DNA of 64,000 bases from Fibrobacterota bacterium. Lineage in GTDB: Bacteria > Fibrobacterota > Fibrobacteria > UBA11236. The position numbers and the translations under genes are program-made. The stretch lies in the NCBI GenBank assembly GCA_028287465.1, contig JAQBPO010000084.1, positions 1-64,000 on the forward strand. The letters are read 5' to 3'. Below, piece after piece: positions 1 to 64,000 of this stretch (the first letter of the stretch is position 1; each line of letters opens with the position of its first letter). The notes beneath the pieces were generated by a model, which had not been told where the DNA came from, did not search any database, and saw only the letters and a program-made list of their open reading frames with translations.

Positions 1-1
1 C

Positions 2-223
2 AGCATGCTGATGGTAGGCTATGTGCAACTGGCCACCGAACCCGGATTCAAGGAGGCCTCCGAATTCGACTTGGCCAAAGCGGGGGTGGTCTGCATGATC
101 CATTTCTACGAGAACGTGCAGAAGGGCGATTCCGGCTACTCCATCCCCTCCATGGAACGCTTGGCGGGCCTGTACCGCTCCGGGGCCTTGGACGAATACA
201 TCCAGGCCAAGCTCCGGAAATAG
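2..223 (+). CDS. C-terminal end of an unknown protein (5' truncated by window)
   Basis: The frame is open to the left edge of the window, so these 72 or so residues are probably the tail of a longer gene. The visible part has mixed hydrophobic and charged residues and ends LDEYIQAKLRK just before a TAG stop. There is no signal peptide, repeat or motif that I recognise. An internal ATG at 5 exists but has no ribosome binding site in the window. Function unknown. Confidence 0.5.
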   Translation, partial: SMLMVGYVQLATEPGFKEASEFDLAKAGVVCMIHFYENVQKGDSGYSIPSMERLAGLYRSGALDEYIQAKLRK

Positions 224-311
224 GCCAGCAGCCCGCAGGCCGGATGACCGTTGAGGCTGGGTCGTTATTTGGATTGGCGGCTTATGAACGGTGGTTTTAT
301 ATTGAATCACC

Positions 312-665
312 ATGGCGAACCAACCTGCTTCGGAAATCGAGATGCTTCGCGCAGCGTATGCGGCCTTCAACGCGCGTGACATCGATGCCGCCCTTGCCCT
401 GATGACTCCAGACGTGGCCTGGCCCAAGGCGTTCAAAGGCGGTTTTGCGCATGGGCCCGAAGAAGTCCGCGCCTACTGGACCGAGCAGTGGACCGAGATC
501 AATCCAACCGTCGAGCCGATTGCCTTTTACCCGGAGGACGCCGGGCTGGTCCTGGTCGAGGTGCATCAAGTGGTGCGCGATCTGGCCGGAGCCGTGCTTG
601 CCGATGGGCGCGTCAACCACCGCTTCACCTTCAAGAATGGCCTGATTCAGGCCATGGAAGTCTGA
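312..665 (+). CDS. NTF2/SnoaL-like small protein
   Basis: This 117-residue protein looks like a SnoaL-type member of the NTF2 fold. It starts with the usual helix (MLRAAYAAFNARDIDAALAL), followed by a MTPDVAWP strand, a G-x-E-E-V-R-x-Y-W helix and C-terminal strands ending in HRFTFKNGLIQAMEV. That order and length are typical of the family, which includes cyclases, isomerases and many ligand-binding proteins of unknown substrate. It has no signal peptide, so it is probably cytoplasmic. The start has no clear Shine-Dalgarno sequence, but the next methionine would remove the first helix. The substrate cannot be inferred. Confidence 0.8.
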   Translation: MANQPASEIEMLRAAYAAFNARDIDAALALMTPDVAWPKAFKGGFAHGPEEVRAYWTEQWTEINPTVEPIAFYPEDAGLVLVEVHQVVRDLAGAVLADGRVNHRFTFKNGLIQAMEV

Positions 666-1069
666 ACGTACCGTTCGACAAGCCGCCGAAAAGGCGGTCT
701 CCGAAGGACGATTGCTGCGTGGCCAAACTTGCGTAAAATGGGATGCGGAAATTCGCCTTGGTCGTAACCGGCTTGAGCGGCGGTAAGCTTGCTCCAAGAC
801 CAATGCTGCGGCGCACCAAGCGCGCTACCATCCGAATCCTCCTGAAAGCGCGGAAAGCCGCGCAGGGGGGGTCACCCTCCGGTACCGAGTCCGCACTTCC
901 ATGTATGAATTGCGCAAGTATGGTATTCGGACAAGTCCTTCAGGTATTTCTCCAATAGCCCATCCTTACCCGCGGATACCTTTGGGGCTGTTCAAGGGGC
1001 TCCGATGCTTTTCGATGGATGCCCGATACCGAGATTCCCTGCCTTTACAACAATCCGAGGTACGCAAAC
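666..1069. other. Intergenic region without a supported gene
   Basis: This 404-bp gap holds only open frames that lack ribosome binding sites and recognisable protein features. A short hairpin (CCGCC, loop GAAAA, GGCGG, 683-697) lies just after the NTF2-like gene, but it has no T-tract, so it is at best a weak terminator. The promoter of the xylanase operon is expected near the right end; no convincing -35/-10 pair was found. Confidence 0.5.
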
Positions 1070-2086
1070 ATGAAAACCGAAAATATCATGGGGAACCGAT
1101 CCCCCGAATCGTCCCCGGAAGCAGGTTTCTCCCGGGTCGCGGTGATTGGGTCCGCGATTCTCTTCCTTGCCTTCGCGTCCGCCTTCGGGAAGGAAGCGGG
1201 ATCTTCGACCGGATCCGAAACCGTCCGAAAGCAGGGCCCCAACGCCGACATGTACACCGACAACTGGCGCCAGGGCGCCGCCACCGGCACGCGGGTCTGG
1301 AACGCGGCCGCCGACTCGATGAGCTTCACCTGGAACACCCCCTCGGGCTTTGATCAGATTGGAAGGATAGGGAAAGACTATACGAGCCCCGGTCTGGCCA
1401 ATGTGAAAGTGGACGATGTCCGGAGCAATTGCATCATGACCGCGACCGCGAATTTGAAAAGCGTGGGCAGCGGCGGGTATATGTGGGGGGTTTACGGCTG
1501 GACCGGCGACCAGAGCGGCAAGAAGGTAAATGAATTCTATGTGATGTACCAGAATACCTTCAATTCCACGCCCGGCCAATCCGGCTATATCGATATCGGC
1601 AGCGTCACTATCGATGGCTTTACCTTCGCCTGCGTCAAGAACCTGCACATGCCCTGGGCACCCAGCCAGAACCAATATATGGCGATTTTGAAATCGGGTC
1701 CATGGGCCAGCTTAAAACCGACCCCCTGGACCGGGGATTTTTCCATCGACCTCAAAAAAGTGTTCGCCTATTTCCGGCTGAACGGATTGCCCAATGAATA
1801 TGTGGTGGACCTCACCTGGGGCATTGAGGCCATGGGCGGAACGCACGGGCAAATCATCATGACCAAGGTGGTGGTTCCTGATCTGAAAGCTTCGACCCAC
1901 TTGTTGTTCAATTCACGGGCGCTGGTCGTCAATCCGGCTTGGCAGGCGGGGACAAGGTTGTTCGCCGTGAACGGGAGAATCAGGTCCATTTCGCCCGAAA
2001 CGCAGCAACCCTTTTTTCCTTTGATACGGGTCAATTCCAAACGCGACGGGGATGGCAGCGCTGCAGCCGGGGCCAATGGGCATTAA
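1070..2086 (+). CDS. Secreted GH11-like endo-xylanase
   Basis: The product is 338 residues from ATG 1070, which has GAGG nine bases upstream; an in-frame ATG at 1019 lacks one. A hydrophobic stretch around residues 25-40 looks like a signal peptide. The rest resembles the GH11 beta-jelly-roll: the family motif around the first catalytic Glu appears as YGWT...NEFYVMY (Glu155), and the second Glu motif as GIEAMGGTHG (Glu253). GH11 enzymes cleave internal beta-1,4 bonds of xylan. A short C-terminal domain (TRLFAVNGR) resembles the tails of other secreted proteins here. The next gene, 31 bp downstream, is a beta-xylosidase, which supports a xylan role. The sequence is divergent, so activity is an inference. 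Confidence 0.72.
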   Translation: MKTENIMGNRSPESSPEAGFSRVAVIGSAILFLAFASAFGKEAGSSTGSETVRKQGPNADMYTDNWRQGAATGTRVWNAAADSMSFTWNTPSGFDQIGRIGKDYTSPGLANVKVDDVRSNCIMTATANLKSVGSGGYMWGVYGWTGDQSGKKVNEFYVMYQNTFNSTPGQSGYIDIGSVTIDGFTFACVKNLHMPWAPSQNQYMAILKSGPWASLKPTPWTGDFSIDLKKVFAYFRLNGLPNEYVVDLTWGIEAMGGTHGQIIMTKVVVPDLKASTHLLFNSRALVVNPAWQAGTRLFAVNGRIRSISPETQQPFFPLIRVNSKRDGDGSAAAGANGH

Positions 2087-2117
2087 TGTTTGCTTCCATC
2101 CGATTCCAGGAGAACTC

Positions 2118-4127
2118 ATGTTGAAAACTCGGAATGCCCCGGAAAAGCACCCGCTCCTTACCGCCCTTATCCTAATGGGAGCCGCCTACAGCGCCACCCG
2201 AGGCGCCACTTTTGCCATTTCGCCCGGAGGGATGGATTCCAACCCCGGAACCTCGGCCCTGCCTTTCAAGACCATCCAAAAAGCCGCCGACGTCATGCAA
2301 CCGGGGGACACGGCGATGATACGGGGCGGGATCTACCGGGAAAGCATCAAGCCCCCGCGCGGCGGCACGGATGAAAAAACCCGGATCACCTACAGGGCCT
2401 TTCCCGGCGAGACCCCGATCATCAAGGGCTCCGAGCCCGTCAAGACCTGGGTCGCCCAATCGGGCGGCGTTTGGAAAGCGGATTTGGCGGATACGTTCTT
2501 CGGTGCCGCGAACCCGTTCACCACCAACCTTGCCGGGGATTACCTCATGTCCGGCCAGGTCAACCACCTGGGCGACGTCTACCTGAACGACGAGAAGTAT
2601 AAGGAAGCCTTTACCCTGGCCACTGTCCAAAGCACGCCCAAGACCTGGTTCACCAGCCATGCGGGAACCACCACCACCCTCCATGCGAATTTCGGCGGGG
2701 CCGATCCCAATACGCAATCGGCGGAAGTGAACGTGCGCGCCAGCCTGTTCGATGGAGCCCAGGGAATCGATTACATCACCGTGGATGGACTGACGATTGA
2801 GCAGGCGGCGACCCAATGGAATGCGAACACTCCTGTGCAGACGGGAGCCTTGGTCACCTACAGCGGCAAAGGGTGGATCGTCCAGAACAGCCATATATAC
2901 CACTCCAAATGCGGATGCGTCGCCCTTCCGGCCCGGGGGGAGCAAATGACTCCGGGCACGTACGGTTACCACATCATCCGGAACAACCTGATTGAAAAAT
3001 GCGGGGAAGCGGGCATCAGCTCCTATGCGGGGACCTATGCCGGTTTGATCGAAGGGAACCTGATCCAGGACATCAATTACCAGAATTCGATGGGCGGCCA
3101 GGAACAAGGGGGGATCAAAACCCACCTGGCCATCGACCTGACCATCAGGAACAACATCATCCGCAGGGTGTACAACGGCACCCTGGACCGCCGCAACGAC
3201 ATTTGCGCCCCCGGGATATGGCTGGACTGGTCCTGCCAGGGCGTCCGCATCACCGGGAACGTGATTTACGATATCATCCAAGGCGGCACGGGAAACGCCG
3301 GCGCCTGGACCATCAATATCGAAGCCAGCCACGGGCCCATCCTGGTGGACAACAATGTCATATTGGGCGCCAACGTGCAATCGAACAGCGAGCGGACCAT
3401 ATTGGCGCACAACCTGTTCATCAATTCCGGATTCGACGTGCAAGGGAACGATGTCCGCACCCCCCAATGGTGGAAGCCCCATAGCGGCCATACCCGGGCC
3501 GGCAACGGCGTGGACAGGATGATCGGGGACCGGTACTACTCCAATATCTTCGCGGGCAGGGGCATGAACAGCGGCCAGAAAGGCCAGGACTACAAGGGCG
3601 GATCCAATGTCTTCTACCTGGGCGCGGCCATGCAGCCGTACAAGAACCTGATCAGCCCCGGGATCGACAGCGGCAGCGTCGAAAACGCCGCGTTCAATCC
3701 CGCCTTCACCCATACCGACTCGCCCCTGGGGGTCTCCCTCCGCTTCTCCGTGAACGCAACGCCATCCTTGGTCAAGAGCCGTCTGATAACCAGAGATTTC
3801 ATCGGCGTCTTTTCCGTGGTCAATCAAGGCATCGAAAACCCTGACGGGAGCGGCATCGTGATCGACAAGGATAGGTTCGGGCTCCCCAGGAACCCGGCCC
3901 GTCCCATGCCCGGGCCGTTCGAAAACCTTTCCCCGGATTCCGCCAAGGTCTATTCCATGGAGGCCGGACCCGCCGTGGCAGGGACGACCGCTCTCAGGTC
4001 GGAACGGGCAGGACCCCGCCCCCTTCCCCGCTCCAGGTCGATCCGGACTTCAGCCGGGAAAATCGAAGTGATCCACGGTCCATTCCGGGAGGTCTTCGGC
4101 GTCGATGGGGCCTCTCTACCTGAATGA
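2118..4127 (+). CDS. Secreted GH120 beta-xylosidase (right-handed beta-helix)
   Basis: This 669-residue protein starts at ATG 2118 behind CAGGAG and carries an N-terminal signal sequence. From about residue 34 it follows the GH120 fold, with the early family signature IYRESIKP, ITYRAFPGE and HLGDVYLN, and then parallel beta-helix repeats. By memory of the Thermoanaerobacterium XylC enzyme, the catalytic Asp and Glu lie in WLDW and VEVSHGP; here they appear as WLDW (Asp370) and NIEASHGP (Glu402). GH120 enzymes release xylose from xylo-oligosaccharides, so this gene and the GH11-like gene upstream form a xylan-degrading pair. A Pro/Arg-rich linker and a short C-terminal piece ending VFGVDG close the protein. 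The signal peptide implies periplasm or outside. Confidence 0.85.
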   Translation: MLKTRNAPEKHPLLTALILMGAAYSATRGATFAISPGGMDSNPGTSALPFKTIQKAADVMQPGDTAMIRGGIYRESIKPPRGGTDEKTRITYRAFPGETPIIKGSEPVKTWVAQSGGVWKADLADTFFGAANPFTTNLAGDYLMSGQVNHLGDVYLNDEKYKEAFTLATVQSTPKTWFTSHAGTTTTLHANFGGADPNTQSAEVNVRASLFDGAQGIDYITVDGLTIEQAATQWNANTPVQTGALVTYSGKGWIVQNSHIYHSKCGCVALPARGEQMTPGTYGYHIIRNNLIEKCGEAGISSYAGTYAGLIEGNLIQDINYQNSMGGQEQGGIKTHLAIDLTIRNNIIRRVYNGTLDRRNDICAPGIWLDWSCQGVRITGNVIYDIIQGGTGNAGAWTINIEASHGPILVDNNVILGANVQSNSERTILAHNLFINSGFDVQGNDVRTPQWWKPHSGHTRAGNGVDRMIGDRYYSNIFAGRGMNSGQKGQDYKGGSNVFYLGAAMQPYKNLISPGIDSGSVENAAFNPAFTHTDSPLGVSLRFSVNATPSLVKSRLITRDFIGVFSVVNQGIENPDGSGIVIDKDRFGLPRNPARPMPGPFENLSPDSAKVYSMEAGPAVAGTTALRSERAGPRPLPRSRSIRTSAGKIEVIHGPFREVFGVDGASLPE

Positions 4128-4330
4128 GCCTTGGATCCAATGGCATGCCTTCACCTGGACAAGGTCGATTCCGAACGGACTTGATGGATCCGGATCCGTT
4201 CGCCCCTTAACCGGAAAGAAACGAGAGCGATTTCCGGGTAGATTATCGGATGAAGGGGAAAGCGAAGGCGGTCCGTATCTTTTCGGGCCCCTTACGTGTC
4301 TCTACCATTATGAGCCCAGGATCCAATGAC

Positions 4331-5248
4331 ATGCTGGGAGGCGCCATCAAAGCTTCCTGGCGACTGTTTCTCGACACCTACGAGCCGCTCCGGCCGGACC
4401 TCTTCCGCTATTGCCGGTATCTGACGCGCAGCCCCTGGGATGCCGAAGACCTGGCCCAGGAGACGATGTTCCGGGCGTTCTCCAGCCTTGGCATCATGGC
4501 GGAACCCCCGCGGAATCCCAAGGCCTGGCTTTTCCGGGTCGCATCGAACTTTTGGCTCAACCGCGTGCGTCAAAGGCGGGAAGTGCCGACGGACTTCGGC
4601 CTTGGGTACCCGGAGCCGGCCGCGGATGCCGAGCCTCGCGCGTCCCGAGAGGCCGCCGGAACCCTGCTCGCATTCCTCTCTCCTCAGGAACGGGCCGCGA
4701 TCGTACTGAAGGATGCTTTCGGGCTATCCCTCGATGAGGTCGCCGAAGCGCTCTCCACCACGACCGGAGCCATCAAGGCCGCCCTGCACCGGGGACGGGC
4801 AAAACTGGCGGCGCCTGAATCGGCCGTGGCGGCTCCGGTAGCCCCCGCCGTCCTCGATGATTTTTGCGAAGCCTTCAATGCACGTGACCTCGCTCGCCTC
4901 ACGTCCCTTCTTCTCGATACCGCGACCTTGGAGTATCCCGGCTTCAAAATCGAATACGGGGCGAAAGCCGTCACCGAAGGTTCGTTGCAGGGAACGCTCT
5001 ACGGCTGTCCCGAGGAGGGAATCGAACTCGCGGCTCCCCCGCGCTGCGAACTTCGCGCGCATAGGGGGGAATCGATCATGCTCTGGTGGTCGGGGGACGA
5101 GGTGCATGCCGTCGTGCGGATCGAGTCGGATGCCGGGCGGATAGCGCGCCTGACCAATTATTATCATGCGCCCGAGGTCCTCACCGAGGTCTGCCGCGAG
5201 CTCGAGGTTCCGTTCCGCACCCATGGTTATCATCCCGCATCGACTTAA
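4331..5248 (+). CDS. ECF sigma factor with C-terminal SnoaL-like domain
   Basis: About 305 residues. Region 2 is seen in RYLTRSPWDAEDLAQETMFR and region 4 in the helix-turn-helix around LSLDEVAEALSTTTGAIKAAL. The remaining ~120 residues (DDFCEAFNARDLARLTSLL and following strands) look like a SnoaL/NTF2 domain, as in ECF41/SigJ-type sigma factors, where the tail modulates activity in place of an anti-sigma factor. Start 4331 has AGGA nine bases upstream; ATG 4310 is an alternative. The alpha/beta hydrolase starts 14 bp after the stop and is the likely co-transcribed partner. The signal it senses is unknown. Confidence 0.85.
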   Translation: MLGGAIKASWRLFLDTYEPLRPDLFRYCRYLTRSPWDAEDLAQETMFRAFSSLGIMAEPPRNPKAWLFRVASNFWLNRVRQRREVPTDFGLGYPEPAADAEPRASREAAGTLLAFLSPQERAAIVLKDAFGLSLDEVAEALSTTTGAIKAALHRGRAKLAAPESAVAAPVAPAVLDDFCEAFNARDLARLTSLLLDTATLEYPGFKIEYGAKAVTEGSLQGTLYGCPEEGIELAAPPRCELRAHRGESIMLWWSGDEVHAVVRIESDAGRIARLTNYYHAPEVLTEVCRELEVPFRTHGYHPAST

Positions 5249-5262
5249 ACAAAGGATCCGCC

Positions 5263-6060
5263 TTGAAAATCAAAACAGTGAAGTCCAAGGATGGCACGTC
5301 CATCGCGTACGAGACCACGGGCGAGGGACACCCCCTCATCCTGGTCGGAGGCGCCTTCTGCGGCCGTTCGGCCCCTACGTCGGGGACTCCCCTGGCGGCC
5401 CTGCTTGCCGATCGATTCACCGTATTCAGTTACGACCGGCGGGGCCGGGGGGACAGCGATGACGCTTCGCCTCATTCAGCCGGCGGCGAAATGGAGGATC
5501 TCGCGGCGCTCATTACAGCGGCCGGAGGGTCGGCCTATGTATTCGGCAATTCGTCCGGCGCCTTTCTGGCGCTCGATGCCGCGGCGCAAGGGTTCGCGAT
5601 CCCGAAGCTGGTCCTCTATGAACCCCCGGTCATCCTGGATAAGGACCGGGCCGGATACTTCGTGGAGCTATCGAAAGAGCTCGACGAGGCCGCCGCGGGG
5701 AACCGGCGGTCGGATGCGGTCGAAGCGTATTTCACCAAGGTGATGCAAATGCCCGCGCCCGCCGTCGCCCAGATGCGGAAGTCCGGGATGTGGGCCGGCC
5801 TCGAAGAGATGGCGCATACCCTCGGTTACGACCTCCGGCTCACCGCTCGCGGACCCTTGCGCCTTAAGGAGGCCGCGTCGGTCCGCTCGGAGACCCTGGT
5901 CATGAGCGGAGAGGCGAGCCCGGACTGGATGCGCGAGGCGGTCCAGACCCTGGCACGCGCCATCCCGAAAGCCACCCACCGCACCCTGGAGGGGCAAACC
6001 CATGCCGTGGATCCCAAGGCCCTCGCCAAGGCGGTCGGGGAATTCCTCAAAGGGCCTTGA
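5263..6060 (+). CDS. Alpha/beta hydrolase (TTG start)
   Basis: Starting at TTG 5263, with AAGGA six bases upstream, the 265-residue product is a typical single-domain alpha/beta hydrolase. It shows the oxyanion region LILVGGAFCG, the strand FTVFSYDRRGRGDS and the nucleophile elbow GNSSG (Ser97). The catalytic His is probably in EGQTHAVDP near the C-terminus. No signal peptide, so it should be cytoplasmic. It is the second gene of a unit led by the ECF sigma factor. The substrate cannot be read from sequence. Its last 14 bases overlap the convergent lipoprotein gene. Confidence 0.85.
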   Translation: MKIKTVKSKDGTSIAYETTGEGHPLILVGGAFCGRSAPTSGTPLAALLADRFTVFSYDRRGRGDSDDASPHSAGGEMEDLAALITAAGGSAYVFGNSSGAFLALDAAAQGFAIPKLVLYEPPVILDKDRAGYFVELSKELDEAAAGNRRSDAVEAYFTKVMQMPAPAVAQMRKSGMWAGLEEMAHTLGYDLRLTARGPLRLKEAASVRSETLVMSGEASPDWMREAVQTLARAIPKATHRTLEGQTHAVDPKALAKAVGEFLKGP

Positions 6061-6538
6061 AGGCCACCCTCGCGACATGCGCCTCCTCATCCCCGAAATC
6101 GATGGTCGTGGAGGAGGCCTTGAATCCGGTCGCCGTGAACGAATCGATCTTATACTTCTCGACGGAATGGTCGCTGGTGGTGGTGATGGTGATGGAGTCC
6201 TTGGCCGCATTCATGGACCAGGTTCCCAGGTCGATCTGGGGATCCGCGGGGTCGCATTTCGCCGAGCCATTATCGGTGCTCCATTTGCCGTCGGCGGTAT
6301 AGGAGGTGATGTCATCGGCCTGGCACGCTCCCATGAAGACGAAGACATCCGTGATAAGGGCGCCGCTGCCATCCATATCCAGCCCCGGGGTCACGGTTTG
6401 CGCGGTCATTTTCCATTTCGAAGCGACAAGCAAGGCGCTCCTGTTCGTTTCCGCCGGCGCGGTGGAATCCGGACTGTCGCAGGCGCCCAGGATGAAGGCA
6501 AGCGCGGTGAAGGCGGTTAGGCGGATTCGCAGGGACAT
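6047..6538 (-). CDS. Lipocalin-like lipoprotein of unknown function
   Basis: This 163-residue protein begins MSLRIRLTAFTALAFILGAC, a lipoprotein signal with lipobox ILGAC, so it is probably lipid-anchored in the envelope. The start at 6538 has GGAG about eight bases upstream; a longer in-frame extension lacks one. The mature part has the pattern W-K-M-T-A, ITSYTADGKWSTDNGSAKCDP, LGTWSMN and SITI strands, as in lipocalin-like proteins, with two cysteines that may form a disulfide. It converges with the alpha/beta hydrolase and diverges from the GH71/99-like gene. The ligand is unknown. Confidence 0.75.
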   Translation of the reverse strand: MSLRIRLTAFTALAFILGACDSPDSTAPAETNRSALLVASKWKMTAQTVTPGLDMDGSGALITDVFVFMGACQADDITSYTADGKWSTDNGSAKCDPADPQIDLGTWSMNAAKDSITITTTSDHSVEKYKIDSFTATGFKASSTTIDFGDEEAHVARVAFKAL

Positions 6539-6765
6539 GGGATACTCCGGGTTGTAGAGCGGCATTGCTCCGCAGGCTATAACGAACATCTCCCGCAGAA
6601 GCGCTACCGGCGATGCGTCCAACGCACCGGGAAATGCCGGATTGGATGGCCCGGATCCGGGAAAAGGGAAAATGCGCCGAATTAATACAATCGGAATCCG
6701 ACCGCGCGCGCTATCGTCCCTCACGCGCCCTTGCTGGACCGGGGCAGGCTCCAAAGGGGACAAGC

Positions 6766-8187
6766 ATGAGAGTTGCGTTCGTTTTAATCGCGGCGATGGC
6801 CTGGGGCGCCGCGCGGGCCCAGGAGACCGTGGATGCGACCACGCTTACCGGCAAATACATGATGGGTTACCAAGGATGGTTCTGGGCCCCGGGAGACGGT
6901 TCCGGGGACGGCTGGAACGAGCACTGGTTCCGGAATTCCGATCCGGCGGCGAAGGATATCGTCGTGGACATGTACCCGGATATGCGGGAGCTGGACCAGG
7001 ACGAATTGTTCCCCACGGGCCTCCACATGGGAGACGGCAGCTCCGCCATGCTTTATTCCGCCTATAAGGAGAAGACCGTCCTGCGCCATTTCAAATGGAT
7101 GAAGGAGTACCAGGTGGACGGCGTATGGGTGCAACGATTCCTGAATTACGCGCTGAGCCCCGCCAAGGCCCCGAGGTTCAACCAGGTATTGAAGAACTGC
7201 CGGAAAGGCGCCGAGACCTATGGCCGGGTTTTCGCGGTGATGTACGACCTGACCGGAACCAATAACGCCAACATCGGGAAGCTGAAAGCGGATTGGATGT
7301 ACCTGGTCGATTCGCTCCATGTCACGGAAAGCCCGCGCTACATCAACCACCACGGCAAACCCCTGGTATCGCTCTGGGGGATCGGGATGCAGGATCGCCC
7401 CCAACCCGCGCAAGACAGCCTGATGGACATCATCAAGTGGTTCCAGACCGGGGCTCCGGCCAGGTACCGGGCGACGGTCATGGGAGGCACCTACGAGAAT
7501 TGGCGGACCGTCGCGGAACCCTTCGCGACCACGGCGAGGGCGGTGGACATCATCAGCCCATGGACCATCGGCCGCTATAACGATACGACCGAAGCGAACA
7601 ACTACAAGAACGTCCTTGTCGCGGATATGGCCGAAGCCAAAAGGCTCGGCAAGGAGTATCTCCCGGTCGTGTGGCCGGGGTTCTCCTGGCATAACCTTTT
7701 CCCGACCTTCCAGTCCAACCAGATCAAGCGGCTCGGCGGCAAATTCTATTGGACCCAGGTTTACAATGCGGTCAGTTCCGGATCGACCATGTTGTATGGG
7801 GCGATGTTCGACGAGGTGAACGAAGGGACCGCGATGTTCAAGGTGGTCCCGAAACGCTCCATGGCCCCGGTCGAAGCGTCGTGGGTCGCGCTGGACGCGG
7901 ATGGATACGATCTGCCGAGCGATTGGTACCTGCGGTTGGCGGGCCAGGCCGGGAAAATGCTCAACAAGCGGATACCCCTTTCGAAAACCATGCCTATGGA
8001 CCCCGCCCACCCGGACACGGCATGGACGGGGGTGAGGGAAAGCGCCGCCGGCAAAGCCTCGGATGGAAGGATATCGATGCGGCATGGAAACGTTTTCATC
8101 GCCCTGAAGCGGAATGGAAAGGGGGAAGCCACCCTCAGACGGGTAAACGGGGGGATCCCGAAAACGCGGTGCTGTTGGGAGCGCTGA
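6766..8187 (+). CDS. Secreted GH71/99-like glycoside hydrolase
   Basis: The 473-residue product starts at ATG 6766 behind AAAGGGG and has a signal peptide ending about ARAQ. The mature N-terminus (GYQGWFWAPGDG, GWNEHWF) and later PRYINHHGKPLVSLWG, VDIISPWTIGRY and MLYGAMFDEVNEGT fit the (beta/alpha)8 barrel of the GH71/GH99 superfamily. Family members cut alpha-1,3-glucan or alpha-mannan, and FDEVNEGT probably holds an active-site acid. The C-terminus begins a short beta domain (GRISMRHGNVFIAL) but stops abruptly with CCWER. A run of six G at 8149-8154 precedes this, and another frame stays open to 8258, so a frameshift is possible. The substrate is not certain. Confidence 0.75.
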   Translation: MRVAFVLIAAMAWGAARAQETVDATTLTGKYMMGYQGWFWAPGDGSGDGWNEHWFRNSDPAAKDIVVDMYPDMRELDQDELFPTGLHMGDGSSAMLYSAYKEKTVLRHFKWMKEYQVDGVWVQRFLNYALSPAKAPRFNQVLKNCRKGAETYGRVFAVMYDLTGTNNANIGKLKADWMYLVDSLHVTESPRYINHHGKPLVSLWGIGMQDRPQPAQDSLMDIIKWFQTGAPARYRATVMGGTYENWRTVAEPFATTARAVDIISPWTIGRYNDTTEANNYKNVLVADMAEAKRLGKEYLPVVWPGFSWHNLFPTFQSNQIKRLGGKFYWTQVYNAVSSGSTMLYGAMFDEVNEGTAMFKVVPKRSMAPVEASWVALDADGYDLPSDWYLRLAGQAGKMLNKRIPLSKTMPMDPAHPDTAWTGVRESAAGKASDGRISMRHGNVFIALKRNGKGEATLRRVNGGIPKTRCCWER

Positions 8188-8247
8188 ACGACGGCGGCAT
8201 CCTTTCAAGGACCTTTTCGGACCTGGAGCGGATGGGAACGGGACGGC

Positions 8248-8841
8248 CTACTTCTTGAGGACCGGGTAGCGCACGTGGGTGACGCCGATGCCCTGGATGA
8301 CCTTCGGATTCCCGAGGACCATCGGGGTGCCGGCCAGGCGGTCGAAAAGACGGATGCCGGAGCCGAGAAGGACCGCGGCCAAGTCGACGTGGATTTCGTC
8401 GAGGAGCCCGGCGTTCAGGCATTGCTGGATGGTGTCGGCGCCGTGGACCCCGACGGACTTCCCGCCGGCCGCGGCCTTGGCTCGCGTGACGGCGGATTCG
8501 ATGCCGTCGGTGATGAAGTGGACGGTCGAGTCCGGACGCGGCCATCCCTCGGGGATTTTGTGGGTGACCACGAAGGCCGGTCCCCAGGCGTGGTTTCCGC
8601 CCCAACCTCCGGCTTTGTCAAAGGTGCGTCGGCCGGTAAGCATGGCGCCGATTTCGGTAATCAATCCGCGAAGGTGGCCGGCGCTCGGCGGGGACACGCG
8701 GAACGTCATGGGGTCCCCTCCCCCGATCGGGATTTCAACGTCGCCGGAAAAGTACCAGTCGAATACTTCGGCCACGCCATCCTCGGGGTCGGCGACGAAG
8801 CCGTCGAGGGACATGGACATGAGGGCGATGACTTTCGACAT
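8248..8841 (-). CDS. Dihydrofolate reductase-like (RibD C-terminal domain) protein
   Basis: This 197-residue protein belongs to the DHFR-like family that includes the RibD reductase domain and many uncharacterised NADPH-dependent enzymes. It shows the start IALMSMSLDGFVADPEDGV, the GRRTFD motif, the strand PAFVVTHK, the nucleotide-binding region KSVGVHGADTIQQCLNAGLLDEIHVDL and the C-terminal FDRLAG. It is cytoplasmic, with no signal peptide, and is more similar to the PF01872 type than to folate-pathway FolA. Its 3' end lies 60 bp from the GH71/99-like gene. The substrate is unknown. A second, shorter paralogue lies at 14804-15358. Confidence 0.85.
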   Translation of the reverse strand: MSKVIALMSMSLDGFVADPEDGVAEVFDWYFSGDVEIPIGGGDPMTFRVSPPSAGHLRGLITEIGAMLTGRRTFDKAGGWGGNHAWGPAFVVTHKIPEGWPRPDSTVHFITDGIESAVTRAKAAAGGKSVGVHGADTIQQCLNAGLLDEIHVDLAAVLLGSGIRLFDRLAGTPMVLGNPKVIQGIGVTHVRYPVLKK

Positions 8842-9009
8842 GGCGCTCTCCTTGGTTTATTTGAGAAGCCGCTTCGATCCTTCGTGGACGAAAGGAACGG
8901 ACGTTCCCTTCAATATAAATTCCTCATCCAGGGCCATAACGGCCCCCGGCAGGCCCGTTCCGGCCCGATTCCTCTCGCGCCCGTTCCGCCCCCGCGGTAT
9001 GATAAGACC

Positions 9010-9987
9010 ATGCGATTCCGTTCCGCCCGCTCGGCCGTTCTCTCGGCCTCTCTTTCCGCTTTATTCCTCGCCTCCCTGCTCGGCCCGGGGACCGCTTCCG
9101 CCGTCCCTCAACCCGCCGCCGGCAACGTTCCGCTGCTCATGGCGGCCCCCAAGCAGGTCCTCATCTTCGACAAGTTCAACGGCGTGGGGCACGCGGCCAC
9201 CGATACCTGCGTATCCATCCTCAAGGCCACCCTGCTCGCCCATGGCATGACCGCGGAATCCACCAAGGACTCCCTCGCCTTCACGCCCGCCAACCTCGCG
9301 CGATTCGGGGCCGTGGTCTTCATCAACACCAATTACCGCAACGGCGCCGTCCTGGGGCGGGAACAGGAGGCGGCCTTCGAGGGCTACATCCATGCGGGAG
9401 GGGGGTTCGTCGCCATCCACAATGCTTCGCCCCTTACGGGCTCGCCGGAGATCGATGCCGTCTGGCCCTGGTTCGTGGGCATGTACGGAACCCGTTTCAT
9501 AGGCCATGGGAATCCGCAGACGGGCACCGTGGTCCTGGAGGATACCGCCCACGCCTCCACCCGGGGACTCCCCACCCGGTTCACGGTAAAGGACGAATGG
9601 TATCTCCTGAGGGACGATCCGCGGTCCGTGGCGGGCATTCGGGTATTGGCCCGGGTGGATGCCTCCACCTTGGCCTCGGGCGGCAAGGACCGGGTCGTCT
9701 CCTGGTACCGTCCCTTCGAAGGAGGCCGCGTCTGGATGACCACCCTCGGGCACGATCTGGGCACCTTCGGCGACGCGGATTTCCTGGCGCACCTGAGAGG
9801 CGGCATAGCCTATGCCGGGGGCTGGGACGGCGCCACGGCGGTCCGGCAGAGCGGCCAGGCAACCAAGCGGGATCCCTTCACGGCATCGGATGGGCCCGGG
9901 CAATGGCGGGACGGGGCCGCGAATCCGTATTTCCGCGCGCCCGGGGACGCCCTCTGGCGGAACCTGATGGGCCGTATTGCTCGTTGA
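9010..9987 (+). CDS. Secreted ThuA-like protein
   Basis: The 325-residue product starts at ATG 9010 and has a long signal peptide (SAVLSASLSALFLASLLGP). The mature part is a ThuA domain, a glutamine-amidotransferase-like fold: KQVLIFDKFNGVGHAA, FGAVVFINTNYRNG, GGGFVAIHNASP, FVGMYGTRF, FTVKDEWYLL and WMTTLGHDLGTF are all family landmarks. ThuA was named from trehalose utilisation, but most secreted forms accompany sugar dehydrogenases and have unproven roles. Here it lies convergent to a second ThuA gene that is in an operon with a PQQ-type sugar dehydrogenase. Catalytic cysteine of true amidotransferases is absent. Confidence 0.85.
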   Translation: MRFRSARSAVLSASLSALFLASLLGPGTASAVPQPAAGNVPLLMAAPKQVLIFDKFNGVGHAATDTCVSILKATLLAHGMTAESTKDSLAFTPANLARFGAVVFINTNYRNGAVLGREQEAAFEGYIHAGGGFVAIHNASPLTGSPEIDAVWPWFVGMYGTRFIGHGNPQTGTVVLEDTAHASTRGLPTRFTVKDEWYLLRDDPRSVAGIRVLARVDASTLASGGKDRVVSWYRPFEGGRVWMTTLGHDLGTFGDADFLAHLRGGIAYAGGWDGATAVRQSGQATKRDPFTASDGPGQWRDGAANPYFRAPGDALWRNLMGRIAR

Positions 9988-10099
9988 AGCCCAGGTAACC
10001 ATCCACGGCTCGAGGCCGCGGTTGAAAAGAAGAACCTATTGAAAGTCGAAACGGGTTTGTAAACGGATAGGAATGGGAATCCGTGAATGGCCTCCTCGC

Positions 10100-11026
10100 C
10101 TATCGGGAGATCCCCTCGTCAAACCAGGTCATACTCCTTCCCCCCGCATCGAATACCCGTACCCGACCACCGTCCCGCCCCGGCCCACCCGGATCCGGAA
10201 TCCCATCCCGGATCCAAACCCGCCCAGCCTGGACCGGAGCCGAAACCACCTTGCTCCCGCCTGCCGCCTCGATCCGCGTGGATGAGGTGGAACCGGCCCA
10301 TAGGATGGCATCCCGAACCAGATCCACATAAGCCGCGATCCGCCAATCACCGGGATCATGCCCGATGCTGACATATGCCCCCCGCGCCAAGTCGGGAAGG
10401 ATCCAGACGAGGGGATGATCCCCGTCGGCGTTGTTCGGCGAATAGTTCTTCTCATCAGCCTTGGCCAATACCCTTACCCTGGCCCGCGGGCTCTTGCTGA
10501 ACTGGTACCATTCGTCCTTGAGGACGATTGAAACGGGCATGTTACGGGTAACGGGGTGTCCGCGATCCTCGAAGAGGAGGGTCCCCTCCCGCAATTCCGC
10601 ATGACTCACCCAGGTGACATCGCCCAGGAAACGGGCGAACCAGGGCCAGGCGTTGTTGGCGCAGCCCGCGGCATGTACCCCCACCCATCCCTTTCCGGAC
10701 TCGACGAATTTCTGGAACGCCGTCCGTTCGGAGGCGGTGAGGTCGAAAGGGTACAGGTTCATTTGCAGGAGAACCTGGTATTGGGCGAGAGTGGCATCGT
10801 TGAGCAGGCCATGATCGGAGCTGAAATCGATGGTAAAGCCGTTGGCCGCGGCCATGGCGGTTAGGATGGGCTTGGCGGCATCGCTCGTAGGGGTATGGTC
10901 GGACGTGGTACCCTGGATCATGAGCACCTTGAAGGGCGCTTGGGCCAGGCTCAGACATACGGATCCGGCGAGGAGCAACCCGGCCAATGGTTTCAAATAC
11001 GCGGGTTTCATATATATGGGCTTCAA
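10100..11026 (-). CDS. Secreted ThuA-like protein, co-transcribed with sugar dehydrogenase
   Basis: 308 residues with a signal peptide (LAGLLLAGSVCLSLAQA) followed by a ThuA domain: KVLMIQGTTSDHTPTS, YQVLLQMNLYPF, GKGWVGVHAAGC, WPWFARFLG, VLKDEWYQFSK and YVSIGHDPGDW. The start codon overlaps the stop of the upstream dehydrogenase gene (ATGA, 11023-11026), so the two are translationally coupled. After the ThuA domain a ~60-residue tail with VRVFDAGGRSM resembles the C-terminal domain shared by several secreted proteins here. In related bacteria ThuA and sugar-dehydrogenase domains are often fused or adjacent, which suggests a joint role in sugar oxidation or carbohydrate processing. Confidence 0.85.
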   Translation of the reverse strand: MKPIYMKPAYLKPLAGLLLAGSVCLSLAQAPFKVLMIQGTTSDHTPTSDAAKPILTAMAAANGFTIDFSSDHGLLNDATLAQYQVLLQMNLYPFDLTASERTAFQKFVESGKGWVGVHAAGCANNAWPWFARFLGDVTWVSHAELREGTLLFEDRGHPVTRNMPVSIVLKDEWYQFSKSPRARVRVLAKADEKNYSPNNADGDHPLVWILPDLARGAYVSIGHDPGDWRIAAYVDLVRDAILWAGSTSSTRIEAAGGSKVVSAPVQAGRVWIRDGIPDPGGPGRDGGRVRVFDAGGRSMTWFDEGISR

Positions 11027-12582
11027 TTCGGGGCCACCAGCATTTTCCGGACAAGGCTGCCCTGGTCGGAGGAAAGCGTCAGGCCATAGAGTCCCGGGCG
11101 GCGGCCCAATAGGCGGCCAAGGTCATATTCCCTGGGTCCCGACATCGTCTCCTCGAGCCATACCCTCCCGTTCACGTCCCATACCCGCAATACCGCTTCG
11201 GCATCCGGATGGACGCGGACCCTAAGGCCCTCGATACGGAGGGACTCCGGCCGCAATAGGCGGATGGTTCGGCGGGACGTAGGCGGGGTGACATCCGGGC
11301 GGCAGGTCCCGGTATAATCGATTCGCACGATGGCGGTGGCGGTGACGGAGTTGTAGTTGCCCGCGTAGTTCATGAGGTAGAAGGCCCCGTCCGGCCCCAC
11401 CTTGAAATCCGTGGGATGGTTCAGCTTCAGGGAAAAGGCCTTGCCGTAGCCGCGCACCGCTCCGGTCGCGTCCAAGCGCATGGTGTCGATGGAGTTCTTG
11501 AGGAAATCCGTGACGAACCATAGGCCGTCGAACTGGGGCGGCATTTTGACGGGGCTGTTGGGGATGGGGTCGTACCGGTAAATGGGACCTGTCATACCGC
11601 AGGATTGCTCATAGGCGAAGGTGGCGGGTATGGCGGGAGGGAGATTCGCCAAGCCGGTATTGGCAGGGTTGGTATTGGTCGGAGCGGCCGGGTTCTTATC
11701 CCCAGGGGTGGGGTGGATTCCGTCGCCCAGGGTAAGCAGCTTATTCTTGCCCGCGAAGTAAGGGAATCCGGCATTGTAGGGATTGGCGGCAAGATTGTAT
11801 TCCTCGGTCACGCCGAAGCCGTCCGGTCCCACATCGGCCCAGACCATCCATTGGGTCTCGGGGTCGATGGCCAAGGTATAGGGTTCGCGGGTGCCCATGA
11901 TGTATATCTCCGGGCGGGTCTTGGCGGTGCCGGGCGGGAAAAGATTCCCGTCAGGAATGGTATAGGAGCCATCGGCCATGGGATGGATGCGCAGGATCTT
12001 CCCCCGCAGGTCGTTGGTATTGGGAGCGGCCACTTCCCCGGCGCGGGTATCCCCCACCCCTACCCAGAGATTTCCCGCGGCGTCGAAGGCCATCCCGCCC
12101 CCGCCATGCCATCCGATGGTGGCGGGGAACTTGATCAGGATCTTCTCCGAGGCCATGTCCACGCCGCTCCCGTTCAAGGTGAAACGGGAAATCCGCAATT
12201 CGATGGGTTGGGACGCGGGCATGTAGAGGACGTACAGGTTACGGTTGATCTTGAATCCCGGATCCAAGGCGAGGCCCATCAGGCCGTATTCATCGTAAGG
12301 ACCCGCGACGTAGGCGTTGAGGCTGCCCAAGGTCAAGACGGTTCTCGAGGCGGCGTCGTATTTCCGGATCTTGCCGGCCTTCTCGATGAAATAAATGTCG
12401 ACGTTCCCCTGGGGAGTCATGTCGAAATCCATCTTGAGGGGCTCGTTCAGGTCGCCCGCCTGCCGGGTCACCAGGGTGGTCATGCGGAATTCCGCATCGA
12501 CCGGGGCATCGCACCCCGGATAGGGAGCGGCCGCGGCGAGGCGCAACCCCGCCAGGATCAAGGTTCCAAGCAACGATTTCAT
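11023..12582 (-). CDS. Secreted PQQ-type glucose/sorbosone dehydrogenase
   Basis: 519 residues with a signal peptide. The body is a six-bladed beta-propeller of the soluble aldose/sorbosone dehydrogenase family: DMTPQGNVDIYFIEKAGKI, YGLMGLALDPGF, WHGGGGMAFDAAGNLWVGVGD, DLRGKILRIHP, YIMGTREPYTLAIDP and HPTDFKVGPDGAFYLMNYAG. Such enzymes use PQQ to oxidise sugars outside the cytoplasm; the cofactor is inferred from the family. A C-terminal domain (LRVWDVNGRVW ... LVRKMLVAPN) resembles type IX secretion sorting domains. It follows the esterase gene by 39 bp and overlaps the ThuA gene by 4 bp. A close paralogue lies at 58111-59655. Confidence 0.88.
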   Translation of the reverse strand: MKSLLGTLILAGLRLAAAAPYPGCDAPVDAEFRMTTLVTRQAGDLNEPLKMDFDMTPQGNVDIYFIEKAGKIRKYDAASRTVLTLGSLNAYVAGPYDEYGLMGLALDPGFKINRNLYVLYMPASQPIELRISRFTLNGSGVDMASEKILIKFPATIGWHGGGGMAFDAAGNLWVGVGDTRAGEVAAPNTNDLRGKILRIHPMADGSYTIPDGNLFPPGTAKTRPEIYIMGTREPYTLAIDPETQWMVWADVGPDGFGVTEEYNLAANPYNAGFPYFAGKNKLLTLGDGIHPTPGDKNPAAPTNTNPANTGLANLPPAIPATFAYEQSCGMTGPIYRYDPIPNSPVKMPPQFDGLWFVTDFLKNSIDTMRLDATGAVRGYGKAFSLKLNHPTDFKVGPDGAFYLMNYAGNYNSVTATAIVRIDYTGTCRPDVTPPTSRRTIRLLRPESLRIEGLRVRVHPDAEAVLRVWDVNGRVWLEETMSGPREYDLGRLLGRRPGLYGLTLSSDQGSLVRKMLVAPN

Positions 12583-12621
12583 ACCAACCTCTCAGATGCC
12601 CCCACCTGATTTCGATCGGAT

Positions 12622-13572
12622 TCAGCGCGGGAAAACCGGGACGGGAACGATGCGTCGCAGGTGCAATCGGCCCAAGCCATCCACGCTCAATACATCCGGA
12701 ACGCCATTCGCGGCGCCGTAACGGCCGGTGGCGATGGAGACTCTGGAACGCCCGGGCCGCAGGGCCGTGGCTTGTCCGCGCACCTGGCTGAACACCCAGC
12801 GATGGAGCGCCGGATCCCTTCCCGCCGGTTTCCAGGACTCGTGTCCGTAGCGCATGCTCGCAGGGTATTCCGTGTACTTAAGGCGCGATCCGCCCACGGC
12901 CCGGATGGCGGCGACCATGGCCTGGGTATTGCGCACCGCCACGGTATTGTCGTCCGCCGCATGGAAGGTCCAGATGTTCACCGCATCCAGCCTGGGGGCC
13001 TGGTTGGGATCGCTGCTGCCGCAGACGGGAACGGCGGCCGCGAAACGATCCGGGAAGGCCATGATGGAGTACCAGGTGCCTTGGCCGCCCATGGACATGC
13101 CCGATACGTATTCACGATCCTCGTCGATGGGGAACTCGCGCTCCAGGCTGTCCAGGATCGCCATCACGGCCTTGAGGTTGTCGGTGATGGGGGACTTGGT
13201 GAAATCGTAATTGTCCCAGGGCGGGGGGCAGATGACCCACTGCTCGTTGAGCGGGCATTGAGGGACCACCACGAAACAGGGATCGGCCTTCTGGATGGAA
13301 TCGTCCGCCCAGAAATTGCTGAAGCCATTGTTCAACTGGGAGCTATTGTCGGTCCCGCGCTCCCCGGCGCCATGCAGGGCCAGCATCACGGGGTACTTCT
13401 TCCCGGGCACCCTGTTCTTCGGCAGGAAGAGCCGGAAAGGGATGGACTTGGAAGGATTGACCTTCCACCACCGCGCCTCGAAGGCCGAGACCTCGGCGCC
13501 CTGGATCCCGGAGACGACCAGGCAGGAAAGGATGAAAGCCGGAATGACGATCCGGACCAGGAATTGCGGCAC
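12622..13572 (-). CDS. Secreted esterase (alpha/beta hydrolase, PHB-depolymerase/CE1-like)
   Basis: About 316 residues from GTG 13572, which has TGAGGGGG seven bases upstream; an in-frame ATG at 13635 gives a longer, Pro/Arg-rich start that hides the signal peptide (FLVRIVIPAFILSCLVVSGIQG). The mature enzyme shows MLALHGAGERG (oxyanion region), DREYVSGMSMGGQGT (nucleophile elbow GMSMG), WTFHAADD (Asp) and YGHESW (His), a full catalytic triad. Relatives include feruloyl/acetyl esterases and peptidase-like esterases acting on plant polymers. It leads a minus-strand operon with the sugar dehydrogenase and ThuA gene. The exact ester bond cleaved is unknown. Confidence 0.82.
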   Translation of the reverse strand: MPQFLVRIVIPAFILSCLVVSGIQGAEVSAFEARWWKVNPSKSIPFRLFLPKNRVPGKKYPVMLALHGAGERGTDNSSQLNNGFSNFWADDSIQKADPCFVVVPQCPLNEQWVICPPPWDNYDFTKSPITDNLKAVMAILDSLEREFPIDEDREYVSGMSMGGQGTWYSIMAFPDRFAAAVPVCGSSDPNQAPRLDAVNIWTFHAADDNTVAVRNTQAMVAAIRAVGGSRLKYTEYPASMRYGHESWKPAGRDPALHRWVFSQVRGQATALRPGRSRVSIATGRYGAANGVPDVLSVDGLGRLHLRRIVPVPVFPR

Positions 13573-13775
13573 TGGATACCCCCTCAGGTACGCCCGCTTC
13601 GGACCCGGTTGGCGGGGAAGGCGCGGCGTGGGCAAATATATCCATAGGGTTCCATCGGACGCTTGCGAGCCGTCGCCGGGCCCTAGAAAGCGGTTTTGGA
13701 TCGAAAGCGCACCGGCCTTGCGGCGCGAAGGCCCAAATTCGATTTTCCATGGATGTCCATTCGAAGGAGGATCCC

Positions 13776-14108
13776 ATGGGAAACGAAAAGGAGCCCAGTG
13801 CGGCTCAAAAAGCCATAGGCGGCTTCGCGCCCAAGCTGGTGGACCTCACCGATGCCCTCCTATTCGGGGATATCTGGGAGCGTCCCCAGCTCTCGAAGCG
13901 GGATCGCAGCCTAATCACCTGCGCGGCCCTGGTGGCGACGGGCAAAACCGAACAGATGAGCTTCCATTTTCCCAGAGCCATCGAGAATGGCGTGACCCGG
14001 GACGAGATCGTCGAACTGATCACCCATCTCGCCTTCTATGTCGGCTGGCCTAATGCGATGTCGGCGATTGGCCGCGCCAAGGAATTGCTGGGCAAGGAAC
14101 CGTCCTGA
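13776..14108 (+). CDS. Carboxymuconolactone decarboxylase-family protein
   Basis: 110 residues from ATG 13776, preceded by a strong GAAGGAGG. The fold family is recognised by PKLVDLTDALLFGDIWERPQLSKRDRSLITCAALVA followed by a helical half ending THLAFYVGWPNAMSAIGRAKELL. Family members are trimers of helices used either as gamma-carboxymuconolactone decarboxylase or, with a CxxC, as alkylhydroperoxidases. Only one cysteine is present in the key region (ITCAAL), so it is not a classical AhpD. It is close to the Cys-lacking decarboxylase-like clade. It is divergent from the esterase operon. Substrate unknown. Confidence 0.87.
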   Translation: MGNEKEPSAAQKAIGGFAPKLVDLTDALLFGDIWERPQLSKRDRSLITCAALVATGKTEQMSFHFPRAIENGVTRDEIVELITHLAFYVGWPNAMSAIGRAKELLGKEPS

Positions 14109-14151
14109 TCGGGCTTAACGCCTCCGAGCGGCATCGCGGTGCTTCAAGCGG

Positions 14152-14538
14152 TCAAGAGGACATTCCGCCGGACGGCTCCGGTCCCAGTTCGGCCGCATTC
14201 CCCTGGGACAACCATGCCTTCATGCCCCCTTCCAGGGCATAGGCTTCCACGCCCTTTTCCCGGAGCAGATCGGATGCGATGCGGCAGGAGCCGCCCTGGT
14301 TGCATACGGTCACGATCGGCAGATGGTCCCCGGTTTCGATGCGGTCCACGGCCTTGGAATCGCCCTGCTTGAGCGCATTGTTGATGAAGGTATTCTCCGC
14401 GCCGGGGATATGCCCGGCGGTATGCTGCTCCGGGCTGCGGATGTCGACGACGCGGAACTTCCGTCCCTCTTGGATCCACCGCTTGAGGGTGGCGGGGTCG
14501 ATGGAAGACCGGGGTTCCGTCTTTTCGTGTTCGCTCAT
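14152..14538 (-). CDS. Rhodanese-like sulfurtransferase domain protein
   Basis: A 128-residue single-domain rhodanese, starting at ATG 14538 with GAGGAG upstream; the open frame continues further 5' but without coding character. Family features are IDPATLKRWIQEGRKFRVVDIRSPEQHTAGHIPGAENTFIN and the active-site loop VTVCNQGGSCR, with the first Cys as probable sulfur acceptor. The C-terminal EGGMKAWLSQG is also typical. Such proteins carry persulfide sulfur for detoxification or thiolation. It is divergent from the DHFR-like gene at 14804. No partner is encoded nearby. Confidence 0.88.
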   Translation of the reverse strand: MSEHEKTEPRSSIDPATLKRWIQEGRKFRVVDIRSPEQHTAGHIPGAENTFINNALKQGDSKAVDRIETGDHLPIVTVCNQGGSCRIASDLLREKGVEAYALEGGMKAWLSQGNAAELGPEPSGGMSS

Positions 14539-14803
14539 ATGCCGCGTCGCTCCTCGCCGAAGGTCTGGATTCCAAAGTGGTTGGCCGGTCGGTCCCGGTA
14601 CAAGGCGCCATCCTGCAGGCGCGTCTTCCTTGAGGCCGTCACCGGTAAAAAGGTAAATTTCGTGGATGAGAATAACGCACATCAACCCGGACGAATTATA
14701 TAAAAGCCCCGTTTTCTCGCAAGCCGTCCTGGCAGAGGGAGGCAAAACCCTTTAAGTGGCGCCGGCCTATGCGGCTCGGCGCGGCAGCAATCGAGGACCG
14801 AAC

Positions 14804-15358
14804 ATGAGGACCCAATATTACACCGCCGCCAGCCTGGACGGCTTCATCGCGACGAAGGATGACTCGCTAGAGTGGCTGTTTCCCCTGGCGGACCCCGACC
14901 AGACCAGCTACCCGCAGTTCATCAAGGACGTCGGCGCCCTGGCGATGGGCTCCGCGACGTACGAGTGGATGTTGCGGCACCTGATCAAGCCGGGATCGGC
15001 CGCTCCTGGCGAGTGGCCGTACGAACAGCCGACCTGGGTTTTCTCCACCCGCGAACTTCCAGGCATACCTGGCAAGGATATCCGATTCGTGAGGGGCGAT
15101 GTCCGCCCCGTGCACCGACAGATGCGATCCGCGGCGAACGGGAAGAACATCTGGATTGTCGGAGGAGGCGAACTGGCCGGACGGTTCCTTGATGCCGGAC
15201 TCCTGGACGAAATCATCGTCCAGGTGGGCTCGGTCACCCTGGGTTCAGGAAAGCCCCTTTTGCCGCGTACGATCACCTCGCCCTCCCTGAAGCTTGTTTC
15301 CGTCCAACGGTTCGGCGAAGGCATCGCCGAGCTTCGCTACGAAGTGCCGCGTCCGTGA
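14804..15358 (+). CDS. Dihydrofolate reductase-like (RibD C-terminal domain) protein
   Basis: 184 residues from ATG 14804 behind GAGGA. It is a second member of the DHFR-like family in this window: YYTAASLDGFIATKDDSLEW, the GSATYEWM motif in the GR-x-T-F position, PTWVFSTRELP, NIWIVGGGELAGRFLDAGLLDEIIVQV (nucleotide-binding strand) and VQRFGEGIAELRYEV at the C-terminus. Family members are NAD(P)H-dependent reductases of mostly unknown substrate. It is not close to the gene at 8248-8841 beyond the fold. No signal peptide, so cytoplasmic. Confidence 0.87.
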   Translation: MRTQYYTAASLDGFIATKDDSLEWLFPLADPDQTSYPQFIKDVGALAMGSATYEWMLRHLIKPGSAAPGEWPYEQPTWVFSTRELPGIPGKDIRFVRGDVRPVHRQMRSAANGKNIWIVGGGELAGRFLDAGLLDEIIVQVGSVTLGSGKPLLPRTITSPSLKLVSVQRFGEGIAELRYEVPRP

Positions 15359-15520
15359 AAGGGGATGAATCGGCCCCCAGGCGGCTTTTTCCGGAGCCTT
15401 CGCCGGGCAGGATAAATATCTTAGGCTTGGTGTCGAATCCGGCAAATGCCGCTCGTCGCATGGGTAGAGACGAATCCCGGGGCAATGAAGCCCTGGGAAC
15501 CCGATTGAAGGAGAACTGAA

Positions 15521-15967
15521 ATGGGAACGAATACCATCCGCCTGCACCGCGTATTCGCCGCGAAACCCGAGCGGGTCTACAAGGCCTTCCTCGACGCCGA
15601 TGCCAAGGTCAAATGGCTTCCGCCGAACGGCTTCACCGCCAAGATGCACCATCACGACGCCAAGGTCGGCGGGACCTATAGGATGTCCTTCACGAATTTC
15701 ACCACGGGAAACGGGCATTCCTTCGGCGGCACCTTCGTGGAGCTGACCCCCAATGAACGCATCCGCTACACGGACAAGTTCGAGGACCCTAACCTGCCCG
15801 GGGAAATCCAGGTTACGATCAACCTGAAGAAGGTTTCCGTCGGCACCGAGCTGAGCATCGTGCAGGAAGGCGTTCCCGACGTCATTCCCGCGGAAGCCTG
15901 CTACCTCGGTTGGCAGGAGTCTCTCAGCCAACTTAAACTGCTGGTCGAGCCCGAGATTCCGGACTAG
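15521..15967 (+). CDS. SRPBCC/AHSA1-family protein
   Basis: 148 residues with a START/AHSA1-like fold: N-terminal RVFAAKPERVYKAFLDADAKVKWLPP, the GGTYRMSF strand, FGGTFVELTPNERIRYTDKF and the C-terminal helix CYLGWQESLSQLKLLVEPEIP. These proteins bind hydrophobic ligands in a deep pocket, and bacterial members are often induced together with ArsR-type regulators. The start has AAGGAGAA upstream. It lies in a run of small single-domain genes with no obvious pathway. Function beyond ligand binding is unknown. Confidence 0.87.
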   Translation: MGTNTIRLHRVFAAKPERVYKAFLDADAKVKWLPPNGFTAKMHHHDAKVGGTYRMSFTNFTTGNGHSFGGTFVELTPNERIRYTDKFEDPNLPGEIQVTINLKKVSVGTELSIVQEGVPDVIPAEACYLGWQESLSQLKLLVEPEIPD

Positions 15968-16109
15968 CTTTCCCGGGATGATCAGAGCCGGGCGGCGGGC
16001 CCTCTCTTTCGGGGGGATCCCGCCCGCTCGCTCCAAGCGCTTCTCCAGCCGGGAACCCTGGGAAAAATGGTTAACTTTCCGATCCTCGAATACCCCCAGG
16101 AGGACTTCC

Positions 16110-16628
16110 ATGGATCCCGTCATACACTTTGAAATGCCTTTCGAAGATCAAAAGCGCCTCTCCACGTTCTACAAATCCGCCTTCGGCTGGAAAATGGAGA
16201 ATATGGGCGAACAGATGGGGGATTATGTAACCGCCTCCACGACGGAACCGGGGCCCCAGGGCCGTCCCAAAATCCCCGGCACCATCAACGGCGGCTTTTT
16301 CCCCAAGAAGCCGGATTGGCCGGCCCAATATCCTTCCGTCGTCATCGGGGTGGGCGATATCAAGAAAGCCATGCAGAAGGTCGCCAAGGCGGGCGGCACG
16401 GTACTGGGCGAACCCATGGAGATTCCCGGGATAGGGCTCTACGTATCCTTCACGGACACGGAAGGCAATCGCGTGAGCATTCTGCAACCCGCCCCGATGG
16501 GAAAGCCGGCGAAGAAGAAACCGGCGGCCAGAACCGTGGCAAAAGCAGCCGTAAAAACGGCCCCAAAGACAACCGCAAAGACCGCGACGAAAAAGAAAGC
16601 GGCCGTCGGGAAAAAGAAGAAGAAGTAA
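16110..16628 (+). CDS. VOC/glyoxalase-family protein with lysine-rich C-terminal tail
   Basis: 172 residues from ATG 16110, preceded by AGGAGGA; the frame is open further upstream but without a signal. Residues 1-125 form a vicinal-oxygen-chelate domain: MDPVIHFEMPFEDQKRLSTF, AFGWKMENMG, PSVVIGVGDIKKAMQKVAKAGG and GIGLYVSFTDTEGNRVSILQ. Such domains bind a metal and act in glyoxalase or dioxygenase-like reactions. From about residue 130 the protein changes to a Lys/Ala/Thr/Pro tail with almost no hydrophobic residues, like histone H1 or bacterial DNA-binding tails. The combination is unusual. The tail may bind nucleic acid or polyanions, but this is inference. Confidence 0.85.
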   Translation: MDPVIHFEMPFEDQKRLSTFYKSAFGWKMENMGEQMGDYVTASTTEPGPQGRPKIPGTINGGFFPKKPDWPAQYPSVVIGVGDIKKAMQKVAKAGGTVLGEPMEIPGIGLYVSFTDTEGNRVSILQPAPMGKPAKKKPAARTVAKAAVKTAPKTTAKTATKKKAAVGKKKKK

Positions 16629-16677
16629 TCGCGGAGAGCGCAGGGAGCGCTTCGCCGGGAACCATGCGAGGATCAGG

Positions 16678-17067
16678 ATGGCGCAGATAAAGATTTACGG
16701 GATTGCCTCGCGGCTGAATCCCATCAAGGAAAGGCTGTCCGATGCCATCCATTCCTGCATCGTCGAAGCCCTGAAGTTCCCGCCTGACAAACGGGCGCAC
16801 CGGTTCTTCCCCCTTGATCCATCGGATTATTTCTATCCCGCGGGCCGCACCGACCGTTACACGATCATCGAAATAAGCATGTTCGAGGGACGTTCGATCG
16901 AGACCAAGAAGCGATTGATAAAGCTCCTTTTCAATCGACTCAAGGACCAGCTGGATATCCCGTTCAGCGACGTGGAGATCACCATTACCGAAACGCCCAA
17001 GCACAATTGGGGCTTCCGGGGCCTGCCGGGCGATGAGGTCGGATTGGATTACAAAGTCGAAATCTGA
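16678..17067 (+). CDS. Tautomerase-family protein (Ala instead of Pro after Met)
   Basis: 129 residues of the tautomerase superfamily, recognised by MAQIKIYGIAS and the beta-alpha-beta repeats with YTIIEISMFEGRSIETKKRLIKLLFNRLK. It belongs to the longer uncharacterised clade with PKHNWGFRGLPGDEVGL near the C-terminus. Classical tautomerases use Pro1, exposed after Met removal, as catalytic base; here the codon after ATG is Ala (GCG), so that mechanism would not work. The start is directly behind GAGGATCAGG. Cytoplasmic. It may be a degenerate or differently acting member. Confidence 0.82.
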   Translation: MAQIKIYGIASRLNPIKERLSDAIHSCIVEALKFPPDKRAHRFFPLDPSDYFYPAGRTDRYTIIEISMFEGRSIETKKRLIKLLFNRLKDQLDIPFSDVEITITETPKHNWGFRGLPGDEVGLDYKVEI

Positions 17068-17100
17068 AGGCGCCGGTACCCGCGCCTCAATGCCGGATCT

Positions 17101-18384
17101 TCAACGCTCGTAGATCAGCCTTGTGCGCTCCCCGTTGGAAGCACGCTCCAACAACAGCTTCGAATGGCCGTTTCCAGAGGTCTTCGCCGACCTTCCGTCG
17201 ATCGAGAACAGGTCGACGGCCTTGGTTCCGAAAACATCGGCCGGAACTTTTTTCCTCTGGATCACGATGCCGACGGGTTGATTCGCGAGAACCGCCAGGG
17301 TCAGCAATGCGACCCCTCCAGAGCTTGAGGAGGACTCCAGCCCCGAGGCCGGCGGAACGGTGCTGAAGTTGCTCGACATGATATCATCCGATTTCCTGCG
17401 GTTTTTCCATGCCGTTTCCGCGTTCAAGGTCATCCAGGCGCGATACTGGCCCTGTTGCCCCTCGATGACGAATTGCATCATGTCCCGGACGAAAATCAGC
17501 AGGAAGGCGGAGAAGTCTCCGGTATATCCGCCATTGTTGAGGATGCCGGTGGTGCGGTTGCTCATATTGTTGCGGACATAGTCGGCGGTTTTGACGGCGT
17601 CCCGGTAATAAGAGCTGTCGCCCGTGGCTTTGAAGAGCAGGTAAGCCGATCCCAGGAACGTCCCCTGATTATAGAAGAGGGGCCCGCCGGAGACGGACCC
17701 ATTGGCCCGCATATTGTCGGCAACGGCGCCCGTGCCCGCATTGAAGAGGGATCCCCGTTCCCATTTGTAGATCGCCTTGGCTTTGTTCAGGTAGGAGGTA
17801 TCGTTGTATATCTTATAGAGGTTCATCGCCGCGTACGAACCCGGCCCATTGCTGCAGGCGTTCTTGGAGCCGCGTTCGGTGTTCTTCCACCAAATCCCGC
17901 CGCCCAGGCTCATGTCCCACTGGGTGGAATACACCCAGTCGAAATTCCGTTTCGCGGTATTGCCGTAAACCGTATCCTTCGTCAACGAATAGGCCCTGGT
18001 CGCGGAAATGATCCACCATTCGATATCATCGTTGAAATCGTTCTGCTTCCAATCCGTTCCCATGCCGTTGGTCTTATGGAACCCGTTCCAGGCGTCTTTC
18101 ATCTGGCGGACGTACAGGCTGTCCCTCGTCAGCTCGAACCTGTCCATCATGACTTCCCAATCGTGGGCGTATCTCCAGAAATCGATCCTCCCCGTCCGAT
18201 CGTCCCTTTTGTAGAAGGTGTTGTTCGATTTGTTCCAATACAGGTTATACCAGGCGGTATAGGCGGAATCGGCCTGGGCCCTGGTAACCGCTCCGGATCC
18301 GAGCGAATATCCCCCCAAAAGCAGGGCGGTCGCGATTCCGAAAACGAGCGATAGGCGGTGGATTCTGCCGGAGCGGTGAATCAT
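17101..18384 (-). CDS. Secreted GH76 alpha-1,6-mannanase
   Basis: 427 residues from ATG 18384, behind AAAGGAG, with a signal peptide. The mature enzyme has the (alpha/alpha)6 pattern of GH76. The adjacent catalytic Asp pair is in NDDIEWW (Asp119, Asp120), and ATRAYSLTKDTVY, GGIWWKNTERGSKNACSNGPGSYAAMNLYKIYND and GPLFYNQGTFLGSAYLL are family blocks. GH76 enzymes cleave the alpha-1,6-mannan backbone found in yeast and fungal walls. The C-terminal ~50 residues (VDLFSIDGRSAKTSG ... RLIYER) resemble the short tail of other secreted proteins in this window. Substrate is a family-based inference. Confidence 0.88.
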   Translation of the reverse strand: MIHRSGRIHRLSLVFGIATALLLGGYSLGSGAVTRAQADSAYTAWYNLYWNKSNNTFYKRDDRTGRIDFWRYAHDWEVMMDRFELTRDSLYVRQMKDAWNGFHKTNGMGTDWKQNDFNDDIEWWIISATRAYSLTKDTVYGNTAKRNFDWVYSTQWDMSLGGGIWWKNTERGSKNACSNGPGSYAAMNLYKIYNDTSYLNKAKAIYKWERGSLFNAGTGAVADNMRANGSVSGGPLFYNQGTFLGSAYLLFKATGDSSYYRDAVKTADYVRNNMSNRTTGILNNGGYTGDFSAFLLIFVRDMMQFVIEGQQGQYRAWMTLNAETAWKNRRKSDDIMSSNFSTVPPASGLESSSSSGGVALLTLAVLANQPVGIVIQRKKVPADVFGTKAVDLFSIDGRSAKTSGNGHSKLLLERASNGERTRLIYER

Positions 18385-18689
18385 CGGGATTCTCCTTTTG
18401 GAAAGGCGTCGATGCCTGTGCATCCAACTTACCGCGGATGGCCATGGGATGCACTTCGGGGAAGGATGAGAATGGTCCCGTTTTCGTATTTTCGATCATT
18501 AGCACTAAACGTCCGGGCGCATCGGTCCCTGCGGGTGGGGATTCGAGTTACTTTTTGACCCAATGGGGGCATCCGTGAAGCGGATCCTTTGGGTTTTTGA
18601 GAACAAAGGTCTTATGCGGGGCGTCGAATTCCCGGCCCTCTTGCGACTATAGGCGGTCGAGCGCGTTTTCGCGCGAAAAGGAGGCTTAC
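18385..18689. other. Intergenic region between GH76 and YCII genes, with an orphan hairpin
   Basis: This 305-bp region separates divergent genes. At 18558-18598 an inverted structure is visible: outer arms ACCCAA/TTGGGT (18558-18563 and 18589-18594), inner arms ATCCG/CGGAT, then a short T-run. It reads like a plus-strand terminator, yet no plus-strand gene lies upstream. It may end a small RNA or act in the leader of the YCII gene. No promoter could be assigned. Confidence 0.4.
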
Positions 18690-19076
18690 ATGAAATACCT
18701 ATGCCTGGCATACGGAGACGAGAAGAAATACGCGGCCATGTCCAAGGCCGAGTTGGATGAGATGGGAGTGAAGTGCAAGTCCCATGATGAGGAACTGCAC
18801 CAAGGGGGCCATCTGGCCCTCATCGCCTCCCTGGCCCCGACCCGGTCCGCCACCACCTTGCGGCCCCTTAACGGCAAGACCGTTCTCTTCGATGGGCCCT
18901 ATGCCGAGACCAAGGAACAGGTGGGGGGATTCTTCATCCTCGAGGCGAGGGATTTGAACGAGGCCATCCAGGCCGCCTCCAAGCATCCCGCGGCCCGGGT
19001 GGGCGAAAAGATGGGGTGCGCGGTGGAAATCCGGCCCATCGAATTCTTCGAAGTGACCGACCGCGCGCGGGCCTGA
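18690..19076 (+). CDS. YCII-related (DGPF-motif) protein
   Basis: 128 residues from ATG 18690 behind AAAAGGAGG. It is a YCII/DGPF-domain protein: MKYLCLAYGDEKKYAAMSKAEL, the motif DGPYAETKEQVGGFFILEA and HPAARVGEKMGCAVEIRPIEFF. These small proteins are mostly encoded beside ECF42-type sigma factors and are probable members of their regulon or modulators. That sigma factor starts 80 bp downstream. A second copy follows the sigma gene. Biochemical role not known; the related YciI fold is a probable hydrolase-type active site. Confidence 0.87.
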   Translation: MKYLCLAYGDEKKYAAMSKAELDEMGVKCKSHDEELHQGGHLALIASLAPTRSATTLRPLNGKTVLFDGPYAETKEQVGGFFILEARDLNEAIQAASKHPAARVGEKMGCAVEIRPIEFFEVTDRARA

Positions 19077-19156
19077 AGGACGGCGGCGGGCGGCAAGGTC
19101 CGAGGACTGCGGGTAAGGGTATGGGGCGAAACGGTAGAGAGCGGTGGGAAGGTGAA

Positions 19157-20491
19157 ATGGGGAATGCGCATGCCCGATCGGCCCTGGCCAAGGTGGACGA
19201 AGTCTACCGCCTGGAGTCGCGCCGGGTCCTGGCCACCTTGATCCGCCTCCTGGGGGATTTCGATCTCGCCGAAGAGGCGGTGCATGAAGCCTTCCGCGCG
19301 GCGGTGGAGCAGTGGCCGAAGGAAGGCGTGCCGGGCAACCCCCGTGCCTGGCTCGTGTCCACGGGACGCTTCAAGGCCATCGACGGCATCCGGCGGCGGG
19401 CCCGCTTCGACGAACATGCCGGGGAAATGGCCAGGTTCTATGAGGGCCTGGGCGAGGGACAGGCCCGGAACGGAGAGCCGATGGAGTCCCAGGGGATCCA
19501 GGCATACGGGGGTCCTCAGGATGGGGGCCTGGAAGACGATCGGCTCCGTCTCATCTTCACCTGCTGCCATCCTGCCTTGGCCCCGGATTCCCGGATCGCC
19601 CTGACCTTGCGCGAGGTCTGCGGCTTGACCACGGAGGAAATCGCCCGGGCCTTCATCACCGAAGCGCCCACGGTCGCCCAGCGTATCGTCCGCGCCAAGG
19701 CCAAGATCCGCGAGGCCCGGATCCCCTACGAGGTGCCGGCCCCGGACCAGCGCCCCGACAGGTTGGATGCGGTCCTGCGCGTCCTGTATCTGGTCTTCAA
19801 TGAAGGCTATTCCGCGTCCTCCGGGGACGCCGTGGCCCGGGCCGATCTCTCCGGCGAAGCCATCCGGCTCGGACGTCTCCTGGTGGAACTCCTTCCCGAG
19901 CCTGAAGCCAAGGGCCTCCTGGCCCTGATGCTCCTCCATGAAAGCCGCCGGGCCGCCCGGGCTTCGGATACGGGCGAGCTGATACTCCTGGAGGACCAGG
20001 ATCGTTCCCTCTGGAACCGCGACCTCATCCGAGAAGGATCGGCCTTGGTGGAGGAGGCCCTGTTGTCGCGGCGCTTCGGGCCGTATACCTTGCAGGCCGC
20101 CATCTCCGCCGTGCATGCCGAGTCCGCCCCGCCGGAGGGGGCCCCGCCGAAGGCCACGGACTGGGCGCAAATCGCCGGCCTCTACGATGTCCTCCTGCGC
20201 GCCGACCCCTCCCCCATCGTCGGGTTGAATCGGGCCGTGGCTGTGGCCATGCGGGACGGCCCGGAAGCGGGCCTCCGCCTCATCGACGCCCTGCTGGCGG
20301 ACGGATCACCGTCCCGCGAGGCCCTCGTCGACTATCGTCTCGCCCATTCGGCGCGGGCGGATCTGTTGCGGCGCCTGGGCCGCAAGTCCGAGGCCGCCTC
20401 GGCCTATCGCCGCGCTTTGGATCTGACCCGGCAGGATCCTGAAAAGCGCTTCCTCGAAAAACGCCTCAACGAACTCGAATCATCATCATGA
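19157..20491 (+). CDS. ECF42-type RNA polymerase sigma factor
   Basis: About 444 residues, far longer than a normal ECF sigma. Region 2 is in RLLGDFDLAEEAVHEAFRAAVEQWP and AWLVSTGRFKAIDGIRRRARF; region 4 in RIALTLREVCGLTTEEIARAFITEAPTVAQRIVRAKAKIREA. The ~200-residue C-terminal helical domain, starting near VLYLVFNEGYSASSG, is the TPR-like DUF6596 region typical of ECF42. The conserved FTCCHPAL sequence is also typical. In this group the C-terminal domain replaces an anti-sigma factor. It is flanked by two DGPF/YCII genes that are its likely targets. The start is set by GGAAGG before ATG 19157; ATG 19121 is possible. Confidence 0.9.
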   Translation: MGNAHARSALAKVDEVYRLESRRVLATLIRLLGDFDLAEEAVHEAFRAAVEQWPKEGVPGNPRAWLVSTGRFKAIDGIRRRARFDEHAGEMARFYEGLGEGQARNGEPMESQGIQAYGGPQDGGLEDDRLRLIFTCCHPALAPDSRIALTLREVCGLTTEEIARAFITEAPTVAQRIVRAKAKIREARIPYEVPAPDQRPDRLDAVLRVLYLVFNEGYSASSGDAVARADLSGEAIRLGRLLVELLPEPEAKGLLALMLLHESRRAARASDTGELILLEDQDRSLWNRDLIREGSALVEEALLSRRFGPYTLQAAISAVHAESAPPEGAPPKATDWAQIAGLYDVLLRADPSPIVGLNRAVAVAMRDGPEAGLRLIDALLADGSPSREALVDYRLAHSARADLLRRLGRKSEAASAYRRALDLTRQDPEKRFLEKRLNELESSS

Positions 20492-20501
20492 AGGAGACCC
20501 C

Positions 20502-20894
20502 ATGAAATTCCTCGCCCTCGCCTATTACCATGAGAAGACTTTCGAAAAGACCCCGCCGGAGGAGATGCGGGCCATCGTCGCCCAATGCGGCCCTCTGGAC
20601 GCGGCCCTGAACGCCACCGGCAAGATGGAGATGGTGGCCTCCCTGGCCGCCACCAAGGACACCGTGTCCGTGCGGCCCCGCAACGGCAAGCCTTCGGTCA
20701 CCGACGGTCCCTATGTCGAGACCAAGGAGCAATTGGGATCCTTTTTCCTGCTCGAGGCCGAGGACATGCAGGAGGCCATCCGGCTCGCCTCCATGCATCC
20801 CGCCGCGAACCTGGGCGAGAAAATGGGCTGGGGCATCGAAATCCGGCCCATCGAATTCTGCCGGGCCAAGGAAATGGGCGTGTCGAAAACCTAG
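20502..20894 (+). CDS. YCII-related (DGPF-motif) protein, second copy
   Basis: 130 residues from ATG 20502, ten bases after the sigma-factor stop, with GAAGGAGA upstream, so the two are surely co-transcribed. It shares the family blocks with the copy at 18690: MKFLALAYYHEK, the motif DGPYVETKEQLGSFFLLEA and HPAANLGEKMGWGIEIRPIEF. The arrangement DGPF protein - ECF42 sigma - DGPF protein suggests a duplicated regulon member. Enzymatic function unproven. Confidence 0.88.
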   Translation: MKFLALAYYHEKTFEKTPPEEMRAIVAQCGPLDAALNATGKMEMVASLAATKDTVSVRPRNGKPSVTDGPYVETKEQLGSFFLLEAEDMQEAIRLASMHPAANLGEKMGWGIEIRPIEFCRAKEMGVSKT

Positions 20895-20968
20895 GGCGCC
20901 GGCTCCGAGCTTTCCAGCCGGGGACCTGTTGAATAGATTTGCGTTCCCAGGCAAGGGAGGGGAACGCC

Positions 20969-21838
20969 ATGAACGACAGGCAACAGGATAGGCAAGCGAT
21001 CGCGCCGGAAAACACCGCGGTGCGGGTCGCCTTGTGGCGGGCCTTGCACGTGGAAGCCGATGCGCCGCCGCATGTATTCGAAGATGCGGTCGGATTGGAG
21101 ATCGCGGCTCCGGAGGAGGGATGGCGCAATCGTCCGGACATGAGCCCGTTCACGCGGGCCTTCCGCGCGTCCATCGTGGCCCGCGCCCGTTACCTGGAGG
21201 ATCTTGTGGCGGAACAGGCCGCCCTGGGCGTCGGCCAATACGTCATCCTCGGAGCGGGCCTGGACACCTTCGCCCAGCGCCGGCCGGAACTCGCCTCCCG
21301 GATGCCCGTATTCGAGATCGATCAGCCCGGCCCCCAGGCATGGAAACGCCAGCGTCTGATCGACCTCGGGCTCGGCATCCCGCCCTACCTGCGGCTGGTG
21401 CCGGTGGATTTCGAGGCGGGCGACCTTTGGTGGGAGCGCTTGGTCACGGCGGGCTTCGATTCCGCGAAGCCGACGGTCGTGGCCTCAACCGGCGTCAGCA
21501 TGTACCTGACCCGCGAAGCGATCATGGCGACCCTGCGCCAGATAGCCGCGCTCGCTCCGGGCTCGACCCTGGTCATGTCCTTCCTGCTTCCCATCGAGAT
21601 GACGGACCCGGAGGTCCGCCCCGGAATGGAGCGGGCGGCGGCGGGGGCGAAAGCGAACGGAACCCCGTTCCTCAGCTTCTTCATGCCGGACGAGATGCTG
21701 GCCCTGGCCCGCGAGGCGGGTTTCAGGGAGGTCCGGCACGTCTCGGCGGCCGCGCTCGGGGATCGCTACTTCTCGGGCAGGACGGATGGGCTCCGTCCCC
21801 CGAATAATTCCGAGGAATTGCTGGTGGCGACTACCTGA
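20969..21838 (+). CDS. SAM-dependent methyltransferase, leucine-carboxyl-methyltransferase-like family
   Basis: 289 residues from ATG 20969, preceded by GGGAGGGG. The sequence fits the PPM/LCM-like class-I methyltransferases common in actinobacteria and soil bacteria: APENTAVRVALWRALHVEAD, RARYLEDLVAEQAALGVGQYVILGAGLDTFAQRRPE (SAM-binding GAGLDTF), PVFEIDQPGPQAWKRQRL and VVASTGVSMYLTREAI. They methylate small molecules, often in natural-product tailoring. No biosynthetic genes are nearby, so the acceptor is unknown. Cytoplasmic. Confidence 0.87.
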   Translation: MNDRQQDRQAIAPENTAVRVALWRALHVEADAPPHVFEDAVGLEIAAPEEGWRNRPDMSPFTRAFRASIVARARYLEDLVAEQAALGVGQYVILGAGLDTFAQRRPELASRMPVFEIDQPGPQAWKRQRLIDLGLGIPPYLRLVPVDFEAGDLWWERLVTAGFDSAKPTVVASTGVSMYLTREAIMATLRQIAALAPGSTLVMSFLLPIEMTDPEVRPGMERAAAGAKANGTPFLSFFMPDEMLALAREAGFREVRHVSAAALGDRYFSGRTDGLRPPNNSEELLVATT

Positions 21839-21852
21839 ATTGCGCAGGCCGG

Positions 21853-22221
21853 TCAGAAAGGCTTCAGCACGAACCTGCCGTAGGCGATGAAGGCGCAGAG
21901 GGCGGCCACGACGAGCCAATATCCGAGGGGACCGTAATTCGCGGTGCCGGAAGCCAGGTGCAATCCGCAGAAGACCAGCATTTCCGCGGCGATGATGACC
22001 GCCGCGATAGGAGCCAGGCCGGCCAGGGGCTTACTGAAAAAGGGGAGGATCAAGGCCAGGGCGCATAGCAGCTCCAGTACGGCCATTCCCATCCAGACTC
22101 CGTTGGGAATCGCTTTCAAGGACGGCATGGTCTGTTCCGCGGAATGGGAGAATTTCCATACCGCGCCCACGGCGGTATGCAGGGCGAGAAGGACTTGAAG
22201 AACCCAAAAGAGAATATTCAT
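21853..22221 (-). CDS. DoxX-family membrane protein
   Basis: 122 residues that are almost entirely hydrophobic, with four predicted transmembrane helices: MNILFWVLQVLLALHTAVGAVW, GVWMGMAVLELLCALALILPF, GLAPIAAVIIAAEMLVFCGLHLA and GYWLVVAALCAFIAYGRFV. This is the size and layout of DoxX-like proteins. The start has AAAAGG upstream. It is the last gene of an ArsR - SRPBCC - DoxX unit, an arrangement seen widely in bacteria and often stress-inducible. The quinone or redox role inferred for DoxX is not proven here. Confidence 0.85.
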   Translation of the reverse strand: MNILFWVLQVLLALHTAVGAVWKFSHSAEQTMPSLKAIPNGVWMGMAVLELLCALALILPFFSKPLAGLAPIAAVIIAAEMLVFCGLHLASGTANYGPLGYWLVVAALCAFIAYGRFVLKPF

Positions 22222-22271
22222 GGTTTACCTTTTTGAAGTGAGTTGAGGAAAGCCGAAGAGTCCGGAATCGA

Positions 22272-22841
22272 TCAGGTGCGGGAAGGAGCGGGCCAGGACG
22301 GGGGCTCTACGCCGAACTCCTTGGCGTACTCGGCATTCAATCGCTGCCAGCCCTCGAACCGCATGGCCTCTGGGCCCACGATGCGTCCGATGGGTTGACC
22401 GGTGAGGAACCCATCGAGCACGTCGAAGCAGATATGCCAGCCCGCGGCGCCCATGGAGATGAATCCCCGGGGGATATTATGCCAAAGCATGAGCCGGGTG
22501 CCATCACTGCCCAGCGGCTCCAGTTCCCAGCGGAGGTCGGAACCGCCCCAGGTATATTCCAGCGCCTTCGGCGCGTCGGCACGCTTCACCTGGATTTCCG
22601 CTACCGCCTGTTGGGCGGGCGCCCCCACGGTGGTGAGCTTGGCGGAGCCGACCGCTCCGAGGTTACGGTCCGGATCGAACGGGGCCCATTCGCGGAGATG
22701 ATCGGGCTCGGTGATGGCCGCCCAGACCTTGGCGGGAGGATGGCGAAGGTCGCGGGTCAGGACGAGAATCCACTTCTCCCCCTCTTTCTGGATCTTGGCT
22801 CCGGCCGCGGGGCCAGGGGCGTATTTCTCACGGTTGCTCAA
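22272..22841 (-). CDS. SRPBCC/AHSA1-family protein in ArsR operon
   Basis: 189 residues with an AHSA1 domain: WILVLTRDLRHPPAKVWAAITEPDHLREWAPFDPDRNLG, YTWGGSDLRWELEPLGSDGTRLMLWHNI and FISMGAAGWHICFDVLDGFLTGQPIGR. Its start overlaps the ArsR stop by 4 bp, so it is translationally coupled. Such SRPBCC-ArsR pairs are common; the regulator usually represses the SRPBCC gene. It probably binds a hydrophobic compound. The ligand is unknown. Confidence 0.88.
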   Translation of the reverse strand: MSNREKYAPGPAAGAKIQKEGEKWILVLTRDLRHPPAKVWAAITEPDHLREWAPFDPDRNLGAVGSAKLTTVGAPAQQAVAEIQVKRADAPKALEYTWGGSDLRWELEPLGSDGTRLMLWHNIPRGFISMGAAGWHICFDVLDGFLTGQPIGRIVGPEAMRFEGWQRLNAEYAKEFGVEPPSWPAPSRT

Positions 22842-23170
22842 TGCTTCTTTCCTTTCTTGGGAACCGGGTCCATGCGATCGAGATGGCGCTCAAGCGCGTC
22901 GACATGCGCCGTCCAGAAGCGCCGGAAGGGCTCCAGCCAGGCGTCGATTTCCTTGAGCGGCCCGGGCCGGAGCCGATAGACCCGCTTCTGCGCTTCGATG
23001 CGCGCTTCCACCAGGCCGGCCTCCCGCAGCACGCGGAGGTGCTTGGATACGGAGGTCTGGGGCATCCGGAGCCGGCTCTCCAGCTCGCCGACGGAGCATT
23101 CGGACGACGCCAGCAGACTGAGGATGGTGCGGCGGTTCGGTTCCGAAATGATTGCGAACGAAGATACCAT
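22838..23170 (-). CDS. ArsR-family winged-helix transcriptional regulator
   Basis: 110 residues of the ArsR/SmtB type: FAIISEPNRRTILSLLASSECSVGELESRLRMPQTSVSKHLRVLREAGLVEARIEAQKRVYRL. The helix-turn-helix is in QTSVSKHLRVL. The protein lacks the classic ELCVCDL metal-binding motif, so it is not a simple arsenic sensor; its ligand may be organic. It heads an operon with SRPBCC and DoxX genes and is divergent from the DUF748 gene 96 bp away. It most likely represses its own operon by binding that region. Confidence 0.9.
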   Translation of the reverse strand: MVSSFAIISEPNRRTILSLLASSECSVGELESRLRMPQTSVSKHLRVLREAGLVEARIEAQKRVYRLRPGPLKEIDAWLEPFRRFWTAHVDALERHLDRMDPVPKKGKKH

Positions 23171-23266
23171 GCCGTTAATATACCCGATGGTTCATATACC
23201 TGTCAAGGCATATTCGATAGGGTTTTTTGTGCTGGTCATCCGGGGTCCGAATCCTTATTTGTAATC

Positions 23267-24310
23267 ATGCTTCGGATTTCCGGATTTGGCCCGGGGCGGA
23301 CCGCCTTATCCGGCCTACTCCTCATAGCGGCGGTCTTGGCCGTCCTCAGGGGCGTCGCGCCGATCTGGATTCGCCGCCATATCAACGACCGCCCCGCGAG
23401 CGTCAACGGCTACAAATGGGACGTGGCGGACGTGGATTTACGCCTCCTTCGCTTGGCCTATGACCTCGAGGGCGTGACCCTTCGCAAGGAAGGCCTGGCC
23501 GTCCCCGTTTTCCGGTCCGGAAAGATGACGTCCACCATCCGGTTCAAATCCCTTTTCCACGGACCCGTATTGGCCGATGCGGAAGCCTTCCATCCGGAAT
23601 TGAACTTGACCCTCAATCCCGGTAAGCGGCGGTCGAAAAAGCCCTTGGATTGGGCAAGGCTTCTCCATCGGCTCACCCTTTTCCGCCTGAGCGGCTTTAC
23701 CATCCACCAGGGAGAAGTCCATATCCGCGATCTTTCCGAAAGCCCCCCGGTGGAGTTGTCGGCCGAAGATGTCCATATCGAGGCGGAGCATCTTTTCCGC
23801 GGCGGAGCGGACTCATCCGAGTGGGCCGGCCTCAAGTCCGATGGCTTGTTCATGGGATCGGGGCGATTCGTTCTGGATACGCGCCTTCGCCCCGAGTCCG
23901 GAACTCCGGTATTCGAAATCGATTTTACCCTGAAGGGAATGGACTTGAAGGCCATGAGCCGGGCCGTGGAGGCCTATGCGGGGATGGCGGTGGAGAAAGG
24001 CCGGCTGGACCTGGACGTGCGCGCCCGCGCTTCCGGGGGCAGGTACAAAGGACAGGTCCATTCAAAGTTGCACGATTTCGGATTGATGAAAATGCCCGGA
24101 AAGGATAAAAGCTTCGCGAAGGCCTTGGAGGAAAAAGCGGCGCGGGTAGCGGGCAGGATACTGGAATGGAAAACGGAAAAGAACGAGGCGGAAGGCAAGG
24201 GGCCGCCCAAGCTGGATTTCTCGGGCGAGTTCCCCGCTGAAGTAACGGACTCCTGGTCCATGTCCGAGTACGTGCTGAAGGAGGCTTTCCGCAAGGGGTT
24301 GAAGCCTTAA
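23267..24310 (+). CDS. DUF748/AsmA-like membrane-anchored protein
   Basis: 347 residues from ATG 23267. One N-terminal transmembrane segment (TALSGLLLIAAVLAVLRGVAP) is followed by a DUF748-type domain with WIRRHINDRPASVNGYKWDVADVDLRLLRL and FHPELNLTLNPGKR. The later part is beta-rich (HQGEVHIRDL, FEIDFTLKGMDLKAMSR), like AsmA-family envelope proteins that may help lipid transport or outer-membrane maintenance. The RBS is not clear. It is divergent from the ArsR gene and 245 bp before norC. The role of DUF748 is not established. Confidence 0.8.
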   Translation: MLRISGFGPGRTALSGLLLIAAVLAVLRGVAPIWIRRHINDRPASVNGYKWDVADVDLRLLRLAYDLEGVTLRKEGLAVPVFRSGKMTSTIRFKSLFHGPVLADAEAFHPELNLTLNPGKRRSKKPLDWARLLHRLTLFRLSGFTIHQGEVHIRDLSESPPVELSAEDVHIEAEHLFRGGADSSEWAGLKSDGLFMGSGRFVLDTRLRPESGTPVFEIDFTLKGMDLKAMSRAVEAYAGMAVEKGRLDLDVRARASGGRYKGQVHSKLHDFGLMKMPGKDKSFAKALEEKAARVAGRILEWKTEKNEAEGKGPPKLDFSGEFPAEVTDSWSMSEYVLKEAFRKGLKP

Positions 24311-24474
24311 AATCATTCCGCTCGCGCGCAAAACCCGCTAAGTGTTTTCCGGAAACGCGGAAAGCAATTTTGCCGTTGTGGCAATTCATCCTGGGCCCAT
24401 CCCTTCCCGCTGGAACGATTCCCGGCCATTGCCGATCCCCTTTTCATCCCTGCCATTACGGCACAAAAATGAAA

Positions 24475-24509
24475 TTGATGGACCCGGCCGCGTTCCTTAT
24501 ACTAGGAAC
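24475..24509 (+). promoter_or_regulatory. Probable sigma-70 promoter and palindrome before norC
   Basis: TTGATG at 24475-24480 and TATACT at 24498-24503 are separated by 17 bp, a good sigma-70 spacing with 4/6 and 5/6 matches. An imperfect palindrome GTTCCT-N6-AGGAAC (24492-24509) overlaps the -10 box, the right place for a repressor. The start codon of norC lies about 47 bp after the predicted start site. A dedicated nitric-oxide regulator is not seen in this window. Confidence 0.6.
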
Positions 24510-24555
24510 AAGATGATTTCCCATTACTGTAAATGACCTCGGAAAAGGAGCCGAA

Positions 24556-25266
24556 ATGCTGAGCAAGTCACAGGCAAAGGCCTTTTTTATCGGAGGTACC
24601 GTGATATTCGGGGGCATATTCATCGCCCTGACCGTCGATTCCATGAGACAGGTCGGCGCGCGGACCCATGAGGACAAGATGACGGACCAGGTGGTCCGGG
24701 GGAAGAAGATCTGGGAAAAGAACAATTGCATGGGTTGCCATACCTTGTTCGGCGAAGGCGCCTACTATGCCCCGGAATTGACCAAGGTCTACGATCGGAG
24801 GGGCGCGGCCTGGATGAGCGTATTCCTGAAGGACCCGGAAGCCATGTTCCCCGGCCAACGGAAGATGGTCAACTATCATTTCAACGACGCCCAGATCGCG
24901 GATGTCATCGCCTTCCTGAAATGGTGCGGCGAAGTCGATCTCAACGGCTTCCCCGCCAAGCCCCCCTTGCGCGATCTGATGAGCCGGCCCGCCGCCGTGG
25001 CCGCGCCCCAATCCGTTTCCTCCAAGCCGCAACCCGCGGTCTTCCAGGCCATCTGCACGGCATGCCATTCCCTGGGCGGCCAGGGCGGAACCGTCGGACC
25101 CGCCTTGGATTCGGTCTTCGCCCGCAAGAGCAAGGCGGAGATCGCGGTTTGGCTTGCGGACCCGGCCAAGGTGAAGCCCGGCACCCTGATGCCGAAGCTA
25201 CCCCTCGCCCAGGAACAAATCGACAGCCTGTCGGACTATCTCTCATCCCTCGGAGGTGCCCATTGA
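24556..25266 (+). CDS. norC: NorC-like nitric oxide reductase cytochrome c, fused to a second cytochrome domain
   Basis: 236 residues. An N-terminal transmembrane anchor (FFIGGTVIFGGIFIALTV) is followed by a NorC domain with haem-binding C58-M-G-C-H62 in CMGCHTLFGEGAYYAPELTK and the QRKM region for the axial Met. Normal NorC is about 150 residues; here a second c-type domain with C167-T-A-C-H171 follows a Pro/Ala linker. NorC passes electrons to NorB in the membrane, so the extra haem may widen the donors used. The start has AAAAGGAG upstream. It is the first gene of a norCBQD operon and overlaps norB. Confidence 0.92.
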   Translation: MLSKSQAKAFFIGGTVIFGGIFIALTVDSMRQVGARTHEDKMTDQVVRGKKIWEKNNCMGCHTLFGEGAYYAPELTKVYDRRGAAWMSVFLKDPEAMFPGQRKMVNYHFNDAQIADVIAFLKWCGEVDLNGFPAKPPLRDLMSRPAAVAAPQSVSSKPQPAVFQAICTACHSLGGQGGTVGPALDSVFARKSKAEIAVWLADPAKVKPGTLMPKLPLAQEQIDSLSDYLSSLGGAH

Positions 25267-26591
25267 AATTCAAATCCCAGCAGATCGCCTATTGGTATTT
25301 CGCCGCGGCGCTGCTTTTCCTGTGCCTCCAGATCGTCTACGGCTTCATCATGGCCTTCGCGCATATGGGCTACGATGTCCTGCACCCCTTCATCGCCTTC
25401 AATACCGCGCGCGCGGTCCATACCAACCTGCTGGTGGTCTGGCTGATCACGGGATTCATGGGATCGGCCTATTTCATGATCCCGGAGGAAAGCGATCGGG
25501 AATTGTGGTCCCCCAAACTGGCGGTCATCCAGCTCATCGCCCTGGTCGCGGTAGGGGTCACCGCCGTCATCGGATTCCACTTCAACTGGTGGGAAGGGCG
25601 CAAATTCCTGGAGATCCCCCGCGAACTCGATTACCTGGTGGTGTTGGACATCCTGGCCTTCCTCCTGAATATCGGCATGACCATTTTCAAGGGCAAGCGT
25701 TTCACGAGTACGGCATTGGTGCTCTATATGGGATTGCTTTTCGCGGCCCTGCTCTATCTCCCAGGCATGATCGATTTCGACAATCAGACGCGGGATTCCT
25801 TCTACCGCTGGTGGGTGGTCCATCTCTGGGTTGAGGGCGTATGGGAACTGATCATGGGCGGCATCCTCTGCTATCTCCTCATCAAACTCACGGGGGTGGA
25901 TCGGGAAGTGGTGGAGAAATGGCTCTACGTGATCGTGGGCCTGACCTTCGTCTCCGGCATCCTCGGCACCGGCCACCATTACTATTACATCGGCACCCCC
26001 AGATACTGGCTGCTGATCGGAGGGATATTCTCGGCGCTGGAGCCCGTCGCCTTCCTGGCCATGGCGATAGCCGCCGTGACCATGGTCCGCAAAGGGGAAC
26101 GGAAACATGAGAACAGGCTGGCGCTGAGCTGGACCTTGGCCTGCGCCATCCTTTCCTTCGTCGGGGCCGGCTTCCTGGGCATCGCGCATACCATCCCCGG
26201 AGTGAATCTTTACACCCATGGGACCCTGGTCACCGCCATGCACGGCCACCTGGCCTTCTGGGGGGCATACGCCTGCATCAACCTGGCCATGATCGCCTAT
26301 GCCATGCCCCTGCTCACCGGCCGCAAGCTCTTCGATACGACCGGATCGCTCTGGGCTTTCTGGCTTTCCAATGTCGGCATGGTGTCCATGACCGCGGCGC
26401 TGGCCGTGGCGGGGGTAAGCCAGGTCATGTTGGAGCGTCGCATGGGACTGGATTTCATGACCGTGCAAAGGGAGATCGAAGTGCATTTCATCGGCATGGC
26501 CTTGGCCGCGAGCCTGTTCACCTTGGGCATAATCCTGTACGTGCTGAATTTCATCCGCTATGGCACGCCCAAGTGGGAAGGCGCGCAATGA
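25263..26591 (+). CDS. norB: NorB nitric oxide reductase catalytic subunit
   Basis: 442 residues from TTG 25263, which overlaps the norC stop (TTGA) and has GGAGGTGCCCA in front. It is a 12-helix haem-copper-oxidase family protein. HTNLLVVWL, VVHLWVEGVWELIMGG and GTGHHYYYIG hold His and Glu residues that ligate haems and the non-haem iron of the NO-reducing site; HGHLAFWGAY also fits. NorB reduces two NO to N2O with NorC as electron donor. The length fits the cytochrome-c-dependent type (cNor), not the longer quinol type. No nitrite reductase gene is nearby. Confidence 0.95.
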   Translation: MKFKSQQIAYWYFAAALLFLCLQIVYGFIMAFAHMGYDVLHPFIAFNTARAVHTNLLVVWLITGFMGSAYFMIPEESDRELWSPKLAVIQLIALVAVGVTAVIGFHFNWWEGRKFLEIPRELDYLVVLDILAFLLNIGMTIFKGKRFTSTALVLYMGLLFAALLYLPGMIDFDNQTRDSFYRWWVVHLWVEGVWELIMGGILCYLLIKLTGVDREVVEKWLYVIVGLTFVSGILGTGHHYYYIGTPRYWLLIGGIFSALEPVAFLAMAIAAVTMVRKGERKHENRLALSWTLACAILSFVGAGFLGIAHTIPGVNLYTHGTLVTAMHGHLAFWGAYACINLAMIAYAMPLLTGRKLFDTTGSLWAFWLSNVGMVSMTAALAVAGVSQVMLERRMGLDFMTVQREIEVHFIGMALAASLFTLGIILYVLNFIRYGTPKWEGAQ

Positions 26592-27418
26592 TCGCCGCGG
26601 GCCCCCTGGCGCAAGCTTCGGCCGAAGGCCAAGCGCCCCGGATAACGGAAATACCCTATTACCTGGCCACCGACCATGAGGAGCAGGTTTTCCGGACCGC
26701 GTTCCAAAACCGCCTGCCCATGATGTTGAAAGGCCCCACGGGATGCGGCAAGACCCGGTTCGTGGAATACATGGCGGCGAAATTGGGCCGGCCCCTGATT
26801 ACGGTTTCCTGCAACGAGGACACCACCGCCACCGACTTGCTGGGAAGGCATCTGTTCAAGGGAGGCGATACCGAATGGTACGATGGGCCCTTGACCCGCG
26901 GCGTCCGGGAAAGCGCCATCGTCTACCTGGACGAGATCGCGGAAGCCCGCGCCGATGCCATGGTCGCCATCCATCCCCTTACGGATTACCGCCGCGAATT
27001 GTTCCTGGACAGGACCGGCGAGACGCTGAAGGCCCAACCCGATTTCATGCTGGTGGTCTCCTACAATCCCGGTTACCAGAAAAGCCTGCGCGAGTTGAAG
27101 CCTTCCACGCGGCAACGCTTCGTGGGTTTGAGCTTCGGGTATCCCGATGAGGACCAAGAGGCCGCGATCGTGGTGCGGGAATCGCAGATCGAAATGAAGG
27201 TGGCGCAGAAGCTGGTCCGGATCGGCCGGAAAATCCGCGCCCTCAAGGAGCTTTCCCTGATGGAATCGGCGAGCACGCGCTTGTTGATCGCGGCCGGGCT
27301 GCTGATGCGCGGCGGCCTGCCCCCGCGGCTGGCCTGCTTCACGGCGATAGCCGAGCCCTTGACGGACGATATCGACGCGCGGGCGGCTTTGAAACAACTG
27401 ATCGATATTTCGATTTGA
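26588..27418 (+). CDS. norQ: NorQ AAA+ ATPase for nitric oxide reductase assembly
   Basis: 276 residues, overlapping the norB stop by 4 bp (ATGA). It is a MoxR-type AAA+ ATPase with Walker A GPTGCGKT (about 49-56) and Walker B SAIVYLDEIAEA. The family NorQ/CbbQ works with a VWA partner to insert the non-haem iron or metal centre into NorB. ITVSCNEDTTATDLLGRHLFKGGDTEWYDGPL is the characteristic NorQ block. norD follows 33 bp later. Cytoplasmic. Confidence 0.93.
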   Translation: MIAAGPLAQASAEGQAPRITEIPYYLATDHEEQVFRTAFQNRLPMMLKGPTGCGKTRFVEYMAAKLGRPLITVSCNEDTTATDLLGRHLFKGGDTEWYDGPLTRGVRESAIVYLDEIAEARADAMVAIHPLTDYRRELFLDRTGETLKAQPDFMLVVSYNPGYQKSLRELKPSTRQRFVGLSFGYPDEDQEAAIVVRESQIEMKVAQKLVRIGRKIRALKELSLMESASTRLLIAAGLLMRGGLPPRLACFTAIAEPLTDDIDARAALKQLIDISI

Positions 27419-27451
27419 ATCCGGGTACCCTCGGGGTGGATTGAGGCCGGG

Positions 27452-29185
27452 ATGCTGGAATGGGAAGAAGGGCTTTTCAAGGGCGGGCGGGCCCTATTCG
27501 CGGCCCTGTGGACCAAGCCCAGATCCAAGCCCTTCCGGGCGGCCGAAGCGGATCTCGCTTCCATGCGGATGGAGCTGTTCTATTTCGCGCACCTCCTGTC
27601 GGGACGGCAACTGTCGATCTTCGAAACCTCCGATGCCATTCTGCGGATCGGAAACCGCCTCTGCCTCCCATCCAAATGCGCCCTGCATACCGACTCCGGA
27701 TTGAACCGGGATTTCTACCGCGTCAAAACCGCCTTGGGCGCGCTTTCCCTGAGAGAGCGGAAGGCGCTCGTGGACCTGGACGAGGAAGCCGGCCTGGCCT
27801 ATCTCTCCGGCCTGCTCGCCGCGGAATATCCCGGGCTGCTGGAAAAGCTGCATACCCAAAAGTTGCGGTTGCCCGAGGACTTTCCCTGGGCACGGCATTT
27901 CGGGGTCGTCCGGGCGGACCCGGCTCCGAACGGCGTCCAAGCCGCAGGTACGGGCGATGGGGATCCGGAGGACGATGCAAGCGAAAAGGACCCCCGTAAC
28001 CCTGATGCTACCGAAATCGAAGGCAAGGGGCGGACCCAGGTCGAGGTAATCCTGGGGGAGGACATCAAAGCGCCCGATGTTCCCCAACATACCTTCGAGA
28101 AGGTGGAAACCCTGGAAGAGTTCGAAGGGCTGGACCGGCAATTGGACGGCACCGACGATCTCGAGGACCATCAGGATGCCTTGGATGAACTGGACATGCG
28201 CCATGTCATCCGATCCAAGGATAAGGCGGCCGGCCTTTACCGGGCCGACATAGCCCTCAATCCCTTGGAATTGGAAGGCTCCACCCGCAAGCCCGCAGCG
28301 GGCATTCCGTATCCGGAATGGGATTTCCGTAAACGGGAATACAAACGGGATTGGTGCTGGGTGCAAATCGCCGCGTTCGACAAGCGGGACCATGCCTGGG
28401 CCGAAACGGCGAGGCGCAAGCACGGCCCGGCCATCCTGGCGTTGAAAAGGAAACTGGAACAGTTTTCCACGGATTACCTGCGCGCGCGCGCGCAACCCTC
28501 GGGGGACGAATTCGACCTCGAGGCCCTGGTGGAAGCCCGCATCTCCATGCAAAGCGGCGGCGCGCCTTCGGAAAACATCTATACCTACCGCCGACGCGAC
28601 CTGTCCGACGTGGCCACCCTGATCCTGGTGGACTTGAGCGATTCCACCGATGCCTGGGTCAAAGGCGAGCATGTCCTGGAAACCCTGCGCGGCGCCTTGT
28701 TCTGCCTGGGCGAGGCGCTGGAGGCCTTTACGCACGGGTTCGCCATCGCGGGTTTCGCTTCCGACACGCGGCGCGCCTGCCGCTATCTGCCCATCAAGGA
28801 TTTCGACTCGCCGTGGAGCGAGGCCGTCCCCAAATTCGGCGCCCTGTCCGCGCAAGGCTATACGCGGATGGGCCCGGCCGTGCGCCATGCGACGCGCATC
28901 CTGGACGCGCGCAATGCCGCGAAAAAGGCCATCCTCCTCATCAGCGACGGCAAACCTTGCGACTATGATACCTACGAGGGCCGCTATGGGATCCAGGACG
29001 TCAAGAAGGCCTTTCAGGAGGCGAAAAGGAAGGATATCCTGACCCATGCCTTCGCGGTGGACCACAAGGCGCGCGAATACTTCCCGGCCATGTTCGAGCC
29101 GCGCAATTACAGCGTGATTTCCCAACCCAAGGATTTGGCGGACGCGATCTTCCGTTTCTTCATGACCTTGAAGGCGGACAAGTAG
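27452..29185 (+). CDS. norD: NorD von Willebrand factor type A protein
   Basis: 577 residues. The C-terminal half is a VWA domain with the MIDAS sequence DLSDS (Asp394-Ser398), then GFAIAGFASDTRRACRYL and AAKKAILLISDGKPCDYDTYEGRYG. The N-terminal half carries ~240 residues of acidic linker and helical sequence (EGKGRTQVEVILGEDIKAP, DDLEDHQDALDELD). NorD pairs with NorQ to mature nitric oxide reductase. A GAGG lies upstream of ATG 27452. It closes the nor operon. Confidence 0.92.
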   Translation: MLEWEEGLFKGGRALFAALWTKPRSKPFRAAEADLASMRMELFYFAHLLSGRQLSIFETSDAILRIGNRLCLPSKCALHTDSGLNRDFYRVKTALGALSLRERKALVDLDEEAGLAYLSGLLAAEYPGLLEKLHTQKLRLPEDFPWARHFGVVRADPAPNGVQAAGTGDGDPEDDASEKDPRNPDATEIEGKGRTQVEVILGEDIKAPDVPQHTFEKVETLEEFEGLDRQLDGTDDLEDHQDALDELDMRHVIRSKDKAAGLYRADIALNPLELEGSTRKPAAGIPYPEWDFRKREYKRDWCWVQIAAFDKRDHAWAETARRKHGPAILALKRKLEQFSTDYLRARAQPSGDEFDLEALVEARISMQSGGAPSENIYTYRRRDLSDVATLILVDLSDSTDAWVKGEHVLETLRGALFCLGEALEAFTHGFAIAGFASDTRRACRYLPIKDFDSPWSEAVPKFGALSAQGYTRMGPAVRHATRILDARNAAKKAILLISDGKPCDYDTYEGRYGIQDVKKAFQEAKRKDILTHAFAVDHKAREYFPAMFEPRNYSVISQPKDLADAIFRFFMTLKADK

Positions 29186-29285
29186 GCGAGGGGTATCCGG
29201 ATCCTCGCGGAATTGCCTACATTTTCGACCGGATCCGTATCGGCCTTATGGGCGATCGGGCCTGCAACAATTCGGAGACATTCCC

Positions 29286-29852
29286 ATGGCACCCAAAACC
29301 AAGAGCATTGAACCCAAGGTCAAGAGCGCCTCGCGCGCAAGCAAGCCGGGCAAGGAGGCCGTGAAGCCCAAGACCCCGGCGAAGGCGAAGCCAAGCGCTG
29401 CGAAGGCCAAACCGGCAGGGGCGCGAGAGGGCGGGAAAAGCGGTAAGGCCGGCAAGGGGGACGGGCAAGCGACGGGACCCGCCGCCTCCAAGCTCATCGA
29501 CAAGCGGATCCGCGACCTGAACGATTGGCGGGGAGAGACCCTGGCCCGCATGCGGGCGCTGATCCTGGAATCCGCTCCCGGAATGATCGAGGAGTGGAAA
29601 TGGATGGGCACTCCGGTCTGGTCGAACGACGGGATGGTGTGCACCGGGGAGTCCTACAAGTCGGTCGTGAAGCTTACTTTCGCCAAGGGGGCCAGCCTCC
29701 CGGACCCGGCGCGCCTCTTCAATTCCAGCCTGGAAGGAAATACGCGCAGGGCGATCGATATCCAGGAAGGGGAGAAGGTGGATGCGGGGGCGTTCAAGGC
29801 GTTGATCAAGGCCGCGGTGGCCCTGAACGGATCGAAGGCGAAAAAGCGGTAG
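29286..29852 (+). CDS. DUF1801-family protein with lysine/alanine-rich N-terminus
   Basis: 188 residues. The first ~65 are Lys, Ala, Pro and Ser (with repeated KAKPSAAKAKP-type runs) and have no hydrophobic core. The rest is a DUF1801-type domain: IDKRIRDLNDWRGETLARMRALILESAPGMIEEWKWMGTPVWS, YKSVVKLTFAKGASLPDP and the C-terminal RRAIDIQEGEKVDAGAFKALI. DUF1801 proteins are small, of unknown function. A similar basic tail occurs at the other end of the VOC gene at 16110. The tail may bind nucleic acid; not proven. Confidence 0.83.
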   Translation: MAPKTKSIEPKVKSASRASKPGKEAVKPKTPAKAKPSAAKAKPAGAREGGKSGKAGKGDGQATGPAASKLIDKRIRDLNDWRGETLARMRALILESAPGMIEEWKWMGTPVWSNDGMVCTGESYKSVVKLTFAKGASLPDPARLFNSSLEGNTRRAIDIQEGEKVDAGAFKALIKAAVALNGSKAKKR

Positions 29853-29921
29853 GCCCTGGGGCTCCCCCCCTGCGGCAATGAGCCGAGACCTCCGCGTGGC
29901 GACTATTCCACCGTCGGATTC

Positions 29922-32201
29922 CTATTGGTTGGCGTTATCCAGGAACCAGTTTCCGGTGGCATCGTCCTTGATGGAAAGATCCGCTTTCTTGTCCCCGTCA
30001 TAGTCGGCGGGCACAGGCTTAGCACCTGCATCCCCGTACCAATCGTAATATTGGTTCCACTTCCCGAATCCATCACTGGCCAAATCGATGTACCAGCCTC
30101 CATTACCCGTGGACGTTTTGATGCTCAGGTCCGCGCGGCCATCTCCGTCAAAATCCGCCGGGACGGCCGTCGCTGCGGAAACCAGTCCGGGCCGGAAGGT
30201 CTTCGGGGTGGCGCCCAGGCCATCCGAGAAATAATCGATTATCCACTCCCCCGCGGCGGTATAGACAGCCAAGTCGGTATGCTTATCCCCGTCGAAGTCG
30301 AAAGCCAGGGGCTTTGCGGAAGCGAAGGATGTGAACGTCGAGAAAACCTGATCCCAGGTTCCGAACCCGTTCGAGGCCAGGTCCAGATACCACTTTCCGT
30401 CAACGGCGAAGATCCCGATATCGGCCTTTCCATCGTTATCATAATCGGCCGGAACCGGCTTCTCGCCTGCGCCCCCTATGGCATTGATGGCTACCGTGGA
30501 CTGCCAGCAACAGTATCCATTTGAAGCATAGTCGATGTACCATTTATGCTGGGGCGGATAATAGATGGACAGGTTGGCCTTTTTGTCGCCATCGTAGTCG
30601 GCGGGGGTCGGAAGGGCTGCGGCGTCCCCGTAGCCCGGAAGGGTGAGGAAAGAGCCCGTGGAGGAATACTTTATCTTCCAAACGCCCGCATCCGAGAATA
30701 CCGCTCGATCCGCCTTGCCATCGCCATCGTAGTCGGCGGGAAAGGGCCGGGACTCGGCGCCGCCCCAACCGGGTTCGGCGGCACCGTTCCAGCCCCCGAA
30801 ATGCAAAGGGTTGGGCTTGAGGCGCAACAATTCCGCACCGCCATTCGTCACTCCTACCGGAACCGTCGTGATACCGGTCCGGTTGTCGAAAGAGGCGTTA
30901 TTCACCAGGACCCAGGAACCGGAGTTCTTGGGATGCCGTTCCACGATGTAATTGCCTTGGATCCCGAGGGTCACGGCGTTAATGGTCGTATTGGTCCGTT
31001 CCTTATTCATGACGAGCAGATGGGGAACGCCGGCCAAAGCGTTCTTGCCGTCGAAGATGCCTACCATGAACCGATCCGAACTGATGCTCTTCAAATAGGG
31101 CGTGGCAGCGCCGACCTTGGGAACGGGTTCGGTAGTGAAGGCATCATTGGTAGAGCCGTGGACGGTGGTTTTCCAGGTCAGATTCATCAAGGTGGAACCC
31201 ATGCTTTTCACCTGGGCATTGATATTCTTCGCCCAGGTATATGATGCCTGGGTATTATAGGCATCATCGATTAAGGCATTGTCGTAGCAGGAGGCATTGG
31301 GCTTGGCGTAGGTGAAGTAAATCAGGCCCTTGGCTCCATAAGCGATAGGGGCCCAAGCGCTGAATCTGAGATTCGGTTCGGTAATCGCCGCATACCCTGG
31401 GACGCATGCGCCGGTTTTATCCAATCCGCCGTGTTTTACCGAAAGGGGATACGCCCAGAAGCTTTTCGCAAGGGGCGTGGTCTCCTTGGCGAAGAGTTCG
31501 AGATTCCGGAAATAGTAGGTGACCGTTTCCCCATAGGTCTGGAAGGTGCCGCCTGCAGCATCCAGCACGGTATAGTAGTCGAACCCGGCGACCTTGACCT
31601 GGCTATTGGAAATCCAATTATGCACATAGGTTTTATAACCGTTCCAGTCGTCCCAATAGCCCACCTGATCAGGAGTCACATTCTTGACATAAGGATTCAG
31701 GTTCACATAGGCCAGCTTGGAAACATCCACGGACTGGAACCGGTTTTGCCAAAGCAGGGTATTGGCGATCACCGCAGGTTTGGGTTCGTCGGCCAGATTG
31801 TATCCATAAAGCACCCCACGCTGGGCCGACGTAAGAGCATCGGTTCCGGACGCATCGTACTTGGCGAGAATGGCATCCGCGGCGGCCTGATTGTAGGTTA
31901 GGCCGGCGGCCGAGCCCCCGTACCCATCGTCATGGATAAGGGTTTTGAGTCCCGTAACCGTGGCCAAACGGTCCAACCGGTATAGGTTCCCTGCCCGGGT
32001 CTTGGCGAAATCGCCTTCACCCATGAGCAGATTGAAATTAGCCGACTTCAAGGTGGCGAGGTGCTGCTCATCCGAGGCGATATTATTGCCCGGTAGGACA
32101 TCGGGATCCCAAAATGTTCCGAGTATGAATTCGCTTTGCGAAAAGGATTGGGCTTGCGCCATGGAGAGGCCGCAGAATATGGCGCAAAGAACATACCGCA
32201 T
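29922..32201 (-). CDS. Secreted protein with glycosidase-like barrel and six FG-GAP/VCBS calcium-binding repeats
   Basis: 759 residues from ATG 32201, with AGGAG upstream and a signal peptide (YVLCAIFCGLSMAQAQ). Residues ~20-460 resemble a TIM-barrel sugar enzyme, with GVLYGYNLADEPKP and YGAKGLIYFTYAKPN where catalytic acids might lie, but the family is not certain. The C-terminal ~300 residues contain six repeats with a Dx[DN]xDxxxD-type loop (ADYDGDGKADRAVF, ADYDGDKKANLSIY, ADYDNDGKADIGIF, FDFDGDKHTDLAVY, ADFDGDGRADLSIK, ADYDGDKKADLSIK). These are FG-GAP/VCBS-like blades that bind calcium and often fold into a propeller. Possible roles are polysaccharide binding or degradation. Confidence 0.78.
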   Translation of the reverse strand: MRYVLCAIFCGLSMAQAQSFSQSEFILGTFWDPDVLPGNNIASDEQHLATLKSANFNLLMGEGDFAKTRAGNLYRLDRLATVTGLKTLIHDDGYGGSAAGLTYNQAAADAILAKYDASGTDALTSAQRGVLYGYNLADEPKPAVIANTLLWQNRFQSVDVSKLAYVNLNPYVKNVTPDQVGYWDDWNGYKTYVHNWISNSQVKVAGFDYYTVLDAAGGTFQTYGETVTYYFRNLELFAKETTPLAKSFWAYPLSVKHGGLDKTGACVPGYAAITEPNLRFSAWAPIAYGAKGLIYFTYAKPNASCYDNALIDDAYNTQASYTWAKNINAQVKSMGSTLMNLTWKTTVHGSTNDAFTTEPVPKVGAATPYLKSISSDRFMVGIFDGKNALAGVPHLLVMNKERTNTTINAVTLGIQGNYIVERHPKNSGSWVLVNNASFDNRTGITTVPVGVTNGGAELLRLKPNPLHFGGWNGAAEPGWGGAESRPFPADYDGDGKADRAVFSDAGVWKIKYSSTGSFLTLPGYGDAAALPTPADYDGDKKANLSIYYPPQHKWYIDYASNGYCCWQSTVAINAIGGAGEKPVPADYDNDGKADIGIFAVDGKWYLDLASNGFGTWDQVFSTFTSFASAKPLAFDFDGDKHTDLAVYTAAGEWIIDYFSDGLGATPKTFRPGLVSAATAVPADFDGDGRADLSIKTSTGNGGWYIDLASDGFGKWNQYYDWYGDAGAKPVPADYDGDKKADLSIKDDATGNWFLDNANQ

Positions 32202-32408
32202 GAACAGCTCCTGGAAGGATTGGGGAAAGGCCGCACCGCAAGATATGCAATGATCAGGATCCACCCAAGCACCAATCTCGGTGGTGATAGCCAGGGATAT
32301 CGCCTATTTTGAGGTGTTTATCACGAATCGAAACACCCGTCCCTTACCATGCACATCCTCCTTGTCCGGCCGGGTGGGGAAAATATATTAGCAGGGGGAG
32401 GACCACCT

Positions 32409-32579
32409 ATGTCCGCATTCGCCTTGTACCTGATCGGGTTCATCATGATTATCGGCGGGATGGCCTACGGGGCCTTCCGGCTGGGCGTCCCCCACGTGTG
32501 GATCATCATCGGAACCATCATCCTCCTGGGCATCGGGTTCACCACGGGGGCCTCCCGCACCCGCCGCCGCGACGTCTAG
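32409..32579 (+). CDS. Small two-helix membrane protein
   Basis: 56 residues from ATG 32409, with GGGGGAGG upstream. Two hydrophobic segments (FALYLIGFIMIIGGMAYGAF and HVWIIIGTIILLGIGFTTGA) are joined by a short loop and followed by a basic RTRRRDV tail. Small proteins of this kind are common in soil bacteria and have no known function. Longer in-frame starts lack a ribosome binding site. It lies between the FG-GAP protein and the GH19 gene. Confidence 0.6.
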   Translation: MSAFALYLIGFIMIIGGMAYGAFRLGVPHVWIIIGTIILLGIGFTTGASRTRRRDV

Positions 32580-32720
32580 CAAAGACCCCGAAAGACCCTT
32601 CCCCAGGTTGCCTGCCTTGCGCAGCCTTGGCCCCAATAGTCACTTAATTGAATCGATAGCCTTCCCCTGGACCGGGGATCCGCCTTAGAATAGGGGAAAC
32701 CTTTTCCCAACGAGACAGGC

Positions 32721-34280
32721 ATGCGCTCCCATTCCAGAGGTTCGGTTTTTCCAGGGGGTCGGTTGGCCTGCCTTATCCTTCCCTTCCTCCCCATCAGTCC
32801 GGGCGCCCAGGATTTCATCTACGCCACGGGCACCTTCGTGACCAACGCGCCGGCCACCATTACGGCCCATCCTATCGGGTTGAATCTACCGAACGATTCG
32901 ACCTTCGTATTCCGGACCGGGGCCGGGAACAAGATCGGGTTCAGCCTCCCCGTCGCCTTGGCGAATAGCGCGATCCGGCCGGGTTTTTCCGTCCACCCCA
33001 TTTCCCCCATGCCACTCATGGAAGACCGGGGTCCCCTCCTGGATGCCGCGGGACGGCGCATACCCCAATACCCGTCCGGTCCGTCTCCGATGCAGGAAGA
33101 CCATGGTTCCCATAGGGGATCTGGAATCCGGTTCCGGGCGCCCGCGCCTGGCCCGTCCCCGGTGAACCTCGCCGCCCGCATGGCGTCCGCATCCCTGCCG
33201 TACCGGTTCTCGGTGGCCAGCCTGTCCGCAAGCTTCGGCGATACCGGCGGCATCGTCAAGACCCTGGTGGAAAAAGCCAATGGCGATATCGAATTACGGC
33301 TCCCATCCATCGGAAGCGCCGGTTCCCGGTTCAAGGAGCTTCTGACGGAAGCGCAATACCAGGCCCTGTTCCCGAACCGGTTCGGCTTCGGCAAGACCGG
33401 GGAGGCCAGCGACGGGCATGAGGATTTCTATTCCTACGCCTCGTTCATCAAGGCCGTCGACAAGCTCTCCACCATCAAGGTGAAAATCCTGATGCGGGCG
33501 GGCACGGACTATGCCCAGAAATTGATCTGGACGGACACGGCCTCGGGCGTTACCAGGACCATGATCACCCACGGGGACTATGACGCGGAATGGAACCTGG
33601 ACGTCGGCGAGGATACCATCGGCACCATCCGCTATGCCGATTTCTGCGCCGAAGGAAGCCTGGAGATCCGCAAACGCGAACTGGCCGCGTTCTTCGCCAA
33701 CGTGGCGCATGAGACCGGAGGAGGCTGGGAGGGCGCGCCGAACGGCGGGCAATACGCCTGGGGCCTCTACTGGCGGGAAGAAGTGGCCTGGCAGACGAAC
33801 CCCGGCAATGCCGATCTGGGCTACGTGGATCTTTCGAATACCATGTATCCGGCCTATCCGGGCAAATCCTATCACGGGCGCGGGCCGATCCAGGTCTCCT
33901 GGAACTACAACTACGGGCAGGCCAGCGAATTCCTCTACGGGGACAAGAACATCCTGCTGCGCGCGCCGGAGCTGGTCTTGGCGAGCGGCGATGCGGCCTT
34001 CATGACGGCCATCTGGTTCTGGATGTATCCCCAAGGGACCATCCCCGCCAGCCACGACATCATGACGGGCCGGTGGAAACCCAACCCGGCCGATATCGCG
34101 GCCGGCCGGGACAAGTCAAGGTTCGGCGCGACCGTCAACGTCGTCAACGGCGCGCAGGAATGCGGGCATGGGGCGGATGAACGGGTCGCGGATCGCGTCG
34201 GGCACTTCAAATGGTTTTCCGGGATATTCGGGATATCCCTGGAACCCGTCCTGGACTGCGGCTCGCAACAACCGTTCTGA
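32721..34280 (+). CDS. Secreted GH19 chitinase
   Basis: 519 residues with a signal peptide. The N-terminal ~220 residues include a Pro-rich and beta-rich region of unknown role. From about residue 230 a GH19 domain follows: KRELAAFFANVAHETGGGWE holds the catalytic Glu331, with the second acid in the WREE region (Glu353/354). YHGRGPIQVSWNYNYGQAS is the conserved substrate-binding block, then TAIWFWMYPQ. GH19 enzymes are inverting endochitinases acting on chitin of fungi and arthropods. It joins the GH18 chitinase at 55372. Activity is a strong family-based inference. Confidence 0.9.
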   Translation: MRSHSRGSVFPGGRLACLILPFLPISPGAQDFIYATGTFVTNAPATITAHPIGLNLPNDSTFVFRTGAGNKIGFSLPVALANSAIRPGFSVHPISPMPLMEDRGPLLDAAGRRIPQYPSGPSPMQEDHGSHRGSGIRFRAPAPGPSPVNLAARMASASLPYRFSVASLSASFGDTGGIVKTLVEKANGDIELRLPSIGSAGSRFKELLTEAQYQALFPNRFGFGKTGEASDGHEDFYSYASFIKAVDKLSTIKVKILMRAGTDYAQKLIWTDTASGVTRTMITHGDYDAEWNLDVGEDTIGTIRYADFCAEGSLEIRKRELAAFFANVAHETGGGWEGAPNGGQYAWGLYWREEVAWQTNPGNADLGYVDLSNTMYPAYPGKSYHGRGPIQVSWNYNYGQASEFLYGDKNILLRAPELVLASGDAAFMTAIWFWMYPQGTIPASHDIMTGRWKPNPADIAAGRDKSRFGATVNVVNGAQECGHGADERVADRVGHFKWFSGIFGISLEPVLDCGSQQPF

Positions 34281-34308
34281 TTCCGCCCCTCGCCGGATCC
34301 TCGGACCG

Positions 34309-34818
34309 CTATTTAGGGGCCGCCTGGGTGGAAGAGAAGCTGTAGCGGGCGAACTTCCATTTCCCGCCTTCCTTGCGCAGGAGGAATAGCTCCTGGAAGG
34401 CGGAGGGGATTTCCGCGCCATTGGCCACGACCTTCATGAGTCCGCTGGAATTCGATCGCAACATGGCCCATTCCGGACCCAAGGCCTTTACTTCGGCGAC
34501 CTTGAACTTCAGGGTCAGCGAGATGGCTTTGAAGGTCCCGGTATAGAATCCCTCCACGGCCTCGGTTCCCACGGAAGTGGGCGTCTCCTGCATCATGACC
34601 ACGGGGTCATCCGCATACAGGCGCATGACGGCCTTTACGTCGCCGGCATTGAGGGCGACCTCATACCTGCCCAGCAGTTGTTCGATTTCCGTCCGCTGGG
34701 CCCCGTCCAGGGCCCCGACCCCGCCATTGGGGCCCGCGACGGCGTCCTCCGTCCCGCAACCTACCAAGGTGCTGAGGGCGACCACGATTCCGGCCATTTT
34801 CGATTTCGATGCGTTCAT
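34309..34818 (-). CDS. SnoaL-like lipoprotein
   Basis: 169 residues from ATG 34818, with AGGAG upstream. A lipoprotein signal (KMAGIVVALSTLVGCG, lipobox LVGC) is followed by a SnoaL/NTF2-like domain: EIEQLLGRYEVALNAGDVKAVMRLYADDPVVMMQETP, VGTEAVEGFYTGTFKAISL and a C-terminal WKFARYSF. Such exported NTF2-fold proteins are of unknown function; many bind small ligands. It is convergent with the GH19 gene and followed (upstream) by the Crp/Fnr regulator on the same strand. Probably in the periplasm or outer membrane. Confidence 0.82.
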   Translation of the reverse strand: MNASKSKMAGIVVALSTLVGCGTEDAVAGPNGGVGALDGAQRTEIEQLLGRYEVALNAGDVKAVMRLYADDPVVMMQETPTSVGTEAVEGFYTGTFKAISLTLKFKVAEVKALGPEWAMLRSNSSGLMKVVANGAEIPSAFQELFLLRKEGGKWKFARYSFSSTQAAPK

Positions 34819-34976
34819 GATACTCTCCTGTTTGCAAGGCGGCCCGCCCAGGCGGGCGCCCTTCGTGATGGCCGCTCCACCTTGGGCGACCTTGCGCAAA
34901 TAATACGGGAAAACCATCCGGATCGGAATTGAACCAGGTTAGGAAATAACCTTAACCCAGGTTAAGATCCTGCGGG

Positions 34977-35561
34977 CTATTTGTTGAAGTTGCGCCGGAG
35001 CTTGCTCAGGAACTCGGGCGTCATGCCCAGGAAGGAAGCGATCTTCGCATCGGAAATACGGTTCAGCAAATGGGGATATCGCGCGATGAAATCAAGGTAT
35101 CTCGCCTCGGCCGTAAAACCGAGGGAGCGTATCAGGCGCTTCTGCGAAGCGATGTACGCGTTCTCCGCCAGGATGCGGAAATAGCGGTTGAAGACGGGGA
35201 AGCCATCGTAAAGCTCATAGAGTCCCTTCCGTTCTATCTGCAGAACGGTGGAATCCTCCAGGGCCTCGATATTCATTTCGGAAGGCTCCTCCTTGTACAA
35301 GCTGCCCATGTCGACGATCCAACCGTTCTCGACGGCGAATTGCAGATTGTGTTCCTTGCCGTTCGGATCCGCGACGAATACCCTGAAACATCCTTCAACG
35401 ACGAAGGTATTCCTGGAAGAGAGATCCCCGGCTTGGAGAACGTACTGCCTTTTCCGATATGCTTTCCGGATGAAACGATCCGCAACCGCTTTTTCCTCCT
35501 CCGCGCGCATAGGCTGGAACAGGAACTGGTTGATGTGCTTTATCAGGGCTTGGTGCGTCAT
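34977..35561 (-). CDS. Crp/Fnr-family transcriptional regulator
   Basis: 194 residues. Cyclic-nucleotide-binding beta-roll: YVLQAGDLSSRNTFVVEGCFRVFVADPNGKEHNLQFAVENGWIVDMGSLY, and PSEMNIEALEDSTVLQIERKGLYEL. The C-terminal helix-turn-helix is ISDAKIASFLGMTPEFLSKLRR. There is no N-terminal cysteine cluster, so it is not an oxygen-sensing FNR. The ligand is unknown. It is divergent from the PhnB-like gene (96 bp), a common pairing in FCB bacteria, and probably controls that gene. Confidence 0.88.
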   Translation of the reverse strand: MTHQALIKHINQFLFQPMRAEEEKAVADRFIRKAYRKRQYVLQAGDLSSRNTFVVEGCFRVFVADPNGKEHNLQFAVENGWIVDMGSLYKEEPSEMNIEALEDSTVLQIERKGLYELYDGFPVFNRYFRILAENAYIASQKRLIRSLGFTAEARYLDFIARYPHLLNRISDAKIASFLGMTPEFLSKLRRNFNK

Positions 35562-35657
35562 CCATCCAAAAATAACCCAAGACAGCGGCCTTGGCGGGAA
35601 TTCCTATCTTATCCGGGGGAGCGCCCGAGGCCCCAATCCGCAAAAAGGAGAAGCACC

Positions 35658-36605
35658 ATGCCATCGAACCCGCAGAGAATCATCCCCCATCTCTGGTACG
35701 ACAAGGAGGCCAAGGAGGCGGCCGCATTCTATGCTTCCGTATTCCCCGAATCGAAGGTGGAGAATGCCACCCGCCTGGAAGGGACTCCTTCGGGCGATGT
35801 GGATCTCGTCTCCTTCCGGCTTTGGGGACAGAAGTTCCAGGCCATCAGCGCCGGGCCGCTTTTCAAGTTCAATCCGTCCATCTCCTTCATCGTGAATTTC
35901 GATCCGCTCTTCTTCGGCAAAGGCCCCTCCGCCGTAAAGGAGGCGAGGGACAAGTTGGACGAAGTGTGGGGGAAGCTGTCCCAAGGCGGAACGGCCTTGA
36001 TGCCTCTCGACACGTATCCGTTCAGCGAACGGTACGGTTGGATCCAGGACCGGTTCGGCCTGTCCTGGCAGTTGATGATGGGCAAGCCGGATGGCGATCC
36101 GCGGCCGCCCATCATCCCGGCCCTCATGTTCACCGGACCGAACCTGGGCAAGGCGAAGGAGGCCATCGATCTCTACCTGTCCGTTTTCCGGGATTCCAAA
36201 CCGGGGATAATGGTGCCCTACGGACCGGGGCAGGAGCCGAGCCGGGAAGGAACGGTCATGTTCGCGGATTTCATGGTCGAGAAACAATGGCTGGCGGCCA
36301 TGGATAGCGCCGGGGAACATGGTTTCACCTTCAACGAGGCGGTTTCCCTGATGGTCGTTTGCGATACCCAGGCGGATCTCGATCAATATTGGGGGAAGCT
36401 CTCCGCGGTGCCGGAGGCGGAGCAATGCGGTTGGCTCAAGGACAAGTTCGGCGTGTCGTGGCAGGTGGTGCCCGCGAGCATGAACGAAATGCTCCGGAAG
36501 GGGACCAAGGAACAGGTGGCCCGCGTGACCCAGGCCTTCCTCCGGATGAAGAAGTTCGATCTCGCGGCCTTGCAGGAGGCCTATGAGGGGGCCCTTACCC
36601 CCTGA
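35658..36605 (+). CDS. PhnB-like VOC double-domain protein
   Basis: 315 residues from ATG 35658, with AAAAGGAGAAG upstream. It is built of two homologous PhnB/3-demethylubiquinone-methyltransferase-like VOC halves: PHLWYDKEAKEAAAFYASVFPESKV with YGWIQDRFGLSWQLM, and PALMFTGPNLGKAKEAIDLYLSVF with CGWLKDKFGVSWQVVP. The repeated W-[IL]-[KQ]-D-[KR]-F-G-[LV]-S-W motif is typical. Such proteins are often regulated by a divergent Crp/Fnr gene. No methyltransferase core is present, so the old name is misleading. Ligand unknown. Confidence 0.88.
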   Translation: MPSNPQRIIPHLWYDKEAKEAAAFYASVFPESKVENATRLEGTPSGDVDLVSFRLWGQKFQAISAGPLFKFNPSISFIVNFDPLFFGKGPSAVKEARDKLDEVWGKLSQGGTALMPLDTYPFSERYGWIQDRFGLSWQLMMGKPDGDPRPPIIPALMFTGPNLGKAKEAIDLYLSVFRDSKPGIMVPYGPGQEPSREGTVMFADFMVEKQWLAAMDSAGEHGFTFNEAVSLMVVCDTQADLDQYWGKLSAVPEAEQCGWLKDKFGVSWQVVPASMNEMLRKGTKEQVARVTQAFLRMKKFDLAALQEAYEGALTP

Positions 36606-36634
36606 GATAGGCCCGTAAGCGGGTTTCCGAGGGG

Positions 36635-37351
36635 TTACTTGGCGATCGGAACGATATAATTCTGCTGGGGGAGCCGCGCCTCGGGCATGGCCTGTCCCAG
36701 CAGATTCAACACCTTCACGCCGGTGCTCTTTCCGTCCAACCCTATTTCATACTGCCCGACGTAGGACTTCAGGCGGATGGACTTTTTATCGGCGCTCACC
36801 ATGGATCGGATGACGGTAGGCTCGCCGGTCGTGGACGGCCGCTTCCAGTATTGGAAGGTGGTGGAGCCGGAAGTCCCGGAACTGTTGCCGAGGCGGGTGA
36901 CGAATTTGACGATCACGTACTCGTCGCCGCCCCTTAATTTCGCGATCCAGACATGATGGCTGCCGGTACCCGGATTATCATTGAAGGTTACGGGCGTGCC
37001 CGCCTTATAAAGGGAATCGATTTTTGCCACCGTGAAATCCGGCGAGCCGCCTTGGGCATTGAACGTGGGGTAACCGGGCGCGTTCACGAAGGTGGTGGCG
37101 TTTCCCGCTTTCCATTTTCCCGTAAACCCCACGGAATCGGTGTTCACGAAATCCTTGAGGGAATCGGGCTCGGAAGTGGTCCTCATCTTATCGGCGGCCA
37201 AATCATAGGCCCCGGCGGAGTCGGAGAGGATATGGTAGAACATCCCGGTTTTCTCGACCGTGAACTCGGCTGCGCCGAATGCGGTACCTGTAAAGCCGAA
37301 ACCGGACACTAACATTGAAATCAAGCCTATCCTGCGGGAAAGAACCTTCAC
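36635..37351 (-). CDS. Secreted protein of unknown function with a short C-terminal sorting-like domain
   Basis: 238 residues from GTG 37351, which has GGAGG six bases upstream; ATG 37375 is an alternative. A signal peptide ends in TAFGAAEFTV, and the same mature start (GAAEFTV) is seen in the protein at 39099. The body is beta-rich, with no known family: YPTFNAQGGSPDFTVAKIDSLYKAGTPVTF and HHVWIAKLRGGDEYVIVKFVTRLG. The last 30 residues (VKVLNLLGQAMPEARLPQQN) resemble the tail shared with other secreted proteins. Extracellular, role unknown. Confidence 0.72.
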   Translation of the reverse strand: MKVLSRRIGLISMLVSGFGFTGTAFGAAEFTVEKTGMFYHILSDSAGAYDLAADKMRTTSEPDSLKDFVNTDSVGFTGKWKAGNATTFVNAPGYPTFNAQGGSPDFTVAKIDSLYKAGTPVTFNDNPGTGSHHVWIAKLRGGDEYVIVKFVTRLGNSSGTSGSTTFQYWKRPSTTGEPTVIRSMVSADKKSIRLKSYVGQYEIGLDGKSTGVKVLNLLGQAMPEARLPQQNYIVPIAK

Positions 37352-37397
37352 TCCGAACCTCCATCGATGTTGCATTTGACCTTATCCATCGAGGGCT

Positions 37398-37427
37398 AGT
37401 ATAGAGGCCGGATAAAATCCGGATCAA
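37398..37427 (-). promoter_or_regulatory. Probable sigma-70 promoter before the 36635-37351 gene
   Basis: On the minus strand TTGATC (complement of 37422-37427) and TATACT (complement of 37398-37403) are separated by 18 bp, with 4/6 and 5/6 matches to consensus. The predicted start site is near 37391, about 40 bp before GTG 37351. This supports that start over ATG 37375, whose leader would be only 16 bases long. Confidence 0.5.
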
Positions 37428-37569
37428 GCTTTTCCGGATACGATTCCGCCTTGTGATTTTTGCGGCGGGTTCGCCCTCAGATTTCCTGAAAATGGACCAT
37501 GGATTCCGCGCCGCGGATTTTGGGTTAGTTTTACCGGGCGGCGGAACGCAATCGCCCCGCGGAACGAAC

Positions 37570-38613
37570 ATGGGAAAATCCGAATCTCATCCAGAGGCCT
37601 TGATCGTTTCGGCTTGCCTGCTCCTGGCCGGTTGCGCGACGACGCACCATATCATCCCCGCGGCCCCGTTAAAGCGCGGGGAATCCTTTACCAGCGCGAA
37701 CATCATCGTTCCCCTGCATAAATTCGAAAAGGCATCCTTCCAATTGGACAACTATTTCGGGATCGGGAACGATCTGAACCTGGGGATCGCCATTTCGAAC
37801 TTCCTGTTCTTCCTCCCGACGACCGTTTCGATTTCGAGGTATCAAGGGCGGGACGGGGCCAATCTGGCCTATAGCGTCTTCATCAATGATCTTTTCGAAA
37901 CGTCCTATAGTCCCTTGTTGGAAGGCGGGGTGTCCTATTCCAGGATGGAAAACGGATATCCGGATGCGGCTTATATCGGCCTGGGATACTATCTCCCCTT
38001 TTCGATTTTCCAAAGCTTTTGGAAAGCGAATGACCACGCCTTCGGATCGGAATCACGGCTTTCGATGATCGGTCAACTCGATTTGGGAAATGAGGACGCA
38101 GGCGCATCGGTCCGGTATAACGGGAACCTGTCCGACTATTACATCGAATATTACAATTCCGGGAACAAGATCAATTTCCTGGCGGGTGACGCGAACCATG
38201 CCGGAATCGAGTTACCCTATGGGGAAATCGCAGGGATCGATACCCTGGGCCTGGAGCCTTCCGAAAGGATGCGCATCCGTTTGAAGGACCATTCGGCCGT
38301 TGTAATCAGGGACCGGGACCCCTATCCGGATTGCATCGGTTGCGCGGCCCGCCAACGCACCATGGGAGCCTATCCGATGGGGGAGGATTATGCGGTCTAT
38401 TGGATCCGGTATCCCGGACGGCTTCTGAACTACCCGGGACTCAATAACGGCTTCCTGGAATTATCCCTGCCGGAAATCCTGTCCCGGTACGGGGAAGGTA
38501 AAAGCATCGTACTCCGGCAAAAGGAGGAGTTCCTGGATTTGAAAAAGCGGGGCCGGAAGCCATTCTTCGAAGACATCAGTTTCGGCGTGAATTATAATTT
38601 CCATGGAAGATGA
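37570..38613 (+). CDS. Lipoprotein of unknown function
   Basis: 347 residues from ATG 37570; the signal LIVSACLLLAGC with TTHH after the Cys is a lipobox. The rest is beta-strand rich, with aromatic-glycine alternation (FLFFLPTTVSISRYQGRDGANLAYS, DAAYIGLGYYLPFSIFQSFWKAND, PFFEDISFGVNYNFHGR) and resembles a small outer-membrane barrel or surface-exposed lipoprotein. CIGCAARQR is a CxxC pair without haem His. I do not recognise the family. It lies between two secreted proteins on the other strand. The upstream frame is open but lacks a signal. Confidence 0.7.
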   Translation: MGKSESHPEALIVSACLLLAGCATTHHIIPAAPLKRGESFTSANIIVPLHKFEKASFQLDNYFGIGNDLNLGIAISNFLFFLPTTVSISRYQGRDGANLAYSVFINDLFETSYSPLLEGGVSYSRMENGYPDAAYIGLGYYLPFSIFQSFWKANDHAFGSESRLSMIGQLDLGNEDAGASVRYNGNLSDYYIEYYNSGNKINFLAGDANHAGIELPYGEIAGIDTLGLEPSERMRIRLKDHSAVVIRDRDPYPDCIGCAARQRTMGAYPMGEDYAVYWIRYPGRLLNYPGLNNGFLELSLPEILSRYGEGKSIVLRQKEEFLDLKKRGRKPFFEDISFGVNYNFHGR

Positions 38614-38636
38614 TCGAAAGGAAGCCGGGCAGGGAT

Positions 38637-39089
38637 ATGAAAAACCTTTTTGAAGCCGCGAGCGTCGCGGAAGTCCGGGAACGGATCGAACGGCTCAAGC
38701 CGGATAGCCAAAGGCAATGGGGCAAGATGAACCCGGCGCAGGCGCTGGCGCATTGCGCCGGCGGGTTGGAGATGGCCCTCGGGGAATTGCGTCCCCCGCG
38801 GAATTTCATGGGACGGCTCATCGGAGGCGTCATCAAGAAACTGGCCCTCGGCAACGATGAGCCGATGCGCAAGAATACGCCGACCGTCAAGGGAATGACC
38901 ATCGTGGACGAACGCGTCCTCGGCGCGGAGCGGGAACGGGTAAAAGCCATGATCGGCCGGTTCGTCGAGGCGGGTCCGGAAGGATGCACCACCCATCCCC
39001 ATGCCTTTTTCGGTAAGCTGAAGCCGGAGGAATGGGGGGTCCTGATGTACAAGCATCTGGACCATCACCTGCGGCAGTTCGGCGTTTAG
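38637..39089 (+). CDS. DUF1569-family protein
   Basis: 150 residues with the DUF1569 pattern, a DinB-like four-helix bundle: LFEAASVAEVRERIERLKPDSQRQWGKMNPAQALAHCAGGLEMAL, RKNTPTVKGMTIVDERVLGAERERVKAMIGRF and HPHAFFGKLKPEEWGVLMYKHLDHHLRQFGV. The His residues (AHCAG, HPHAFFG, LDHHLRQFG) are candidate metal ligands as in DinB/YfiT-like proteins. It is cytoplasmic and follows the lipoprotein gene by 23 bp. ATG 38610 is an alternative start. Function unknown. Confidence 0.83.
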   Translation: MKNLFEAASVAEVRERIERLKPDSQRQWGKMNPAQALAHCAGGLEMALGELRPPRNFMGRLIGGVIKKLALGNDEPMRKNTPTVKGMTIVDERVLGAERERVKAMIGRFVEAGPEGCTTHPHAFFGKLKPEEWGVLMYKHLDHHLRQFGV

Positions 39090-39098
39090 GCCTCCGGC

Positions 39099-40640
39099 CT
39101 AAGGGATCACGGAAACGGTTTTCCGTTCGCTTCCGGAAGCGACCTCGACCAGGGAAACCTTCCCGGTCCGCAAGGGGATGGCATGGGATCCGGAAGGGAA
39201 GGATTCCCGGCTTTCGGATAGGACCTTTCCGCCGGCATCGAACTGCCGGATCCGGAAACGTCCCGCCCTGGACGCGGTCAGGGTCAGGCGGCCGGCGAGA
39301 TATTCGAGCCGCATGGCAGGTCCGGCATGGGCCTTGGAGCCCTCCAGGGACGTGGGGGCCGATTCCACCAGCTTATAGATCGAAACGGAGTCGTTGCCCT
39401 TCTGGTTCGCCCAGAGGATCTTCCCGTTGGGCAAAGCGGTCAAATCGTAATACGGCGAAAGCCGGATGGTTTTGTCCGCGAGGGGGAACTTCGGCGTTAC
39501 CACGGCGCCCTTCGGGGTGAGCAGGGCCATCTGGATCCCGTTGTTCGCGGTTCCGACCACCTCCTCCCACATCAACAGGACATCGTCCCCGTGCTTGGCG
39601 ATCTTCGGATAGAGGGCGAAGGTCCCGGAGGGATACGAAGTCACCCATTGCAGGGGAAGGCTGTCCCCCGCCGCCGACAATTGCCGGTAGGCGACGTCGA
39701 AACCGTTGCGGCCGTTGGCCGTGGTGAACGACACGCCGAAGGTCCCGTCCGGGAAGGAAACGAAGCTGCCGAGCTGGGTCGAGGTCTTGTTATCCCCCAC
39801 GCTCCCCGGTATCTTCAGGAATTGCTTGTCGAAGACCTGGGTGCCCTTGGCCCCGCCATCCGTCCATTTGGCGAAGCCCAAGGCGCGGGGATAGGCGTCG
39901 CCATGGGCCAGGGTGTAATAGTCGTTGCCGACCAGCATCAATCGCTGATCGAAGTTGTGGCTGGAATACCAATCATTCGGGGTCACGAAGGATCCGTCCA
40001 GGGACATGAAGGCCAGGTAGCCGGCCTGATGCCGGACGGTATCCGGGGACCAGGCCATGGTATGGCCCACGTATAGGGCCAGCTTCTTCGACGCCTTGTT
40101 GTAGAGGAGCCGGCCGGAGGAAAAGGTGCCGGGTTCGCCCTTGGACCAGAACACGTTCTTCACCCCGTCCCCGAAAATCATTTTCGTGAAGGTCTTCGCG
40201 CCCGCGGCGTCGACCCGCGTGCACCAGAATTCGTAACCGCTCCCGCTATGGGGGCTGTCCTTGGAATAGATGACGGCGAAGCCGTTGTCGTCGGTGATGC
40301 GGGCGAGCCCCAAAAGCGCCTTCGCGCCGACGATGGAATCCGGCTGCAGGGCGCCCGTCATCTTTTCCGTGCTGTCGAATTGCAGGATGCGGATCCTCGA
40401 AGCGCTGTTGAGGTGGAAGGCGACGTCGAAGCCGTTGTCGGCATTGCCATTGAGCAGGACCAGGGGCTTGTTCCCGTAATTGGAGACCGAGGTATGGGAA
40501 GGCTGGCCGGACAGGGTGCCGGTGGCGGGATAGGTGGCCACCTTGACGGTGAATTCCGCGGCCCCGCATAGGGACACCGGGAGGATCTGGGCCAAAGCCC
40601 ATATATGGAAAGCGAACCTGCCGGCCCGTACTTGCGTCAT
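39099..40640 (-). CDS. Secreted beta-propeller-like protein of unknown function
   Basis: 513 residues with a signal peptide ending LCGAAEFTV, matching the mature start of the 36635 protein. The body is a series of beta-strand blocks with repeated W/F-x-[DN] patterns (GNADNGFDVAFHLN, GFAVIYSKDSPHSGSGYEFW, GFDVAYRQLSAAGD, DDVLLMWEEV), as in a beta-propeller or sialidase-like fold, but no Asp-box is clear. The C-terminal ~80 residues (FRIRQFDAGGKVLSESR ... RKTVSVIP) are the sorting-like domain seen in other secreted proteins. It is divergent from the pilin-like gene at 40846. Substrate unknown. Confidence 0.75.
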   Translation of the reverse strand: MTQVRAGRFAFHIWALAQILPVSLCGAAEFTVKVATYPATGTLSGQPSHTSVSNYGNKPLVLLNGNADNGFDVAFHLNSASRIRILQFDSTEKMTGALQPDSIVGAKALLGLARITDDNGFAVIYSKDSPHSGSGYEFWCTRVDAAGAKTFTKMIFGDGVKNVFWSKGEPGTFSSGRLLYNKASKKLALYVGHTMAWSPDTVRHQAGYLAFMSLDGSFVTPNDWYSSHNFDQRLMLVGNDYYTLAHGDAYPRALGFAKWTDGGAKGTQVFDKQFLKIPGSVGDNKTSTQLGSFVSFPDGTFGVSFTTANGRNGFDVAYRQLSAAGDSLPLQWVTSYPSGTFALYPKIAKHGDDVLLMWEEVVGTANNGIQMALLTPKGAVVTPKFPLADKTIRLSPYYDLTALPNGKILWANQKGNDSVSIYKLVESAPTSLEGSKAHAGPAMRLEYLAGRLTLTASRAGRFRIRQFDAGGKVLSESRESFPSGSHAIPLRTGKVSLVEVASGSERKTVSVIP

Positions 40641-40845
40641 GGAATCCCCCCCGATTTCCCCAACTTACCGCCATTTCCCGGATCTGTCATGAGGCGTCCG
40701 GGACATACGGGACGGTGAGGGGTTTTAGTTTCCGGCTCCAGGTTTTTTAGGGGTTCGGATTCTTTGGGTTTGGAGATTTTCAGGAAATAGGGAGGGGGTC
40801 CAAAATAAGCTAGCTTCGAAAGATCCTCATCCGGAGCGTGCAAAC

Positions 40846-41340
40846 ATGGTGTTTAGAGCCGATATCCCCCGTCCCCTTACCGTCGCTTCCGCCCTGTTCG
40901 CGGTCCTCCTTCCGGTCTCCCCCACTTTCGCAAACACCGTCATTGCGGGAGGCTTCGTCCCTGAGAATCGGAGTCTGACCGTTCGAACGGTCCAGGTATC
41001 GGATTCCTCCAGGACGGACGGGGCGGTGGAGGTCGCTGTCATCGAGTTGGATAACAACCTCCCGGATTATGAGGTGGTCCTGGATTTTTCCGACCGGTAC
41101 GGGAGCGGCGAATTCGTTTCCGAAGTCAGGTTGGAAGGGCTGGAGGGGATGCTGGGGCGGGGCCTGTCCGAGCCCGCGGGAGCGCCTTTGCTACCCGGCG
41201 CGAGTCCCGGCCAATTTGTCTGGTGCCCCGGGCGTCAGGAATCAGCCACCCTGGGTTACAAGGTCCGCGTCCTGGCGACATTCAAGTCGGGTAATCCGGA
41301 AAAGCCGTCCTTGAGGGTCAGCATGCCCATCTCCCTTTGA
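40846..41340 (+). CDS. Pilin-like secreted protein facing the chaperone-usher locus
   Basis: 164 residues with a signal peptide (TVASALFAVLLPVSPTFA). VAVIELDNNLPDYEVVLDF resembles the core strand of the two pilin-like proteins nearby (ATFYITNNTAGGFNLSF, ALFVVNSNDSTGFHVTF), and the C-terminal KVRVLATFKSGN ... SLRVSMPISL matches their final strand position. It is convergent with the usher gene (13 bp between stops), so it is not in that operon but may be a minor or tip subunit. The similarity is weak, and the assignment is an inference. No Cys pair is seen. Confidence 0.6.
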   Translation: MVFRADIPRPLTVASALFAVLLPVSPTFANTVIAGGFVPENRSLTVRTVQVSDSSRTDGAVEVAVIELDNNLPDYEVVLDFSDRYGSGEFVSEVRLEGLEGMLGRGLSEPAGAPLLPGASPGQFVWCPGRQESATLGYKVRVLATFKSGNPEKPSLRVSMPISL

Positions 41341-41352
41341 GGAGAGTACCTC

Positions 41353-44300
41353 TCACTTGGGGGAGAGGATAAGGCTGCCCACGGAAGTGATCCCGACGGC
41401 TTTTTTCGGCAGCTTGAGGATCAGGGAATACTCTTTCCCCTCCACATCCATTTCGATCCGATAGCTCCCGGGTTGCAACCGGGTCAGCTGGAATTTCCCG
41501 GCCGCGTTCGTGAATCCTACGATCGGTTCCTGGGAAGCCACATCCAACGGCGTCGCGGAAAAGGATTGGTAGACGACCGGAACGCCGGGCGCGAGCAGCA
41601 AGGTGCCCAAGGCTATGATGGTCGCGCTCGATCCCATGTAGAATGCATAGCCGCTCTTATAGCCGGGATAAATGGTGTAATCCGTCCTCTCATCGCTGGA
41701 ACCGAAGGGCGGGTCGAGCACCTCAAGATGGAATTTCTTCAGGTAGTAGGGATTGATGGTCGGGACCACGCCGGGCCTCCAATTGGAACTCTTGGCATCA
41801 TACCCATCGCCGTTCGGGTTGACGAGGATATTGCAGGCTTCTTCGTTCGAGACGCCTTTTACGAGCACGAAACTGTTGGTGACCGGCCTTGAGAAAGCGA
41901 GATTTCCGTCTACGTAGACCAAGGCGGTTTGCAGGGTCAGATCCGAGTAATTGGTGACGACCGGCGATAGCTTGGGTTCGAACCGGCGCCCATAGACCTC
42001 CGCATAACCCTGATTGCCCCTCCAGCCCGCCGTTCCGGTGTATTCATTGGCCGAGGGTCCGAAAGTGGTCCCGGCTTTCAGGATCGGATTGTAAGGGAAC
42101 TGCGAAGACCCATGGTAGTCCCATGCCATGTCGGTGGAATAATCCCAATTCGGGGGCGTTCCCTTTTCCGTCCCGTCCGGGACATGGTTGTCGACCCGTT
42201 CCGATGCGGCGAAGGCATGGTCGCCCTGGTTGAAGTAATATGAAACGGTGGCGGAAACGGAGGTCGTGACGGCCTCTTGCCGATCGAGCGTGTTCCTGAG
42301 CGAGAAGGACGTGGACCACCCCTTGCCCCAGCCGCGGCTGAGGCTCAGGGAAGCGTTGTAGAAGTCGAAGCTGTCGGGCCTGAAGGTGTATCCGGATGTA
42401 AGGTTCAAATCGATGAACTTGGAATGGCTTTGCAAGGTCCCGGCCATGTTAAGGCCCCCCAGGTAGCTCGGATCCTGTCCGGGCCGGAAGAAGGCCTTGC
42501 TCAGGTATTCCATGCGCAACCGCCAAGTCTTGGGCGAAACGTTGCTCGAAACCTTGGGGATATAGGTGTACTCCAGGTTGGCCGCCCAGCCAAGGCTTGA
42601 ATCGATTCGAAAACTGGCTGCGCAGTCCGCCTTGATTTTCCCGAGCTTCATGGCCTGCAAGGCGTTGAACCCCACCATGCCCGCCGTATCCAGCGCTTGG
42701 GAATAGGCTTCCATGGTGAGGAAATCCGAAAATCCCCGGCGGAAATCCAGGAACAGGACCGGATGCCCCAGATCGTATTCGTAGTTGAGGATCTTGTATC
42801 CGTCGGGTTCGGGTCGCAGCCCTCTTACCTTCCAAACGTCGCGCCTGGGGAACCCTGCATTGTAGGAAAACGCCGACCTGCCCGCTGCCAGCAGGCTTGG
42901 CTCATGGATGAAGTTGAAATTGATGGTCTGCATCTGGCCGGAGTTGTCCGTGATCTGGATTTCCACTTCGCTCTCGCCCGCGGTGAAGGGAAAGCCCTGC
43001 AAATCATGGGTGCCGGGTTCAAGCTGATAGGTTCCCCGCAGCATGCCGTTTATGAACACCTTGACTTCCGATTGGTTAATCAGGAAGAACTCGTAATCCT
43101 TTACGGGATAGGCGACAAGATGGGGTTGCAGGGAAAAATCCCTCGACAGGCCGATGCCGCCCATGTTCAGGAAACTCTGGAAGCCGCTGGTCGGGAAGGA
43201 GAGATCGCCGACCGAAAGGCGTATCGCCTTGTGCGGCCAATCGTGCACCAAGCGGATGTCCTGGCGGTTGGCTTCGAAGCCGTTGAGGTCCGACTTCTCC
43301 CAGATGCCGCCTTTTCCCTCCAGGACCCAGGAAAATACGTTCACCGCGCCATCCAGGTTGGTGATTACAGGTTGCCTTGGCTGCTTATTCAGGGCATCCG
43401 TGGTCGCCCTCCCCGAGCCCAGGCTGTCCAAGCGGTTCCCATTGTATTGGTAGTAGGGTATCCGCTCCATGACCCGCGTATTGAGGTAGGCGCTCAATCG
43501 GCTCGGTTCCATGACGGGCACGGAATAAGGGTCGACGGGGAGGCCGGACATGGGGTGGATCTTGGTGCCGACCAATTGGGCGGGAACGCCGGTGGACAAT
43601 TCGAATACCGAGGTGTTCAACGAAGTGGGGAAACCGCATTCGATCAGGTCCTCGACGGTGAACCGCGTCTGGGATTGCGCGCGGCGGGCCAGCTTTTCCC
43701 AAAGCTCGCGCTTTACCAGGCCTTGCAGGGCATTGAGCACGGGATCGGCCGGGAAGGTATAGCGCTTCTGTTCCTTGGAATAATTGATCCACAAGGTGCC
43801 ATAGGATTTGCCGTCCACCAACAGGGTCACTTCGATGCTGGGCGGCAAGGGAAGCGGCTTGTGCTTGAAGACATCTTCGAAGAGTTCGTCCCTCGTCCTG
43901 TCGAGCATGATGGTCTGCAATTCGATCTTGGGAGCCGCGATTTTCACCGGGGCCTGGACTTTCGAGGGCGCGGCGGGACTTACGACGCTGTCCACGGCGG
44001 CGCCCGCTTCCCATCCGATATCGACCAGCAGGGTGGAATCCGACTTTGGCGGCGGCTGGGATCCGGATTGGGGTTTCCCTTGTCCGGCGTTCACGCCGGG
44101 ATCGGACTTGCCCTTCAAGGCGGGGACCGGAGGCGTCGCCCAAGGGCCGGAATCCTGTTTGGCCATGCTGCCGGGTATCGATTCGACTTCTTCGGAGGGT
44201 GGAACCGGAATCTGAGCCTGAGCGGGAACGGGCTTGGGCTTGGGTTGATTCTTCATCAAGTCGAGAAAGACCTGCCGCTGAGGACCGTTGATGCTGATCG

Positions 44301-44616
44301 AAATGCCGAACCGGGACAGGACCTTATTGGTGAAAGTACCTTGGGAACTCAACTGGCCTTCCAGGCGGCGCAAGGTCTCCTGGTCGACCATGGGAGCCAA
44401 GGCTTGAAGCACCGGCGAAGCCGGGATTTCAATCAGGGTGCCCCCGGCGGAAAGGTTGATCCAGGTGTCCGCCACCTTCTTTCCCGATACGATCAAGGTC
44501 ATTTCGAAATTGGAAACGGTCGGTTCCCCTCCTCCTTCGCCAGCGCCCAACGCCCGGCCGGGACCCCCCAGGATGAGCGCGAGCGATAGGAAAAGCAGGC
44601 AGGGGTTAATGGACAT
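41353..44616 (-). CDS. Fimbrial outer-membrane usher with duplicated N-terminal domain
   Basis: 1087 residues, longer than ushers of 800-870. After a signal peptide come two copies of one domain: ~38-120 (EMTLIVSGKKVADTWINLS) and ~261-340 (EVTLLVDGKSYGTLWINYS), joined by a Pro-rich linker. The rest has the usher landmarks: TKIHPMSGLPVDPY, LSAYLNTRVMERIP, the beta-barrel repeats and a plug-like EFFLINQSEVKVFINGMLRGTYQLEPGTHDLQGFPFTAGESEVEI. It resembles the CS1/alpha-type ushers by memory. Ushers secrete and assemble pilin subunits at the outer membrane. The C-terminus holds a carboxypeptidase-regulatory-like block (FTNAAGKFQLTRLQPGSYRIEM). It is the last gene of the pilin operon. Confidence 0.87.
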   Translation of the reverse strand: MSINPCLLFLSLALILGGPGRALGAGEGGGEPTVSNFEMTLIVSGKKVADTWINLSAGGTLIEIPASPVLQALAPMVDQETLRRLEGQLSSQGTFTNKVLSRFGISISINGPQRQVFLDLMKNQPKPKPVPAQAQIPVPPSEEVESIPGSMAKQDSGPWATPPVPALKGKSDPGVNAGQGKPQSGSQPPPKSDSTLLVDIGWEAGAAVDSVVSPAAPSKVQAPVKIAAPKIELQTIMLDRTRDELFEDVFKHKPLPLPPSIEVTLLVDGKSYGTLWINYSKEQKRYTFPADPVLNALQGLVKRELWEKLARRAQSQTRFTVEDLIECGFPTSLNTSVFELSTGVPAQLVGTKIHPMSGLPVDPYSVPVMEPSRLSAYLNTRVMERIPYYQYNGNRLDSLGSGRATTDALNKQPRQPVITNLDGAVNVFSWVLEGKGGIWEKSDLNGFEANRQDIRLVHDWPHKAIRLSVGDLSFPTSGFQSFLNMGGIGLSRDFSLQPHLVAYPVKDYEFFLINQSEVKVFINGMLRGTYQLEPGTHDLQGFPFTAGESEVEIQITDNSGQMQTINFNFIHEPSLLAAGRSAFSYNAGFPRRDVWKVRGLRPEPDGYKILNYEYDLGHPVLFLDFRRGFSDFLTMEAYSQALDTAGMVGFNALQAMKLGKIKADCAASFRIDSSLGWAANLEYTYIPKVSSNVSPKTWRLRMEYLSKAFFRPGQDPSYLGGLNMAGTLQSHSKFIDLNLTSGYTFRPDSFDFYNASLSLSRGWGKGWSTSFSLRNTLDRQEAVTTSVSATVSYYFNQGDHAFAASERVDNHVPDGTEKGTPPNWDYSTDMAWDYHGSSQFPYNPILKAGTTFGPSANEYTGTAGWRGNQGYAEVYGRRFEPKLSPVVTNYSDLTLQTALVYVDGNLAFSRPVTNSFVLVKGVSNEEACNILVNPNGDGYDAKSSNWRPGVVPTINPYYLKKFHLEVLDPPFGSSDERTDYTIYPGYKSGYAFYMGSSATIIALGTLLLAPGVPVVYQSFSATPLDVASQEPIVGFTNAAGKFQLTRLQPGSYRIEMDVEGKEYSLILKLPKKAVGITSVGSLILSPK

Positions 44617-44708
44617 CGTGCATGTGAGGGAGGTCCAGCATACTCAGCGTTTCCGTCTTTCAACCCCTTGAAAAGGGGCGTCTATCCCTGGCGCGCGGCA
44701 CCGAGGAT

Positions 44709-45542
44709 TTATTTGGGGGCATCCGGGAAAACCGGCATTACGGCGACCGGCCCGACCGGCAAGTCCGTGGGCCATGGCAATACCACCATGCGCCGGAAGC
44801 CCGGGAATACGCTTTGGGACGTGGCTATCGAACTCTTGACCTCCTTTACCAGGATGCGTTCGTTGAATTTGAATTTCCCGTTCTTGTCCAACGGCGCTAC
44901 CGATAACTGCATGTTCTTCAGGGATTGCAAGCCCGTCCCTTTATTGTTCAGCAGGACGACGAGGGAGGTTCCCGTGCTGTCCTTGCGCGAATAGGCCGTA
45001 TCGGCGATGACCGCCGGCTTGACTCCTTTGGGCCTGATGACGATGATGCCTTCATACCGCGTTTCGATGCTGACCAGGCCCATGGCCGATTTCGGTTTTT
45101 CCTTCGGCTCCTTCAGTTGCAGGGGCAATTGGGTCGCGATGAACCCGAGGGAAACCTCCTTGCTTGGAACGGTGGTGCCTACCCATTGGATCTGGATCTT
45201 TTTGGTATCCCCGGGATATAGGATGAATTGCGAAGGATAGACGACGAAATCATCCGCGCCAATGGACGAAGGATAGGACACGCTCCCATCCAGGTTGATC
45301 ACCCGCGCGGATATGTTGATCTCCACCGGCACCGGCGCGCTCTGGGGTCCTTGTTCCAGGGGGCCTTGGACCTTGTCGCTCGTCGGCGGGCCCTGGGTCT
45401 GGAAGGTGAAGGTCACTATCTGGCTGATGATCTTGTTCTGCGGTTCGAAAATCAGGATCCAGGGATTCAAGGTGAAGCTGGAACCCCATGCCGTTGCGGC
45501 CATGAGCCCGGGAAGGATCCCTACCAAAGATTTAAAACGCAT
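44709..45542 (-). CDS. Periplasmic pilus-assembly chaperone (PapD-like)
   Basis: 277 residues with a signal peptide, somewhat longer than the ~230 of classic chaperones. The first immunoglobulin-like domain ends with the pattern FVVYPSQFILYPGDTKKIQIQWVGT, the F-x-x-[YL]-P-G-[DE]-x-[KQ]-x-[IV] chaperone signature. GLVSIETRYEGIIVIRPKGVKP then starts the second domain. These proteins donate a strand to newly exported pilin subunits and carry them to the usher, which is encoded 92 bp downstream. It is the third gene of the pilin operon. Confidence 0.85.
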   Translation of the reverse strand: MRFKSLVGILPGLMAATAWGSSFTLNPWILIFEPQNKIISQIVTFTFQTQGPPTSDKVQGPLEQGPQSAPVPVEINISARVINLDGSVSYPSSIGADDFVVYPSQFILYPGDTKKIQIQWVGTTVPSKEVSLGFIATQLPLQLKEPKEKPKSAMGLVSIETRYEGIIVIRPKGVKPAVIADTAYSRKDSTGTSLVVLLNNKGTGLQSLKNMQLSVAPLDKNGKFKFNERILVKEVKSSIATSQSVFPGFRRMVVLPWPTDLPVGPVAVMPVFPDAPK

Positions 45543-45585
45543 AAAACCTCTAAAAAATGGGCGATGTTGCTAAGGATACCGTAAA

Positions 45586-46089
45586 TCAGGGGCCGGAAAC
45601 AATCGTAGCGGTGATGGTCTCCTGGTAGAATCCGGCGAGACGGGCGGATTGATCCGCCCAATCGGCATAGATCGCGATCAGATAGTTATCCGTGGCGCTC
45701 GTGGGCGGAACGCTGGTGGGATTCCACGTTGCCACGCCGGTGCCGGGGTTCACGGAGAGGGCCATATCGGCGGGAGCGGCAAGCCCGGCCCCCAGTGTTC
45801 CGCTGACGCTGCTCAGGACGATATTGGACATGGCGAATTGCCGCGCTCCGACCTTAAAGAAACCCTTGTTCGTGAAGGTGAAGGTCACATGGAAACCGGT
45901 CGAATCATTGCTGTTCACCACGAAGAGGGCTATTTGCTGGCGTATGCCCGGAGAACCGAAGTTGAGGCCGAGGTTGGCCGTCGCGGACTGGATGGTATTG
46001 ACTAGAGGAGGATCGGTCCAAGCCGCCCGGGAGGGGGCTATGCAAAGGGTTGCGACCATGACCAGGCCCGTTTTGATGGATTTGATCAT
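45586..46089 (-). CDS. Pilin-like subunit (second subunit, after terminator)
   Basis: 167 residues from ATG 46089, with AAGGTG upstream, after a signal peptide (TGLVMVATLCIAPSRA). It has the beta-strand pattern of chaperone-usher subunits, with ALFVVNSNDSTGFHVTFTFTNKG and the final strand SARLAGFYQETITATIVSG, similar to SCPU-type (Csu) pilins. The major-type subunit at 46256 has the matching LLAGFYEEVVTVYLV. Lower expression is expected, since a strong terminator lies upstream. It is the second gene of the pilin operon. Exact role (minor, tip or adhesin) is unknown. Confidence 0.75.
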   Translation of the reverse strand: MIKSIKTGLVMVATLCIAPSRAAWTDPPLVNTIQSATANLGLNFGSPGIRQQIALFVVNSNDSTGFHVTFTFTNKGFFKVGARQFAMSNIVLSSVSGTLGAGLAAPADMALSVNPGTGVATWNPTSVPPTSATDNYLIAIYADWADQSARLAGFYQETITATIVSGP

Positions 46090-46201
46090 TAAGGCACCTT
46101 CAGATTGGAAATCCTTTCCAGGTTCAGCTATCCGCGCTAAGATGGTACCATTAAACGGGATTCGAAAAAAAGCCGTATTCCAGGCTCGGATCCGCGAGGT
46201 C

Positions 46202-46232
46202 AAAAAAAAGAAGGGCCTGGAGGCCCTTCTTT
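46202..46232 (-). terminator. Rho-independent terminator between the two pilin genes
   Basis: Reading the minus strand, an exact inverted repeat (AGAAGGGCCT / AGGCCCTTCT, plus two flanking A-T pairs) with a 2-base loop is followed by an uninterrupted T-run. It lies 24 bp after the stop of the major pilin-like gene and before the second subunit. This is the classical layout that keeps the major subunit abundant while allowing readthrough into the rest of the operon. Confidence 0.88.
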
Positions 46233-46255
46233 CATTCAAAAATGTGGCGATGCGA

Positions 46256-46819
46256 TTAAAGCGTCGCGACCAGGTACACCGTTACCACTTCTTCGTAGAA
46301 ACCGGCCAAGAGGGTGGCGTCAGCGGCCCAGGTGGCCGAAACCTCCACTTTCCAATCCGTGGTGGCTACCGTTTGCGCTCCCGAGGCCCAAACCGGGCTG
46401 ACCACGTTGGCGGCCATCGCGCCGAAGGTCTGGGTGGTCAACGGAGTCGTCGCGCCGCTATAGGTACCGGAGGGCACGGTCGGCAGCGCGAACTGGGCGC
46501 CGGTGAATACGTTACCATTGGGAGTGGCGGCCAAACCCTGTCCAGGCTTGGCAAAACCCGCATGCTTGAGGGCGAAGCTCAGGTTGAAACCGCCTGCGGT
46601 ATTGTTGGTGATGTAGAAGGTCGCGATGTTGGTCATGGCCGCGTGCACGGCGTTGACGTCGATGCTCGTGTTACCGATACCGACGGCATAGTTGTTCACA
46701 GGTACCGTTCCGCCGCATAGCACGCCTGCGCTTACCGGGACTGAACCAATTGCAGCCGCGAGAACCGCGGCTGCGACTCCTCTACTAAAAACCTTCTTTA
46801 CGTTCTTCATGCTGTTCAT
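46256..46819 (-). CDS. Major pilin-like subunit
   Basis: 187 residues from ATG 46819, with ACAAGGAGG in front. A signal peptide (KKVFSRGVAAAVLAAAIGSVPVSAG) is followed by a beta-rich mature part: IATFYITNNTAGGFNLSFALKHAG, PTVPSGTYSGATTPL and the C-terminal ADATLLAGFYEEVVTVYLV, which could be the strand used in donor-strand exchange. The fold is SCPU/Csu-like. Being first in the operon, with its own promoter and followed by a terminator, it is probably the main structural subunit. The longer upstream frame lacks coding features. Confidence 0.8.
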   Translation of the reverse strand: MNSMKNVKKVFSRGVAAAVLAAAIGSVPVSAGVLCGGTVPVNNYAVGIGNTSIDVNAVHAAMTNIATFYITNNTAGGFNLSFALKHAGFAKPGQGLAATPNGNVFTGAQFALPTVPSGTYSGATTPLTTQTFGAMAANVVSPVWASGAQTVATTDWKVEVSATWAADATLLAGFYEEVVTVYLVATL

Positions 46820-46886
46820 CCCAACCTCCTTGTTAATGTGAGAATGAGCATTACTAGTTCTATCGGACTTTTTTCTTAGGGACTTT

Positions 46887-46902
46887 AGGGAATCCATTCC
46901 CT
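46887..46902 (-). repeat. Leader hairpin upstream of the major pilin-like gene
   Basis: AGGGAAT-GG-ATTCCCT on the minus strand is a perfect 7-bp inverted repeat in the long 5' leader between the probable promoter (46953-46981) and the pilin start. There is no T-run behind it. It could stabilise or regulate the mRNA; this is inference. Confidence 0.45.
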
Positions 46903-46952
46903 TTATTCCCCAGAGGACCTACAGCCACATCCATGCTCAGGCTCCGTATATG

Positions 46953-46981
46953 ATTATGGGGGGTGGCGGGGGAATATGCAA
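46953..46981 (-). promoter_or_regulatory. Probable sigma-70 promoter of the pilin operon
   Basis: On the minus strand TTGCAT (complement of 46976-46981) and CATAAT (complement of 46953-46958) lie 17 bp apart. The -10 matches consensus in five of six positions and the -35 in the first three. It would give a leader of about 125 bases before the pilin start at 46819. Confidence 0.5.
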
Positions 46982-47089
46982 GACCCCTATAAACAAAGGG
47001 CGAAAGACCTGTTTTCCGCGGGATTGCGCGGATCCAGGGCGCTACGGTTGGATGTACGAGGGAGGTAAAGAAAAGTTTCGGAGCGTGAG

Positions 47090-48106
47090 CTAGATCACCC
47101 AGGCGCCGTCGCGGAACACGGCTTCGCCGCCCAGAAGCACCGATTCGGTCACGGCGAACACGTCCACGTGGTGCCTGCCGTCGCGCCTGCGGAAGTCGGG
47201 CTTATTATATACGGCGTGCTTGGCGCCCAGGGACAGATGGATGCCGCACATGCGCTCCAGGGTCCCGATATCCCTGACCATGCGATCCCGGCTGAAGGCC
47301 CGGTTCATTCCGAATCCCAGTTCGCGGACCCAGACCTCGCCCTCGTCCGCGCGGATGGCCGCGAGGACCATTTCGAACGCGGGAGTGGAATCGTTCGCGT
47401 CGACCACCCGGCCCTTTTCGATCACGAGGGTGATGGGCCGCTCCGGACGGTTGGCCCGGTAATCGGTATCGGCGAAGATGGAAATGCGGACGCGGCCGTT
47501 CACGGACTCCAGATCCCGCGCTTCCGTGAAGACCTCGCCGATGGGGAACTGGCCGCCCACGTTCTTCATGTCCCGGTAGTCGCCCACGTTCAGCTTGGCG
47601 GGCTCGAAAGCCGAAGCGAAGACCAGGCGCTCTCCCCCGCTGTCCACCACGCCGCCGTCCGCGGCGTCGATACGCGCCTGCAAGGCCCGGCCCACCCCGC
47701 GGTAATAGAGGGGATCGTAGGCCAGGGAATCCACGTACCAGGAGGCTTCGTTCCCGGTCATCCTCTCCAGATGCGGATGTTCGATCACCTTGAGGCCGCG
47801 CTTGAAAAGCTCGACGCGGATACGGAACGCCTCCAGGCGGAAATTGCCCGATTGGATGAGGACGACCAGGTCGCCGGGGCGCAGGGGCGCGAAAGCCCCC
47901 AGGATAGCCTCGGGCGGGACCGCATCGAAGTCGATGAAGGCGGCCGTGGGCAGGCACCGGCGGTAGGCATCGGCGAGGAGGACGGAGAGTTCGCTGCGCC
48001 TATCGTAAACGAGTACGGCGTCCCCTGATGGCCCGTGCTCCACCGCCAGGGCGAGGATGTCGCGGATATGCTTTTCCGCGGAACGCGTTTCAGCCGGACC
48101 GATCAT
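47090..48106 (-). CDS. M29-like metallo-aminopeptidase
   Basis: 338 residues. It resembles the thermophilic aminopeptidase (M29) family: NVGGQFPIGEVFTEA matches the metal-binding Glu block (N-x-P-x-G-E-V-F), RELGFGMN fits the second acid region, and GIHLSLGA with the late HHVDVF give His/Asp ligands. The N-terminal half (VLVYDRRSELSVLLADAYRR, PGDLVVLIQSGNFRLEAFRI) follows the same fold. Some related proteins cleave other bonds, so the substrate is an inference. It is divergent from a dipeptide epimerase (125 bp), consistent with peptide use or murein-peptide recycling. Confidence 0.75.
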   Translation of the reverse strand: MIGPAETRSAEKHIRDILALAVEHGPSGDAVLVYDRRSELSVLLADAYRRCLPTAAFIDFDAVPPEAILGAFAPLRPGDLVVLIQSGNFRLEAFRIRVELFKRGLKVIEHPHLERMTGNEASWYVDSLAYDPLYYRGVGRALQARIDAADGGVVDSGGERLVFASAFEPAKLNVGDYRDMKNVGGQFPIGEVFTEARDLESVNGRVRISIFADTDYRANRPERPITLVIEKGRVVDANDSTPAFEMVLAAIRADEGEVWVRELGFGMNRAFSRDRMVRDIGTLERMCGIHLSLGAKHAVYNKPDFRRRDGRHHVDVFAVTESVLLGGEAVFRDGAWVI

Positions 48107-48231
48107 GGCGCCGGGCCTCTTGGGTTGAAGTGGAAGTCGACGTGAATCCTGAAGCGCTAAAATAGGTATGTTTTTGCAATCGCCCCCGGGAAAAGCGGAT
48201 ACTCCCTGAAGGCTGACGGGCGGGCAACGGC

Positions 48232-49329
48232 GTGAAAATCTCCCATATCGAAATCTTCAAGCTGGCGCTCCCCATGGAGCCCTTCGTGATCGCCACCGAA
48301 GTGGCCACCGTCGCCCAGAACACCTTCCTCCGCATCCATGCCGACGAGGGTCCGGTGGGCATGGGGGAATGTTCCGCCTTCCCCATGCTGGTGGGCGAGA
48401 CCCAGGCCACCTGTTTCGAAGTGGCCAAGGACTTCGCCCGGTTCCTCAAAGGGAAGGATCCCTTGGACATCGAGGGGTGCATGAATGGGCTCCACGCCCG
48501 TCTCGCCTTCAATACCACCATCAAGAGCGCCTTCGACATGGCCCTGCACGACCTGGCCGCCAAGGCCGCCGGCATGCCCTTGTACCGGTTCCTGGGCGGC
48601 GCGCGCAGGGAAATCATCACCGATTTCACCATCGGGATCGGCGCCCCGGGCGCGATGGCCGGGAAGGCCTTGGCCGCGGTCGCCAAAGGGGCCGCCACCT
48701 TGAAGCTGAAGCTCGGCAAGCATGGGCCCGAAGACGTGGAACGCGTGCGACTGGTCCGGGAAGCGGTGGGCGGGGGCATCGCCCTGCGCGTCGACGCCAA
48801 CCAGGGATGGGACTTCGACACCGCCGCGGCGACCTTGCGGGCCCTGGCGGCCTTCGACATCCAGTTCTGCGAGCAGCCCATCCACCATGACTACGATTAC
48901 CTGCTGCCGGACCTGCGCAAGCTCTCCCCCGTTCCCATCATGGCCGACGAAAGCGTTTTCAACCATCACGACGCCATCCGCCTGATCGGCGCGCGCGCCG
49001 TGGATTACATCAACGTGAAGCTGGCGAAATCGGGAGGCATCCTGGAAGCCATCCGGATCGCGGACGCGGCGGAGCGGAAGGGCGTCGCCTGCATGCTGGG
49101 CGGCATGCTGGAAAGCCGGCTGGCCCTCACCGCCAAGGTCCATCTGGCCATGTCCCACGGGAATTTCCGATTCTACGATCTGGATACCTGCCTATTGGGA
49201 CAGCTGGTGGATCCGGTCCTGGGCGGGGCGAAGTACGACAAATTCAGCCTCGGGATCGGCGATGGACCGGGAATCGCGGCCGATATCGACCCCGTTTTCC
49301 TGGCGAATTGCGAAAGCGTGGTCATTTGA
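48232..49329 (+). CDS. Dipeptide epimerase (mandelate racemase/muconate lactonizing family)
   Basis: 365 residues of the enolase superfamily. The K-x-K motif is in LKLKLG (Lys158, Lys160), the metal ligands in RVDANQGW (Asp188), CEQP (Glu214) and ADES (Asp239), and the second catalytic Lys in KLAKSGG (Lys266). This pattern, with the C-terminal CMLGGMLESRLA, is characteristic of dipeptide epimerases such as L-Ala-D/L-Glu epimerase, which act in murein-peptide recycling. It is cytoplasmic. Divergent from the M29-like peptidase. Exact dipeptide preference cannot be told. Confidence 0.9.
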   Translation: MKISHIEIFKLALPMEPFVIATEVATVAQNTFLRIHADEGPVGMGECSAFPMLVGETQATCFEVAKDFARFLKGKDPLDIEGCMNGLHARLAFNTTIKSAFDMALHDLAAKAAGMPLYRFLGGARREIITDFTIGIGAPGAMAGKALAAVAKGAATLKLKLGKHGPEDVERVRLVREAVGGGIALRVDANQGWDFDTAAATLRALAAFDIQFCEQPIHHDYDYLLPDLRKLSPVPIMADESVFNHHDAIRLIGARAVDYINVKLAKSGGILEAIRIADAAERKGVACMLGGMLESRLALTAKVHLAMSHGNFRFYDLDTCLLGQLVDPVLGGAKYDKFSLGIGDGPGIAADIDPVFLANCESVVI

Positions 49330-49477
49330 CCCGATCCCGGCGCATGCGGCCATTGTGGCCGCGGACCGCGCATTGCTATTTAAGGATGGGGCCCGGCCCC
49401 ACTAATGGAAGGGGCGTAGCCCCGGCGCAAGCCGGTCAACGCCCCTTGCCCTGAGAAACCCTGAGAGACGAGGCCCT

Positions 49478-50458
49478 ATGTTCGGCAACTATTCTTCGGC
49501 GACCCTGGTGGGCGCGGCCCTGCTCCTGGGATCCTGCTCCCTGGACGATGTCCTCTCCACCTCCAGCGGCGGCTCCGGATCCTCCATGGATGACAAAGTG
49601 GTTCTGGGCCTGAAGACCGCCCTGAAGGTCGGGATCGATTCCAGCTCCGGGATCGCGTCCCAGCTGAACGGCTACTTCGCCCATAAGGTGATCAAGATCC
49701 TCCTGCCGGAGGAAGCCGCTCAGGCCCTGGCCACCGCGGAGGAGGTCGCCGCCATGGTCGAGCCTTTTTCCTCGCAACTCTCCGCCATCAAGGCGGTGGC
49801 GGATTTCACGCCGGGCACGGACAAGAATTCCCTGGCCTCCAATATGAAGGCCTCCGGCACCTTGCTGACCCAGATCGCCGACCTCAAGGGGATCAGCGAT
49901 TCCGTGGTCAAGTACATGAACCGGGCCGCGGAATACGCCGCCCCGCGATCGGTCCCGATTTTCAAGGGCGCCATCACGGGCATGACCATCTCGGACGGGC
50001 TTTCCTTGCTCAACAGTTCCGACAGCACCGCGGCCACCACCTACCTGAACGGCAAGACCTTCTCTCCCCTGGCGACGGCGTATTCCCCTATCGTCGACTC
50101 CACCCTGGCGCTCGTCCCCTTGACCCAGTACTGGAGCAGCTTCCGTAACGGCTACAATACCGTGCTCGCGAATTACCAGAGCCTGCTGGCCTTCCAGACT
50201 TCCTGGAACGCGAACGCCGTGGTCTCCACCGTGCCCTCCCTGCAGGTCAACAAGCTGAAGCCCGTTGCCAACAAACCCATCGAGACCGAGAGCCTGGGCG
50301 GTTGGACCACGGACAAGGCCCTGGTGGGCCTGTTCTACCTGGTGGGCGAAGAGGAACGGGATATCCGGCGCGACCCTTACGGCTACGTCAAGGGCCTGGC
50401 GGCGGACGCGGCCGACATCCTGAAGGAAGTGTTCGGCGAAATCATGAAGATGCAGTAG
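49478..50458 (+). CDS. DUF4197-family lipoprotein
   Basis: 326 residues. A lipoprotein signal (LVGAALLLGSCS, lipobox LGSC) is followed by a DUF4197 domain: KVVLGLKTALKVGIDSSSGIASQLNGYFAHKVIKILLPEE, YMNRAAEYAAPRSVPIFKGAITGMTISDGLSLLN and AATTYLNGKTFSPLATAYSPIVD. The C-terminal half (~200-300) is less conserved. DUF4197 proteins occur widely in Gram-negative bacteria and are of unknown function. No RBS motif is strong at 49478. It is convergent with the GH99-like gene. Confidence 0.85.
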   Translation: MFGNYSSATLVGAALLLGSCSLDDVLSTSSGGSGSSMDDKVVLGLKTALKVGIDSSSGIASQLNGYFAHKVIKILLPEEAAQALATAEEVAAMVEPFSSQLSAIKAVADFTPGTDKNSLASNMKASGTLLTQIADLKGISDSVVKYMNRAAEYAAPRSVPIFKGAITGMTISDGLSLLNSSDSTAATTYLNGKTFSPLATAYSPIVDSTLALVPLTQYWSSFRNGYNTVLANYQSLLAFQTSWNANAVVSTVPSLQVNKLKPVANKPIETESLGGWTTDKALVGLFYLVGEEERDIRRDPYGYVKGLAADAADILKEVFGEIMKMQ

Positions 50459-50468
50459 GGGCCTGGCG

Positions 50469-50513
50469 GCCGGTCGCGGGCCGCGCCGGCTATTCCCGCG
50501 GGCCGCGACCGGC
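50469..50513. terminator. Inverted repeat between convergent genes, possible two-way terminator
   Basis: GCCGGTCGCGG (50469-50479) and CCGCGACCGGC (50503-50513) are exact inverted copies around a 23-base loop. They sit between the stops of the DUF4197 gene and the GH99-like gene, the usual place for a bidirectional terminator. There is no T-run, so efficiency is uncertain. Confidence 0.45.
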
Positions 50514-52177
50514 TATTCCGAAAGGACAAGGGTCCTGGCCAGGGAGACTCCCGGACCCGAAAACAGGACCCGGTAAACGCCCTTGGGGACCGCGCCCCCG
50601 CCGGCATCGCACGCGTCCCACTCCAACTCCGGCACCTGGCCTGCCACCGGTATCCGGCGCACTTCCCTGCCCCTGGCGTCCAGGACCCTGATCGCATCAA
50701 GTCCCTGCAGGCCTCGGAAGCGGAAACGGCCTCCCGCGGAAACGATCCGGACATCCCTCGCGAAGGCGGCCTGGCGTCCCGCCACCGGCGTCCCCCCGGC
50801 AAGCCCCACCGTTACGCCTTCCACGGTAGTGACCCTGACCTTGACCGGCAGGGTCGCGTCCGCGGGAACGGTCCACTTGTAGCTCCCGGTATTGTCCACC
50901 TGGGTGGCGATGCGCGCCCAAGCCGTCCCTTTCCAGTATTCCAGGTTCACGTAATAGATGATGCCGGTATGGCTCCAGGACAGGGTGCGCTGGGACCCCA
51001 CGGCCCAATCGTTCGGCTGGGGCGGGTCTATCAAGGTAAGGGACGGGGCCACCGCGGCGTTACGGCCGGCCTTGGCCAGGACCATCTTCAGCAGGGTGGC
51101 GCCGTACCCCTCGTACATATAGCCCTTGGAATAGGAGAAGTCCGCCGTGCCGTCCTTGTTGGTCGGGGGCGCGACTATGGTCGGCTCGATCTCCGTGTCC
51201 TCCCACCATTCGTTCCAGCTGCAGATGGCCGTACCCAGGACGGTATCCGCCTCGTCCACGGCCATGGACAGCATCTGGTTGAAGGTGGAGCCTTCCGCGG
51301 AATCGGCCGCGACCTTGCGCGGGATGGGATAGTTGTTCGCCGAAAGGCGTACGGCCCGATCATTGTATCCCGGGATGGCATTGGTCATCAGGCGCGTTCC
51401 GTAGGGGGCTATAGCCTTCTTGTGCGCCTGGAAGTTCTTGCGGGCGGCCTCGACGAACCCCGTGGCCTTGGGATAGCCGTCGAAGGTCTTGATCCCGTGG
51501 ACGTTGTAGATGGTGATGGCGTCCCAGTTCTTGTGGCGTTCGGGATCGGGCGGGCCGAAATGGAAATCGTCCCCCATCAGGAAGACGTTGAAGTCCTTGC
51601 GCACCCGGGCCAAGGCCGTGGCATAGTCGCCGTTCATCATGCGCGAGAGGTAGACCACCACCACGGGCTTGCCGCCGATCCTCCAGTAGTTGGGATGGGA
51701 GAAGAAATTGTCGTTCATGTATTTGATATGGTCGTAGAACAGCTGGACTTCCGAAGGCCCGAAGGTCCAGCGGCCGTCATAGAAGGCGCTGGTCTCGTAG
51801 AACAGGCAGAAGGTGACCTTGGCGCCCACCAGGTTGGGCGCCACGTTCTTGAGGATGGCGTTGCTCTGGTAGGAATCCGGTCCCCACCACGAGGTGATCC
51901 AATTGTCGATCCCGAAGTTGGTCGACCATTCCGCGTGCTGCCGGACCGAGACCTTGTTGGACGCGTTGTCGTAGGTGCCCATCAGCGGGGGGATGTCCAT
52001 GCGGTTCTTGCCCCGGAGGAAATTGGACTGGTTCCAATTCGCGCCGGCGTACCAGGGATAGTAATAGACGCTTACGTGCGGTTCCGCGGCGGGAACCGAT
52101 CCCAGACATAAGAGGATGAGCCCCCAAACGGTCCCAAGCCTGGCCCTGCCGATCCCATTCCTCATACCCGCCCGCAT
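50513..52177 (-). CDS. Secreted GH99-like endo-alpha-mannosidase family protein
   Basis: About 554 residues with a signal peptide (VWGLILLCLGSVPAAE). The catalytic domain (to ~390) shows VYYYPWYAGANW, PLMGTYDNASNKVSVRQHAEWSTNFGIDNWITSWWG and the acid region ICSWNEWWEDTEIEPT, the hallmarks of GH99. Such enzymes cleave internal alpha-mannose or alpha-glucose linkages of mannans. A Kre9/KNH-like beta domain follows (PNDWAVGSQRTLSWSHTG ... WTVPADATLPVKVRV), then a FlgD/sorting-like tail (IRVLDARGREVRRIP ... LARTLVLSE). Start 52177 versus 52165 is not certain. Confidence 0.85.
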   Translation of the reverse strand: MRAGMRNGIGRARLGTVWGLILLCLGSVPAAEPHVSVYYYPWYAGANWNQSNFLRGKNRMDIPPLMGTYDNASNKVSVRQHAEWSTNFGIDNWITSWWGPDSYQSNAILKNVAPNLVGAKVTFCLFYETSAFYDGRWTFGPSEVQLFYDHIKYMNDNFFSHPNYWRIGGKPVVVVYLSRMMNGDYATALARVRKDFNVFLMGDDFHFGPPDPERHKNWDAITIYNVHGIKTFDGYPKATGFVEAARKNFQAHKKAIAPYGTRLMTNAIPGYNDRAVRLSANNYPIPRKVAADSAEGSTFNQMLSMAVDEADTVLGTAICSWNEWWEDTEIEPTIVAPPTNKDGTADFSYSKGYMYEGYGATLLKMVLAKAGRNAAVAPSLTLIDPPQPNDWAVGSQRTLSWSHTGIIYYVNLEYWKGTAWARIATQVDNTGSYKWTVPADATLPVKVRVTTVEGVTVGLAGGTPVAGRQAAFARDVRIVSAGGRFRFRGLQGLDAIRVLDARGREVRRIPVAGQVPELEWDACDAGGGAVPKGVYRVLFSGPGVSLARTLVLSE

Positions 52178-52345
52178 CCCCTCTTTCCGCCCGTTCCGGC
52201 GGGAAAACCTGTTTCCATAATACGGGAGTCCGCCGGGCGAAGCGCGGGAAAATATCCCGGCGCGCGCCCGGTTACGCATAAAACGGGGAAATGGCCGGTT
52301 TAGCGTTTACTTTTGAAAACACCGAATCGTTTCCGGAGCAGCTCC

Positions 52346-52513
52346 ATGAACAAAATCATCTCCCTCGCCTTCATTTTGATCCTCGCCTTCTACGCGTTCA
52401 GGCGATGCTCCCCCCTCCACCCCACCGGACCGGCGGCTGGAACCGGGATCCGCGGCCCGGATTCCGGGGCCGTGGCTCCCGGGCACCCGGCCCCTCCGAC
52501 GCCGTCCCCGTAA
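52346..52513 (+). CDS. Possible small membrane-anchored protein
   Basis: 55 residues from ATG 52346, with GGAGC upstream. One hydrophobic segment (KIISLAFILILAFYAF) is followed by a Pro/Gly-rich tail of low complexity. Nothing else is recognisable, and it may be a chance open frame. It lies between the GH99-like and GH81 genes. Confidence 0.35.
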   Translation: MNKIISLAFILILAFYAFRRCSPLHPTGPAAGTGIRGPDSGAVAPGHPAPPTPSP

Positions 52514-52650
52514 CCTCCAGGTTACCCAAGGACCGGAACACTTCCTCCCGGGTTCCTTTTGACCCCAACCCCGTGACTATACGGTCGGAGTAAATCCGGC
52601 GGCGCCCTTAGGTTGAATCCTACCTGGGGGGAATACAGTAAGGGATTATC

Positions 52651-55197
52651 ATGCCGTTTCGGCCTTGCCATAGCTATGCCTTTTTCCCCACGTGCCTGGC
52701 CTTGGCCCTGACGGCGCTGCCGTCCCTGTCCCAGATCGTTCCAGTGGGCAAGGGCAGTTATACCACCACCCTGCCCGCCGGCCGCAAGACCCCGGCCGAT
52801 TCCCTGAATGTCCCGGTCGATCCCCAGGTCACGGCGGATTTCAAGCAACCGGTGACGACGAACGAGTGGTGGTCCTCCTTCCTGTATAAGAGGGTGCCCA
52901 ACCAGCACGGCAATTCGGGCAAAAGCTACCCCCACCCCCTGACCATCCGCGGGGCCCCCACCGGCCTGGAAATGGGCTATGCCTCGATCGCCACCAGGGG
53001 CATGGATTGGGAATGGGAATTCGCCGGGGGCACGTACGAATACCCCCATATCCCGGACCTGACCGTGGGCATCGAAGGCCTGAACGTGCCCATCTCCAAG
53101 ACCGCCGGATATTCGGACTGGGCCGTGACCGCAGACTGGACCGACGGGGCCAAGAACCTCCGGGCCACCCTGGCCCACGGTAACCCCTATGCCTTCTTCA
53201 AGATCACCGGCGGGGCCGCCAAGATCGCTTTCGCGTCCGCCCCCACCGTCTGGTCCGAGGAGGGGGGTATCCTGGGCGTGACCGTTGCCGGGCACAATTA
53301 CGGGATATTCCCGCCCGCCGGCTCCGCCTGGACCGGGACGGGCAATGCCCGCTCCTCCACCCTCAACGGCAAGGACTACCTCTCCGTGGGCCTGCTGCCG
53401 GACAACCTGTCCACGGATGAGGCCCGCAAGGAAGCCCTGGCCCTGTTCCGCGCCCATGCCTACGCCTTCGTCACCAAGACCCGGGCGGCCTGGGCCTATG
53501 ACGAGAAGACCGCCCTGGTGACCACCACCCTGACCACGGAAACCGAGGCCAAGGAAGGCACGGAAACCCGCACCATGCAAGCGCTTTACCGCCACCAATG
53601 GCTGAACTACCCCTTTACCACGTCACGTTATACCTATGCCTCGCCCCGGGGGACGATGAAACTGATGGAAGGGAACGTCATCACCACCCTGATCCATTTC
53701 ACGGGCATCCTCCCGGCCTTCCCGGACAAGGGCTATGACCGCGCCACCCTGCAGAACCACCTGAACGCGGAAAACGGGTATACCATCGGGGACGGGGACA
53801 CCTATGGCGTCGGGAAGAGCATGGGCCGCGTGGCCATGCTGGCGCCCTTGGCGGACCAGGTGGGCAATACCGCCTTGCGGACGGCGTTCGTGGACAAGCT
53901 CAAGGCCAAGCTGGAATCCTGGTTCACGGCCCAGGCGGGCAAGACGGACAAGATCTTCTATTACGACAAGAAGTGGAACATCCTCTTCGGCTACCCGGCC
54001 TCGTTCCATTCGGACGATGAGGTCAACGACCACCATTTCCATTACGGTTACTTCATCATGGCCGCGGCGGCCATCGCCCAATTCGATCCGGTCTGGGCCC
54101 AGGCCCAGAATTGGGGCGGCATGGTCGAAATGCTCATCAAGGACGTGGCCAACACGGACGACGCCGATACCCGCTTCCCGCGCTTGAGGAATTTCGATCC
54201 CTATGCCGGGCATTCCTGGGCCCATGGCAGCGAGTATTACGGGCGCGGCAACAACCAGGAGTCCTCCTCGGAGGCCATGAACTTCCATACGGGCCTGTAC
54301 CTGTGGGGCCTGCATACCAATAACAAGGCCATGCGCGACCTGGCCATCTACCTGTACACGACCGAGTCCGCGGCCGTGCAGCAATACTGGTTCGATGCCG
54401 ACAAGGCCGTATTCCCGGCCTTGTATCCCAACCCCTGCGTGGGCCAGGTGCTCGGGGCGGGCGGGGCCTATTGGACCTTTTTCGGGGCCTCGGCCAACTT
54501 CATCCACGGGATCAACTTCCTGCCCCTCACGACCGGTTCGACGTACCTGGGATGGTACCCGGAAAACATCAAGAAGAACATCGATTACATGTACAACAAC
54601 CCCTACAAATACCAGGGGAAGACCGGCACCTGGGACGACGTGATGTGGGGGACCCTGGCCTTCGCCGATCCCGCCGCGGCCTTGAACCGCTTCGGCGGGT
54701 TCAACGCGTACGCCGCCTTCGACGGCGAGAGCAAGGCGCATATCTACCACATGGTCATGAACCTCAGCGCATTGGGGACCGTGCAAAGACGGGTCCAGGC
54801 GGACGTGCCGTCCTATGCCGTCTTCGATAAGGGCGCCGTGCGCACCTATGTCGCCTACAATCCGGACGATGCCGCGCGCACGGTCAAGTTCTCGGACGGC
54901 GGCACCCTGACCGTGCAGCCCCATACCACCGCCACCCTCGCGGGGTCGGCCGGGCCCATCGGCATCAACGGCCGCATCGCTCCCGCCCGGTCGCGCCCGG
55001 ACCTGGTAATGGCTTCCGGTTACGAGGGCATCCGCCTGGCGGTCCGGGGAAGGGAGGCCTTCGCAATCTTCTCCCCTGAGGGCAAACGCCTTTGGGAGAC
55101 GGCCTCCGGAACCCTACCCGGCCCGCAAGCCTTCGCCCGCGGGATCTATTGGGTCCAAACCCAGGCAGGCGCCGGGACCCTGCCGGCCCCGCAATAA
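52651..55197 (+). CDS. Secreted GH81 endo-beta-1,3-glucanase
   Basis: 848 residues with a signal peptide. It has a clear GH81 pattern: TTNEWWSSFLYKRV, YGVGKSMGRVAML and DDEVNDHHFHYGYFIMAAAAIA with the catalytic Asp460, then RGNNQESSSEAMN with the acid/base Glu (537 and 541). WMAW-type aromatic residues line the cleft. GH81 enzymes hydrolyse laminarin, curdlan and fungal-wall beta-1,3-glucan. The last ~60 residues (FAIFSPEGKRLWETA ... GIYWVQTQAGAG) resemble the tail of other secreted proteins in this window. No RBS is obvious. It precedes the GH18 gene on the same strand. Confidence 0.92.
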   Translation: MPFRPCHSYAFFPTCLALALTALPSLSQIVPVGKGSYTTTLPAGRKTPADSLNVPVDPQVTADFKQPVTTNEWWSSFLYKRVPNQHGNSGKSYPHPLTIRGAPTGLEMGYASIATRGMDWEWEFAGGTYEYPHIPDLTVGIEGLNVPISKTAGYSDWAVTADWTDGAKNLRATLAHGNPYAFFKITGGAAKIAFASAPTVWSEEGGILGVTVAGHNYGIFPPAGSAWTGTGNARSSTLNGKDYLSVGLLPDNLSTDEARKEALALFRAHAYAFVTKTRAAWAYDEKTALVTTTLTTETEAKEGTETRTMQALYRHQWLNYPFTTSRYTYASPRGTMKLMEGNVITTLIHFTGILPAFPDKGYDRATLQNHLNAENGYTIGDGDTYGVGKSMGRVAMLAPLADQVGNTALRTAFVDKLKAKLESWFTAQAGKTDKIFYYDKKWNILFGYPASFHSDDEVNDHHFHYGYFIMAAAAIAQFDPVWAQAQNWGGMVEMLIKDVANTDDADTRFPRLRNFDPYAGHSWAHGSEYYGRGNNQESSSEAMNFHTGLYLWGLHTNNKAMRDLAIYLYTTESAAVQQYWFDADKAVFPALYPNPCVGQVLGAGGAYWTFFGASANFIHGINFLPLTTGSTYLGWYPENIKKNIDYMYNNPYKYQGKTGTWDDVMWGTLAFADPAAALNRFGGFNAYAAFDGESKAHIYHMVMNLSALGTVQRRVQADVPSYAVFDKGAVRTYVAYNPDDAARTVKFSDGGTLTVQPHTTATLAGSAGPIGINGRIAPARSRPDLVMASGYEGIRLAVRGREAFAIFSPEGKRLWETASGTLPGPQAFARGIYWVQTQAGAGTLPAPQ

Positions 55198-55371
55198 CCC
55201 AAACCCGCGAAGCCGCAACAAACCAAACCCCGGGATCGGTGTGGACAAGCCTGTCCACGTTTCCTCGCCCGGCCGCCAGCGCGAACCGGGAATCCCCTCC
55301 ATATTGACCGTTAGCCGATCGCGCCGGAGTCACCGGCGTTCCGGGCGGTATCATCAAGACCTGGGGGGGTT

Positions 55372-56460
55372 ATGGCGACATTCAAGGGGATCGCGATCAA
55401 AACGGCCTTGGCGGGCCTGGCCCTGTCCATGGCGGCCAATGCCGAATTCAAGGTGGTCGGTTATCTGCCCTCCTGGGGCAATGCCATCCAGACGGTCCAG
55501 TACAAGAAGCTGACCCATGTGATCTGGTCCTTCGCCGCGCCCGCCGACAACGGCTCCCTGAGCGGGTACGACGGCGCCAAGCTCACCCAACTGGTGGCCG
55601 CGGCCCATCCGAACAAGGTGAAGGTGTTCCTGGCCGTCGGCGGCGGAGGGAACGGCGATAAGGGCTGGTCGGTCGCAACGGCCTCGGACGCGGGGCGGCA
55701 GGCGCTCGTGAAGGCCTGCATGGATGCGGTGCATACCTATTCCCTGGACGGGATCGATTTCGATTGGGAATACCCGGACGGCGCCCAGGTGGCGGGTTTC
55801 AACGCCACGGTGAAACTGCTCGCCGCGGCCCTGCACGCGGAAGGCAAGCAGATCTCGGCGGCCGTGACCATGAACGATTGGCCCAAGAGCTTCCCCACCA
55901 AGGAGCTCTATGACGGGGTCGCCCCCGGTTTCGATTTCCTCAACATCATGGTCTACGACAATCCCGCGCCCCACTCCACCGTGCAACATGCCGTGACCGG
56001 CCTGGACGTATGGCTCAAGACCAAGGGCCTTTCCAGGGACAAATGCATCCTGGGCTGCCCGTTCTACGGGGCCGCGGGGAAATACAAGGATATCGTGGCC
56101 GCCAATCCCGCGGCCGCCTGGGTGGACAAGGACGGTACGGAGGATTACAACAGCATACCCACCATGCGGAAGAAGACCAACCTCGCCCTCGACCGCGCGG
56201 GCGGGATCATGTTCTGGGAGCTGTCCCAGGACGCGACCGGGGAATTGTCCCTGCTTTCCGCCGTGAACGAGGTCATCGTCAAGCGCGTGCCGACGGGAAT
56301 CCTCCCGGGCAAGCCATGGATTTCGCCCCTGGAAACCGCCGGCGCAAGCCCTGTCTGGACGGGACGGGGAAACGTCGGCTATCGGATGGGAGCCTGGGAC
56401 GGAGAGGGATTGTCCGTGGACCCGGTCGGAAGGGCGGTCCATCCGGCAGGCTTCAAATAG
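55372..56460 (+). CDS. Secreted GH18 chitinase
   Basis: 362 residues. After a signal peptide (KTALAGLALSMAANA) comes a GH18 (beta/alpha)8 barrel: KVVGYLPSWGN, KVKVFLAVGGGGNG (the S-x-G-G-like block), and the catalytic motif DGIDFDWE (Asp126, Asp129, Asp131, Glu133). FDFLNIMVYDN and GIMFWELSQDATGE are later family blocks. Chitinases of this family cut chitin with a retaining mechanism. Together with the GH19 gene it suggests chitin is an important substrate. No separate chitin-binding domain is visible. Confidence 0.92.
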   Translation: MATFKGIAIKTALAGLALSMAANAEFKVVGYLPSWGNAIQTVQYKKLTHVIWSFAAPADNGSLSGYDGAKLTQLVAAAHPNKVKVFLAVGGGGNGDKGWSVATASDAGRQALVKACMDAVHTYSLDGIDFDWEYPDGAQVAGFNATVKLLAAALHAEGKQISAAVTMNDWPKSFPTKELYDGVAPGFDFLNIMVYDNPAPHSTVQHAVTGLDVWLKTKGLSRDKCILGCPFYGAAGKYKDIVAANPAAAWVDKDGTEDYNSIPTMRKKTNLALDRAGGIMFWELSQDATGELSLLSAVNEVIVKRVPTGILPGKPWISPLETAGASPVWTGRGNVGYRMGAWDGEGLSVDPVGRAVHPAGFK

Positions 56461-56502
56461 GCGGCCATCCCTAAGGCGGCCGGCCGCTAAGGTACGTTTC
56501 CG

Positions 56503-57744
56503 CTAAGCGGGCGTGCCGCCGGGCGGCCTACCCTGATCCGCCGAAACCCCGGTATCCGGAGCATACCCGGCCCTGGAAAGGGCCAGCAGGCATAGGGACG
56601 TCAGGAAGGCCGCCGCCAGCCAGGCCCAGGCGATGGATTCGATGCCGGAGCGCTGCGCCATCACCCCTATCAGGCCGGGACCCGCGGCCGCGCCCAGGGT
56701 CGACGCGGCCACCTGGAATCCCATCGCATTGGCCGCATGGCCTGAACCCAAGCGAGACGGCGTGGAGGCGACCATGGCCGGATAGACGGGCGCGAAGGCG
56801 GCCCCCATCAGGGCCAGTCCGGCCAGGGTAACCCAGCTGATACCTCCCGCGAGCACCAGGCCGGCCGCCGCGATCATGCCCATGGGCGCGATCCGCAGGA
56901 TGGCCCGCACCTTGTCCCCCAGGGGCAGGAATCCCGCGAGGATCCGCCCTCCCAGGAACCCGCCCCAATACATGCCGGCCCAGAGCGCGGCCTTGCCGGG
57001 CGCCAGGCCGCGGCCCTGGCTGAGCAGGGTGAAGGCCCATTGGCCGACCGAGAATTCCAGAGCCGTGTAGACAAGGAACGCCAACACACCGGTCCAGACT
57101 CCGGGAATCACGAACGTACTCCGGTAGCCTTCGCCGCCGCGATGGGGAGCTGAGGCGGGAGTGGCCGCGATGTCGGTTCCGGATGCCGGCGCGGGGGCGG
57201 AAGGAACGACCCATCCCTTCCGCGAAGCCAGAAATACCGCCGCGAGAACGGCTTGGGTTCCGGCCACGAGACCGTAGCCCCATCCCCAGGCCAGGCCTTT
57301 GGAAATCACCCCGGCCATGACCAAGGGACCCAGAAATGCGCCAAAGCTGTAACTGGCATGGAGCCAATTGAGGGTGCGGGGGGGGAATCGGAAGGCCGCG
57401 TAGGTATTGACGGCGGCATCCACGGCGCCTGCCCCCAGGCCCCCCAGGAACCCCGCGGCCAGCAAGGCGCCGAAAGAGTGGACCAAGGCATAACCCGCCA
57501 GGCTGAACGCGGTAATCAAGTTGCTCGCGGAGAGCAGGGTCCCGATGCCCATGCGCGCCAGCAGGAACCCGCAAGCGAAACTGGACAGGATATAGCCGGC
57601 CATGGAGGCGGACAGGAGGAGGCCGAGGGCGTCCAAGGGCACGCCGAAAGCGGATCGCATGGAAGGCCAGGCCACCCCGAGGATCCCGTCGGGAAGGCCC
57701 AAGGCCGCGAAGGCGAGGAACAGGATGGGCACCGCCGGATTCAT
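56503..57744 (-). CDS. MFS transporter
   Basis: 413 residues with about twelve transmembrane helices. The sequence has the MFS signs LADG-like DGILGVAWPSMRSAFG, GFLLARMGIGTLLSASNLI and NWLHASYSFGAFLGPLVMAG, and resembles the fucose-permease-like subgroup of sugar or metabolite transporters. Located in the inner membrane. Substrate unknown; the neighbouring chitinase and sugar dehydrogenase suggest a sugar product, but this is inference. It is divergent from the sugar dehydrogenase gene. Confidence 0.85.
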   Translation of the reverse strand: MNPAVPILFLAFAALGLPDGILGVAWPSMRSAFGVPLDALGLLLSASMAGYILSSFACGFLLARMGIGTLLSASNLITAFSLAGYALVHSFGALLAAGFLGGLGAGAVDAAVNTYAAFRFPPRTLNWLHASYSFGAFLGPLVMAGVISKGLAWGWGYGLVAGTQAVLAAVFLASRKGWVVPSAPAPASGTDIAATPASAPHRGGEGYRSTFVIPGVWTGVLAFLVYTALEFSVGQWAFTLLSQGRGLAPGKAALWAGMYWGGFLGGRILAGFLPLGDKVRAILRIAPMGMIAAAGLVLAGGISWVTLAGLALMGAAFAPVYPAMVASTPSRLGSGHAANAMGFQVAASTLGAAAGPGLIGVMAQRSGIESIAWAWLAAAFLTSLCLLALSRAGYAPDTGVSADQGRPPGGTPA

Positions 57745-58110
57745 GGATCAGAATCTAGGTATGCGCGCCGGCGATGCAATCCGAATCCGGGAACCGGAAC
57801 CGGACGATCACCCATTGGGCGCTTCCGTAACCTTCAAGGAACCTCCATCCGGGCCCGCGGCCCTCCGCATGACTTGCGAACAAGTTTCGGATACGGCGCC
57901 GATACGGGCCCATGGGGGCGCGGAAAAGGCTCCGCGGAAAGCGGCCGCATTCCATGGAATTCCCCGATAATTCCTCAAGAGCCAGGGTGGTTTTGGCCCC
58001 AACCGCAAGCGGATAAACCGCCCCTCAAGGCCCAAACCGCCTATTCTAGGGGAACCTGGAACAGTGGCCGGAAACCGGCAGCCGGGTGTAGAATCGGTCA
58101 GGGGGAATAC
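57745..58110. other. Divergent intergenic region, no gene supported
   Basis: This 366-bp region separates the MFS and sugar-dehydrogenase genes and must contain both promoters. A perfect 12-bp palindrome ATTCCATGGAAT lies at 57949-57960 and a second inverted pair GGAATT/AATTCC partly overlaps it (57956-57974), which could be an operator. TATTCT near 58043 is a possible -10 box without a clear -35. Confidence 0.4.
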
Positions 58111-59655
58111 ATGCACGCTTCGTCGAAACTCACCACCGCTCTCCTCATCGGCGGCGCCTTGTGCGCGACGCCCTCGTCCTTCGCGGCGTTCACCTATCCG
58201 GGTTGCGCGGATCCGGTCGCCTCGGACTTCGGCATGGAGATCCTGAACTCCAATGCGACGGACAAGGCGACCATGGAACCCATGAAACTGGCGTTCGACA
58301 TGGATGCTTCCGGAAACGTGAGCGTGTACTTCACCCAGCGCCAGGGAATGCTGCGGAAGTACGATCCGATCAAGAAGACCGTGGTCGACATCGCGAACTT
58401 CGCGTCCTATCCCGGCTTCACCACCAAATTCTCCGGCGGCAGCGACGGCCTGCTCGGCATCGCCATGGATCCCGCCTTCAAGACCAACCATTGGATCTAC
58501 TTGTACGTCAGCACCGCCACGGATTGGCGCGTTTCGCGCTTCACCCTCAATGGCGAGACCCTGGACATGGCTTCCGAAAAGAACCTGCTCAAGATTCCGC
58601 AATCGGCCGCGAGTCCGCATCCGGGCGGCGCCCTGACCTTCGACAACCGCGGCGATCTCTGGATCACCACCGGCGACAACGGCAAAGGCTGGCCTTCCGC
58701 CAATACCAATGACCTGCGCGGCAAGATCCTCCGCATCCATCCCATGCCCGACGGTTCCTATACCGTACCCGCAGGCAACCTCTTCGCCGCCGGCGACAAG
58801 ACCAAGGGCGAAATCTATATCATGGGCAACCGCAACCCCTACACCATCACCATCGACACCGTCCGCCACGGCGTGACCTGGGGGGATGTCGGACCCGATG
58901 CCGGCCTCATCACCGAAGAACGCGATTTCGCGACCAAGCCCGGCAACCACGGCTGGCCCATGTACGCCGGCAACCAGGTCTCCCAGGGCAAGGGCGGCGG
59001 TACCGTGGACAAGCCGATCAACAACGACGCCAGCAATACGGGGCTTTCCGAGCTGCCTCCCGCCGTACCCGGGTTCGACAATTACAAGCAGTCCTGCTCC
59101 ATCACCGGGCCGGTCTACTATTACAACGGCACCGTCGCCTCCAAGGTCCGGATGCCGCCGCATTTCAACGGCATCTGGTTCGTCAGCGACTTCAGCCATT
59201 TCGCGGTGGAAGGCCTGCAGCTCGACGGGCCCGGAAGCAAGATCCTGTCGCGTACGCCCATCTTCCAGGACATCCAACTGGAGCGCATCACGGACTTCCA
59301 GGTGGGCCCGGACGGGGCGTTCTACTTCGTGAACTACGCCGGTTACCGCGACTTCACCTCCAAGACCGGGATCGTGCGCATCATCTACAAGGGAACCTGT
59401 TCGCCGCCGATTTCCCTGGCGGTGAACAAGCCCGCCCTCATCGACGGGGACGTGCGGATCGAGGGGATGACCTTGAATCTCTCCGGTTCCGGAGCGCATC
59501 GGGTGGAAGTGAAGGATCTGTCGGGAAGGCTGCTCGCCAGCCACCACGGAACCGGCCCAGCCAGCTACAGCCTCGCCGGTACCCGGAACGCAGGCGTTTG
59601 CGTGGTGACCGTCTCCACGGAGAAGGGCCGCTCCGCCTTCAAGATCATCCGCTAG
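58111..59655 (+). CDS. Secreted PQQ-type glucose/sorbosone dehydrogenase, second copy
   Basis: 514 residues from ATG 58111, with CAGGGGG upstream. A signal peptide is followed by the same beta-propeller as the 11023-12582 gene: FDMDASGNVSVYFTQRQGML, GLLGIAMDPAFKTN, GDLWITTGDNGKGWPSANTN, DLRGKILRIHP and DFQVGPDGAFYFVNYAGY. These enzymes oxidise sugars in the periplasm or outside. Its C-terminal domain (VEVKDLSGRLLASH ... GVCVVTVSTEKGRSAFKIIR) is a clear type IX-style tail. It is followed by the 59-bp tandem repeats. Substrate unknown. Confidence 0.88.
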   Translation: MHASSKLTTALLIGGALCATPSSFAAFTYPGCADPVASDFGMEILNSNATDKATMEPMKLAFDMDASGNVSVYFTQRQGMLRKYDPIKKTVVDIANFASYPGFTTKFSGGSDGLLGIAMDPAFKTNHWIYLYVSTATDWRVSRFTLNGETLDMASEKNLLKIPQSAASPHPGGALTFDNRGDLWITTGDNGKGWPSANTNDLRGKILRIHPMPDGSYTVPAGNLFAAGDKTKGEIYIMGNRNPYTITIDTVRHGVTWGDVGPDAGLITEERDFATKPGNHGWPMYAGNQVSQGKGGGTVDKPINNDASNTGLSELPPAVPGFDNYKQSCSITGPVYYYNGTVASKVRMPPHFNGIWFVSDFSHFAVEGLQLDGPGSKILSRTPIFQDIQLERITDFQVGPDGAFYFVNYAGYRDFTSKTGIVRIIYKGTCSPPISLAVNKPALIDGDVRIEGMTLNLSGSGAHRVEVKDLSGRLLASHHGTGPASYSLAGTRNAGVCVVTVSTEKGRSAFKIIR

Positions 59656-59673
59656 CCCGTCCTTCAAAGCGCA

Positions 59674-59776
59674 TGGAGTTCGCATTGCGAACTCCGGAGC
59701 GATGAGCCACCATCTTGTTCACGCGAAGAGCGTGGAGTTCGCATTGCGAACTCCGGAGCGATGAGCCACTATCTTG
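59674..59776. repeat. Two 44-bp direct repeats (59-bp period) with an internal palindrome
   Basis: Two copies of a 44-bp unit (59674-59717 and 59733-59776) differ at one position and are spaced 59 bp apart. Each contains GGAGTTCGCA-T-TGCGAACTCC, a perfect 10-bp inverted repeat with a single central base, then GGAGCGATGAGCCA. They lie in the gap between the convergent sugar-dehydrogenase and PAP2-like genes. They could be a repeated extragenic palindrome, protein-binding sites or transcription-end hairpins. No T-run follows. Confidence 0.9.
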
Positions 59777-59840
59777 GATTTTCGAGTCATCCGAGCCGCC
59801 TGCGGGCCGGACGGGAACCAATAGGGCGCTCATCCCCCCA

Positions 59841-60755
59841 TTATCCCAGGTTTTCGAGTAGAATGCCCACTTCCTCCCGGTATTTCCCCAGGAAATCCAC
59901 CAGCACCTCATGGGCATCCCGCCCCTTAGCGCGATTCCGATGCAGATGATGGTACATATCCCGCATGAAGGCGCGCAGCCTGCTCCCATGGGCTTCCTTT
60001 CCCGCCTCCAGGAACAGGTTTTCCAGGAATCGCAAATCCCCGTTCCGGATGGCTTCCGGATCCGCTTCCGCGCCGGCTTCCGCTTCCAGGGCGTGCAGGA
60101 GGAACAGGCCCGCGGGAATATCGCTCAGGCTATGCTGTTTAACGTGGATGATGGATTCCACGATCCGGGCCGACCGTTCCTCCAGGAAGGCCACCTCGGC
60201 CGAGAAATCCTCCCCCGGTCCCTGAAGGCGGCGGATGGAAGCGGCCATGCGCCTGGCGTTGAAGCGGACGATCATGACGTGCAGGGAGGGGAAGCAGAAG
60301 GAGTTCCGGTCGCTCAGGTGGATGACCAGGGAATCGAGGCTTGGCCCGGGCCCGGGCCGGGTCGCCACGGTGGTGTCCCTATGGGCGAACACCTTCCGTG
60401 CCCCCAGGAAAAGGGATTCGAGCCCGGCGACGAAGGATTCCATTTCCGGCAGGGCCCGGTCGCCGAATCGCAGGTGCAGCCACCCAAGGGAACCGATCCA
60501 CAGGCGCACGAACCCCAGGTAACATGGAAGCCACGTCGGATCGAACGGCACCAAGTGGTCCAGTTCCATGTCCAGGGGGATCCTCACGTGGCCGCGCTTG
60601 CGGAAGAATTGCGGGAGGAAATAGGTGCGTAAGATGTTCCGGACCAGGCGGAGGCATATCCGCCGGAACCGCGGCTCGCGGGCCAATAGCCAATAAAGCC
60701 GCAGGACGCTGGCCGCGGAGGTGATTGGATGGGACGGTGGCTTGCTGCCGGGCAT
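59841..60755 (-). CDS. PAP2-like phosphatase/transferase family protein (tentative)
   Basis: 304 residues from ATG 60755; no clear RBS. Two blocks recall the PAP2 superfamily: FCFPSLHVMIV in place of the PSGH motif (the PSLH form occurs in AUR1-like inositol phosphotransferases) and HVKQHSLSDIPAG in place of the K-Q-H-x-x-x-D-x-x-A-G motif. The hydrophobic part WLPCYLGFVRLWIGSLGWL may be a membrane segment, but six helices are not clear. The C-terminal ~70 residues are charged. The open frame upstream on this strand overlaps the AAA gene and is probably chance. Possible roles in lipid metabolism are inference. Confidence 0.5.
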   Translation of the reverse strand: MPGSKPPSHPITSAASVLRLYWLLAREPRFRRICLRLVRNILRTYFLPQFFRKRGHVRIPLDMELDHLVPFDPTWLPCYLGFVRLWIGSLGWLHLRFGDRALPEMESFVAGLESLFLGARKVFAHRDTTVATRPGPGPSLDSLVIHLSDRNSFCFPSLHVMIVRFNARRMAASIRRLQGPGEDFSAEVAFLEERSARIVESIIHVKQHSLSDIPAGLFLLHALEAEAGAEADPEAIRNGDLRFLENLFLEAGKEAHGSRLRAFMRDMYHHLHRNRAKGRDAHEVLVDFLGKYREEVGILLENLG

Positions 60756-60822
60756 GGGTCTACAGGGAAAATAGGAAATGCGCGGGTTTGATGGATCATG
60801 GCCCGATTTATAAGCTTTTCCC

Positions 60823-62175
60823 ATGCCCCCGCCCGACGATCTCATCCTTTCCCTGCGCGAGGCCCTGGGCCTCTCCCCCGGGAACCTGGCCTTGCGCGTG
60901 CATCTGGGCGAAGTGCTTTTGCGGAATGGAAATTCCGCCGACGCTGAGAAGGAATTCCGGCAGGCCCTTTCGCAATCCCCGTCCCATGAAGGGGCCAAGC
61001 TGGGCCTGGCGGAAGCCTTTTGCCTCCAGGGCAAGACCTCGGCCGCTTTGGCCCTCCTGGAAGGCTGGCTGGCCCAGGGAAATCCCCCCGCGCGGGCCTG
61101 GCTGTGGGCGGCGCGCGCCAACCTGGACGACGGAAAGGTTTCGGAAGCGGAGCGTTGCTACCGCATGGCCGTGGGGAAGGATCCCGCCTTGGCGGACCCC
61201 GCTTTGGAACTGCGCTTGCGCGGCGGCGCCGAAGGCGGGAACCCGGAACCGGCGCTTAAAGGGCCGGCACGCCCGCAAGGCGGGGAAACCTGGGAGATAC
61301 CCCCGGACCTGGGCGCCCTCGAAAGGCCCGCCTTGGATTTCTCCGACGTGGGCGGCATGGAGAAGCTCAAGGAGGAGATCCGGCACAAGATAATCCATCC
61401 CCTGGAGCATCCGGAAATCCACCGCGCCTACGGCAAGAAGATCGGCGGCGGCATCCTGATGTACGGGCCCCCGGGTTGCGGAAAGACCTACCTGGCGCGC
61501 GCCACCGCGGGCCAGGTGAAGGCCGGGTTCATGTCGGTGGGCATCCATGAAGTGCTCAACATGTACCTGGGACAGAGCGAAAGGAACCTGCACGACGTTT
61601 TCGAGACGGCCCGCGGCAACGCCCCTTGCGTCCTTTTCTTCGACGAGGTGGACGCCCTGGCCGCGAACCGTTCGGACATGCGCCAGAGCGCGGGCCGGCA
61701 GCTCATCAACCAGTTCCTGTCCGAGCTCGACGGCGTCGGTTCGGACAATGAGGGCGTCCTGATCCTGGCCGCCACCAACGCCCCTTGGCACCTGGACGCG
61801 GCCTTCCGCCGGCCAGGCCGCTTCGATCGCATCCTGTTCGTGCCCCCGCCGGACGAGCCGGCCCGCGAGGCGATCTTCCGCATCGTCCTGAAGGGCAAGC
61901 CCGTCGCGGACATCGATTACCAAAAGCTGGCCAGGGCCTCGGAAGGCTTTTCGGGCGCGGACATCAAGGCCGCCGTGGACGGCGCCGTGGAGGCGAAGCT
62001 GCGCGAGGCCATCCAGTCCGGCAAGCCCTCTCCGCTCGCCACCCGGGATCTGCTGGCCGCGGCCAAGTCCGCGCGGTACTCCGCCAAGGAATGGTTCGCC
62101 ACCGCGCGCAATTACGCCCTGTATTCCAACCAGGGCGGCATCTACGACGATATCCTCGCGTACCTCAAACTGTAA
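60823..62175 (+). CDS. AAA+ ATPase with N-terminal TPR region
   Basis: 450 residues. The first ~130 are TPR-like helices (GNLALRVHLGEVLLRNGNSADAEKEFRQAL, GLAEAFCLQGKTSAALALLEG). From ~170 a single AAA+ module follows: LDFSDVGGMEKLKEEIRHKIIHPLEHPE, Walker A GPPGCGKT (215-222), Walker B VLFFDEVDA (~270-278), sensor-1 ATNAPW (Asn319) and Arg-finger-region PGRFDR. The form is closest to FtsH/Cdc48/26S-type AAA, without peptidase or a second domain. TPR + AAA is rare. It starts 21 bp before the next TPR gene. Substrate recognition by the TPR part is plausible, not proven. Confidence 0.85.
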   Translation: MPPPDDLILSLREALGLSPGNLALRVHLGEVLLRNGNSADAEKEFRQALSQSPSHEGAKLGLAEAFCLQGKTSAALALLEGWLAQGNPPARAWLWAARANLDDGKVSEAERCYRMAVGKDPALADPALELRLRGGAEGGNPEPALKGPARPQGGETWEIPPDLGALERPALDFSDVGGMEKLKEEIRHKIIHPLEHPEIHRAYGKKIGGGILMYGPPGCGKTYLARATAGQVKAGFMSVGIHEVLNMYLGQSERNLHDVFETARGNAPCVLFFDEVDALAANRSDMRQSAGRQLINQFLSELDGVGSDNEGVLILAATNAPWHLDAAFRRPGRFDRILFVPPPDEPAREAIFRIVLKGKPVADIDYQKLARASEGFSGADIKAAVDGAVEAKLREAIQSGKPSPLATRDLLAAAKSARYSAKEWFATARNYALYSNQGGIYDDILAYLKL

Positions 62176-62196
62176 ACCGGCAGGCAAGGCGGATCC

Positions 62197-63423
62197 ATGA
62201 GTGCCGGAATCGAGCGGGCCCAGCTCCTCATCAGCCAATCCCGCTTCGACATGGCGGAAAAGGAATTGCGCGCGGCGCTCGCGGAAACGGACGGGGATTA
62301 CCGGGCCCATAGCCTGCTCGCCTATTGCCTGATCCGCCTGGGACGCCTGCCGGAGGCCCTGGCCGAATCCGGCGCCGCCGTTTCCAAGGATCCGGGCGCC
62401 CCCTATCCCTATTATATCCGCGCCCTTGCCCTGATGGAATCGGGCAAGCGCGAGGAGGCCATGGCAGCCATCCGCGAAGCCATCCGGCTGGACCCGTCCG
62501 AGGCGGACTATTTCGCCCTGCTCGCCGGCATCCATCTCGACGGGAAGAAATGGGATCAGGCCCTGAAAAGCGCCGAGTCCGCCCTGCTCCTGGATGCCGA
62601 GCACGTCCAGGCCGCCAACGTGCGCGCGGTGGCGCTCATGCGCCTGGACCGGGGCGCGGAAGCGGGGGAAACCCTGGACTCCGCCCTGGCGCGCGAGCCG
62701 GAAAGCCCCATCACCCATGCCAACATGGGATGGACCCTGCTGGAAAGGCGCGACCATAAGAAGGCGCTGGAGCATTTCCGCGAGGCCCTGCGCCTGGACC
62801 CCGAGCAGGAATGGGCCCGCGAGGGCATCGTCGAATCCATGAAGGCCCGCAACGGCTTCTACCGCCTCATGCTCCAGTATTTCTTCTTCATGTCCAAGCT
62901 GCCCGCCAAGGGCCAATGGGCCGTGGTGATCATCGCCCTGATAGGGACCCGGCTGCTGCGGGCCACCGCCCATGCCTATCCGCCCTTCGAGCCGGCCGCC
63001 CTGGTCATCGGCGCGATGTACGTCCTGTTCATGGCCGCGACCTGGCTGGCGCGCCCCCTGTTCGATCTGGTCTTGCGTCTGGATCGCTTCGGGAGGCTCT
63101 GCCTTTCCCGGGATCAGATCAAGGGTTCCGATTGGCTGGGGCTGACCTTGCTCGTGGCGGCGGCCTTCCTGGCGCTCAGCTTCGCCATGGGATACGGTGT
63201 CCTGTTGGGCGCGGCCATCGGGTCCCTGGCCTTGTGCGTCCCCGTCGCCGGCATCTACCAGACGCCCAACCCCCAACGACGCCGCTTCCGGGCGGCCTAT
63301 TCCATCGGTCTCGCGGCCTTGGGCATAGCGGCCCTGGTGCTGCCCGCCGAGGCCCATCGCACCATGGCGGGAGGGCTTTTCGTGGCCGGGCTGATCGTCT
63401 ATACCTGGATCGCCAACCTTTAG
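62197..63423 (+). CDS. TPR-repeat membrane protein
   Basis: 408 residues. About residues 1-220 are TPR repeats (SRFDMAEKELRAALAETDGDYRAHSLLAY, ADYFALLAGIHLDGKKWDQALKSAESALLL, EPESPITHANMGWTLLERRDHKKALEHF). The C-terminal half has four to six hydrophobic segments (GQWAVVIIALIGTRLLRA, ALVIGAMYVLFMAATWLA, WLGLTLLVAAAFLALSFAMG, MAGGLFVAGLIVYTWIANL). It follows the AAA gene by 21 bp, so the two probably form one unit: an ATPase and a membrane receptor. The TPR side would face the cytoplasm. Function unknown. Its 3' end overlaps the ligase gene by 4 bp. Confidence 0.8.
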   Translation: MSAGIERAQLLISQSRFDMAEKELRAALAETDGDYRAHSLLAYCLIRLGRLPEALAESGAAVSKDPGAPYPYYIRALALMESGKREEAMAAIREAIRLDPSEADYFALLAGIHLDGKKWDQALKSAESALLLDAEHVQAANVRAVALMRLDRGAEAGETLDSALAREPESPITHANMGWTLLERRDHKKALEHFREALRLDPEQEWAREGIVESMKARNGFYRLMLQYFFFMSKLPAKGQWAVVIIALIGTRLLRATAHAYPPFEPAALVIGAMYVLFMAATWLARPLFDLVLRLDRFGRLCLSRDQIKGSDWLGLTLLVAAAFLALSFAMGYGVLLGAAIGSLALCVPVAGIYQTPNPQRRRFRAAYSIGLAALGIAALVLPAEAHRTMAGGLFVAGLIVYTWIANL

Positions 63424-64000
63424 CGACCGGGCTGGAGCAGCTTCTCCAATTTCCTCAAGGCCCCTTCCAGGGAATTCCGTGTCTTGAGGACTTCGGCGAA
63501 CAGATCCCCGCGCTTCTCCAACCGCTTGGGCATGGTCCGGATATCGAAATCCTCCATGCGCACCTTGCGCTTGAGCTCGGCCCATTCCAGCGGCGCGCTC
63601 ACGGTGGCGCCGGGTTTCTCCCGTACCGAATAGACGGAGGCCACGGACTTGCCTTCCGAATTCTGCATGCAGTCCAGATAGATCCGATCGGTCTTGCGCG
63701 CCTTGAGCGATCTCTCCACGGTAAATGAATCCGGCTTCACCTTGACCGCATAGGCGCCGACCAGCTGCGCGAATCCCAGGGATTGGGTGAAATCATAGGC
63801 CGGCTTCAAGGGCACGTAGATATGGATGCCGCGCGAACCGGAAGTCTTGGCGAAAACCTTCAGGCCCAGGCCTTCCAGGATCTCCCTGAGGTATAGCGCC
63901 AGGGAACAGACTTCCGGAAAGGCGACGTCCCCGGGGGGATCGAGATCGAACACGATCCAATCGGGACGGGAAAGCTCCGGCGCGCGGGAGAGCCAGGGGT
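63420..64000 (-). CDS. LigD-type polymerase/primase domain, 3' part of gene (continues past the window)
   Basis: The gene enters from the right edge, so its 5' part is missing. About 193 residues are visible. The polymerase (archaeo-eukaryotic primase-like) domain of ligase D is recognised by FDLDPP (catalytic acid block), LEGLGLKVFAKTSGSRGIHIYVPLKPAYDF and RIYLDCMQNSEGKSVASVYSVREKPGATVSAPLEWAEL. In NHEJ this domain fills gaps at double-strand breaks with Ku. The protein ends with KLEKLLQPGR, so the polymerase domain is at the C-terminus or stands alone. Whether a ligase domain exists upstream cannot be seen. No Ku gene is in the window. Confidence 0.87.
   Translation of the reverse strand, partial: PWLSRAPELSRPDWIVFDLDPPGDVAFPEVCSLALYLREILEGLGLKVFAKTSGSRGIHIYVPLKPAYDFTQSLGFAQLVGAYAVKVKPDSFTVERSLKARKTDRIYLDCMQNSEGKSVASVYSVREKPGATVSAPLEWAELKRKVRMEDFDIRTMPKRLEKRGDLFAEVLKTRNSLEGALRKLEKLLQPGR

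Follow-up and report, generated by a model that had tools for sequence, protein, structure and literature searches.

An usher with two unequal N-terminal domains in a non-classical-like chaperone-usher locus of Fibrobacterota

The chaperone-usher locus described here lies in a 64,000-nucleotide stretch of the genome of a Fibrobacterota bacterium (contig JAQBPO010000084.1; hereafter, the window) and encodes an usher with two homologous N-terminal domain (NTD) folds. The copies are unequal. Copy 2, together with the tail that precedes it, is the most conserved part of the protein, and copy 1 evolves faster, yet is under purifying selection. Judged from sequence, the locus encodes a novel version of a non-classical chaperone-usher pathway, and our search of the open-access literature found no description of an usher with two NTDs.

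The usher is encoded by an intact open reading frame (41353-44616, minus strand) of 1087 residues. A probable signal peptide (residues ~1-24; 44545-44616), read from the sequence, is followed by NTD copy 1 (residues ~33-115; 44272-44520), a linker with a conserved GPWxxPPVPxL (residues 116-238; 43903-44271), a tail (residues 239-255, RTRDELFEDVFKHK; 43852-43902) and the adjoining NTD copy 2 (residues 256-345; 43582-43851), which comparison with genus-mates shows to be the protein's most conserved domain. Residues 346-1087 (41356-43581) comprise a barrel with plug and the C-terminal domains. The Pfam Usher family (PF00577) matches with an E-value of 7e-6 and 25.6 bits, just short of the 27.1 cut-off, and hhalign matches a 25-usher Fibrobacterota profile to FimD with an E-value of 2.6e-12 over 601 columns, which cover the barrel, the plug and the C-terminal domains. 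The full-length model has a mean pLDDT of 75, and usher structures (FimD, PapC) fill the first 18 places among its PDB fold matches. Profile alignment, model and fold search all mark the protein as an outer-membrane usher that has the barrel, the plug and the C-terminal domains. At the C-terminus (residues ~1030-1087), resemblance to a carboxypeptidase-regulatory-like fold was observed in 9 of 25 Fibrobacterota ushers. The linker, which a preliminary description of this DNA had called Pro-rich, indeed contains 17% Pro, and pLDDT below 50 across residues 106-239 of the full-length model predicts disorder. Within the disordered region we observed a D(S/T)xG(P/S)WxxP motif (usher residues ~155-170; window ~44107-44154) that recurs at residue 117 of the usher L016. 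GPWxxP occurs in the linkers of 4/4 double-NTD ushers versus 0/18 other N-terminal extensions tested; because the pattern was picked after looking, we merely note it.

Several comparisons substantiate the two similar blocks that the preliminary description had reported. A gap-free alignment pairs residues ~32-110 with ~256-334 and has 29 of 79 positions identical (37%; BLASTP E 2e-13), and the score of this pair, 117, compares with a best of 55 among 2000 shuffled pairs. An HMM built from tail-bearing NTDs only, from which copy 1 and all sequences of the window genus were excluded, finds copy 1 in the window usher (E 4e-7, all values for 10,000 sequences), in two genus-mates (7e-6 and 9e-6) and in an usher from another genus, G055 (1.6e-10). 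In all four double ushers these matches start at about profile position 14-18, beyond the tail. The block edges first proposed, 38-120 and 261-340, are better placed near 33-115 and 256-345, and a second shared motif that had been noted, GxxxSxNxxxVFxL, is spaced differently in the two copies. An assembly artefact or gene fusion was ruled out, since two genus-mates of other species have the identical layout.

The NTD is too diverged for profile or sequence comparison to place it, and a fold search was therefore required. The suggested alignment with the FimD NTD did not succeed at this level: no NTD match was found with the NTD alignment profile against FimD and EcpC or in a PDB sequence search, and the likeness is seen by fold search only. 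Structure prediction, also suggested at the outset, returned usher NTD folds for both blocks. Copy 1 was modelled alone from an alignment of all NTDs, copy-2 sequences among them, which gave a pLDDT of 84 and the strand and helix order EEEHHEHEE. Its nine best PDB matches among 350,542 chains are all usher NTDs or ushers, including Caf1A (4b0e, 4b0m) and FimD (1ze3, 1zdv, 1zdx, 3rfz), with TM-scores of ~0.4-0.6 for isolated NTDs. The matches have probabilities of 0.72-0.99. Their E-values (0.02-0.11) are not strong alone, and the weight lies in nine consecutive matches of the same kind together with the leave-out profile.

The two copies differ most clearly in what precedes them. An SREELFRLAFG-like motif lies ahead of every barrel-adjoining NTD in Fibrobacterota, with counterparts outside the phylum in Leptolyngbya (SEDELFEQIFG) and Indioceanicola (AKDDLFSKVFG). 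In the window usher this tail contains a predicted helix (residues 242-250, full-length model), and we equated it with the tail of FimD and PapC because of its position, this helix and its hydrophobic residues. Copy 2 combines an NTD fold, as modelled, with a putative chaperone-binding tail motif and helix. In classical systems, the N-terminal tail of FimD and PapC folds on the chaperone and accounts for ~60% of the NTD-chaperone contact surface (PMC9452303), and mutating it abolishes pili or impairs them (PMC8410936). The motif is absent before copy 1 in 4/4 double ushers, and in the window usher the first strand of copy 1 begins a mere ten or so residues after the probable signal peptide.

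Divergence among genus-mates follows the same division. Identity is 81-89% in copy 2, 76-88% in the tail, 59-66% in the body, 41-58% in copy 1 and 28-38% in the linker. Nonsynonymous divergence (dN) is 0.10-0.15 for copy 2, 0.05-0.13 for the tail, 0.24-0.32 for the body and 0.34-0.55 for copy 1. For copy 1, dS between genus-mates is 1.2-1.7, near saturation, so that dN/dS ratios are rough; dN nevertheless lies well below dS, which indicates purifying selection, several-fold weaker than on copy 2. The fold-defining residues of copy 1 are conserved.

The usher closes a co-directional series of minus-strand genes: pilin-like subunit 1 (46256-46819), pilin-like subunit 2 (45586-46089), a periplasmic chaperone of 277 residues (44709-45542; ortholog comparison and chaperone profile) and the usher itself. 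The start of subunit 1 given in the preliminary description, 46819 (MNSMK...), is preferred over the longest reading frame (46897) because the ortholog start in L009 matches; orthologs likewise set the start of subunit 2, whose longest reading frame begins at 46239. Locus comparison revealed a third pilin-like gene (40846-41340, plus strand), convergent with the usher, encoding a 164-residue protein that is weakly similar to the other subunits and lacks the LAGFYxE C-terminal motif of subunits 1 and 2. The three small, secreted-looking proteins are mutually related and have no Pfam or PDB match. The third gene is present at 3/3 double-NTD loci of the genus versus 0/4 of the nearest single-NTD loci with enough flank (L054, L058, L062 and L063), which retain the order pilin 1, pilin 2, chaperone, usher; as the association comes from one genus, it counts as one event. 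No third pilin-like gene was detected beside the double usher of G055. Elsewhere in the window, 50513-52279 (minus strand) encodes a protein of glycosyl hydrolase family 99 that carries a FlgD Ig-like domain at its C-terminus.

The operon's chaperone belongs to the PapD superfamily and has the invariant proline. Pfam PapD_N scores 0.0021 at best on these chaperones, and a search with the chaperone profile recovers, at an E-value of 9e-39, the protein annotated as chaperone next to the usher of Leptolyngbya. Archaic and alternative chaperones carry Arg89 as a signature (PMC4654587). The corresponding column holds an arginine in CsuC, EcpB and the Leptolyngbya chaperone, versus 0/23 Fibrobacterota chaperones (the window protein and 22 relatives: L009-L013, L045-L063). 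The Fibrobacterota proteins retain the invariant proline and share a different invariant arginine, R80 in the window chaperone, within (E/A)RxxDLDG. A search of the genome for PapC_N (PF13954) gave no match to a classical FimD/PapC-type NTD, and no CsuE-type tip adhesin was found after the usher, where the next gene is the convergent pilin-like gene. The sequence evidence present thus points to a non-classical-like system, and since the chaperones lack the signature arginine, filing it as archaic appears unwarranted.

Ushers of this kind occur in 23 of 168 Fibrobacterota genomes. A search for like ushers in other genomes recovered the double layout in the genus-mates G002 and G003 and in G055, of another genus in the same class; with the window usher, these make 4 of 26 near-complete Fibrobacterota ushers. 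No usher match was found in three further genus-mates within the 168-genome survey. That one NTD is normal, as had been stated, agrees with every solved usher retrieved, with the other 22 of the 26 Fibrobacterota ushers and with cyanobacterial and alphaproteobacterial relatives. Relatives outside the phylum, on plasmids of Leptolyngbya, Indioceanicola, Novosphingobium, Vibrio and others, have 812-860 residues and at most one NTD, and align from query residue ~239 onward only.

In an usher-body tree rooted with these relatives, a small outgroup set, the Fibrobacterota ushers are monophyletic (support 99), with the double ushers in two separate places. For the usher body, the AU test rejects a single clade of all double ushers (p 6e-6); the tree of the NTD, a short domain, is weak by itself and gives p 0.22 for monophyly of copy 1. 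Because single-NTD ushers surround both double lineages, the simplest history suggested by these sequences would be two separate gains of the second NTD. The suspicion that the system is a distinct branch holds in part: the Fibrobacterota ushers are a clade of their own, but their clear kinship with cyanobacterial and alphaproteobacterial ushers makes them an offshoot of a non-classical group already known. Two N-terminal extensions of single ushers deserve mention. In the G161 usher (L031; L060:6021-9617, minus strand), a stretch of the extension resembles the end of an NTD, LKSLGIDFSYDPTLVQVDIILPP, and this copy-1-like region, convincing by eye, is not significant in the profile search (E 6 for 10,000 sequences). 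The extension of the G093 usher (L032; L061:69-3911, minus strand) has two apparent DUF5666-like repeats and no extra NTD; one alignment member matches DUF5666 with an E-value of 2.9e-5.

We see an even chance that docking takes place at copy 2 and its tail, with copy 1 as a tethered accessory helper; as copy 1 lacks the tail that grips chaperones in known ushers, it probably plays a helper's part and does not amount to a second full docking site. An ancestral usher would have gained a second NTD between the signal peptide and the original NTD. Copy 2 and its tail would catch chaperone-subunit complexes and pass them to the C-terminal domains, like FimD and PapC, and copy 1, a tail-less globular part, would swing on its tether of ~130 residues. 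Copy 1 may bind weakly through this globular part, most likely to incoming chaperone-subunit complexes, and could thereby raise their local concentration or favour a particular type of subunit, for instance the third pilin specific to the genus. The preliminary description had instead suggested that the usher holds two complexes at once, with copy 1 as a second working docking site. The kept NTD fold, purifying selection on copy 1 and the extra pilin-like gene of the genus agree with such a site. We nonetheless regard it as improbable, because the tail, critical for recruitment in PapC and FimD (PMC8410936; PMC11459180), is missing before copy 1 in all four double ushers and present at copy 2 and every other barrel-adjoining Fibrobacterota NTD, and because copy 1 is less well conserved than copy 2.

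Copy 1 might also have a regulatory or structural role and contact either its own usher, at plug, copy 2 or C-terminal domain, or another usher molecule; it might, for instance, hold the gate shut or bring ushers into pairs. In the course of the PapC cycle the NTD touches both plug and CTD2 (PMC8410936), and an NTD core without a tail could therefore retain such contacts; an interface of this kind is not visible in our computations, however, and the long disordered tether does not suggest a fixed place, which leaves this role unlikely in our estimation. A functionless leftover of duplication, the least probable of these readings, would account for the faster divergence of copy 1 relative to the remaining structured protein, but copy 1 is intact in all three usher-bearing members of the genus, its fold-defining residues are kept with dN well below dS, and a similar addition arose in another lineage.

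Returning to the accessory helper, a more specific version is tentative, and we would sooner doubt than accept it: Fibrobacterota ushers may twice independently have acquired a long-tethered NTD core that lacks the tail and serves as a subunit-specific selector or antenna, and one usher could then order three subunit types via two unlike receiving domains. If true, this would be an arrangement that we have found described for no usher. How NTDs rank different chaperone-subunit complexes and hand them over is still under study, and a natural chain that separates an NTD core (copy 1) from a core plus tail (copy 2) offers a ready test of the role of each part.

Among known systems, FimD, PapC and Caf1A share with the window usher the barrel, plug, C-terminal domains and NTD fold, but have a single NTD with its tail at the mature N-terminus, and kinship of the NTDs is undetectable by sequence. 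The archaic (sigma) Csu system of Acinetobacter is a distant relative (usher HMM E 2.5e-10, chaperone E 0.004) with the same order of subunits, chaperone and usher. In contrast to the window system, CsuD (832 residues) neither matches the Fibrobacterota tail/NTD profile nor carries a second NTD, the chaperone CsuC has Arg89, which the window chaperone lacks, and csuE follows csuD, whereas no CsuE-type tip adhesin gene was found in the window operon. The ushers of Leptolyngbya sp. BL0902 (WP_198808580.1) and Indioceanicola profundi share 27-29% identity with the window usher across 75-78% of its length (E 6e-78 and 5e-58) and likewise have the tail motif and NTD, and the Leptolyngbya plasmid has the gene order of the window (hypothetical, hypothetical, chaperone, usher). 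These ushers of 847-860 residues have one NTD versus two, and the Leptolyngbya chaperone has the signature arginine that Fibrobacterota chaperones lack. The single-NTD Fibrobacterota ushers (L026, L030, L033, L034, L032 group) differ in their other N-terminal extensions, one of them DUF5666-like, and in having no third pilin gene nearby, but they form the sister clade of the window usher, and those loci with enough flank have the same operon of pilin 1, pilin 2, chaperone and usher.
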